Origin: Candidatus Nomurabacteria bacterium
GTDB taxonomy: Bacteria > Patescibacteriota > Minisyncoccia > Phycocordibacterales > UBA9973
Length of the DNA: 36,418 bases
Assembly (NCBI GenBank): GCA_943356375.1
Contig: CALRET010000003.1
Coordinates: 1 to 36,418 of the forward strand
Reading direction: 5' to 3'
In this document: positions 1 to 36,418 of the stretch, piece by piece
How the letters are laid out: every line of letters starts with the position of its first letter
Position numbering within the stretch: the stretch's first letter is position 1
The notes under the pieces: model-generated
The model's database searches: none
What the model saw: only the letters and a program-made list of their open reading frames with translations
Told to the model about the DNA's origin: nothing
Translations under genes and position numbers: made by a program

Positions 1-41
1 GACTTTCACCAACTAGTGTACTCAATCGCATGGCGACCCGA

Positions 42-1464
<1,423 letters not shown>

Positions 1465-1721
1465 AAAATTCGGAAACGGGATAAATCCCGGTTCGCAAAT
1501 TTAGAACGGAACAAAAGAAAAAATAGTAATAATTTCAGTTGTTTTAGTCATAGCTCGAAAACTTGCATTTGCCCGCCATATTATGTGATACGGCGGACAT
1601 GTTCTCCGCACCATACCCAAGAGATCAATCCTGAGTAGATGCGTCTGTAATTATCAAAAATCAATAGGTAATCTTATTTCTTTCTTCGAAATAAAAACGC
1701 CTTCCTTAGACGTTCCGAGAG

Positions 1722-1750
1722 AGTATATATGAATGGTAAAGTAAAGTCAA
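1722..1750 (-). promoter_or_regulatory. Probable sigma70-type promoter of the rRNA operon: TTGACT-N17-TATACT
   Basis: Minus strand TTGACT (1750-1745), 17-nt spacer, TATACT (1727-1722), about 260 bp upstream of the 16S 5' end. Confidence 0.6.
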
Positions 1751-1759
1751 GCGGAGAAC

Positions 1760-1790
1760 AGGTGCTAGGTTCTAGGTTGTAGGTTCTAGA
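1760..1790. repeat. Heptanucleotide tandem repeat 10 bp upstream of the 16S promoter -35
   Basis: AGGTGCT AGGTTCT AGGTTGT AGGTTCT AGA. Confidence 0.9.
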
Positions 1791-1998
1791 AAAATACCTA
1801 TATAAATTAAGGGTTAATTTCAATTCACTATTTACAAATTATGTCCCTTCGGAGACATCGCTCGAAGGGGGACAAGTGAATTTATAAATTTTAAAATGAT
1901 AAATTTATAATTAATTTGTAACTTGTACTTTTAACTTTAAAATTGTCTCATGTGTCTCCAGGTTTGCAAAATAATTGCTTTCTTGCTATGCTTTCCTC

Positions 1999-2229
1999 AT
2001 GACTGCAATAACTACTGTATTGCCTTATATACAAATCATTCTCTCGATACTCCTTTGTCTAAGTATTTTACTTCAGCAATCTGGCGCAGGATTAGGTGGT
2101 GCCATGGGAGGAGGTGACGGCAATACAACATTTCACACACGTCGCGGTTTTGAAAAACTGCTTTTCCGATCTACGATACTTTTCGCGGTGTTATTTGTTA
2201 TTTCTGCAATTCTCGCAGTCATACTCTAA
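1999..2229 (+). CDS. secG: Preprotein translocase subunit SecG (start probably the internal Met at 1999)
   Basis: Small two-TM protein with LLQQSGAGLGGAMGGGDGNTTFHTRRGFEKLLFRSTI motif. Confidence 0.85.
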   Translation: MTAITTVLPYIQIILSILLCLSILLQQSGAGLGGAMGGGDGNTTFHTRRGFEKLLFRSTILFAVLFVISAILAVIL

Positions 2230-2307
2230 TTCTATAACCAAAAACTACATACTCTCTTTTACTACACGTGTGAAGCACGGAATAGTATTTCTGAAGTATC
2301 TATATCT

Positions 2308-4041
2308 ATGAAAAATGTATTCCGCTCTCTTATACAAACATTCCCTACGGTACGAGAAGTAAAACTTTCTTTAACTCTTTTTACTAAACGTGAGTGGATT
2401 ATTTTTTTTATTGCACTTATTATAAGTACTGCGAGTGCGCTCATCCTTGTATATAAAATAAATGCTCGGATAAGCACTGCTGTCCCAGTTCCTGGTGGAA
2501 CTATCTCAGAAGGAGTCGTTGGTGCTCCACGATTTATTAACCCGACACTCGAGATATCAGATGCTGATAAAGACATTACCTCACTTGTATATGCAGGACT
2601 TATGCAACTAGACACCAATGGAAATCCTATACCAGATCTTGCTGAAAGTTATGAAGTTTCTAAGGATGGACTCACATACACAGTAACACTCAAGAATGAT
2701 ATTTACTTTCACGATAATAAACCGGTGACCATAGACGATATTTTGTTTACTATTCAAATCATTAAAGACCCTATCCTTAAAAGTCCCAAACGAGTATCAT
2801 GGGAAGGTGTCGCTGTACAAAAAATAGATGATCAAACTGTTGAATTTACTCTTAAAAAACCGTTTGTATCTTTTCTTGAAAATCTTACTATCGGGATTCT
2901 CCCTTCTCACTTATGGAGTGAAGTTCCTATTGATCAAATGACCTTCAGCGAACTCAACACACGTGCAATTGGTGCAGGTCCATATAAAATAACCGATATA
3001 CAAAAAAAATCTTCAGGGATTATCGAATCATACTCTCTTTCTGCTTTTAAAAAATACTTGCCACACGAATCATATATACAACATATCAATTTTACATTCT
3101 TTCCAAATGAAGGAGATCTCATAAAAGCTCTCGAAAATGGTTCTGTTGACAGTGGTAGTGCGCTTTCTCCCATTAATGCAGAACGATTATTAGAATCAGG
3201 TCTTCGTATTGAAAAAACTGTACTCCCAAGATTATTTGCTCTTTTCTTCAATCAAAACAAAGCGCCACTATTCACAGATAAAAGTGTTGTACAGGCGCTG
3301 AACAGCGCTATTGATCGAAACCTATTAGTCAATGATGTTCTCGGAGGGTATGGTATTGCAACCAATAGTCCTATCCCAAAAAACAAAGATTCTGTATTCG
3401 TCGAATCTTTTACTTCACAAGAAGAACGTTTCGCAGAAGCATCGTCAATACTAACCAAAAACGGTTGGACGAAAAATGACGCAGGCGTCTTTGAAAAGAA
3501 ATCAAAGACTAGCACCATACCTCTCTCATTCTCAATAGCAACAGCAGACAACACTGAACTAAAAAAAGCAGCAGAGAGCATCAGAAAGCAACTCGAAACA
3601 TTTGGCGCTCTTGTGGAAGTTAAAATATACGATACAGGTACACTCAATCAGACCATTATCCGTCCTCGTGAATATGAAGTGCTTTTATTTGGACAAGTCA
3701 TTAGTCATGAGTCTGATTTCTTTGCATTTTGGCACTCCTCACAAAGAAATGATCCAGGGCTCAATATTGCAATGTATACAAACGCAAAAGTGGATAATTT
3801 ACTAGAGAGTGGGTTAAAAACGCTTGATCAAGGATTGCGCGATAAAAATTATAGAGCATTTGAAGCAGAAATACAGAAAGATATGCCCGCATTATTTCTG
3901 TATTCACCAGAATTCATTTATGCTATTCCTAAAAACTTAAAAGGAGTATCCATGGATCATGTCACTCTTTCATCAGATAGATTTTTAGGAGTGACGGATT
4001 GGCACATCGAGACTGATATAATTTGGAATATTTTCAAATAA
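2308..4041 (+). CDS. ABC transporter substrate-binding protein, peptide/OppA-DppA family 5
   Basis: N-terminal TM segment plus LVYAGLMQLDTNGNPIPDLAESYEVSKDGLTYTVTLKNDIYFHDNKPVTIDDILFT, a family signature. Confidence 0.9.
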   Translation: MKNVFRSLIQTFPTVREVKLSLTLFTKREWIIFFIALIISTASALILVYKINARISTAVPVPGGTISEGVVGAPRFINPTLEISDADKDITSLVYAGLMQLDTNGNPIPDLAESYEVSKDGLTYTVTLKNDIYFHDNKPVTIDDILFTIQIIKDPILKSPKRVSWEGVAVQKIDDQTVEFTLKKPFVSFLENLTIGILPSHLWSEVPIDQMTFSELNTRAIGAGPYKITDIQKKSSGIIESYSLSAFKKYLPHESYIQHINFTFFPNEGDLIKALENGSVDSGSALSPINAERLLESGLRIEKTVLPRLFALFFNQNKAPLFTDKSVVQALNSAIDRNLLVNDVLGGYGIATNSPIPKNKDSVFVESFTSQEERFAEASSILTKNGWTKNDAGVFEKKSKTSTIPLSFSIATADNTELKKAAESIRKQLETFGALVEVKIYDTGTLNQTIIRPREYEVLLFGQVISHESDFFAFWHSSQRNDPGLNIAMYTNAKVDNLLESGLKTLDQGLRDKNYRAFEAEIQKDMPALFLYSPEFIYAIPKNLKGVSMDHVTLSSDRFLGVTDWHIETDIIWNIFK

Positions 4042-4066
4042 TTAAAATTAATATAACAATTACTAT

Positions 4067-5983
4067 ATGAATCAACACACGGGAGCACAATCAAATATAC
4101 CGAATGGAGGGCAAACTGTATCAACACCACACACACCCCGAAGACAAAGTGGGAATGGAAAACCATCTAGACCACACACATCCCGCCCAAAAAGCGGTAA
4201 CCGTGGAGGAAGTTTTCAATACCAAGGACGAGGAGGACGACCACCACAAGGAGGATCGTACCGAACAGCACCTCGTGCAAATATAACCATCCCAAAACCT
4301 GAAGCAGGTGTTATTCGAATAATTCCACTCGGCGGTGTCGAAGAAATCGGTAAAAATATGACTGCAATCGAAATCGGTAATGATATTATTGTCATCGACG
4401 CAGGTATGCATTTCTCGACTGGTGAAACACCAGGTATTGATTACGTCATCCCTAACACCACATACCTAGAGGAACGAAAAGATAAAATTCGTGCACTCAT
4501 TATTACCCATGGACACCTTGACCACATTGGTGGAGTACCACTTGTACTTTCTCGTATCGGTAATCCTCCAGTCTACTCTCGTAATCTCTCGGTATTAATG
4601 CTCAAGAAACGTCAAAGTGAATTCCCGCATCTTCCTCCAATGAATGCACAGGTTGTTGAACGTGGCGAAACACTTACTCTTGGAAATATTAAAGTTCGTT
4701 TTTGGGGTGTCACTCACACTATTCCTGATAGTATGGGAGTTATTATTGAAACTCCACATGGGTGGATCGTAACCCCGGGAGACTATAAACTCGACCAAGT
4801 GGACGGCATAGTAACAGATCAAGAGGAAGAAGAATATGCAATGTTCGACAATGCAAAAGTCTTACTATTAATGACTGATTCGACGAATGTTGAAAATGAA
4901 GGTTTTGCATTACCAGAAATAAAGGTACATCAAGGTCTTGAGAACATACTCCGACGTGTCCAAGGGCGCATTATTATTGCAGCATTTGCGTCACATATAA
5001 CTCGCCTTATTAAGATAATCCATATCGCTGAAGCACTTGGAAAGAAAGTTATTCTCGAGGGACGGTCTATGAAAGGAAACATCGAGGTTGCAATTGAAGC
5101 AGGATTACTTAAACCAGAAAAAGGAACACTTATACCGATTGACCAAATAGATGATCACCCTCCACATCGTGTGATTGTTCTTTCGACTGGTGGACAAGGA
5201 GAGGAATTTTCTGCACTCTCTCGAGCAGCAAATAAAACAAACAAAAAGTTCGTTCTCAAAAAAGGAGATACGATTATTCTATCTTCATCTATTGTTCCCG
5301 GTAATGAACGTGCGGTTCAAAAAATGAAGGATGGTCTCTCACGCCAAGGAGTAAAAATTATTAGTTATCGAACCCCTGGTGAAGATTTTGTTCACGCAAC
5401 TGGTCATGGAAACAAAGAAGACATCCGATGGCTCCACAGAAAAATGAAAGAAAAATTCTTTATTCCAATTCACGGACATCATTATCATCTCGAGCTCCAC
5501 AAAGAACTTGCTATTGAACTCGGCATACCAGAAGAAAATATTGTCGTTCCTGATAACGGTTCAATTATTGAAATAAATCCTGAGGGAACAAAAATCTCAG
5601 TCCGCAAAGAAAAAGCTCCCGCTGCACCAATGATTGTTGACGGACTCTCTGTTGGCGATGAACAAGATGTAGTTATTCGAGATAGACAAATGCTCGCTCA
5701 AGATGGCATGTTTGTTATCATTGCAAGTGTGGATTCAAATACCGGGAAATTAAAAAAATCTCCAGACCTTATTTCTCGTGGATTCGTATATCTAAAAGAA
5801 AACCAAGAATTATTGAGACAGGCACGCACACTCATTAAAACAACAATTGAAAATGATAATAAATCATGGAATGCATCGAATTACGACATGATTAAAAGTG
5901 ATGTTGGGGAGGTTGTTTCAAAATTCTTATTTCAAAAAACAGCAAAACGTCCATTAGTAATACCGGTAATTCTCGGTGTGTAG
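4067..5983 (+). CDS. rnj: Ribonuclease J with Arg/Gly-rich disordered N-terminal extension
   Basis: IIPLGGVEEIGKNMTAIE, THGHLDHIGG, GDYKLDQ, HATGHGNKEDIRWLHR; metallo-beta-lactamase/beta-CASP RNase J motifs. Confidence 0.93.
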   Translation: MNQHTGAQSNIPNGGQTVSTPHTPRRQSGNGKPSRPHTSRPKSGNRGGSFQYQGRGGRPPQGGSYRTAPRANITIPKPEAGVIRIIPLGGVEEIGKNMTAIEIGNDIIVIDAGMHFSTGETPGIDYVIPNTTYLEERKDKIRALIITHGHLDHIGGVPLVLSRIGNPPVYSRNLSVLMLKKRQSEFPHLPPMNAQVVERGETLTLGNIKVRFWGVTHTIPDSMGVIIETPHGWIVTPGDYKLDQVDGIVTDQEEEEYAMFDNAKVLLLMTDSTNVENEGFALPEIKVHQGLENILRRVQGRIIIAAFASHITRLIKIIHIAEALGKKVILEGRSMKGNIEVAIEAGLLKPEKGTLIPIDQIDDHPPHRVIVLSTGGQGEEFSALSRAANKTNKKFVLKKGDTIILSSSIVPGNERAVQKMKDGLSRQGVKIISYRTPGEDFVHATGHGNKEDIRWLHRKMKEKFFIPIHGHHYHLELHKELAIELGIPEENIVVPDNGSIIEINPEGTKISVRKEKAPAAPMIVDGLSVGDEQDVVIRDRQMLAQDGMFVIIASVDSNTGKLKKSPDLISRGFVYLKENQELLRQARTLIKTTIENDNKSWNASNYDMIKSDVGEVVSKFLFQKTAKRPLVIPVILGV

Positions 5984-5997
5984 TAGAATATATACAA

Positions 5998-7128
5998 ATG
6001 AAAAGACTCTATATTCTAGCATTCATATTTACTCTCCATATCGCTCTCTCTGGATATGTTAATTCGACATATCTTTCAGAATTTATAAATGAAAACTATG
6101 TCGGACTTCTTTATACAGCAGGATCACTGGTAACCCTCATTGCATTCAGTTATAGTTCTGAGATTCTCGCAAAGATTGGAGACCGGAAAGCTATCATCCT
6201 TGGTGTGCTTATAAATTTCATAACACTCCTCGTACTCGGCTTTGCAAAGACCCCAATACTCATTATAGGCGCTTTTATTGCATTTATGGTTACCAATAGT
6301 ATTATCATGCTCTTACTTGATGTATTCTTTGAGCATCTCGAAGATGGAAAAACCATCGGAAATATGCGCGGTATTTATCTCTCTGTCACCAACCTTGCAT
6401 GGCTTGTCTCCCCTGTTCTTTCAGGATACATTATTAGTGTTTATGGACATGCATCAATATATATTGTTGCGTCAGTACTCGCACTCCTTATGCTTTCTGG
6501 ATTCTTTATTGCACGATTCCCTGCAAGTAGAAAATATCTAAAGATATCTTTCTTCAAAGCAATCAAACATCTAAATGGTAATAAAAATATTCGCGCCATT
6601 GTTGGGGTAAACTTTTTACTACAATTCTTCTATGCGATTATGGTCATTTACACACCAATCTATCTTATTGATCATATTGGATTTGACTGGGAAACACTTG
6701 GTATAATATTTACCATTATGTTGCTTCCTTTCATACTATTAGGTATTCCTGTCGGGAAAATAATAGACAAAGGGGTGTCAGAGAAAAAGTTGATTACAGT
6801 AGGATTTATTGTAATGGCGCTAGCTACTTTCTGTTTGCTATTAATTCAGACTAAAACAATTATCCTATGGGCGATAATACTTTTTACAACTCGATTTGGT
6901 GCAGCTCTTGTGGAGACTGCATCAGAAATATATTTCTTTAAAAGATCAGAGGTAACCGATACTGATATCCTCTCTATTTTCCGAGATATGTCTCCCTTTG
7001 CATACATAGTCGCACCAATTACTGCAACACTTCTCTTATTGATTTTCCCTTTCAAGGTACTCTTTATACTCATTACTATTCTAATGTTTTTCGGCGCACT
7101 CCTCTCCCGTGTATGGCTCACTAAATAA
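5998..7128 (+). CDS. MFS transporter
   Basis: ~12 hydrophobic segments, single 376-aa ORF with MFS-like layout. Confidence 0.75.
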   Translation: MKRLYILAFIFTLHIALSGYVNSTYLSEFINENYVGLLYTAGSLVTLIAFSYSSEILAKIGDRKAIILGVLINFITLLVLGFAKTPILIIGAFIAFMVTNSIIMLLLDVFFEHLEDGKTIGNMRGIYLSVTNLAWLVSPVLSGYIISVYGHASIYIVASVLALLMLSGFFIARFPASRKYLKISFFKAIKHLNGNKNIRAIVGVNFLLQFFYAIMVIYTPIYLIDHIGFDWETLGIIFTIMLLPFILLGIPVGKIIDKGVSEKKLITVGFIVMALATFCLLLIQTKTIILWAIILFTTRFGAALVETASEIYFFKRSEVTDTDILSIFRDMSPFAYIVAPITATLLLLIFPFKVLFILITILMFFGALLSRVWLTK

Positions 7129-7131
7129 TAT

Positions 7132-7863
7132 ATGAAAAAAAATACACCTATAAAAGAAATAAAAAAAGATTTTCCTGTGCGCATAAATAAATATCTCGCA
7201 GATAAAGGTTTTTCAACACGACGAGGTGGCGATGAGTTAATCAAAAAAGGATTAGTATATATAAATGGCAAAATAGCAGTGCTTGGAGATAGTGTGAATG
7301 AGCACGATATTGTCACCATACCTAAACCAAAAAAATCCTCATACACATACTATCTGTATCATAAACCAGTTGGTATAGTGACTGTTGGTCGTGGTCCGGG
7401 TGAAAAAGAAATCAAAGATGTGACGAAACTTCCGGAGGGAGTTTTTCCTATTGGTCGTCTCGACAAAGATTCACACGGGCTCATAATACTAACTAATGAT
7501 GGACGCGTGACCGATCGCCTACTCAATCCTAAATACGATCACGAAAAAGAATACCGAGTTATTCTTGATAAACCAGTGACACATGAATTCATGATTCGTC
7601 TCAGAAATGGTGTATCTCTTGGAAAGAATTTTAAAACAAAGAAAGCTGATGTCCGTCGGTTTAATTCTCATACGATTGATATTGTTATCACTGAGGGTAA
7701 AAATCGTCAGGTACGCCGCATGTGTGCATCTTTTAATTATGCCGTAGAAGATCTCTGTCGTATCAGAATCATGAATCTAGAACTTGAAAAACTCGGATCT
7801 AATTCCCTAAAGAAATTAACCGGGGAAACCTTGCAGATATTCCTAAAATCTATAGGGCTTTAA
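7132..7863 (+). CDS. RsuA/RluF-family pseudouridine synthase with N-terminal S4 domain
   Basis: RINKYLADKGFSTRRGGDELIKKGLVYINGK (S4); FPIGRLDKDSHGLIILTNDG catalytic motif; EGKNRQVRRMC. Confidence 0.92.
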   Translation: MKKNTPIKEIKKDFPVRINKYLADKGFSTRRGGDELIKKGLVYINGKIAVLGDSVNEHDIVTIPKPKKSSYTYYLYHKPVGIVTVGRGPGEKEIKDVTKLPEGVFPIGRLDKDSHGLIILTNDGRVTDRLLNPKYDHEKEYRVILDKPVTHEFMIRLRNGVSLGKNFKTKKADVRRFNSHTIDIVITEGKNRQVRRMCASFNYAVEDLCRIRIMNLELEKLGSNSLKKLTGETLQIFLKSIGL

Positions 7864-8426
7864 TACTGGTAGACGTATAATTTTCTGCCAAGACGTTCTG
7901 TTGGTACACTACAATCAACCACCTTAATCGGTTCTTTGTTCTCAATAAAAAAATCACAAGTAATGACTACTGTGCCAGGTTTGAGTTCCTTGACACATTT
8001 TTCTGCAAGCTTATTCGTCAACTTTTGACTAAGATACATAAAAACATGAGTCGCTGGGGTAAGAAGAACTTTTTGAGCATCTCCATACAAAAGAGTTATT
8101 CTTTGTTCTTTTTGGGAAAAAAATTGACGCATAGTACCAATAAACCATGGAAGTGGTGCGAATTCGACTCCGACAGCAGTTATTGTCGGTGATAACTTTT
8201 TTAAATACGAAAGCACCCGTCCATGTCCCGCACCAAGATCGTATACAACACTTTCTGAGGAAAAATTAAACTCTCTATACAAATGCAATAATACATGTTT
8301 ACGAACACTGAGATATGGAACACGAAGTTTCATTGATCCATAAAAATCAAGGACAATAAATATACAGATAACTAATTGAACTATTTGTAAAACAAAAATA
8401 ACGACGTGTGCCATGAAAATACTCAT
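7860..8426 (-). CDS. Class I SAM-dependent methyltransferase-like membrane-anchored protein
   Basis: VVYDLGAGHGRVLSYL motif I after an N-terminal hydrophobic segment. Confidence 0.7.
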   Translation of the reverse strand: MSIFMAHVVIFVLQIVQLVICIFIVLDFYGSMKLRVPYLSVRKHVLLHLYREFNFSSESVVYDLGAGHGRVLSYLKKLSPTITAVGVEFAPLPWFIGTMRQFFSQKEQRITLLYGDAQKVLLTPATHVFMYLSQKLTNKLAEKCVKELKPGTVVITCDFFIENKEPIKVVDCSVPTERLGRKLYVYQY

Positions 8427-8433
8427 ACAGCTA

Positions 8434-9240
8434 TTATACCAAAGAAAAAGTATTCTTCTTATTTAGAATAAATCCTTCCTTTTCTAGTGAGATAAGTTCA
8501 TCTTGTATCCTATCATCACCTTCTAATATCTTTGACATATTCTTAAATGTAACCGATGATTCATTTACCAGTGTACGCAAAATAGCTCCACGAAGTTGCC
8601 GCCTTGAACCTTTGAATGGTTTTTGCTTACCGTACGTCTTACTCGCAGTATTTTTTGCTCTCTCTATTTTTTTGAGCATAGTTCCATAATCCATAAGTGC
8701 GAAGTACCATTCACGTGGATTATGATTATCGACTGTTTTTTCGATTTTCTGCATCAAATCATTATCAGATATAGATTTCAGTTCAGCATTCTTAAAAAAG
8801 AAATATAAATATACAGTGCGAATATTTGTCTCTATAAAAACATTAGGAATATTGTATGCAAAAGTGAGTATCGCTCGCGCAGTATATGAACCGATTCCTG
8901 GAAGCACGGTAAGCTCTTGAATTGTTTTAGGAAATTTTCCTCCATATTTCTCTGTAATGATTTTCGCAGCGCGCATAAGATAAAGTGCACGACGATTGTA
9001 TCCAAGCCCTTGCCATAGAGTAAGTACGTCCCGCTGAGACGCCCGCGCAAGATCTCCGACCGTTTTATATTTTTCTATAAATACCAGATATTTTGGAACA
9101 ACACGGTCCGCTTGGGTTTGCTGAAGCATCAATTCAGAAACAAATATGCGATATGGGTCGTGTGTTTTTCGCCATGGAAAAGATCTTTTATTTTTATAAT
9201 AAAATTTCCAGATAGTTTCTTTAAAATTACCAAAAATCAT
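8434..9240 (-). CDS. mutY: A/G-specific adenine glycosylase-like HhH-GPD protein lacking the Fe-S cluster domain (start probably 9240, not 9477)
   Basis: SELMLQQTQADRVVPKY, LWQGLGYNRRALYL, LPGIGSYTARAIL, FIETNIRTV; no C-terminal Cys cluster. Confidence 0.85.
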   Translation of the reverse strand: MIFGNFKETIWKFYYKNKRSFPWRKTHDPYRIFVSELMLQQTQADRVVPKYLVFIEKYKTVGDLARASQRDVLTLWQGLGYNRRALYLMRAAKIITEKYGGKFPKTIQELTVLPGIGSYTARAILTFAYNIPNVFIETNIRTVYLYFFFKNAELKSISDNDLMQKIEKTVDNHNPREWYFALMDYGTMLKKIERAKNTASKTYGKQKPFKGSRRQLRGAILRTLVNESSVTFKNMSKILEGDDRIQDELISLEKEGFILNKKNTFSLV

Positions 9241-9250
9241 AGCTGTGTGT

Positions 9251-9883
9251 TTATTTAATTTTAGGAAAGAAAAACCGAATAGGAGAAAAGATAATCTTTG
9301 TACTTCTTCGAGACAAATTAAATAAAATCCCAATAGTAAACAACGTGAGCGACAATGTCGGATTTGCAAAACTTGTTGTAATGGCAACAACAGCACAGAA
9401 AACAGGAAAGAGAATTCTTGTGTATGCATGAGCGGTTTCCATCGGGGACGTTTCCTCATTTTCAATAGTCTCTGCAATAGTTACATATCGACGCATCCAG
9501 AAAAGTGAAAGCCCTATAGCCATAATATTGAGTGCGAAAATAATTATTGCAAGTTGTGATGTACCATAGTGCCCAAGTAGGTTTGAAGAAAATGGCACGA
9601 GTGCCACAAAAAAGAAAAACAATGCATTTATATTTGTTAATTTTGCATCGATATTTTTTGCATAGACTGATGCAATAAAATGGTGTGCGCGCCAATAAGT
9701 AAACAATAAAGAGAAACTAAGTAGATAACTAAGGAAAAGTGGTATATTCTTTTTGAGTGCAAATAAAAGTGAGATATCGGACACCCCTGGCGGCAACAGT
9801 GGCACACGAATTTCAAGCACAATAAGAGTCATTACGATGGCAAAGATACCGTCAGCAAGCGATTCAAGTCGAAATTGTTTCAT
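9251..9883 (-). CDS. TMEM175/DUF1211 family putative potassium channel protein
   Basis: RLESLADGIFAIVMTLIVLEIRVP, similar to the FSDGIFAI motif, plus multiple TM segments. Confidence 0.8.
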   Translation of the reverse strand: MKQFRLESLADGIFAIVMTLIVLEIRVPLLPPGVSDISLLFALKKNIPLFLSYLLSFSLLFTYWRAHHFIASVYAKNIDAKLTNINALFFFFVALVPFSSNLLGHYGTSQLAIIIFALNIMAIGLSLFWMRRYVTIAETIENEETSPMETAHAYTRILFPVFCAVVAITTSFANPTLSLTLFTIGILFNLSRRSTKIIFSPIRFFFPKIK

Positions 9884-9916
9884 ATATGTTTATTATACCA
9901 TGCAGGCAATTTAGAG

Positions 9917-10312
9917 TTAAGGTTTCATCTCTCTATTAATATCATCTGTTTTCAGATAACGATTCCTTTTTCCTAAATGCATATTTTTAGCGGCCGTATA
10001 TATAAGGGTTCCTTGTTGAATAGCTAATTCTTTTTGTGCTATTTCTGCCCCCTTTTCTCCACTTTTACGATATTCTTTCAGAACCCCAGCGAGCCAACCT
10101 CTATATGCTTGTAAAACAAACTTTTCAGTTTCTGGGCCAATTTCAAGACCCCCCTCAATTTTTTTAGTTAATCTCTTTTCAAAATCTATTAAATACATAA
10201 TATCGCGAATCTCTTCGGGAGATGCACCAAGACCACTCAAGGTGTCAATAAGGTCTCTCCTTATTTCCTCCTCTGATCTTTCTCTTCGACTACCCATGTT
10301 TTCGAATCCCAT
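9917..10312 (-). CDS. Hypothetical protein (start probably 10312)
   Basis: Uninterrupted ORF; TATAAT 7 nt upstream of the ATG at 10312. Confidence 0.5.
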   Translation of the reverse strand: MGFENMGSRRERSEEEIRRDLIDTLSGLGASPEEIRDIMYLIDFEKRLTKKIEGGLEIGPETEKFVLQAYRGWLAGVLKEYRKSGEKGAEIAQKELAIQQGTLIYTAAKNMHLGKRNRYLKTDDINREMKP

Positions 10313-10351
10313 AAAATACATTATACCACGCCAAATAAAATCCTAATACTA

Positions 10352-10380
10352 CAAAAAAGGCCTTCGAGGTGAAGGCCTTA
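10352..10380 (-). terminator. Rho-independent terminator
   Basis: AAGGCCTTC/GAAGGCCTT stem followed by a T-run on the minus strand. Confidence 0.75.
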
Positions 10381-10397
10381 AAAAACAGTTCTTTCCA

Positions 10398-10847
10398 TTA
10401 TACTTTCAAAAACTTAGTTTCTGAAAGAGCTCTCCATAATGTTCCACACGTTCCAGACCAAGCGGCCATATCTCTCTCGGTGGACATCTTTACATTTGGA
10501 TGAGAGAATTTCCCATCCAGCGATGTCCATCCAATAGCACCAGGAACAGTGTTTTTGTATCTTGGAAATTGACTATCGAGAACTTTCATACGAACTTTTA
10601 GGACGAAATTCCCGGTAACTTCAATCGTCCTAAAAACAGGAGTTAAGCTGTCTTTATTGACTAACACGTAGTCACTTATTAAAATTATTTCTCTTTTAAA
10701 AAAAGCGGAATCTGCTTCCAAAGAAATAACTTCATATGTAACCGTTGTGTATAACGGTTCAGTTTCGGATAAATACCCGAGAGTATCATCCTTCTTACAG
10801 GAATTTAATACCAGAGTAATAAATAGAAAATAGATTATTTGTTTCAT
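10398..10847 (-). CDS. Hypothetical lipoprotein with Bacteroidota-like signal sequence (start probably 10847)
   Basis: MKQIIYFLFITLVLNSCKKDDT lipobox (LNSC). Confidence 0.6.
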   Translation of the reverse strand: MKQIIYFLFITLVLNSCKKDDTLGYLSETEPLYTTVTYEVISLEADSAFFKREIILISDYVLVNKDSLTPVFRTIEVTGNFVLKVRMKVLDSQFPRYKNTVPGAIGWTSLDGKFSHPNVKMSTERDMAAWSGTCGTLWRALSETKFLKV

Positions 10848-10853
10848 TTGATT

Positions 10854-10910
10854 GGGTTTTAGTTGGTTTTCACAAAATCCAAAAGAGTCTGTGAAAACCA
10901 ACAAAAACCC
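10854..10910. repeat. Long inverted repeat (21-nt arms with one mismatch, 15-nt spacer) immediately upstream of the lipoprotein ATG
   Basis: GGGTTTTaGTTGGTTTTCACA ... TGTGAAAACCAACaAAAACCC. Confidence 0.85.
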
Positions 10911-11038
10911 TGTTTTAAAGAACCCACTTAACACATAATACCATATTTAATTAGAAAAGTCAAGACTTACATTACCCAAAATAGTATTGTAAAATTACCC
11001 TATTAAATAAGGATTTTATACACATAATTTACAAACAT

Positions 11039-11827
11039 ATGCTCACAAAATACACATCCCCTATCTTACTATTTTCCCTATGTTTAGCGCTCTTGATATA
11101 CCCTCTTACCCAAGCACATGCCACAACGTCGGATATTGATCGTGCGATGTATGTTTGGTCTACCGCAGAAACAACCTACGGCGCTGAATATATTAAAAAT
11201 TATCTAATAGAAAACAATATAACAACAGTCGTTGCATCGAGTACTAACAAAACGGTATTTAAACAATTACTCGCAACATTGCCCGATGAAGGAATCCAAG
11301 TAGAACTTTTGGTTGGCAGTAACTCCCTGTTAACAAACCCAGATCCGACAGCATATTTTGATAACCTACTCAATGGTATTGACACAACAAAACTTTCTGC
11401 GATACATCTAGATGTTGAACCACACGCAACATCATCATTTCCAGATTATCATTCACGAGAATCCTATTACCAAAATCTATACATCAAACTTCTTAAAACG
11501 ACAAAATCATATTTAGAGGAACGAGACATACAACTTGCTGTCAGTATCCCCGTTTTTTATCCAAAGACGATAGTGAAGAAAATATATAAACAAGCAGATA
11601 CGATATATGTCATGGCATACCAAATAACCAGTATGGATTATTTGAAGAAAAAATTAAAAGAAGAATTCGCACAAGGAAAAAATAAAACCGTTGTCGCATT
11701 CCGCGCGAACGATTTCGAAAATCGAGCAGATTTTGAAAATTATTTAGCTCGCGCAGCAACAAAACTACAAACTAATTCATTCGCATTACACGATTTTGGT
11801 AGATTTGTAACACTTGATACCCAATAA
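11039..11827 (+). CDS. Secreted protein, possible TIM-barrel glycoside-hydrolase-like fold
   Basis: Signal peptide; beta-strand motifs AIHLDVEPH, LAVSIPVFY, DTIYVMAYQ, SFALHDFGRF reminiscent of GH18-like barrels. Confidence 0.5.
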   Translation: MLTKYTSPILLFSLCLALLIYPLTQAHATTSDIDRAMYVWSTAETTYGAEYIKNYLIENNITTVVASSTNKTVFKQLLATLPDEGIQVELLVGSNSLLTNPDPTAYFDNLLNGIDTTKLSAIHLDVEPHATSSFPDYHSRESYYQNLYIKLLKTTKSYLEERDIQLAVSIPVFYPKTIVKKIYKQADTIYVMAYQITSMDYLKKKLKEEFAQGKNKTVVAFRANDFENRADFENYLARAATKLQTNSFALHDFGRFVTLDTQ

Positions 11828-11915
11828 CAGATACGGAGCATAACGGTGCTGTCTTGCCTTAATTTGACATGAGCATTTTGAAGTAGTAGTGTATAGAAAG
11901 ATATTACTATAGAAC

Positions 11916-12392
11916 ATGTACATAAAGAGTTTTAACCGTATTCTCGGAAAAGGGATTAGAACCCTATTACAACAACAAGGGTTGCAGGCCTATTCTCTAC
12001 TGGATAAGATGGATTTCAAGAACACCGAAGGTATACTCTACTTACCCCAAATGGTGCAGGTATTGCGTGGGTCACGCGAATTACAACCAAAACAACTCCA
12101 AAAAATATGCAAAGCACTCGATACAACCAGTATAGATATTTTTCTCACTGGTCTATCAGAATTGAAGAGAAAAGACCTGACCGATCACGAAAAAGAAGTT
12201 GTTGATATGTCTATCGCAATTGCCAGAAAATTAATTTCCAATGAGGAAGAATTGGAGAAATTAAAAAAACTGAAAAAAGAAGATTTGGGTGATCGCTTCA
12301 ACGAGGAGGAAAAAAGTGAAGTAATGATTATGAAAGAATGTGCGATTCAACTTGCAGAAGTAATTAAAAAATTTGAAATAGAAAATACATAA
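11916..12392 (+). CDS. Hypothetical protein, possible XRE-like helix-turn-helix N-terminus
   Basis: MVQVLRGSRELQPKQLQKICKALDTTSIDIFLTGLSEL resembles an HTH region. Confidence 0.45.
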   Translation: MYIKSFNRILGKGIRTLLQQQGLQAYSLLDKMDFKNTEGILYLPQMVQVLRGSRELQPKQLQKICKALDTTSIDIFLTGLSELKRKDLTDHEKEVVDMSIAIARKLISNEEELEKLKKLKKEDLGDRFNEEEKSEVMIMKECAIQLAEVIKKFEIENT

Positions 12393-12395
12393 AAC

Positions 12396-12420
12396 AAAAA
12401 GCGGCCCACAGCCGCTTTTT
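12396..12420. terminator. Bidirectional terminator
   Basis: AAAAAGCGGC-CCACA-GCCGCTTTTT between convergent genes. Confidence 0.85.
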
Positions 12421-12683
12421 TAAATGTGATTTTTTATCAATTTTAATTTCTCTATCCTTGTCATGCGCTTCAATTGAGCCTCTCGAGATCGCGATTCTTT
12501 AAATGTGGCAACCGCTTCTGAATACTTAAGTATAACCGGGCGACGAATCTTTGTGTAGTGAGCGCCGGATTTTGCTGTATTGTGCTCTTTCAATCTCTTC
12601 TCTAGATTGTTCGTTGAACCCACATAGAGCGTCGTATCAGCACATTCGAGAATATACACAAAAAATGTCGGAGTGATTTTCAT
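12420..12683 (-). CDS. GIY-YIG nuclease family protein
   Basis: FFVYILECADTTLYVGSTNNLEKRLKEHN, full GIY-YIG module. Confidence 0.9.
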   Translation of the reverse strand: MKITPTFFVYILECADTTLYVGSTNNLEKRLKEHNTAKSGAHYTKIRRPVILKYSEAVATFKESRSREAQLKRMTRIEKLKLIKNHI

Positions 12684-13693
12684 TAGATTGCTGGCAAACG
12701 ATTTGCAAATTTCATAATAGTGGCATCATCGTAATGAGAAAAAAGATCTTTTGTATCTTGATCCAATTGTCCTTTAGTCAATTTATCTCTGAGTATCTCT
12801 AAATGTTTTTTACCAAACACTTCCTTTTTAGGATCAAATGTCTCACCAAGATCTCTAAACATTGAACGAATCCTCGTATCTGTTTCGTATATAAGACCGA
12901 CGTATTCCTTATCTGGTGCCCCCTCTTTAAAAGTTGGTTTCCAATCACCATACAATTCACTATCTAATAATCCATCCTGAGCAACATGACCGACTTCATG
13001 CTGTAACACATTAGTATCAATTGTTTCCGCTGGTCTATATTCTTGACCAGGGATCGGCGGTTTTGCTGGAGTTTCTTTCATAAAGACACTGCTAGTTATG
13101 TATTCAGGAACATCTGTTCTTCCACCAGAAACATGAAATGCCTGACCTTCCTGCAAACCATCTTCTCCTGTCATTTCGCGCAATACATCTACCACATTCT
13201 TAAATGTATCAGATGGTAATATAAAAGTCTTTGCATTATTCGTATTATTAATTAACCAATTTTTAACTTGTACAACATCTTCACCTGTCGCACCTCTTAA
13301 TTTCAATCGTCTCGCAAGTTCGTCTGAATGAGCCCAATCAATTTTTGATTTTTTTACTTTATCGATAATATCTTTATATTTTTCTGAAACGTCAAATTTT
13401 AAAAGTTCTTGCAATTTTTTTTCGAGTTGAATCTTCTTATTTTCCAATTGAACAATTTGTTTTTTATCAGATTCAATTGAAGGAATGTCTGTCTTCTCAC
13501 CAGAAAGACCCAGGTCAACTCGAATCAGGTTAATTTCTTTTATTGTATTAGAAACAACATCTTGATGTCTCGTAATTTCAAGATTAGTATTTTCTAGTTC
13601 TTTAACAAAATTATTCTCGGTAACGGGTATAATTTGCTCTTGTTTTTCAAGAGGACTATTTGACACAACTTCTTTTTTTGATATTTCTTCCAT
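12683..13693 (-). CDS. Hypothetical protein with coiled-coil region and HEVGH zinc-protease-like motif (start probably 13693)
   Basis: TNVLQHEVGHVAQDGLL matches HExxH; Lys/Glu-rich N-terminal region. Confidence 0.5.
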   Translation of the reverse strand: MEEISKKEVVSNSPLEKQEQIIPVTENNFVKELENTNLEITRHQDVVSNTIKEINLIRVDLGLSGEKTDIPSIESDKKQIVQLENKKIQLEKKLQELLKFDVSEKYKDIIDKVKKSKIDWAHSDELARRLKLRGATGEDVVQVKNWLINNTNNAKTFILPSDTFKNVVDVLREMTGEDGLQEGQAFHVSGGRTDVPEYITSSVFMKETPAKPPIPGQEYRPAETIDTNVLQHEVGHVAQDGLLDSELYGDWKPTFKEGAPDKEYVGLIYETDTRIRSMFRDLGETFDPKKEVFGKKHLEILRDKLTKGQLDQDTKDLFSHYDDATIMKFANRLPAI

Positions 13694-13842
13694 ATTATAG
13701 TAAATATTCAACGTCGAAAGCGTGCTCGTTTCGACGCGATTTTTACGCTTGATACCTTCTCGTGTTTTCTTTGAAAACACAGCGAAGCGATTTTAAGCTT
13801 TTTTAGAAATGATCGCTTCGCTTGTAAAAAACTTAAAATCGG

Positions 13843-13913
13843 CTGCCAGACTTGGATTCGAACCAAAGTGACGACTTTCAGAGAGTCGCATCCTACCACT
13901 AGATGATCTGGCA
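13843..13913 (-). tRNA. tRNA-Gln(CUG)
   Basis: TGCCAGA/TCTGGCA acceptor, CGACT-CTCTGAA-AGTCG anticodon arm, T-arm GGTTCGAATCC, G73. Confidence 0.85.
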
Positions 13914-13968
13914 ATACAAACCATACAGTACACTAAAAACGGCTATTTTTCAATACAAAACTTCATGC

Positions 13969-14016
13969 TATACCCGCACACTTGTTTTATTGCAATAAAA
14001 CAAGTGTGCGGGTATA
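13969..14016. repeat. 48-bp perfect palindrome, probable promoter element upstream of the LOG gene
   Basis: TATACCCGCACACTTGTTTTATTGCAATAAAACAAGTGTGCGGGTATA, exact self-complement. Confidence 0.95.
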
Positions 14017-14025
14017 CTACTACCC

Positions 14026-14736
14026 ATGGATACACAAAACACACAACTAAAACATCTCAGTCTCGATGAGATACGAGAAGGATGTATTACGATACATGGC
14101 GGAGAAAATGACGGATCAAAAGTCTGCATGATGCAAGAAGAATTTCGACAAGGAATCGATCTTATACAAGACTACAAACACGCAGTTACTTTCTATGGAT
14201 CAGCAGTGCTTCATGAAGAAGATCCAATATACAAACGAGTGCAGAATATTGCATATAAAATGGTTAAAGAATTTGGAGTCGCAGTTATCACTGGTGGTGG
14301 ACCAGGGCTCATGGAGGCAGCAAACCGTGGAGCATTTGAAGCTGGTGGAAAATCTGTTGGCGCAACCATTAAACTTCCCCATGAACAAGAGACTAATAAA
14401 TATGTGACTGATATGATTCCTTTTTATTTTTTCTTCGCACGAAAAGTAACACTCTCATATACAACAGAAGCATGTTTTTTTGTACCTGGAGGATTTGGCA
14501 CACTCGATGAATTATTTGATGTTCTTACTCTTGTTGAAACTAAGAAAATAACACCAGTTCCTATCATCTTGATCGGGAGCGATTTCTGGAAACCTCTTGA
14601 TACTTTTATCAAAGAGCAGTTATTAAAGAAATTCAAAACAGTACAAACAGAAGACATAAATATCTACCACATTCTCGATGACGAAGAAGAAATCATGAAC
14701 GTCGTCAGGAATGCAAAACCACGAGTGAGTTTCTAA
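14026..14736 (+). CDS. LOG family protein (TIGR00730-type Rossmann fold)
   Basis: YGSAVLHEEDP, ITGGGPGLMEAANRGA, FFVPGGFGTLDELFDVLTLVETKK. Confidence 0.9.
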   Translation: MDTQNTQLKHLSLDEIREGCITIHGGENDGSKVCMMQEEFRQGIDLIQDYKHAVTFYGSAVLHEEDPIYKRVQNIAYKMVKEFGVAVITGGGPGLMEAANRGAFEAGGKSVGATIKLPHEQETNKYVTDMIPFYFFFARKVTLSYTTEACFFVPGGFGTLDELFDVLTLVETKKITPVPIILIGSDFWKPLDTFIKEQLLKKFKTVQTEDINIYHILDDEEEIMNVVRNAKPRVSF

Positions 14737-14738
14737 TA

Positions 14739-14771
14739 AAAAAAAAGCGCAAGCCTTGCTTGCGCTTTTTT
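14739..14771. terminator. Bidirectional terminator between LOG gene and pyrG
   Basis: AAAAAAGCGCAAG-CCTTG-CTTGCGCTTTTTT. Confidence 0.85.
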
Positions 14772-14773
14772 TA

Positions 14774-16486
14774 TTAACCCTTCTTTTTTCTATTGATAGC
14801 TGCTTGTATAAAAGCAGTAAAAAGTGGGTGTGGGGAAAGTGGTCGCGCAAGGAATTCGGGATGGAATTGAACCCCAAGGAAAAATGGATGTTCTTTTTTC
14901 GGGAGTTCGGCTATTTCCATGAGCACACCAGAAGGTGATGTCCCGGAAAACACCAACCCTCCTTTCTTAAGCATTTCGACATATTCAGGATTTACTTCAT
15001 ATCGATGACGATGTCGTTCGCTGACAATAATATTCCGATTTATATTTTTTTTAAGTTTATCTTTTTTCTTCAAAAAAATCCCATATGCATCATGAGCAAT
15101 AGTGTCCAAGTGAATTATTGCGTCATACGCACCAAGTCGCATAGTGGCTCCATATTTTCCTTCTTTGAGATTAACTTTTTGTTCAGGGAGGATGTCAATG
15201 ACCGGATTTGTCGTCTTTGGTCTTATTTCTGTTGTATGTGCATCAGAGAGACTGAGTACATGACGAGCATACTCAACCACAATAAGTTGCATACCATAAC
15301 AGAGTCCAAAATACGGAATTTTATTCTCTCGCGCATACCGAATGGCTTTAATCTTCCCCTCCACACCAGATTCACCAAATCCACCAGGAACCAAAACACC
15401 ATCAAAATTCTTTAATATGGAAATCTTTTTCTTACCACTCTCAAAATCTTTTGAATTAATCCAGGTGAGTTCCGCTTTAACAGAAAGAGATCCCGCGGAA
15501 ATTTTCATTGCCTCAATAACTGATATATATGCATCAGAAAGAACAAAATCCCCAGTATCAAAATATTTCCCAACAACAGCAATCTTAACAGTACTCTTTG
15601 AGTGTTTAATACGAGAAACCATCGCACGCCATTCTATAAGATCTTTATGTTTTGGTTTAAGCCCAAAATGCTCCAATATCTTTTGTCCTGCTTTATCATT
15701 ATCAAAATTAATCGGAACATCATAGATACTATCAATATCTGGTGCTGAAATAACATTTTCATGAGACATACCGCACATGCCCGCGATTTTCTCTTTTCGT
15801 TTTGCATCAAGTGGCGTCTCTGATCGAGCAACAATAATATCCGGACTGATGCCATAAGAATTCAATTGGCGAACAGCGTTTTGTGTTGGTTTTGTTTTCA
15901 TCTCACCTAATTTTGATGGAACAGGAAGAAATGAAACCATAACAAATAAAACATCCTTTGGGTGTTTTATTTTTAATTGCCGAGCAGCTTCGAGAAAGAT
16001 AGCATTTTGATACTCACCTACCGTACCACCAACTTCAACAATCATAATATCCGGGTTCATTTCTGCAACTGATTCACTTATTCGTCGAAGTATTTCTTCT
16101 GTTATATGAAATGTTGGCTCAACACAAGCCCCCTTATAACCAAGCGCACGCTCTTTGTCGATGACATATTTAAAAACCATTCCATTGGTCATGTAGTTCA
16201 CCGCAGGCATACTTTTATTCAAAAAACGCTCGTAGTTCCCCATGTCCTGATCCGTCTCAAGTCCGGAATCAAGAACGAAAACTTCACCATGCTCTGTCGG
16301 GTTCATCGTACCAGCATCAACATTCAAATACGGATCGGCTTTCATAATACTCACAGAAAACCCTTTTGACTGAAGAACCGTCCCAATAGATGCACTCGTA
16401 ATACCCTTACCCACACCCGACATGACTCCACCGACGACAAAAATGTATTTAGGAGACTTTTTGTTGCGAATGGTTTTCTTTTTCAT
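14774..16486 (-). CDS. pyrG: CTP synthase
   Basis: FVVGGVMSGVGKGITSASIGTVLQSKG, DPYLNVDAGTMNPTEHGEVFV, FGLCYGMQ glutaminase motif, VQFHPEF. Confidence 0.98.
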   Translation of the reverse strand: MKKKTIRNKKSPKYIFVVGGVMSGVGKGITSASIGTVLQSKGFSVSIMKADPYLNVDAGTMNPTEHGEVFVLDSGLETDQDMGNYERFLNKSMPAVNYMTNGMVFKYVIDKERALGYKGACVEPTFHITEEILRRISESVAEMNPDIMIVEVGGTVGEYQNAIFLEAARQLKIKHPKDVLFVMVSFLPVPSKLGEMKTKPTQNAVRQLNSYGISPDIIVARSETPLDAKRKEKIAGMCGMSHENVISAPDIDSIYDVPINFDNDKAGQKILEHFGLKPKHKDLIEWRAMVSRIKHSKSTVKIAVVGKYFDTGDFVLSDAYISVIEAMKISAGSLSVKAELTWINSKDFESGKKKISILKNFDGVLVPGGFGESGVEGKIKAIRYARENKIPYFGLCYGMQLIVVEYARHVLSLSDAHTTEIRPKTTNPVIDILPEQKVNLKEGKYGATMRLGAYDAIIHLDTIAHDAYGIFLKKKDKLKKNINRNIIVSERHRHRYEVNPEYVEMLKKGGLVFSGTSPSGVLMEIAELPKKEHPFFLGVQFHPEFLARPLSPHPLFTAFIQAAINRKKKG

Positions 16487-16504
16487 GCAAGTGGTAAGGT
16501 TATT

Positions 16505-17428
16505 TTATTTGTTTAAATATTTCCTGATTGCCAGAAAACTTGAGACTGACCCAAGTACAGCACCAGATGCAAGAACAATAAGTGCTATCTGGAAGAAATT
16601 TTCTCTATAGTATATTGCCATATTGATTCCCAAGAAATCAGTCATTGTATTACCCAACCATATAGTTATCGGAATAAATAGAATAAGCGTAATCAATGCA
16701 GAAACCATTCCATAAATGACTCCCTCAACGATAAATGGCCCTCTAATATAGAAATTACTTGCGCCGACGAGACGCATAACACCAATTTCTTCACGAGCAA
16801 TGTAGATAGTGAGACGGATGGTATTAAGTGTGATAATAACAGAAATAACAATCAATATAAGTGTGACCAAAAAACCAAGTTTCTCAGCACCATTGATAAT
16901 AGCGTTCAACCGATCAATAATTATTTTATTCTGATTATAATTAATCTTATCAATGATTGTTGCACTGTCTTTCGCTAAGACTCCATCTCCTTCTAAGAAT
17001 TTTGCGATACTTTCATATTGAGATGTCTCTCTTGCTTTAACATTAATCGTTGCTCCAAGTGGATTTTCATTTAATTCTTCAAGTGCTTGTAACGTCAAGT
17101 AATCGTCTTTATGACGCTCTTTAAACTGTAGCAACGCATCATCTGAAGAAATATATGATGCGCTTGCTACTTCTGGAATTTTCTCTATAGACTCTTTAAG
17201 TGATAATATCTTCGACTCGGACGCATCAGGAACAAAATAAATAGTCACATCAACTTTATTTCTAATATCACCAAGAGCTGATTGGAGTACAGCTTGGACA
17301 AAAATAAGACTAGTGATGACTGATAATGTAATAGTCACCACTAATACAGATGACAGAGAGACAACTGTATTTCTAGCAAAACTTACAAATCCTGATCTAA
17401 GTATTCTTTTTAAAAGTATCCATCCCAT
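16505..17428 (-). CDS. ftsX: Cell division protein FtsX (permease-like)
   Basis: Four-TM FtsX layout, downstream of ftsE; EEIGVMRLVGASNFYIRGPFIVEGVIYG. Confidence 0.92.
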   Translation of the reverse strand: MGWILLKRILRSGFVSFARNTVVSLSSVLVVTITLSVITSLIFVQAVLQSALGDIRNKVDVTIYFVPDASESKILSLKESIEKIPEVASASYISSDDALLQFKERHKDDYLTLQALEELNENPLGATINVKARETSQYESIAKFLEGDGVLAKDSATIIDKINYNQNKIIIDRLNAIINGAEKLGFLVTLILIVISVIITLNTIRLTIYIAREEIGVMRLVGASNFYIRGPFIVEGVIYGMVSALITLILFIPITIWLGNTMTDFLGINMAIYYRENFFQIALIVLASGAVLGSVSSFLAIRKYLNK

Positions 17429-17446
17429 AAAATAATGTTTGAAAAA

Positions 17447-18133
17447 TTAAATAATATATTTACCATCTTTATCATCCCTGATAAGTCTCCCTTTCTCAAG
17501 AGTGATCACGCGTTTACCTATAGAATCAATAACTCCACGATTATGTGTCGTTAAAATAACCGTTGTTCCAAGATCATTAATCTTCTTCAAGATCTGCACT
17601 ACTTCATAAGTATTCACTGGATCAAGATTTCCTGTCGGTTCATCAGCAATAATAAGTTCGGGTTGATTAATTATGGCACGTGCAATAGCAAGACGTTGAC
17701 GTTCACCGCCAGACATTTGATGTGGAAAATGATACATTTTACTCGTTAAATCCACGAGATCGAGTACATGTGGAACATCACTCATAATTTCTTCTTCATC
17801 TTTACCTGCTGCTTCCATAGCAAAAGCGATATTTTCATATGCAGTTTTATTTGCAAGGAGACGAAAATCTTGAAAGACAACTCCAATGCGACGACGATAA
17901 TTGGTAAGTTCTTTATGTTTCAATGCGTGAATATTTAGTGATTCAAAAAATACAGAACCTGCTGTTGGTTTTTCTTCACAAAGTAAAAGCTTGATAAGAG
18001 TTGTCTTTCCGGCACCAGAATGTCCGACAACTGAGACAAATTCCCCGGGTGCGACAGAAAATGTCACATCTTCGAGTGATGCGTCGTTTCCTCCTTGTGG
18101 ATATACTTTTGATACATTATTGAAATAAATCAT
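17447..18133 (-). CDS. ftsE: Cell division ATP-binding protein FtsE
   Basis: GHSGAGKTTLIKLL, MSGGERQRLAIARAI, LIIADEPTGNLDP. Confidence 0.95.
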   Translation of the reverse strand: MIYFNNVSKVYPQGGNDASLEDVTFSVAPGEFVSVVGHSGAGKTTLIKLLLCEEKPTAGSVFFESLNIHALKHKELTNYRRRIGVVFQDFRLLANKTAYENIAFAMEAAGKDEEEIMSDVPHVLDLVDLTSKMYHFPHQMSGGERQRLAIARAIINQPELIIADEPTGNLDPVNTYEVVQILKKINDLGTTVILTTHNRGVIDSIGKRVITLEKGRLIRDDKDGKYII

Positions 18134-18143
18134 TGGGACAGTT

Positions 18144-18235
18144 ACTAGTTGATAGTTTATAGCTTGTAGAAAAATACTTGTTGTATTTTGAATTCCCTGT
18201 AAGCTACTTTCTACTATCTACAAACTAGTTTCTAT
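18144..18235. repeat. Inverted pair of heptanucleotide repeat tracts upstream of ftsE
   Basis: TAGTTGA TAGTTTA TAGCTTG TAGAAAA ... CTACTTT CTACTAT CTACAAA CTAGTTT. Confidence 0.8.
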
Positions 18236-18299
18236 TATACCCTACTTGAAAAAATCAACAAATTCCCGAACACTATAGCACCATAAATTTGACATTTGT

Positions 18300-19679
18300 G
18301 TGATAAATATGTTAAATTATGTCCAGAAATTAGAACTTTTTATAATGAGCAAAAAAGTGGACGGAAAGATGCTTTCCTATATACGGCAAGCGTTTCTGAT
18401 GAATATCCCTTTACCACTCATCGGTAAAGTCTGTGGGATCAACCATCTAACGATCGGACGGTATACTGAAGATATACGAGACCAAGTAAAAAAGATGACT
18501 AGAAATGGTCTAACAATGAATTTATTGAAACTGTATGTTTCCACAGCAATTGAACCAAAAGAATTTGGAGCATTACTCGGATATGCAAAAAAGACTGAGC
18601 GAGTACTCTATGAATACTTGAAATTAAATGTATGGAAACTCTATATTCAGGGAGTGTGTGATTCAGTGAACAGATATTCGAGATTGTCTTTCGAAGAAGG
18701 TATACCTGATTCGTATCAGAAACTTATATTACATCTGGTGAGAGAATACAGGGTATCATTGAATCAGGAAGAGGTATTCCATAAAATTCTTTTGAAAATG
18801 CATGGAAGTGGAATATACCCGAAAGCGATGATCAGAAATCCGACAAAATCTATACAACCGATTTTGGAAGACATCTTAGTTGATGAACGAAAAAAAGTTG
18901 GGTATGCAATATCTGTTGCGTTCTATAAACAACTTCGTTCTTTGATTATGGGGAGTGAACTGCCGAAACAACATAGAGCGGCATTGGTATTGAGTTTTGA
19001 TCTACCAGAAGAAGATGCACCAGTGGAGTACAAAGAGTTTTTCAGCGAGTATCAAACAAATATACCAAGAGACCGAGCATGCAGAGAAGCCATTCGCAGA
19101 CTGCGATCTCATATGATGTTATCAGATTTACCGGAAAACTGGAGCCAGGTCGTTGAGTCACATATCACTCATGAAACAAAAGTACGGTCATTGGATATTA
19201 AAGTATCTCAATTGCATAATGAATTGATTGAGGAGAAAAAATGGAAAGACGATATTGATAAATATCCTGTTTCCTATTTAGTAAAATTCATTCACGATCA
19301 CATGACTGAGGATACATCACTCCCTGTTCAAATTCAAGAAGCGCTACTTATGTATGTGCCTGAGTATAAGAAGAAAGTAGAGGCGTCAGGTGTTCCCACG
19401 GAATTTTCACCATCTATGCTGGCATTTCTGATACAACCTATTCAAGATTTGGACATGAGTGTGCGTACGTATAATTGCCTACGCGCTGCTGATATTTTTT
19501 ATGTGTGGCGAATTTTTAATTATAACAGAAATGATTTTTTAAAATTCAGAAATTTTGGCAAAAAAAGTCTCACTGAGCTTGATGATTTTGCGCATGGTAA
19601 AAATATGCACTTTGGTTTCAAGTATGATACCGCAACATTTAATTATCTGTTAAGTAAGACAAATAACGGCAAACCGTAA
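18300..19679 (+). CDS. Uncharacterised 459-aa protein with C-terminal RNA polymerase alpha-CTD-like domain
   Basis: LIQPIQDLDMSVRTYNCLRAADIFYVWRIFNYNRNDFLKFRNFGKKSLTELDDFAHGKNMHFGFKYD matches RpoA alpha-CTD layout. Confidence 0.8.
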   Translation: MINMLNYVQKLELFIMSKKVDGKMLSYIRQAFLMNIPLPLIGKVCGINHLTIGRYTEDIRDQVKKMTRNGLTMNLLKLYVSTAIEPKEFGALLGYAKKTERVLYEYLKLNVWKLYIQGVCDSVNRYSRLSFEEGIPDSYQKLILHLVREYRVSLNQEEVFHKILLKMHGSGIYPKAMIRNPTKSIQPILEDILVDERKKVGYAISVAFYKQLRSLIMGSELPKQHRAALVLSFDLPEEDAPVEYKEFFSEYQTNIPRDRACREAIRRLRSHMMLSDLPENWSQVVESHITHETKVRSLDIKVSQLHNELIEEKKWKDDIDKYPVSYLVKFIHDHMTEDTSLPVQIQEALLMYVPEYKKKVEASGVPTEFSPSMLAFLIQPIQDLDMSVRTYNCLRAADIFYVWRIFNYNRNDFLKFRNFGKKSLTELDDFAHGKNMHFGFKYDTATFNYLLSKTNNGKP

Positions 19680-19683
19680 CAGT

Positions 19684-19707
19684 AAACCCCGCATGTGCGG
19701 GGTTTTT
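19684..19707 (+). terminator. Rho-independent terminator
   Basis: AAACCCCGCA-TG-TGCGGGGTTTTT. Confidence 0.85.
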
Positions 19708-19724
19708 ATTTAAGTAATTACTTC

Positions 19725-20117
19725 TTACTTTTTCTTTGTTATCTTCCAAGCGAGACGATGTCCATACATCTCCCTTCCATGGGGATAATCAAATTCGGTA
19801 ATTATGTACCCCATATCCTCAAGTCTTTTTTTAACATTTTTAAAGCATTGAAGATCTCTTGATTTATAATACCCCAAATGTTTGGATATATTATCTTTAC
19901 TAATACCATTCATAAGAACAGTCTCTTTACTAAATCTTTTTGGAATGATCTCAAATTTTGTAACAATATCTTTACCTTTTTCAATGACAGCTTTAGTGTC
20001 TCGAAGATAATGAATAACACCAGCAAGTATTTGAATTTCATCATGTAGTGTTTGAAGATCACTGGCCTGCTTTGAGTTACATACCAGGGTTTGCCCTGGT
20101 ACAACAATATTTTTCAT
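19725..20117 (-). CDS. Hypothetical protein
   Basis: 130-aa ORF between terminator and prfB. Confidence 0.5.
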   Translation of the reverse strand: MKNIVVPGQTLVCNSKQASDLQTLHDEIQILAGVIHYLRDTKAVIEKGKDIVTKFEIIPKRFSKETVLMNGISKDNISKHLGYYKSRDLQCFKNVKKRLEDMGYIITEFDYPHGREMYGHRLAWKITKKK

Positions 20118-20185
20118 ATATTAAAACATGTATTTCTAAAAAAATAGTAGCACGAATTTACAATATATGCAAGTACCTAGCTATA

Positions 20186-21064
20186 CTACAATTTCTGTTG
20201 TGCTTCAATAAATTCATCAAGTTCGCCACGCTCTAACACTGAATCAGCATCGCCAGTCTCAACACCAGTACGCAAATCTTTGACCAGTTTATACGGATGG
20301 AGAACATAATTTCTGATCTGATTCCCCCATTCGATATCAGTCGTCTTAGCGATCTGCATACTTTCTTCAAGACTTTTTTTCTCTGCTTCGGCTTTTGCAA
20401 ACAGTTTTCCTTTCACGAGTTCAATCGCTTTTTGCTTATTCTGTTCCTGAGAACGTTCACTGGTTACATGCACCGTTATGCCGGTCGCCGTATGCGTTGC
20501 TCGAACAGCAGTCTCCCGCTTGTTTACATTCTGTCCACCTGGACCACCTGATTTTGAAAATTCTACTTTAATATCAGCGTCTTTAATTTCGGGTAATTGA
20601 CCATGTACAATTTTAGGAACTATTTCAACCAAAGAGAAGCTCGTATTTCTTTTTTGTTTGGAATTAAATGGAGAAAGACGGACCAATCGATGTACACCTG
20701 ATTCACGTTTGAGTGCACAGTAAACACCTTGCCCAATGACTTCAATTGAAATATTACGATATCCGCCATTGTCATTTTTATTCTCATGAATGAGCGACAC
20801 AGACCATCCTTTCTTTTCAAAATATTTCATATACATTCGAAGAAGCATAGCTGAGAAATCTTCGGCATCATCTCCACCTGCACCAGAGAGAATCGAAAGT
20901 AATGCACCACCTCGGTCGAAAGCACTACTGCCCTCTTTTTTATCTTTCAGATCTCTGAGTTCTTTAAGTACTTCCTGTGCATGAAGTTTATCATTCCAAA
21001 AATCTGTTGATATCATTTCTAATTCAAGTGATTCTATTTTCTTTTGTATATCATTGGTATCCAT
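20186..21064 (-). CDS. prfB: Peptide chain release factor 2, shortened N-terminal domain
   Basis: SGGPGGQNVNKRETAVRATH (GGQ), HRLVRLSPF (SPF anticodon tripeptide), DLRTGVETGDADSVL. Confidence 0.93.
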   Translation of the reverse strand: MDTNDIQKKIESLELEMISTDFWNDKLHAQEVLKELRDLKDKKEGSSAFDRGGALLSILSGAGGDDAEDFSAMLLRMYMKYFEKKGWSVSLIHENKNDNGGYRNISIEVIGQGVYCALKRESGVHRLVRLSPFNSKQKRNTSFSLVEIVPKIVHGQLPEIKDADIKVEFSKSGGPGGQNVNKRETAVRATHTATGITVHVTSERSQEQNKQKAIELVKGKLFAKAEAEKKSLEESMQIAKTTDIEWGNQIRNYVLHPYKLVKDLRTGVETGDADSVLERGELDEFIEAQQKL

Positions 21065-21069
21065 AACTA

Positions 21070-21711
21070 TTATTTACTTGATTTCTTTTTTAACAAACGA
21101 TACAAGAGAAATGCTCCGACCCCAAGCGTAATACACACGAGTATAATATTCTCAATGGTACCCAAACTTCCCGCAAGCGAAGTATATGAATTACCTAATT
21201 TCCATCCAATAAACCCAAGAACAAATGCACGAGGAATTGTCCCTAAAAATGACAATAGAGTGTACTTAAATAAATTCATCCTAATAACTCCTGAAAGAGT
21301 TGAGAGGACCACAGATGGAATTGCTGGAATTGTTCGTGCAATAAAAAATGCAAATTCATCTTTAGTTGTATGTGAAAATTTATCCTCAAATTTTTCAATC
21401 ATGTCCCATGACACGGTGAAAAATTTCCCATATTTTTCTATAATCGGTTTTCCTCCCATATATCCGATTGCATAAAATACCAGAGATCCTATCGCAAGCC
21501 CAAGTGACGCCGGTAACGCCACATGCGTGAATAAAAAAATAACACTTGAGAGAGATGTTTCCATCCCTTGTAGCATAAAGAACCCTGCTCCCAGCTGAAC
21601 TAATGCCGAAGGAATCACCGATATAACCTCTTCAATAACAGATCCAGCAAATACGCCAGTCGCACCCCACGATAAGATGAGTTGATGGATGATTTCGAGA
21701 ATATGTTCCAT
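21070..21711 (-). CDS. DedA/VTT-domain membrane protein
   Basis: GATGVFAGSVIEEVISVIPSALVQLGAG, FIARTIPAIPSVVLSTLSGVIRMNLFKYTLLSFLGTIPRAFVLGFIGWKLG. Confidence 0.85.
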   Translation of the reverse strand: MEHILEIIHQLILSWGATGVFAGSVIEEVISVIPSALVQLGAGFFMLQGMETSLSSVIFLFTHVALPASLGLAIGSLVFYAIGYMGGKPIIEKYGKFFTVSWDMIEKFEDKFSHTTKDEFAFFIARTIPAIPSVVLSTLSGVIRMNLFKYTLLSFLGTIPRAFVLGFIGWKLGNSYTSLAGSLGTIENIILVCITLGVGAFLLYRLLKKKSSK

Positions 21712-21826
21712 AATCAGTATATTATCACAAAACCGCCCTCTTTAATCAGGGGGTATCTTTTAAACATCACTAGAATTCACTTTAGCGAAATAAGGTAATA
21801 AAAAAGCCCTCCTAGCTGAGAGCTTT

Positions 21827-22423
21827 TCATTCATCCAATTCTTCTCGATTGCGTTTCCATTCCACAATTTTCTTTTGGACTTCGCGCGGAAATATACCCT
21901 CTCCTTGTATAGACCAATTCCAGATGCGTATTGCATTATCTTCACCGAGCATTCTTTCGAAATATTTCAGTGTAAATTTTTGCAATTCTAGGATTTTCAT
22001 ATGCTTCTCATACCAAGAAGGATCAATGGTATTTTCCTTGATTGCTCGTTTGAGGCTATATGGATGATCGGGAAAATAACAATGCAAATTATACTTAACG
22101 ATCTCATACACAAATGTCATCGTGAGCACAAAATTATTTTCAACCGCTTTTTGTTTGATCCGATCAAAGTACCATCCATGAGTGTGCGCAAGTTGTTCGA
22201 GTGGCTCCCGATGTAGTACTTGGTGTCTCTCGATACGGACAAAATCGCAAACGCAGAGAGTTTCCTCAGACTGATTCTTACCATTCATAAGATTCACTGC
22301 TGGTGAAGGATAATATGAGGATCCAGCATCATACAAATGCATATTTGTAGGCACTGTTTTTGGTTGAAACAATATTACTTGCTGACTAAAACCGTTCGGA
22401 GACGGGATAAGAACTGCTTTCAT
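21827..22423 (-). CDS. Hypothetical protein
   Basis: 198-aa ORF ending in TGA. Confidence 0.5.
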   Translation of the reverse strand: MKAVLIPSPNGFSQQVILFQPKTVPTNMHLYDAGSSYYPSPAVNLMNGKNQSEETLCVCDFVRIERHQVLHREPLEQLAHTHGWYFDRIKQKAVENNFVLTMTFVYEIVKYNLHCYFPDHPYSLKRAIKENTIDPSWYEKHMKILELQKFTLKYFERMLGEDNAIRIWNWSIQGEGIFPREVQKKIVEWKRNREELDE

Positions 22424-22498
22424 GATAAATAACTTTTTTGTAACTATATCAAAAACTCCCAGAAAGTCTACTTGGGATACCTTTCATTCTGATTGCGG

Positions 22499-22545
22499 AG
22501 CCGTTGAGCAGGATTGAACTGCTGAACCTTACAGGTTCTGTACAC
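22499..22545 (-). other. Orphan tRNA-like 3' half (T-arm and 3' acceptor strand)
   Basis: AGCAG-TTCAATC-CTGCT T-arm then CAACGGC-T; no matching 5' half found directly upstream. Confidence 0.5.
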
Positions 22546-22639
22546 CTTTTGGATTTTTTATTTCGATTACTTATAAAAACTCTCAAAAGGTCTTGCGCTT
22601 GGGTCCCACCCCAAGCTCACTCGTCATTCACCCCCTTAG

Positions 22640-22712
22640 AGCCGTTAAACAGATTTGCACTGTTGACCTCGATATTACCAATATCGTGCTCTACTACCTG
22701 AGCTATAACGGC
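22640..22712 (-). tRNA. tRNA-Thr(GGU)
   Basis: GCCGTTA TA GCTC..GAGC A CGATA TTGGTAA TATCG AGGTC AACAG TGCAAAT CTGTT TAACGGC T. Confidence 0.85.
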
Positions 22713-22779
22713 TCTAATGGGACCAATGAGTAAGGAAACAGACTTCATACTACTCGTTTTTCTTTATTTTTTCAAGCTA

Positions 22780-22814
22780 AATTAAAAAACAGGATGTATC
22801 CCTGTTTTTTAATT
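22780..22814. terminator. Terminator-like hairpin
   Basis: AATTAAAAAACAGG-ATGTAT-CCTGTTTTTTAATT. Confidence 0.75.
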
Positions 22815-22819
22815 AAATA

Positions 22820-23152
22820 CTATTTCTTTCCGTGTGTACTAATTGATTTCCAATGTTTCTTTAATTCTTTGACCATCTTTTCGACATCCACAGAATCAAT
22901 AGATTTTACTGCTCCATATTTCTTTGCCACAACATCAACCACTTGATGATATGCAGGCTCAGAAACTTCTTTCATTTTTTCTATTTTCTCAATAATTTCA
23001 CCTTTCATTTTAATCATCCATCCTTTTGTCTTCTTTATATTTTTCTCTCCATTAGGACCGAAGAAAAAATATCCTGCTGCCGCAAGCGCTGCAACACTAG
23101 CCGTTACCGCAAGCACCTTTACTCCTGTATTATTTTTGGGTTTTATTTTCAT
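22820..23152 (-). CDS. Small hypothetical membrane protein, YtxH-like layout (start probably at MKIKPK)
   Basis: Single N-terminal TM followed by charged helical region. Confidence 0.45.
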   Translation of the reverse strand: MKIKPKNNTGVKVLAVTASVAALAAAGYFFFGPNGEKNIKKTKGWMIKMKGEIIEKIEKMKEVSEPAYHQVVDVVAKKYGAVKSIDSVDVEKMVKELKKHWKSISTHGKK

Positions 23153-23202
23153 CTTTTTATATACATTATTAATAGACGGAAAGAAGTATAGCATATACTA
23201 TG

Positions 23203-23787
23203 TCATTCCTTTCTATTTTTCTTCTTCTTGTGACAGAAACAAGTAACTTCATGATCATGAACCATACCAATACCTTGCATAAATGCATAGCAGATAGTCG
23301 ATCCAACAAATTTAAATCCTCGCTTTTTAAGATCAAAACTCATAGTATCCGATATGCTTGATGTGCTTGGTAAACCCGTAGTACGTGTCCACGCATTGTA
23401 AATAGTTTTACCACCAACAAATGACCAAATATATTTTGAAAAAGCACCAAATTCTTTTTGAATTTTCAAAAATTCTTGTGCGTTTTTTATAGTACTAGAA
23501 ATTTTGAGACGATTACGAATAATACCTGGATTTTCCATAAGTCTCTCCACATCCTTTTCGGTAAATCGAGCTACCTCCTTTGGGTTGAAGTCTCTATATA
23601 CTTTTGCAAAATTATCGCGTTTGTGAAGTATTATTTTCCAGGAAAGCCCAGCCTGATTCGTATCAAGTACAATTGCTTCAAATATATCTCGATCATCGCG
23701 TTTCGGTACACCCCAAACAGTATCATGATATGTTTTCATTTGTTCGTCATTCCCTGCCCACGCGCATCGTATTTTTTCTTTCTTCAT
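23203..23787 (-). CDS. tag: DNA-3-methyladenine glycosylase I
   Basis: RCAWAGNDEQMKTYHDTVWGVPKRDDRDIFEAIVLDTNQAGLSWKIILHKR; Zn ligand pattern HDHEVTCFCH. Confidence 0.95.
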   Translation of the reverse strand: MKKEKIRCAWAGNDEQMKTYHDTVWGVPKRDDRDIFEAIVLDTNQAGLSWKIILHKRDNFAKVYRDFNPKEVARFTEKDVERLMENPGIIRNRLKISSTIKNAQEFLKIQKEFGAFSKYIWSFVGGKTIYNAWTRTTGLPSTSSISDTMSFDLKKRGFKFVGSTICYAFMQGIGMVHDHEVTCFCHKKKKNRKE

Positions 23788-23906
23788 CCCGTTAGAGATA
23801 GGAAATCTGCTGATTTCCGTATTTAATTAATTGTTTGTAATTTCAACCATGTACATATTTTACCTTTCTTGTTAAATCTAATATAACTCTCTGATCTCTA
23901 ACGGGA
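23787..23906. repeat. ~120-bp element bounded by 13-bp perfect inverted repeats, with internal hairpin, in the tag 5' region
   Basis: TCCCGTTAGAGAT (23787-23799) and ATCTCTAACGGGA (23894-23906); internal GGAAATC-TGCT-GATTTCC. Confidence 0.8.
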
Positions 23907-23929
23907 TTCAATATATGTACTAGTATAAC

Positions 23930-23953
23930 AAAAACCCGCTCATGCGGGTTTTT
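23930..23953. terminator. Terminator downstream of the HAD-like gene
   Basis: AAAAACCCGC-TCAT-GCGGGTTTTT. Confidence 0.85.
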
Positions 23954-23958
23954 ATACT

Positions 23959-24585
23959 TCAAATCTTAATACTCAGAGAACTAAAAAAGTCTATAGTCTT
24001 TTTTTCAAGCTCGACTTCAGTCTTCCAGTTAAATAAAAATGTCTCAAATCCTAAAGAATCAGCCTTCACTACATTTTTAAGACTGTCATCAACAAAGAGG
24101 ACATCTTTAGGCAGAAGATTAAACTGGTTACACGCTTCCATAAAAAATTCGTCTTGTTCTTTGTTTGTGTGTGTACAACAAGAAAACAATTTGAATTCAA
24201 ATGGATCGTCAAGTCTCAAATTAGTAAGAATTATATCTTTCTTATCTCGTGGACAGTCAGACAATAGTCCGATTCTGTACTCATATAAAGACTTTATATG
24301 ATTCCATAAATATTCATTTCTATCGACTTGTAAAACAATATCTCGTACTGCTGTAATACTGTTAACATGAAATGTCTGTGATAAAACATTCCAAAATTTA
24401 ATAGTATTCACATTCCCTTTGGTAAAATCATCCGAACCTATACTAATAAGAATTTCTTTTATCTCTTCTTGAGTAAGTCTACTTTTATTAGCATTCGTAA
24501 AAAGATATTCAACCAATGATTCAAAACGAATTTTATCGAATACCCCATGCCAATCAAAAAGAATGGCTCGTACTGCTTTCAGCAT
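23959..24585 (-). CDS. HAD-superfamily hydrolase-like protein (start probably 24585)
   Basis: AILFDWHGVFD (motif I), GLLSDCPRD, DVLFVDDSLKNVVKADSLGFETFLF. Confidence 0.8.
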   Translation of the reverse strand: MLKAVRAILFDWHGVFDKIRFESLVEYLFTNANKSRLTQEEIKEILISIGSDDFTKGNVNTIKFWNVLSQTFHVNSITAVRDIVLQVDRNEYLWNHIKSLYEYRIGLLSDCPRDKKDIILTNLRLDDPFEFKLFSCCTHTNKEQDEFFMEACNQFNLLPKDVLFVDDSLKNVVKADSLGFETFLFNWKTEVELEKKTIDFFSSLSIKI

Positions 24586-24700
24586 ATATTGTATTATTAC
24601 TTCTTTTACATTTATACCATAAATCGATGTTATTTGCAAATACAGGGATTGACTTTACGCATATAGTTAGATATCTTTGTGTTAGAAGTTTTTTCTTTAT

Positions 24701-25285
24701 ATGAAAAAAATAATAGCCAAACAAACCCATAGCTCTATTGTGCAAAAAGTAGATCGACACACTCACTCTTGGGGACAGTATGATGGCATGATAACAGATG
24801 ATCTATCGGTTGCTCTTGTTGCTTATGGAGCAGACTGTGCACTTATTGCGTTCTGGGATGATAAAAAAATTGGTATCTGTCATGCTGGATGGAAAGGATT
24901 TGTCGAAGGAATTATAGAAAATATACTCAATAATTTTACGATTGAAGTACGGTGTCATATTGCTCCATTTCTTCATGAATTTGAAATCAAACGAGACACT
25001 TGTTATGAATTGATACGTGAAAAATTTGGAGACAGATATTTCAGATATGAAAATACTAAAATCATATTTGAATTTAGACGAGCAATCGTCCATTCCCTTG
25101 AATCAATTCCGTATACTATTGATGATCGATCAACAATAGACCATCCAACACTTGCGAGCTTCAGACGTGACAAGAAAAAAGGTAATGGTACACAGAATAG
25201 ACTTGTTGTATGGAGAGACTACAAAAATAATGTCCACACATCATTATTTTACCCGAAAGAAGAAATTGTTCTCTGGCACCCATAA
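24701..25285 (+). CDS. Laccase-domain / PgeF-YfiH (COG1496)-like protein
   Basis: KQTHSSIVQKVDR, YDGMITD, YGADCALIAFWDDKKIGICHAGWKGFVEGI. Confidence 0.85.
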   Translation: MKKIIAKQTHSSIVQKVDRHTHSWGQYDGMITDDLSVALVAYGADCALIAFWDDKKIGICHAGWKGFVEGIIENILNNFTIEVRCHIAPFLHEFEIKRDTCYELIREKFGDRYFRYENTKIIFEFRRAIVHSLESIPYTIDDRSTIDHPTLASFRRDKKKGNGTQNRLVVWRDYKNNVHTSLFYPKEEIVLWHP

Positions 25286-25289
25286 AGGG

Positions 25290-25475
25290 TATTAATAACC
25301 CCAGAGCAAGCTCTGGGCTCGCTTGAATACTCGTGGATACATTCGTGCGAGTCCCGCAGTAGAACTGCGGGGTATTCTACCCTATAATACGTCGTCGAAC
25401 CCAGTAGGTGATTCCACTGAATCATCGGACGCTGTGTGAGTGAATACACTCCCACGCGCTCCTCGCTAGACGTAA
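25290..25475. repeat. Cluster of hairpins in a convergent intergenic region (REP-like or structured RNA)
   Basis: CCCAGAGC-AA-GCTCTGGG, ACTCG..CGAGT, CCCGCAGT-AGA-ACTGCGGG, GGGTA-TTC-TACCC, TGATTC-CACT-GAATCA, GAGTG-AATA-CACTC. Confidence 0.7.
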
Positions 25476-25480
25476 TAACA

Positions 25481-25504
25481 AAAACCGGTCAATTGACCGG
25501 TTTT
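25481..25504. terminator. Bidirectional terminator, perfect 24-bp palindrome
   Basis: AAAACCGGTCAATTGACCGGTTTT. Confidence 0.8.
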
Positions 25505-25512
25505 AATTTTAC

Positions 25513-26157
25513 CTACAGAGCTTCCTGTTTTTTAGTCCACGTGTGTGGATCTCTATGCCATGTATACAAAACTTCTGATTGAATTTCTGTTATCTTTTCC
25601 ATTTTCAACGCTTCTTCTATAATTATTGAAAAAGATACAAGTGAATGAAGTTCTACCTGAGCATCAGTGAATGCTTTTTTCGCTTCCGGAAGACAGTAGC
25701 TGACGATTGAAACACAATCATTCACAGTCGCGCCAGCTTCTCTAAGTACTTTAACTGCTTCCAAACTGCTTCCACCTTTTGTCACCAAGTCTTCAAATAA
25801 AAGAACTGTAAATCCTTTAACCGAACCCCCGACAATTTGTTCTTTCATGCCGTGATCTTTTGCCTGCTTGCGAACAATAACTGAAGGCTTCCCTAAATAA
25901 AAACCTACTACAGACGCATGCGGAACGCCACCCAATTCAACACTTCCGATAACATCGTAATCAATATGTACATCATCAATCATATCTGTCATTTCATCAA
26001 TGAGTGTTTCCCATATTCCCGGATGATACGGCAATATCCGATTATTAACATAGACTGGAGATAATATTCCCGATTTGAACTGTATCGGCTTATCAAATGA
26101 AAACCCAACAGCATTTATTTGAAGTAATAGTCGCGCAATTCTTTGTTCTCTGGACAT
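25513..26157 (-). CDS. pyrE: Orotate phosphoribosyltransferase
   Basis: FKSGILSPVYVNNR, VIGSVELGGVPHASVVG, VLLFEDLVTKGGSSLEAVKVLREAGA (PRPP loop). Confidence 0.93.
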   Translation of the reverse strand: MSREQRIARLLLQINAVGFSFDKPIQFKSGILSPVYVNNRILPYHPGIWETLIDEMTDMIDDVHIDYDVIGSVELGGVPHASVVGFYLGKPSVIVRKQAKDHGMKEQIVGGSVKGFTVLLFEDLVTKGGSSLEAVKVLREAGATVNDCVSIVSYCLPEAKKAFTDAQVELHSLVSFSIIIEEALKMEKITEIQSEVLYTWHRDPHTWTKKQEAL

Positions 26158-26234
26158 TGTAAAGTATCTAAATCTACTGCGACATTACCATAATCCCATT
26201 TATTGTCAAAATACCGTATTCAAAAATTCAAACA

Positions 26235-26642
26235 TCAACTAACAGTTTTTGATAACAAATATATTAAAGCTCCACATAAACCCCATAGAGGGACAGAGAG
26301 CAGACTCGTATGGCCCGCAATGGAATATTTGTTGTATACCCAAAGCCTTTGCCCAACAACTGTTTGATAGGAAAAACCAATACAATACTCAAGTACTGTT
26401 CCTAAAACAGCGAATATTAAAAAGTATTTTAATATTGAGACACTGACAGTCAGTGACATTACTAGCACGGCAAGCACAGGAACAGAAAGAAGAAATAAAT
26501 ATCTAGAAAGTTTAAAGTGTACAACTCGATGTTTCTTTTCAATACCATCTTTCTTAAAATAAATTTTAGACAAAAATGATTCAATACCTACTCCTAAAAC
26601 CACAATTCCCAAAAAAATTATTAAATCAAAATATGGATTCAT
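26235..26642 (-). CDS. Hypothetical four-TM membrane protein
   Basis: EYCIGFSYQTVVGQRLWVYNKYSIAGHTSLLSVPLWGLCGALIYLL; TATACT 6 nt upstream of ATG. Confidence 0.6.
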   Translation of the reverse strand: MNPYFDLIIFLGIVVLGVGIESFLSKIYFKKDGIEKKHRVVHFKLSRYLFLLSVPVLAVLVMSLTVSVSILKYFLIFAVLGTVLEYCIGFSYQTVVGQRLWVYNKYSIAGHTSLLSVPLWGLCGALIYLLSKTVS

Positions 26643-26682
26643 AGAGGTAGTATATCAGTTCTAATGTCCAATTAGTACATAG

Positions 26683-26712
26683 AAAAAGAGCCCTATTTCT
26701 AGGACTCTTTTT
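26683..26712 (-). terminator. Terminator just downstream of tRNA-Asp
   Basis: AAAAAGAG(C)CCTA-TTTC-TAGG(A)CTCTTTTT, ending 5 nt before the tRNA 3' end. Confidence 0.75.
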
Positions 26713-26717
26713 CAATG

Positions 26718-27045
26718 CGCGGCCAACCGGGCTCGAACCGGCAACCTCTCACGTGCACTAAATCCAATATTTTCATAAAGGCGTGGACTATATCTTTACC
26801 AATAGGTGTAGAGTTCCCTTCGCCGAGAATACTCGGCATAAGTGTTCGCTACGCTCCCTTAGGTACTCCGGTATCTAGTCTCTACGGCGCCCCCGACCGT
26901 ATGTCGGGGTTCCCTCGGTATTCGCATATCCGTCACATGACGAACTTAGCCTCCACCGATATCCCAGAGAGTTTCAATCTGCCCTTTCGACAGAAAGCTG
27001 CACGAATCTACAGGCGAGTGCTCTAACCAGTTGAGCTATGGCCGC
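26718..27045 (-). tRNA. tRNA-Asp(GUC) interrupted by a group I intron; exons 27045-27010 and 26755-26718
   Basis: Joined exons: GCGGCCATAGCTCAACTGGTTAGAGCACTCGCCTGT|CACGTGAGAGGTTGCCGGTTCGAGCCCGGTTGGCCGCG; loop CTGTCAC and G73 are typical of tRNA-Asp. Confidence 0.9.
26756..27009 (-). mobile_element. Group I self-splicing intron (~254 nt, IC3-like) in the tRNA-Asp anticodon
   Basis: P1: exon CUGU pairs with intron GCAG with U.G at the splice site; R GTAGAGACTAGA; CCTAAGG; S AAAGATATAGTCCA; intron ends in G. Confidence 0.9.
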
Positions 27046-27722
27046 AAATGTTTAAACTTTTCAAAAATTACCCTCTTTCTCTTGAGATACAGTATAGGTA
27101 AATCTTTGACCATACCATTATACATAAAATCATATAATTTCAAAGAGTCTTTGGCGCTGAATTGCAAACGGGAAAAATTTCCTTTTGCTGTATATAAGGA
27201 TCCTCCCACTACGCCATGAATACGAAGTCTTTCGTGTATATCATGTAAAAATCTATAAGAACAAGAAGTAAACATTGTCTGCAACCCGAGTAAGGGAATT
27301 TTTCTTGATTTATGTAAAAATCCAACCCATACATTTCCATCTCCATCAAAATATCCCCTAATGAAATCAGGAAAATATTTTTTCGAAATATATGGTACCG
27401 CTAAACTTTTTGTTTTATTTTCTGAAAATCCAATTGCTCTTAAATCATTACACATCTCTATACTACCAATCTGTAACCGATATTGTGTCTTCTCAGTACG
27501 ATTTTTTCTTTTCCGAACACTGATTGCGTGATTTGATCCGATAATTTTTCTGATAGAAAAAAGTAGATTTCTATCTGTAATTTGAATACACCAAAATTGC
27601 CCGCCTCGTTTATTTACCGTAATATATCCGTCTGCAGCAAAAAATCCGACTACGTATGCCATGGTACCCGTCCATTTTTTAAAAAAATTCTTATTCACCT
27701 TTTTATATACAGGCATACACAC
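27036..27722 (-). CDS. LAGLIDADG homing endonuclease (two-motif, 228 aa)
   Basis: VVGFFAADGYITV and FIRGYFDGDGNVWV motifs; stop TAG lies at tRNA-Asp nt 8-10. Confidence 0.9.
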   Translation of the reverse strand: MCMPVYKKVNKNFFKKWTGTMAYVVGFFAADGYITVNKRGGQFWCIQITDRNLLFSIRKIIGSNHAISVRKRKNRTEKTQYRLQIGSIEMCNDLRAIGFSENKTKSLAVPYISKKYFPDFIRGYFDGDGNVWVGFLHKSRKIPLLGLQTMFTSCSYRFLHDIHERLRIHGVVGGSLYTAKGNFSRLQFSAKDSLKLYDFMYNGMVKDLPILYLKRKRVIFEKFKHLRP

Positions 27723-27791
27723 ATACTAGCATGTGACAGGAAAATATACTAACCATACACCCGAACAATATTGGAGAAAAAATAAGAAATG

Positions 27792-27865
27792 TGTCGACGG
27801 GTGGAATCGAACCACCGACCTTGGCTTTATGAGTGCCACGCTCTAACCGTCTGAGCTACGCCGAC
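27792..27865 (-). tRNA. tRNA-Met(CAU), elongator type (or Ile2)
   Basis: GTCGGCG...CGTCGAC acceptor, loop CTCATAA, T-arm GGTGGTTCGATTCCACC, A73. Confidence 0.85.
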
Positions 27866-27918
27866 AATAGGAGAAATATAGCATATTTTTACTAAATTTC
27901 AATATGATGAATGATTTT

Positions 27919-28281
27919 TTATTTTCTCCGTTTGAAAGTCCGTATTCTATGACAGTTTGCACATACGAGTTCACATTTTTCAATTTCTTTCTTCACTTTA
28001 TCCATATTTGATGTTTGTTGGTAAAATGTGGAAATATTAAATTCTTTGTTATTACCTATATGATCAAATTCTAAGACTTCAGGATATTCCTTCCCCATAA
28101 ACCCACAGTCGGTACATTTATTATTCTGTTTATAATCTAAAATGAAATCAGAAATCTTTTTTTTAATTCTGTCAACATATCCTATATGCTTTTCTCTGTT
28201 CTTGGGATACCAAATTTCCCGCATATATTTCTTATGACGTTCTTTCCTTTTTGTTATATCTTTATAGGGCATAATACTCAT
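27919..28281 (-). CDS. HNH endonuclease
   Basis: CTDCGFMGKEYPEVLEFDHIGNNKEFNIS...CELVCANCHRIRTFKRRK, HNH with CxxC pairs. Confidence 0.85.
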   Translation of the reverse strand: MSIMPYKDITKRKERHKKYMREIWYPKNREKHIGYVDRIKKKISDFILDYKQNNKCTDCGFMGKEYPEVLEFDHIGNNKEFNISTFYQQTSNMDKVKKEIEKCELVCANCHRIRTFKRRK

Positions 28282-28325
28282 AAATCATAGCATTTATGAG
28301 CCCCTACTGTAAATACATAAAATTG

Positions 28326-28396
28326 TTGCGGAGGGCCGAATCGAACGGCCACCTCAAGGTTATGAGCCTTGCGAGATGCCTTTTCTCTACTCCGCT
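28326..28396 (-). tRNA. Initiator tRNA-fMet(CAU)
   Basis: Anticodon loop CTCATAA; A1.A72 mismatch at the acceptor end (AGCGGAG/CTCCGCA); T-arm GGCCGTTCGATTCGGCC. Confidence 0.75.
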
Positions 28397-28449
28397 ACGG
28401 TGAAAGCCCTATTATTATACAAAACGGGGAAAAAATCAACCCTCTACGA

Positions 28450-29076
28450 CTAGATTTGCCCCATATCACTCAATACTTCACCAAACTGATCGATTGCTAT
28501 TTTTGCATCTCGTTGAGAGAGTTCGAATGCAGACCCATCATGAGCAATACGATTTCTCACTTTATGTGCTTCCCACGCACTATCAATATTAGGTATATCA
28601 CTCTTGTCAGCATTTTTCAGACGATCACCAAGTGAATCACCGGGAATACCCATAGTTTTAGTCACCTCTTCAAGAATAGTATCTGCTTCGATAATAGCCA
28701 ATCGCCATTCTGATGAATTAACACTATCGACATGTTGCAGAACCTGTTCCCAGCGTGCGTTTTTAGGTGGAGCGATTTCAGCTTGTTTTTGTTTTGCAAA
28801 TAATGCTTTCATTTTTTCAGCTTCTTCTTTTTTGATCTCCCAAATACGTACCAATGAGTACAGAATAATCGTAATAAGGATGATTGCCAAAACGATAAGG
28901 AAATTTTTTAACATCACCCAAAAGAGAGATTCGGAAACGGAATTCAAAAGACCACCGTTGCTAGAATTTTTTGATGCATATCCAGAATCACGAAGTGGTA
29001 CGCCAACCCAAAGCAACAAGCGATACACTTGATAAAAGAAATAATCTAAATTTAAGAAATTAGTCAACCCATTCAT
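28450..29076 (-). CDS. Hypothetical membrane protein with cytoplasmic helical domain
   Basis: N-terminal TM segments, then ADTILEEVTKTMGIPGDSLGDRLKNADKSDIPNIDSAWEAHKVRNRIAHDG. Confidence 0.6.
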   Translation of the reverse strand: MNGLTNFLNLDYFFYQVYRLLLWVGVPLRDSGYASKNSSNGGLLNSVSESLFWVMLKNFLIVLAIILITIILYSLVRIWEIKKEEAEKMKALFAKQKQAEIAPPKNARWEQVLQHVDSVNSSEWRLAIIEADTILEEVTKTMGIPGDSLGDRLKNADKSDIPNIDSAWEAHKVRNRIAHDGSAFELSQRDAKIAIDQFGEVLSDMGQI

Positions 29077-29078
29077 AC

Positions 29079-30518
29079 TTATAATTGTACAGCACTTTCA
29101 AACGCTTTACCAATCGCAAAAAGTCGATCCTCGCAAAAGTGTGGCGCCATAAACTGAATACTATGCGGAAGTCCATTGTTTGTTTTTCCTGAAGGAATAG
29201 CAATCCCTGGAATACCTACAATATTTGCAGGGACAGTAAAGAGATCTGACATATACATAGCGAGTGGATCTTCTGTTTTCTCTCCTGCTTTAAATGGTGG
29301 AAACGGAGATGTAGGGGTCGCAATAACACCAACTGTTTCGAAAACTTTTTTAAATTCTTCTTCAATTTGAGTACGAACAATACCTGCGGTCCCATAAAAT
29401 GCATCATAATATCCGTGAGACAGAATATATGTACCTAAAAGGATTCTTCTTCGAACTTCTTTCCCAAATCCTTCCCCGCGGCTTTTTTCATATACATCAA
29501 GTAAGTCTCCTTCCTGATTCGAGTGTCCATATCGAATACCATCAAAACGTGCAAGATTACTCGACACCTCGGCTGGCTGTAAAATATAATAGGCAGCAAG
29601 AGAATATCGCGATACCGGAAGCTCAATATCAACAAGTTCATAACCGAGTTTTTTCAATATATTAAGTGATTCTTCAAAATTCTTTTTCACCTCTTCATCT
29701 ATTCCCTCCCCAGAAAGCCAATCACGCGGAACACCAACTCTGTTAGTTTGTAGTTTGTAGCTTGTAGCTTGTAGCTGTCTTGCCTCCATCGGTACTGATG
29801 TTGCTTCTAAAGGATCGTGACTGGTGATTGCCGAAAAAATAATTTCTGCATCACGCACAGTTTTAGCAAATGGACCAATCTGATCAAGCGAAGACGCCAT
29901 AGCCATGAGTCCTGATCGAGATACTGTTCCATACGTCGGTTTCATTCCTACGATTCCACAGAAGGCTGCAGGCTGTCTGATAGACCCTCCAGTATCAGAA
30001 CCAAGTGCAATCAGTGCTCCCTCCATAGCAACAGCAGCAGCAGAACCGCCTGATGAACCTCCAGGCACATAGTCTGGCGCAAGCGGATTTTTCGTTCTCC
30101 CAAATGCACTGTTTTCAGTCGATGAGCCCATGGCAAACTCATCCATATTGGTTCGTCCCAAAAATACCACTCCTTGTTTTTTTAAAATAGATACAACTGT
30201 ACTGTCATATGTTGCTGTATAATTTTCGAGCATCTTTGAAGATGCACTTGCGATATGACCAGCAAACAACATGTTATCTTTTAGTGCGATCGGGATACCT
30301 GTAAGGATAGTCGCAGTACCATCAGAAAACATTTTCTGTGCAGATAAAACTTGTTCATTAATATCATTATATATTTCGAGATATGCATTAATATCAGAAT
30401 TCTTCTCCGAAATCACCGCAAGATACCGATCAACAAGTTCGCGTACTGAAAATTCACCACCCCGCAGAGATTCATGTGCTTTTTCAATAGTTAAATTTTT
30501 TAGATCAATATTTTTCAT
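29079..30518 (-). CDS. gatA: Asp-tRNA(Asn)/Glu-tRNA(Gln) amidotransferase subunit A
   Basis: GIPIALKDNML, GRTNMDEFAMGSSTENSAFGRTKNP, PGGSSGGSAAAVA, GSDTGGSIRQPAAFCG amidase signature. Confidence 0.97.
   Translation of the reverse strand: MKNIDLKNLTIEKAHESLRGGEFSVRELVDRYLAVISEKNSDINAYLEIYNDINEQVLSAQKMFSDGTATILTGIPIALKDNMLFAGHIASASSKMLENYTATYDSTVVSILKKQGVVFLGRTNMDEFAMGSSTENSAFGRTKNPLAPDYVPGGSSGGSAAAVAMEGALIALGSDTGGSIRQPAAFCGIVGMKPTYGTVSRSGLMAMASSLDQIGPFAKTVRDAEIIFSAITSHDPLEATSVPMEARQLQATSYKLQTNRVGVPRDWLSGEGIDEEVKKNFEESLNILKKLGYELVDIELPVSRYSLAAYYILQPAEVSSNLARFDGIRYGHSNQEGDLLDVYEKSRGEGFGKEVRRRILLGTYILSHGYYDAFYGTAGIVRTQIEEEFKKVFETVGVIATPTSPFPPFKAGEKTEDPLAMYMSDLFTVPANIVGIPGIAIPSGKTNNGLPHSIQFMAPHFCEDRLFAIGKAFESAVQL
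29743..29777. repeat. Heptanucleotide tandem repeat inside gatA (TAGTTTG/TAGCTTG)
   Basis: TAGTTTG TAGTTTG TAGCTTG TAGCTTG TAGCTG; encodes RQLQATSYKLQTN. Confidence 0.9.
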
Positions 30519-30796
30519 TACAGTATTTTTTTAACTTTCACATAATTCCCTTCGTGCGCCGGAGCTTCAGCAAGCACTACATTCGTATATGTTCCAGTTT
30601 CAATAGTAACCACATCATCTTTTCCTCTATTAATAAGATCTGGAATATTTTTCTCACCCACCATTCCTGCAACTTTTTGGACTTGTGCTACGTACTCCAA
30701 AATAGGATCCATACCTTTTGCGGCAGCTTCAAGTTCATCATCTGTAGCCGACAGACGAGCAAGACGAGCAAGTTTTTTAATATCTGAGATATTCAT
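30518..30796 (-). CDS. gatC: Asp-tRNA(Asn)/Glu-tRNA(Gln) amidotransferase subunit C (start probably 30796)
   Basis: MNISDIKKLARLARLSATDDELEAAAKGMDPILEYVAQVQ; overlaps gatA start. Confidence 0.9.
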   Translation of the reverse strand: MNISDIKKLARLARLSATDDELEAAAKGMDPILEYVAQVQKVAGMVGEKNIPDLINRGKDDVVTIETGTYTNVVLAEAPAHEGNYVKVKKIL

Positions 30797-30806
30797 AGAA
30801 GCAGTA

Positions 30807-30850
30807 TACCCGCACAGATACTTTCTTGCAAGAAAGTATCTGTGCGGGTA
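30807..30850. repeat. 44-bp perfect palindrome upstream of gatC
   Basis: TACCCGCACAGATACTTTCTTGCAAGAAAGTATCTGTGCGGGTA, exact self-complement. Confidence 0.95.
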
Positions 30851-30852
30851 AG

Positions 30853-30881
30853 TTGACATAATCATATAATTTAAGTACTAT
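30853..30881 (+). promoter_or_regulatory. Candidate promoter for the downstream small ORF: TTGACA-N17-TACTAT
   Basis: TTGACA at 30853-30858, TACTAT at 30876-30881. Confidence 0.45.
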
Positions 30882-30900
30882 TATATACAGTCATTAGTTC

Positions 30901-31242
30901 TTGTATATGAATCTTTTAATGGAACGCCTTATTGATAAGATAGAAATTTTTGATATATATTTAGATAAGATACCTCCGCTATTACGAGAATCTGAATGTA
31001 TTAAAAAACTTGATTCTTTCGTACATGGAGAAAATAAAATCGCAGAGCGATTTATTGCACTAGAAGAATCCTCTGATGAAGTTTGGGAGATTATTGAATA
31101 TTATCAATTAGAAAAATTAATTGGGGAAGCATTAGACTATCTAATAGATTTTCTAAAAAATATAGGGATTCTTCCAAAAATACTTATGGTAAAGACAGCT
31201 ACCAGACCGTTAGTTATGGAAACACACTATTCTTTAAACTAA
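30901..31242 (+). CDS. Hypothetical protein
   Basis: 113-aa ORF followed by a terminator. Confidence 0.5.
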   Translation: MYMNLLMERLIDKIEIFDIYLDKIPPLLRESECIKKLDSFVHGENKIAERFIALEESSDEVWEIIEYYQLEKLIGEALDYLIDFLKNIGILPKILMVKTATRPLVMETHYSLN

Positions 31243-31243
31243 C

Positions 31244-31268
31244 AAAAAAGCGATCACAAGATCGCTTT

Positions 31269-31270
<2 letters not shown>
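31244..31270. terminator. Bidirectional terminator
   Basis: AAAAAGCGATC-ACAA-GATCGCTTTTT. Confidence 0.85.
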
Positions 31271-33317
<2,047 letters not shown>

Positions 33318-34037
33318 TTATGGAGTCAATGATTGTATCTGTGGTCCTCCTGGTAAGTCAACCACTGTGTCACCTGATCCTCCACCTGAAGGAACACCTC
33401 CACCACCAGGACCCCCTAAACTACCTGATCCCCCTGGACCACCACCTCCTGGTGGAAGAACTATTACTGGATTTGGATATGTTGCTCTTACTGAACGTTC
33501 AATAGATTTTGGAGATAAAACAGGTTGAAATGAACCATCACCTGTGCATTGAGCAGTAAAACCACGAGAAGTGATACGGGTATGTGATACAGATACACCA
33601 TTAACATCTATTGGAAAATTTTTGTTGACAGAAACAACCGCACAAGTATCTAGTGTTGGCGCAAACTCAAACATATACATGTCCAGTGATGGTGTACTAA
33701 ATGAAATTGTTTGATCATTACAATAAATTGGATTTAATTGTCCTGTATAAAAGACATTAGTATTATTCCCTATGTCCCAATACAATGCACATTCAGCTCC
33801 AGTATCAGCTGCGAAAAAAGCGATATTTGCATCTCTGGCTTCAGATGATAAGACCAATTCTTTATAAGTTACATTTGCAATACCAATCGCCATAGTAAGA
33901 ATAATACCGGCAATAAGAACAGTGAACAGAGCAACGAAACCACCTGAAGAGCTAATAGCTAGTAGCTTACAGCTTGTAGGTAAAGAATCCTGAACTCCGA
34001 CTTTGTTGTTTTTACTTTTTACCATTTGCTGTGTCAT
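33318..34037 (-). CDS. Type IV pilus-associated PilX/pilin-like protein with Gly/Pro-rich C-terminal tail
   Basis: SSSGGFVALFTVLIAGIILTMAIGIANVTYKELVLSSEARDANIAFFAADTGAECALYW; tail PPGGGGPGGSGSLGGPGGGGVPSGGGSG. Confidence 0.7.
   Translation of the reverse strand: MTQQMVKSKNNKVGVQDSLPTSCKLLAISSSGGFVALFTVLIAGIILTMAIGIANVTYKELVLSSEARDANIAFFAADTGAECALYWDIGNNTNVFYTGQLNPIYCNDQTISFSTPSLDMYMFEFAPTLDTCAVVSVNKNFPIDVNGVSVSHTRITSRGFTAQCTGDGSFQPVLSPKSIERSVRATYPNPVIVLPPGGGGPGGSGSLGGPGGGGVPSGGGSGDTVVDLPGGPQIQSLTP
33950..33984. repeat. Heptanucleotide tandem repeat in pilin leader region
   Basis: AGCTAAT AGCTAGT AGCTTAC AGCTTGT AGGTAAA. Confidence 0.9.
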
Positions 34038-34038
34038 A

Positions 34039-34599
34039 TTATAGTATCCAATTAAATAAATTCTCTTCTGCTTTTACTGAATACACAGTGGTACTCGACC
34101 CCTGTGTCCAAGAAACTTCAGATATAATATTCAATTCGTCAGCAGAGAGATCTTGTGCTCTGAGTGTACGGTAAAATTTTGTCGCAGAAAAATTAGAATC
34201 TTGAATATACCCTTTTCCACCCGGACTATCATCATAGTAAACTAAACAATCAATAGGACTCACGCATGAAGTAAACGGCGGCGTACCACCATTCATCCAA
34301 AAAGTATAATCCAAACTACAACCATCCTGACAAGTAGGAATCATTAGATTAACAAAATCTGTCCACCCGGTATTACCCATAACAGTGGTATCACGAATAT
34401 TCCTCGTTAACTCAATTCCCTCTTGGGCAAGGTACGATGCAATAAGACGATTTTTTGCATACTGAACATCTCCTACTCCATGACTACTGATAACAATAAT
34501 ACCAAGGATTGAGAACGAGAAAATAAAAATCGCCACCAGTGTCTCAATAAGTGTGAATCCAGAATTTTTACTTTTTAGTTTTAACTTTTTACTTTGCAT
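34039..34599 (-). CDS. Type IV prepilin-like protein (PilV-like)
   Basis: KNSGFTLIETLVAIFIFSFSILGIIVIS prepilin motif. Confidence 0.85.
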   Translation of the reverse strand: MQSKKLKLKSKNSGFTLIETLVAIFIFSFSILGIIVISSHGVGDVQYAKNRLIASYLAQEGIELTRNIRDTTVMGNTGWTDFVNLMIPTCQDGCSLDYTFWMNGGTPPFTSCVSPIDCLVYYDDSPGGKGYIQDSNFSATKFYRTLRAQDLSADELNIISEVSWTQGSSTTVYSVKAEENLFNWIL

Positions 34600-34604
34600 A
34601 TATA

Positions 34605-35273
34605 TTATTCATCTACTTGTCTCTGAGATATTATCGTCTCGAGCGCAAAGGGTGTCACCACTCCTCTATAGTCTATCACCCCTGCGAGACGAATTCGAAC
34701 GTACGGTTGACGAGCTGGACTTTCAGGAGTCGCAGAGCCAATAACTATAAAACCAGACTTTGCCATATCTATATGTACTTCTGTTGGAAGTAGATTATAA
34801 AAGTCATCGTTACTTGACGTCAGTCCAAATTCTGATTTCTGCAATATTCCATCATCACTTGTACCAGTTATTCTATAGACATATTCATCTCCTATGCCCG
34901 TAACAGGATCCCAATCTCCATCCACTTGTTCAAATGAAAACTGATAGGTTAAAACTGAACAATCGCCACCACTAGTTCCACAATTATACGCACTACCTAG
35001 TCTCGCATTACGCGCAATATCTTCCATAGCAAAACTGATCGTATCTATAACAGAACGAAGTTTTTGATTTTTCTTGTGTACTGATGTGACAGTAAGCACT
35101 GCACCGATCCCAATTAAAATAATAATCGTAAATAATCCTGCGGAAATCATCATTTCGATTAGCGTGAATCCAGCTGAGCAGGTTCTAGGTTCTAGGTGCG
35201 AGGTTCTAGAAGAATTCCCAATTCCGGATTTCAATTTGTATTTTGTAAATGGTAATTTAAAATTGTATTTCAT
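34605..35273 (-). CDS. Type IV prepilin-like protein (PilW-like)
   Basis: CSAGFTLIEMMISAGLFTIIILIGIGAVL. Confidence 0.85.
   Translation of the reverse strand: MKYNFKLPFTKYKLKSGIGNSSRTSHLEPRTCSAGFTLIEMMISAGLFTIIILIGIGAVLTVTSVHKKNQKLRSVIDTISFAMEDIARNARLGSAYNCGTSGGDCSVLTYQFSFEQVDGDWDPVTGIGDEYVYRITGTSDDGILQKSEFGLTSSNDDFYNLLPTEVHIDMAKSGFIVIGSATPESPARQPYVRIRLAGVIDYRGVVTPFALETIISQRQVDE
35180..35210. repeat. Heptanucleotide tandem repeat in prepilin leader region
   Basis: AGGTTCT AGGTTCT AGGTGCG AGGTTCT AGA. Confidence 0.9.
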
Positions 35274-35276
35274 ATT

Positions 35277-35999
35277 TTATTGTGCGCTTATTTGTCCGAT
35301 TCGTGAGACTGAGACAGTACGTTCTTGTCCACGTGAAGACCTCAGTGTTATTTTAGCACTAATAAGTGTTCCAATATTAGGATCATTAACAGCAAAAGAT
35401 GCCTCTAGTTTCGGTCTCGTAAAAATAATATCAAGCGATTGGAAGGTTGATATAGAAGCAAGATGGGGACCATTTGCATCTATTACCTCTATTCCAGAAA
35501 TAATGAATTCATCTGGAAGTGACAAGACATCAATACACTCATTGTCTGAATAATGAACGACATCACAATATGAAGTAGAATTATCATATTCGCCAATAGT
35601 TGCCATATCAAAATCAGCAAAATAAACAAACTGAGTGTTTTCAGTAATATCAAAATGAACTCCATATGCAGGTTTAAGTCCATTAGCAAAATCTGTTGGT
35701 GTAAATGTATTACTCCCTTGGGTCACTTGTGGCGGCATACGCCCAGAGCTTCCAGAAAGTTGTGCTTGTCGGATTTGCAATGCAACATCTTGCACAAGAT
35801 TTTGCAATTTCACATTTGAACTAAAATCAGTAAAATTAAACATCACAACACTAGAGAGGGCTGCAAAAATAGAAATGACGATGATGAGCTCGACGAAAGT
35901 AAAACCAGATGTTCGTGAAGCTTGAAGCTTGAAGCTTGAAGCAGAAAAATCCTTAGTCCCAACATTTTTCTTTTTACTTTTTTCTTTTTGCTGTGTCAT
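35277..35999 (-). CDS. Type IV prepilin-like protein (GspH/FimT-like; start probably 35999)
   Basis: TSGFTFVELIIVISIFAALSSVVMFNFTDFSSNVKLQNLVQDVALQIRQAQLSG. Confidence 0.85.
   Translation of the reverse strand: MTQQKEKSKKKNVGTKDFSASSFKLQASRTSGFTFVELIIVISIFAALSSVVMFNFTDFSSNVKLQNLVQDVALQIRQAQLSGSSGRMPPQVTQGSNTFTPTDFANGLKPAYGVHFDITENTQFVYFADFDMATIGEYDNSTSYCDVVHYSDNECIDVLSLPDEFIISGIEVIDANGPHLASISTFQSLDIIFTRPKLEASFAVNDPNIGTLISAKITLRSSRGQERTVSVSRIGQISAQ
35916..35945. repeat. Heptanucleotide tandem repeat in prepilin leader region
   Basis: AAGCTTG AAGCTTG AAGCTTG AAGCAGA. Confidence 0.9.
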
Positions 36000-36003
36000 T
36001 TTT

Positions 36004-36405
36004 TTATCCGAATAACAATGCAATTGAACCCAAATCAAACCCACAGAAAAATACAATGGCGAGAGCGGTGACCAAAAATGGCGCAAATGGGAGCGGGGTT
36101 TTTGTGGTAAATGTACGACCTTTAACAACAAGCAGAAATACCCCAACAAGTGCACCAAGCCAAAATGCCATAAGAAGTGTGGTTGCTCCACCAGATAAAC
36201 CAAGAAGGAATCCAATACCCAACATGAGTTTTGCATCACCTAACCCCATCATTTCACCCTTTGAGAAAAACCAAATTGCCCAAAATGGAAATGCGAGAAT
36301 TGGACCCGCTAATACATGCCACAACCCTGGTAATGAGAATGTTTGGAAAACACCATCACCAAAAAACATTCCAATAAATGCGAGACCTGCAAAAAGATAG
36401 ACCAA
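36004..36405 (-). CDS. Prepilin peptidase (A24 family), probably truncated by window edge
   Basis: KGEMMGLGDAKLMLGIGFLLG contains the GxGD aspartyl protease motif. Confidence 0.85.
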   Translation of the reverse strand: MVYLFAGLAFIGMFFGDGVFQTFSLPGLWHVLAGPILAFPFWAIWFFSKGEMMGLGDAKLMLGIGFLLGLSGGATTLLMAFWLGALVGVFLLVVKGRTFTTKTPLPFAPFLVTALAIVFFCGFDLGSIALLFG

Positions 36406-36418
36406 TCTATCTGGAATA

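Follow-up and report, generated by a model that had tools for sequence, protein, structure and literature searches.

The question raised by this locus is what interrupts its tRNA-Asp(GUC) gene inside the anticodon, and how such an interruption could have arrived there. The window, i.e., the whole stretch of DNA that was analyzed, comprises 36,418 nt from a Candidatus Nomurabacteria bacterium. The tRNA-Asp(GUC) gene lies on its minus strand (27045-26718), and an intron of 254 nt (27009-26756) interrupts the anticodon between nt 35 and nt 36. Group I introns in bacterial tRNA genes have been described for tRNA-Leu, tRNA-fMet, tRNA-Ile and tRNA-Arg. The coordinates of all features are collected in Table 1.

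Table 1. Features of the tRNA-Asp region, as window positions; the last row gives loci in relatives.
Feature	Position	Strand	Evidence or remark
5' exon of tRNA-Asp(GUC), to nt 35 (GCGGCCATAGCTCAACTGGTTAGAGCACTCGCCTGT)	27010..27045	-	ARAGORN with introns and spliced sequence; equals query 1-36 in relatives
P1 exon strand CUGU, final 4 bases of the 5' exon	27013-27010	-	
Group I intron, 254 nt, between nt 35/36, omega-G at 26756	26756..27009	-	ARAGORN, RF00028, covariation in 15 sequences, empty sites
3' exon of tRNA-Asp, C36 to G73 (CACGTGAGAGGTTGCCGGTTCGAGCCCGGTTGGCCGCG)	26718..26755	-	ARAGORN, empty sites of relatives
Internal guide sequence GCAG, pairs with exon CUGU (P1, U.G at the splice site)	26998..27001	-	4/4 pairs invariant in 15 introns
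P2 hairpin, GAAA in loop	26978..26994	-	two-sided changes at 3/6 pairs
P3 5' strand CTCTGG, partner CCGGAG 26871-26866	26964..26969	-	100% paired; 3 pairs with two-sided changes
P4-P5 domain: P4 UCGGU/ACCGA; P5 GCUAAG...UAUGC, 11-nt-receptor-like motif	26915..26959	-	both covary
P6 hairpin CCCCGAC/GTCGGGG	26891..26909	-	4/7 pairs with two-sided changes
P7 5' strand GACTA, partner TAGTC 26790-26786; putative guanosine-binding helix, P3/P7 pseudoknot	26876..26880	-	5/5 pairs invariant
P8, TACC/GGTA, CCUAAG receptor-like motif, loop extension	26797..26865	-	alignment, covariation
P9 hairpin, GAAA loop	26764..26781	-	alignment, covariation
LAGLIDADG homing endonuclease ORF, 228 aa from GTG; ATG of MPVYKK at 27716	27036..27722	-	Pfam, AlphaFold, Foldseek
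tRNA-Met(CAU), uninterrupted, 68 nt upstream of the LAGLIDADG ORF	27791..27865	-	
Free-standing HNH-like ORF, 120 aa, between two tRNA-Met genes	27919..28281	-	PF01844 21.1 bits, just under the cut-off of 21.4
Introns in tRNA-Met(CAU) of relatives	L039:2657-2960, L040:2814-3130, L042:314-614, L046:1509-1833		

The interrupted gene and its intron

ARAGORN in its default mode, i.e., without introns, called no tRNA at 27045-26718. When introns were allowed, or when the spliced sequence was used, a full tRNA-Asp(gtc) was obtained with the identical 254-nt intron ('cctgt-Intron-cacgt'). A search of the 147 genomes of the host family revealed uninterrupted tRNA-Asp genes in many relatives, in which positions 1-36 and 291-328 of the query are directly adjacent, e.g., 3758-3793 followed by 3794-3831 in G021:C30. 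Because these empty sites join the two parts of the query, both intron boundaries are fixed without a model. The identity of the tRNA and the insertion at 35/36 had been part of the original prediction and were borne out by these results, the junctions 27010/27009 and 26756/26755 to the base; the pairing of exon CUGU with intron GCAG, the U.G at the splice site and the terminal G of the intron are all present as it had described. Readings of the spliced tRNA as Val, SeC, Asn or Gln were rejected as artefacts of shifted junctions, which break the boundaries given by the empty sites. An intron at the identical site was found in 14 other genomes of the family, and because these share the site and the structure covaries, the intron is not a chance resemblance.

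No second tRNA-Asp gene was found in the assembly of the ultra-small host genome (657 kb in 49 contigs, 90.8% complete), either with RF00005 or with ARAGORN including introns; none of the 34 other RF00005 matches is tRNA-Asp. Asp makes up about 5% of the codons in ten ORFs of the window (228 of 4569). With only this one tRNA-Asp gene in the assembly, the decoding of Asp codons should depend on splicing, as had been anticipated for a genome without a second copy, provided that no further tRNA-Asp gene hides in the missing tenth of the genome. An unusual T-loop, GUCAGCA (G54 and G58 for the usual U54 and A58), was noticed in the tRNA-Asp genes of L041, L042, L045, L046, L048, L212 and L219; genes of this type occur with and without the intron.

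The group I nature of the intron, which had also been proposed, is supported by a match to Rfam RF00028 (35.3 bits; E=1.8e-7 for the local stretch, 6.2e-8 for the genome), by a P1-P9 structure and by compensatory changes in 15 relatives. The match stays below the RF00028 gathering score of 50, and a default scan misses the intron. The 14 other Asp introns of the host family all stay below this score as well; among the loci scanned, it is passed by several introns that relatives have in tRNA-Asn, tRNA-Tyr, tRNA-Leu and tRNA-Met. The gathering score is a curator's cut-off and not a defining property; the assignment rests on homologues and covariation. Other RF00028 matches in the host genome were only weak (E 0.04-0.43).

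For the covariation analysis, 15 homologous introns were aligned, a P1-P9 structure was written by hand, and the pairs were then counted. Altogether 95.8% of the cells were paired, and 20 pairs had two-sided changes, which were distributed over P2, P3, P4, P5, P6, P8 and P9. The covariation score reached 0.357; shuffles gave 0.168 +/- 0.012, and slid controls did not exceed 0.144. Because the structure was drawn up from the same 15 sequences, the percentage of paired cells is biased in its favor, but two-sided changes cannot arise in this way. Neither P1 nor P7 varies, and both are thus uninformative in this respect; the catalytic core (P3-P8/P4-P6 with the P3/P7 pseudoknot) has covariation support in P3, P4, P6 and P8. 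The column pair 71-92 in the P4-P5 domain is G.U in 8 rows and non-standard in 6 (A.C there). P10, the pairing of CACG in the 3' exon with CGUG, is present in some members and is not conserved.

In the alignment, both L2 and L9 are GAAA. P5 contains CUAAG...UAUG, and P8 contains CCUAAG...UAUGG in several relatives, whereas the window has one extra U (UAUUGG) and thus an imperfect receptor. These loops and receptor-like motifs resemble, as we assume, those of Azoarcus-type IC3 introns. Based on the small size, the two GAAA loops and the 11-nt-receptor-like motifs in P5 and P8, an IC3-like subgroup is plausible; no subgroup model was applied. The P8 loop of the window is roughly 40-50 nt longer than in relatives, and its extension (26856-26801, minus strand), which apparently forms hairpins of its own, is absent from the other 14 family members. 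No HNH- or LAGLIDADG-type ORF was found inside the window intron, and none of the Asp introns contains an ORF of the type seen in Asn introns; the 355-nt Asp intron L175 has a stretch of 46 residues without obvious likeness.

The intron family and the neighboring endonuclease genes

A covariance model (R1) built from the 15 aligned introns had matches in 178 of the 384 genomes of the class. At the levels of class and phylum the R1 tallies mix several intron families, and therefore hosts were counted only for matches above 100 bits with a resolved tRNA host. The resolved hosts were tRNA-Asp(GUC), tRNA-Asn(GUU) and tRNA-Tyr(GUA), and the insertion was always at 35/36 with CUGU in the exon and GCAG in the intron. 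One guide sequence can serve all three tRNAs because their anticodons share G34-U35. A scan of named genomes with the exact pattern yielded 49 loci, and every one with an organism name belongs to Patescibacteria (Nomura-, Zambryski-, Taylor-, Yanofsky-, Lloyd-, Kaiser-, Vogel-, Doudna-, Kerfeld-, Davies-, Roizman- and Peregrinibacteria and others). The intron tree places 41 of 42 Asp introns in one group, and the host labels need 5 changes, versus a mean of 34.7 after shuffling. The exception is L082, an Asp intron that is placed in the Asn lineage.

Several other introns were noticed in relatives. tRNA-Met(CAU) is host to a different group I intron, whose insertion site seems to follow U33 (5' exon ...GGCU; Rfam 65-76 bits). 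Two Ca. Vogelbacteria loci, L069 and L196, have a group I intron at 34/35 of tRNA-Leu(UAA), which ARAGORN misreads as Leu(CAA); we take this to be the site of the cyanobacterial and plastid trnL intron. At L075:1831-2013, tRNA-Thr(GGU) is interrupted at 36/37 by a group I intron of 175 nt; in this genome a tRNA-Tyr intron lies a short distance upstream of it. Many of the lower-scoring R1 matches (L118, L128, L132, L136, L144-L149, L152, L155) have flanks that read like 23S or 16S rRNA, and those that do would be group I introns of rRNA genes from this class. Viral contigs yielded three more distant group I introns, and the flanks of two of them, on the IMG/VR contigs L207 and L208 (65 kb and 485 kb), resemble tRNA halves.

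The ORF between tRNA-Met and tRNA-Asp, which like the intron family was absent from the original prediction, overlaps the 5' end of tRNA-Asp: its stop codon TAG (27038-27036) equals U8-A9-G10 of the tRNA, and its C-terminal residues are encoded by the acceptor stem, as in most relatives (...RS, RP, RL). The protein matched Pfam LAGLIDADG_3 with 39.1 bits (cut-off 22.5), and an AlphaFold model (mean pLDDT 88) led by Foldseek to I-Tsp061I and I-AniI; the bI3 maturase was also among the best structural relatives. The catalytic Asp is present in both motifs, and nearly all copies keep both. The protein thus meets the criterion for a homing endonuclease, two motifs with catalytic acidic residues and a LAGLIDADG fold; cleavage itself is inferred. 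The dN/dS ratio was 0.17 against the nearest measured homologue and 0.08-0.31 in close pairs where it could be estimated; judged from such sequence comparisons, the gene is under purifying selection. A second LAGLIDADG clade (L229-L240) adjoins tRNA-Cys(GCA) or tRNA-Leu(UAG/GAG), mostly directly upstream, and no R1-type intron was found in these tRNA genes.

Within the host family, a close LAGLIDADG gene lies against tRNA-Asp in 12 of 15 intron-bearing genomes versus 6 of the 132 others (Fisher p=5.6e-11). As genomes are not independent, the figure by genus is fairer (5/5 versus 3/19, p=0.0013). The remaining three intron-bearing genomes comprise one with a 3' remnant, one without the gene and one cut by a contig end, and no LAGLIDADG gene was found at 15 intron-less tRNA-Asp loci. 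The pairing is specific for the host tRNA. Among unique loci, an upstream LAGLIDADG gene accompanies 30 of 41 Asp introns versus none of the 46 Asn and Tyr introns (p=1.6e-14). An HNH gene, in turn, occurs in or beside 15 of 39 Asn introns, inside the P1 loop in 11 and just upstream of the tRNA in 4, versus none of the other 48 loci (p=9.6e-7). The same partner pattern repeats in other classes of the phylum, and even the Asn-lineage intron in the tRNA-Asp of L082 has a LAGLIDADG neighbor. The distances of endonucleases and introns are correlated (Mantel r=0.415), which physical linkage alone could produce.

The HNH-like ORF of the window is a distant homologue of the HNH genes inside tRNA-Asn introns (tblastn 41% identity, E=7.8e-12). 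Pfam gave no match at E 0.001 for two intron-encoded HNH proteins, and their assignment rests on the motif CxxC...HH...CxNCH and on homology to the HNH of the window. In the HNH protein tree, genes inside and outside of introns are interleaved in one supported group (98/98); the labels are too few to count events, and only the supported L114/L111/L080/L109 group was used. A second HNH homologue of the host genome (L209, G000:C16:1676-1942, minus strand) lies beside tRNA-Phe(GAA).

Possible modes of spread

An ORF-less group I intron together with a free-standing endonuclease gene adjoining the same gene has the gene arrangement of a collaborative homing pair, the definition of which was taken from F-CphI/psbA (PMC6083498). 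The functional half of that definition, cutting of the intron-less allele at the insertion site and its blocking by the intron, has only indirect backing here, from the conserved target and the association. In such a mechanism the exon CUGU would pair with GCAG of the intron, and guanosine-initiated splicing, inferred from the structure as group I chemistry, would restore GUC. As the intron itself encodes no protein, the upstream LAGLIDADG endonuclease would act in trans to spread it: the enzyme would cut an intron-less tRNA-Asp gene at or near the insertion site, repair templated by the donor would copy the intron along with the endonuclease gene and the 36-nt 5' exon, and the intron would shield the tRNA-Asp gene of the donor from cutting. 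The sister introns at the identical position of tRNA-Asn would rely on the HNH gene, whether this lies in the P1 loop or immediately upstream of the tRNA.

That a cellular tRNA gene is here the site of collaborative homing, with the LAGLIDADG protein serving the tRNA-Asp intron, is given a probability of about two in three. Support comes from the association and its host specificity, the purifying selection, the intact catalytic residues, a target that is conserved only within the tRNA, and L082, in which another intron lineage meets the LAGLIDADG neighbor of the Asp introns; the remnant or split copies beside retained introns (G076, G050, L194, L203) fit a decay after fixation. The intron, its boundaries, the single gene, the family, the host-specific pairing of endonucleases and the purifying selection were read from sequence data; splicing, cleavage, the cleavage site and co-transfer are inferred, all genomes are metagenome-assembled, and no cleavage, splicing or expression data stand behind the homing interpretation. 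Only slightly better than an even chance is seen for the wider claim that collaborative homing acts in cellular bacteria on essential tRNA genes, with one intron family among the GUN tRNAs (Asp, Asn, Tyr) and different site-specific endonucleases, LAGLIDADG for Asp and HNH for Asn. The arrangement suggests two cooperating selfish elements, intron and endonuclease, that spread through an essential gene.

The main difficulty for collaborative homing is posed by six family genomes in which an uninterrupted tRNA-Asp is flanked by a LAGLIDADG gene that looks intact, which argues against a strict need; the related genes beside tRNA-Cys and tRNA-Leu, without a detected R1-type intron, also count against it. 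In one of the six, G003, the uninterrupted tRNA-Asp matches the spliced exons of the intron-bearing G028. In the six exceptions either the enzymes are inactive or shifted in specificity, or the cut site lies elsewhere and the intron is a passenger. In the latter case the LAGLIDADG gene would target the 5' side of tRNA-Asp by itself (intronless homing), and co-conversion would carry along the intron, which lies 36 nt away and would give no protection. Both the six exceptions and the tRNA-Cys and tRNA-Leu neighbors are in line with such a passenger, but the region upstream of tRNA-Asp would be a poor target, with an identity of 27-40% compared with 93-98% in the tRNA and 98% in the 20 bp around the insertion site. 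Because conservation is confined to the tRNA, an endonuclease that spreads between genera should read the tRNA. The intron is, moreover, present in 12 of 18 genomes with the gene and in only 3 of 129 without it, and a mere passenger is thus regarded as possible, but unlikely.

The strong linkage would also be expected if the LAGLIDADG protein aided splicing of the intron, instead of or besides homing, and its structural relatives include I-AniI, which is endonuclease and maturase, as well as the bI3 maturase. A maturase role is nevertheless improbable, since in several cases an intron has been retained although the gene is absent, broken or reduced to a remnant, the six genes mentioned above occur without the intron, and both catalytic Asp residues are retained, as a nuclease requires. 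An old, vertically inherited and immobile intron that by chance resides in a tRNA cluster rich in homing genes would agree with the common grouping of nearly all Asp introns, many of which stem from related Paceibacteria. This explanation is barely tenable, because the presence of the intron is patchy within genera, with many empty sites, the endonucleases are host-specific, and a Roizmanbacteria intron nests among Nomurabacteria introns (support 100/88, albeit on a single MAG contig).

Significance and comparison with known systems

How mobile introns acquire endonucleases is an open question, and for phage collaborative homing the origin of the arrangement has been called unclear (PMC10448857). 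Here, both the separate and the fused state of one intron family are seen across many genomes, the partners are host-specific, and the affected gene is one that the cell cannot do without. If the proposed homing is true, the single-lineage HNH genes upstream of tRNA-Asn and in the P1 loop would form a natural series for the entry of a gene into an intron or its exit. The results also explain why tRNA-Asp genes are missing from Patescibacteria annotations, because ARAGORN misses the gene by default and the intron falls under the Rfam cut-off; a missed tRNA-Asp can distort claims about completeness and codon tables.

The introns of Azoarcus tRNA-Ile(CAU), cyanobacterial tRNA-Leu(UAA), tRNA-fMet and proteobacterial tRNA-Arg (IC3) are likewise small and located in anticodon arms, and their architecture, with GNRA loops and 11-nt-receptor-like motifs, is presumably similar to that of the window intron. 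The family described here differs in its hosts Asp, Asn and Tyr, in its position at 35/36 and in an Asp lineage that stays below the Rfam gathering score. As far as the open-access literature shows, the three hosts are new for bacterial group I introns, and position 35/36 was not found described there either. Most known group I introns of bacterial and plastid tRNAs are at 37/38 (PMC4033280), and the tRNAscan-SE 2.0 paper treats fMet and Ile2 cases.

For CPR bacteria, group I introns with homing genes have been reported in 16S and 23S rRNA (PMC11270868). These come from the same bacterial group and also involve LAGLIDADG proteins, but their hosts are rRNAs and the endonuclease is encoded inside the intron; the main text of that paper does not mention tRNA. 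CPR tRNA genes can carry (group I) introns, according to PMC8172020, PMC8694215 and PMC9698310, and the second reports introns in Gly(CCC) and Thr(TGT). In the passages found in the three papers neither tRNA-Asp, tRNA-Asn or tRNA-Tyr nor the site 35/36 nor neighboring endonucleases are named.

Collaborative homing is known from F-CphI with the psbA intron of cyanophage S-PM2 and from T3/T7-like phages (PMC6083498, PMC3984707, PMC10448857), and no description outside of phages was found in the open-access literature. In contrast to the phage systems, the gene concerned here encodes a tRNA of a cell and not a phage protein, the enzyme is of the LAGLIDADG family, the endonuclease gene overlaps the 5' exon, some endonuclease genes lie beside intron-less sites, and cleavage at the insertion site is only inferred. 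A known intron-encoded endonuclease homes into the same target region, the anticodon region of a tRNA, but its gene is inside the intron, whereas the LAGLIDADG gene is outside; the tRNA-Asn introns with HNH genes are the closer parallel to that system. New here is the homing gene that is external to the intron, overlaps the tRNA and is paired with a tRNA-Asp intron.

Follow-up and report, generated by a model that had tools for sequence, protein, structure and literature searches.

Why does an endonuclease gene in a bacterial genome of the Patescibacteria run into a tRNA gene that is itself split by an intron without an ORF? The question is raised by the window analysed here, a stretch of 36,418 nucleotides from a Candidatus Nomurabacteria bacterium whose 657-kb assembly is 90.8% complete and carries the ORF in a single copy. 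An earlier note had described a LAGLIDADG ORF that lies upstream of tRNA-Asp, rather than in its intron, and takes its stop codon from the tRNA. This overlap was borne out: the ORF, read on the minus strand from 27722 to 27036, ends with ...CAT TTG CGG CCA TAG, has no stop codon before the tRNA and terminates at the UAG inside it, nucleotide 1 of the tRNA being position 27045 and the stop codon (27038–27036) tRNA nucleotides 8–10. The split tRNA gene is missed by ARAGORN at default settings and is called as tRNA-Asp(GTC) with a 254-nt intron when introns are allowed (locus L001). In the direction of reading, the locus comprises:

27791–27865, minus strand: tRNA-Met(CAU), called by ARAGORN, the upstream neighbour of the Asp-type element
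27733–27754, minus strand: GGTTAG-N8-CCTGTCAC in the ORF promoter region, resembling an operator and copying the putative tRNA-Asp target (0 mismatches)
27036–27716, minus strand: LAGLIDADG endonuclease ORF with two motifs, read from the likely start ATG at 27716 (Pfam, D31/D128, AF2 model, PDB folds)
27117–27122, minus strand: TATAAT, codons Y201–N202, a possible promoter for the downstream tRNA (codon conservation)
27010–27045, minus strand: tRNA-Asp 5′ exon, nucleotide 1 to U35, overlapped by the ORF at 27036–27045
26756–27009, minus strand: 254-nt intron without an ORF, probably of group I, separating U35 from C36 of the anticodon (RF00028, 35.3 bits)
26718–26755, minus strand: tRNA-Asp 3′ exon, C36 to discriminator G73 (ARAGORN with introns allowed)

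The ORF encodes 226–228 amino acids, depending on whether it starts at 27716 or 27722; ATG 27716 is the more likely start than GTG 27722, since M3 is nearly invariant among the homologues. The tRNA-Asp 5′ exon of the window contains GGTTAGAGC (27028–27020) and CCTGT. The order with tRNA-Met upstream is common to most Asp-type loci, in which tRNA-Asp follows the ORF, and to gene-less genomes, where it marks the empty site.

The protein has the features of an intact LAGLIDADG enzyme. It matches Pfam LAGLIDADG_3 in two stretches (39.1 bits), an NCBIfam search yielding no match near its cut-offs, and both catalytic aspartates, D31 and D128, show no variation in alignments of 54 and of 24 homologues. 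Its AF2 model (pLDDT 93.8) has I-AniI as the top Foldseek match and resembles I-AniI, I-DmoI and I-Tsp061I, the last with Z 18.4 and an rmsd of 3.1 over 188 aligned residues. The two motifs, the catalytic acidic residues and the fold are those of the family, and the ORF lies outside any intron or intein, that is, it is free-standing.

Searches with the window protein gave matches in 29 of 100 related genomes and at 59 loci of a genome collection, where the informative titles name Patescibacteria groups except for one bin labelled Atribacteria. By profile search, the family is present in 106 of the 297 genomes of the order and, across the phylum at E ≤ 1e-20, in 31 of 286 genomes. Pooling gave 198 loci, 159 of them distinct, and at 151 of these 159 a tRNA gene on the same strand lies directly downstream: Asp in 76 cases (31 intron-split), Leu-GAG in 46, Cys in 11, Leu-UAG in eight, Leu-CAG in four, Lys in three, Tyr in two and Ser in one. 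Three of the eight loci without a downstream tRNA are at contig ends; two intact homologues without one (L278 and L283) may be retargeted or stranded copies. Among the phylum-search loci, some of which duplicate earlier ones, 23 of 27 adjoin a tRNA gene, adding Leu-UAA and Phe. Viral LAGLIDADG relatives served as a control: only one of 80 (kept of 488; identity 28–39%) has a tRNA neighbour, and a viral origin was set aside on these grounds. In the protein tree, the Asp-type members form one clade (SH-aLRT 97), as do the Cys-type members (SH-aLRT 99), and the tRNA-type labels require eight changes, close to the minimum possible of seven and far from the mean of 63.7 for shuffled labels; proteins shorter than 195 amino acids were excluded from the tree as well as from the stop, promoter and D-arm counts given below. 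The “Lys” member L285, which lies 220 nt from its tRNA, is nested in the Leu-UAG clade.

The tie to a particular tRNA extends to the promoter region, where a promoter-like element upstream of the ORF copies the stretch of the neighbouring tRNA from D-loop to anticodon loop. At Asp-type loci, GGTTAGTATAATNTCCTGTCACG..TATAAT precedes the start codon, the copy combining the two constant parts of tRNA-Asp, GGTTAG of the D-loop and CCTGTCAC of the anticodon loop, spaced as in the tRNA itself; at Leu-GAG loci, the copy is GGTAGACGC..CTTGAGG and at Cys loci GGTAA-N9-CTGCAA on the opposite strand. With motifs picked post hoc, after inspection of the loci, and tRNA genes masked, the Asp motif (≤ 3 mismatches) was found at 51 of 71 Asp-type loci and none of 68 loci of other types, a recognisable copy being absent at the remaining 20. 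For the Leu-GAG motif (≤ 4 mismatches), matches were seen at 34 of the 46 Leu-GAG loci, at 3 of the 11 loci of other Leu types and at none of the 82 Asp and Cys loci, and the Cys motif (≤ 1 mismatch) is found reversed at 8 of 11 Cys loci and nowhere else. The spacer is 8 in 50 of the 51 Asp matches and 6 in 33 of the 34 Leu-GAG matches, one longer than in tRNA-Leu genes. Besides the other tRNA types, dinucleotide shuffles and gene-less regions served as controls: shuffles matched at most 0.25 loci per set, and Met–Asp intergenic regions without the gene contained the Asp motif in 1 of 68 cases, at three mismatches. Judged by sequence alone, the element is a target-like stretch at the promoter of an endonuclease, as in an operator. 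The reversed orientation of the Cys copy favours a putative binding site over a simple leftover of insertion.

General-similarity tests of the promoter copy offer weak support for type matching. When the 122-nt upstream stretches were aligned to 12 tRNA types by Smith–Waterman, their own type came first for 36 of 71 Asp, 29 of 46 Leu-GAG, 2 of 11 Cys, 1 of 8 Leu-UAG and 0 of 2 Leu-CAG loci; the upstream tRNA-Met genes and the replaced centre confuse the comparison. A two-block score, which is a maximum over many references, placed the own type strictly best at 42 of 71 Asp (worse at 20), 23 of 46 Leu-GAG (worse at 11), 3 of 11 Cys (worse at 3), 2 of 8 Leu-UAG (worse at 4) and 0 of 2 Leu-CAG loci (worse at 1). 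The Leu-CAG-type loci L024 and L230 carry a long remnant of a tRNA-Leu 5′ half (GTGGCGGAATTGGTATACGC...CAG) upstream of the ORF at the place expected for the operator, a hint that operators may have begun as tRNA duplications.

The form that is copied in the promoter is rare in the tRNA genes of the carriers themselves. The canonical form GGTTAGAGC-N5-CYTGT is present in 57 of 68 intronless tRNA-Asp genes of gene-less genomes, which were found with a model built from the carriers' tRNAs and taken by rank, so that divergent or split ones may be missed, compared with 4 of 43 intronless loci with the gene (L038, L055, L061 and L075; Fisher 1.8e-15, ancestry ignored). Thirty of the 43 have non-canonical forms (GGTTAGTAGC, GGTTCAGAGC, GGTCNAAAGC, GGCTAGAAC and others), and a type with a shorter D-loop, GGT-AGAGC, is found in 9 of 43 with and 7 of 68 without the gene. 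Of the 28 carrier loci with an intron-split tRNA-Asp, 16 keep the canonical D-arm, versus the 4 of 43 at intronless loci (P = 2.2e-5); on the tree, with only three independent pairs on supported branches, this contrast is tentative. A pattern search over the 297 genomes avoids the bias of the carrier model; counting split or missing tRNAs as non-canonical and, as negative for type, the 17 of 106 genomes that had a profile match and no typed locus, it found the Asp target form in 2 of 42 carriers versus 145 of 255 others and the Leu-GAG target form in 3 of 41 carriers versus 79 of 256 others.

Both depletions persist when labels are permuted within families (Asp: 2 of 27 vs 86 of 128, P = 5e-5, 19 informative families; Leu-GAG: 2 of 35 vs 30 of 85, P = 0.005). 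As cross controls, the Asp gene was compared with the Leu target, which was not significant (P = 0.14), and the Leu gene with the Asp target, which was weakly positive (P = 0.022) and means that some shared effect remains. Within one genus, the tRNA-Asp genes of carrier L174 (G045) and non-carrier L096 (G037) differ by a single base, an extra T in the D-loop of the former. The carrier's own target allele thus usually appears without the copied form, which would let it escape cutting. A separate lineage of tRNA-Asp genes (L033, L056, L057 and L151–L157) has the T-arm GGGGTCAGCACC without the usual TTC and, in the genes read, always the shorter D-loop.

The intron of the window scores below the RF00028 gathering score of 50, and introns at the same site in relatives pass it at three of the five loci scanned (L078, L010 and L031 with 82.5, 82.2 and 50.8 bits). 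Inserted at U35/C36, it divides the putative half-site CCTGTCAC. Intron and ORF co-occur in relatives: of the 15 carriers of an Asp-type gene among the 100 genomes, 7 are known to have the intron, versus at least 3 of the 85 others (P = 3.8e-5), the latter a lower bound because 22 genomes were scanned for the intron, three of them positive controls. The three gene-less genomes with the intron are G073, G082 and G088. On the endonuclease tree, the intron state changes at least 14 times among 71 rows, so intron and endonuclease are separable, and 43 of the 71 Asp-type loci are without an intron and have an altered tRNA D-arm instead. The proposal of collaborative homing between the adjacent endonuclease and the ORF-less intron therefore stands in part: in silico, the adjacent tRNA-Asp is the presumed target, the intron splits it and co-occurs with the gene, but the proposal is too narrow for partners that are separable and for the intronless majority with altered D-arms. 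ARAGORN also calls introns of 200–250 nt in tRNA-Leu(CAA) and tRNA-Met genes of relatives (L031, L047, L009, L048, L056 and L071), one of which (L031, 2288–2492) is supported by RF00028.

U8-A9-G10 is a common tRNA sequence. The stop codon falls on nucleotides 8–10 in 48 of 71 Asp-type ORFs, elsewhere in the tRNA in 16 and before it in 7; it lies before the tRNA in 41 of 46 Leu-GAG-type ORFs and inside it in 8 of 11 Cys-type ORFs, and the ends of the homologues use three reading frames. The abutment on the tRNA is conserved and the exact stop position is not, although among Asp-type ORFs the overlap goes beyond chance. The suggestion that RNase P cleavage would leave a nonstop mRNA and make endonuclease output self-limiting found no support: the stop position varies across the family, a stop codon of their own is the rule among Leu-type members, a promoter-like element stands before the ORF itself and, in the Asp type, a TATAAT within the ORF precedes the tRNA. 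This TATAAT, which in the window is separated from the tRNA by about 71 nt, is spelled by the codons of Y201–N202, which in the aligned Asp-type columns are TAT in 70 of 71 and AAT in 58 of 58 cases, compared with TAT at 55–86% for other conserved Tyr codons and AAT at 71–90% for other conserved Asn codons. The promoter of the Asp-type tRNA is thus probably located inside the ORF. Given the ORF's own promoter-like element and the constrained TATAAT, ORF and tRNA are likely to be two separate transcripts. An internal promoter is proposed for the Asp type only, because a TATAAT within 150 nt before the tRNA is found at 9 of 46 Leu-GAG loci and at none of the 19 Cys and Leu-UAG loci. Remnants of the ORF 3′ end are detectable in gene-less genomes, the stretch before tRNA-Asp resembling the ORF end above all 200 shuffles in 11 of 66, and some of these (L127, L136 and L137) retain a TTGAAA..TATAAT portion near the tRNA, which would fit loss of the gene with its end kept as a promoter.

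Taken together, we consider it likely that this is a free-standing gene for a LAGLIDADG homing endonuclease whose target is the neighbouring tRNA gene, that an operator mimicking the target mediates autoregulation and that the tRNA allele next to it owes its immunity to an intron or to recoding of the D-arm; the endonuclease gene would then probably be selfish. We infer binding, cutting, homing or transfer, repression and promoter use from the architecture, the intact catalytic residues, the type-matched promoter copies, the rarity of the copied tRNA form in hosts and the remnants left after loss. The protein would recognise two invariant half-sites of the tRNA-Asp gene, GGTTAG in the D-loop and CCTGTCAC in the anticodon loop, within a stretch of about 22 bp, and pass over the anticodon stem that varies between them. 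Alleles of tRNA-Asp with the full site would be cut, and break repair templated by the donor would transfer both the immune version of the tRNA and, because it adjoins the cut, the abutting endonuclease gene. The donor would be protected by having a tRNA of its own without the full site, through a group I intron in the anticodon half, as in the window, or through a recoded D-arm; immunity would fall on the D-arm or an intron because the anticodon loop is fixed by decoding. Both states, intron-split and D-arm-altered tRNAs, are present. The copy of the target at the promoter has a changed centre, at which the protein would bind without cutting and so repress its own gene, as I-TevI does, while the tRNA would be transcribed from the TATAAT box within the ORF. 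A further generalisation is tentative, and we would sooner doubt it than assert it: endonuclease and rewritten tRNA allele, the latter as antidote, might form the unit of a self-immunising tRNA drive that spreads altered D-arms and split anticodon loops through the Patescibacteria, in which case much of the odd tRNA-Asp and tRNA-Leu diversity would have been shaped by attack and loss of the immune tRNA in the presence of the enzyme would be harmful or lethal.

Shared ancestry could account for some of these associations if some lineages had co-inherited gene, intron and odd D-arms and cutting did not link the three. The occurrence of the GGT-AGAGC tRNA type with and without the gene and the weakly positive control of Leu gene and Asp target (P = 0.022) fit this view, but the within-family permutation for the own target is strong (P = 5e-5, 19 informative families), the control of Asp gene and Leu target is not significant (P = 0.14), the same-genus pair L174/L096 differs by a single base and type-matched promoter copies are not predicted, leaving ancestry alone an improbable explanation. 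Slightly less probable again is a domesticated, WhiA-like LAGLIDADG regulator that binds promoter and tRNA gene and couples its own level to tRNA transcription, with no cutting. Such a protein would suit the tRNA-stretch copy in the promoter, and the structures matched by fold include WhiA bound to RNA polymerase (Z 15.5, 9% identity); a pure regulator would, however, have no need of catalytic aspartates that are invariant in 54 and 24 aligned proteins, the patchy presence (29 of 100 genomes) and the remnants speak against it, and the carriers' loss of the copied tRNA form would go unexplained.

The self-immunity pattern would suit any nuclease with this target, including one that serves the host by destroying incoming DNA with canonical tRNA genes while the altered tRNA keeps the host immune. 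PADLOC, however, returned only its homing-endonuclease models and one weak Cas6b match, and patchiness and remnants suit a selfish element better, so that we hold a host-serving nuclease to be very unlikely; on the PADLOC result, a known defence system was set aside. Least credible of all is a maturase that helps the tRNA intron to splice, as I-AniI does for its own intron, even though the fold matches include I-AniI and the bI3 maturase, and gene and intron co-occur (7 of 15 vs at least 3 of 85): the neighbouring tRNA is intronless at 43 of 71 Asp-type loci and in the Leu-GAG and Cys types, and three introns were found without the gene.

A homing endonuclease that targets the adjacent tRNA gene and represses itself has partial precedents. 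A known cyanobacterial endonuclease cuts a tRNA gene near the anticodon; it shares this kind of target with the present family and differs in being encoded inside the tRNA intron. As described for phage T4 (PMC2988022), the operator of I-TevI resembles the homing site (15 of 20 nt alike), overlaps the enzyme's own promoter and is bound equally well, cutting being about 100-fold lower. The present family, known here from sequence, likewise has a target-resembling element at the endonuclease promoter, but I-TevI is a GIY-YIG enzyme within the intron of a protein gene, whereas here a LAGLIDADG ORF lies outside the intron and the promoter copy tracks the tRNA type over several clades. SegB of phage T4 is, by the same account, a free-standing homing endonuclease among tRNA genes; it is a phage GIY-YIG enzyme with its target in a tRNA intergenic region (PMC2988022), unlike a chromosomal LAGLIDADG family with its presumed target within the tRNA gene. 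Collaborative homing, e.g. by mobE, also combines an endonuclease outside an ORF-less intron with a target split by that intron (PMC3984707; PMC2988022), as presumed for the window, whereas about 60% of the Asp-type loci are intronless with the D-arm altered instead. Patescibacteria are also known to have LAGLIDADG homing endonucleases in I-ShaI and other CPR rRNA-intron enzymes, one of which was shown to cleave, but these are encoded within rRNA insertions (PMC11270868, in the main text of which “tRNA” is absent).

Free-standing homing, collaborative homing and operator mimicry are thus each described already (PMC2988022; PMC3984707). In the openly licensed literature we found no paper on tRNA-abutting LAGLIDADG genes in Patescibacteria, nor on tRNA-type-specific promoter copies or D-arm changes as immunity. 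The present loci would constitute a phylum-wide chromosomal family of probable homing endonucleases that reveal their target through the copy in their own promoter, and immunity would come from an essential tRNA gene, not from a methylase or an inserted element alone. They offer a possible explanation for ORF-less tRNA introns and altered D-arms, provide many natural pairs of nuclease and target with changed specificity, and make the route from free-standing endonuclease to mobile intron testable.

Further tRNA-linked oddities lie nearby or in relatives. In the window, a small HNH-like ORF (27919–28281, minus strand) is situated between two tRNA-Met genes, and its relatives from other genomes (L405–L407) lie inside ARAGORN-called introns (about 550 nt) of tRNA-His, tRNA-Asn and tRNA-Thr; it may represent a second tRNA-linked endonuclease family. 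At L065 (after 3661), a 140-nt stretch whose start repeats the first nine bases of the tRNA separates ORF and tRNA-Asp, and L050, at a contig end, has tandem copies of the tRNA 5′ end, repeats that are perhaps break-repair scars or assembly faults.
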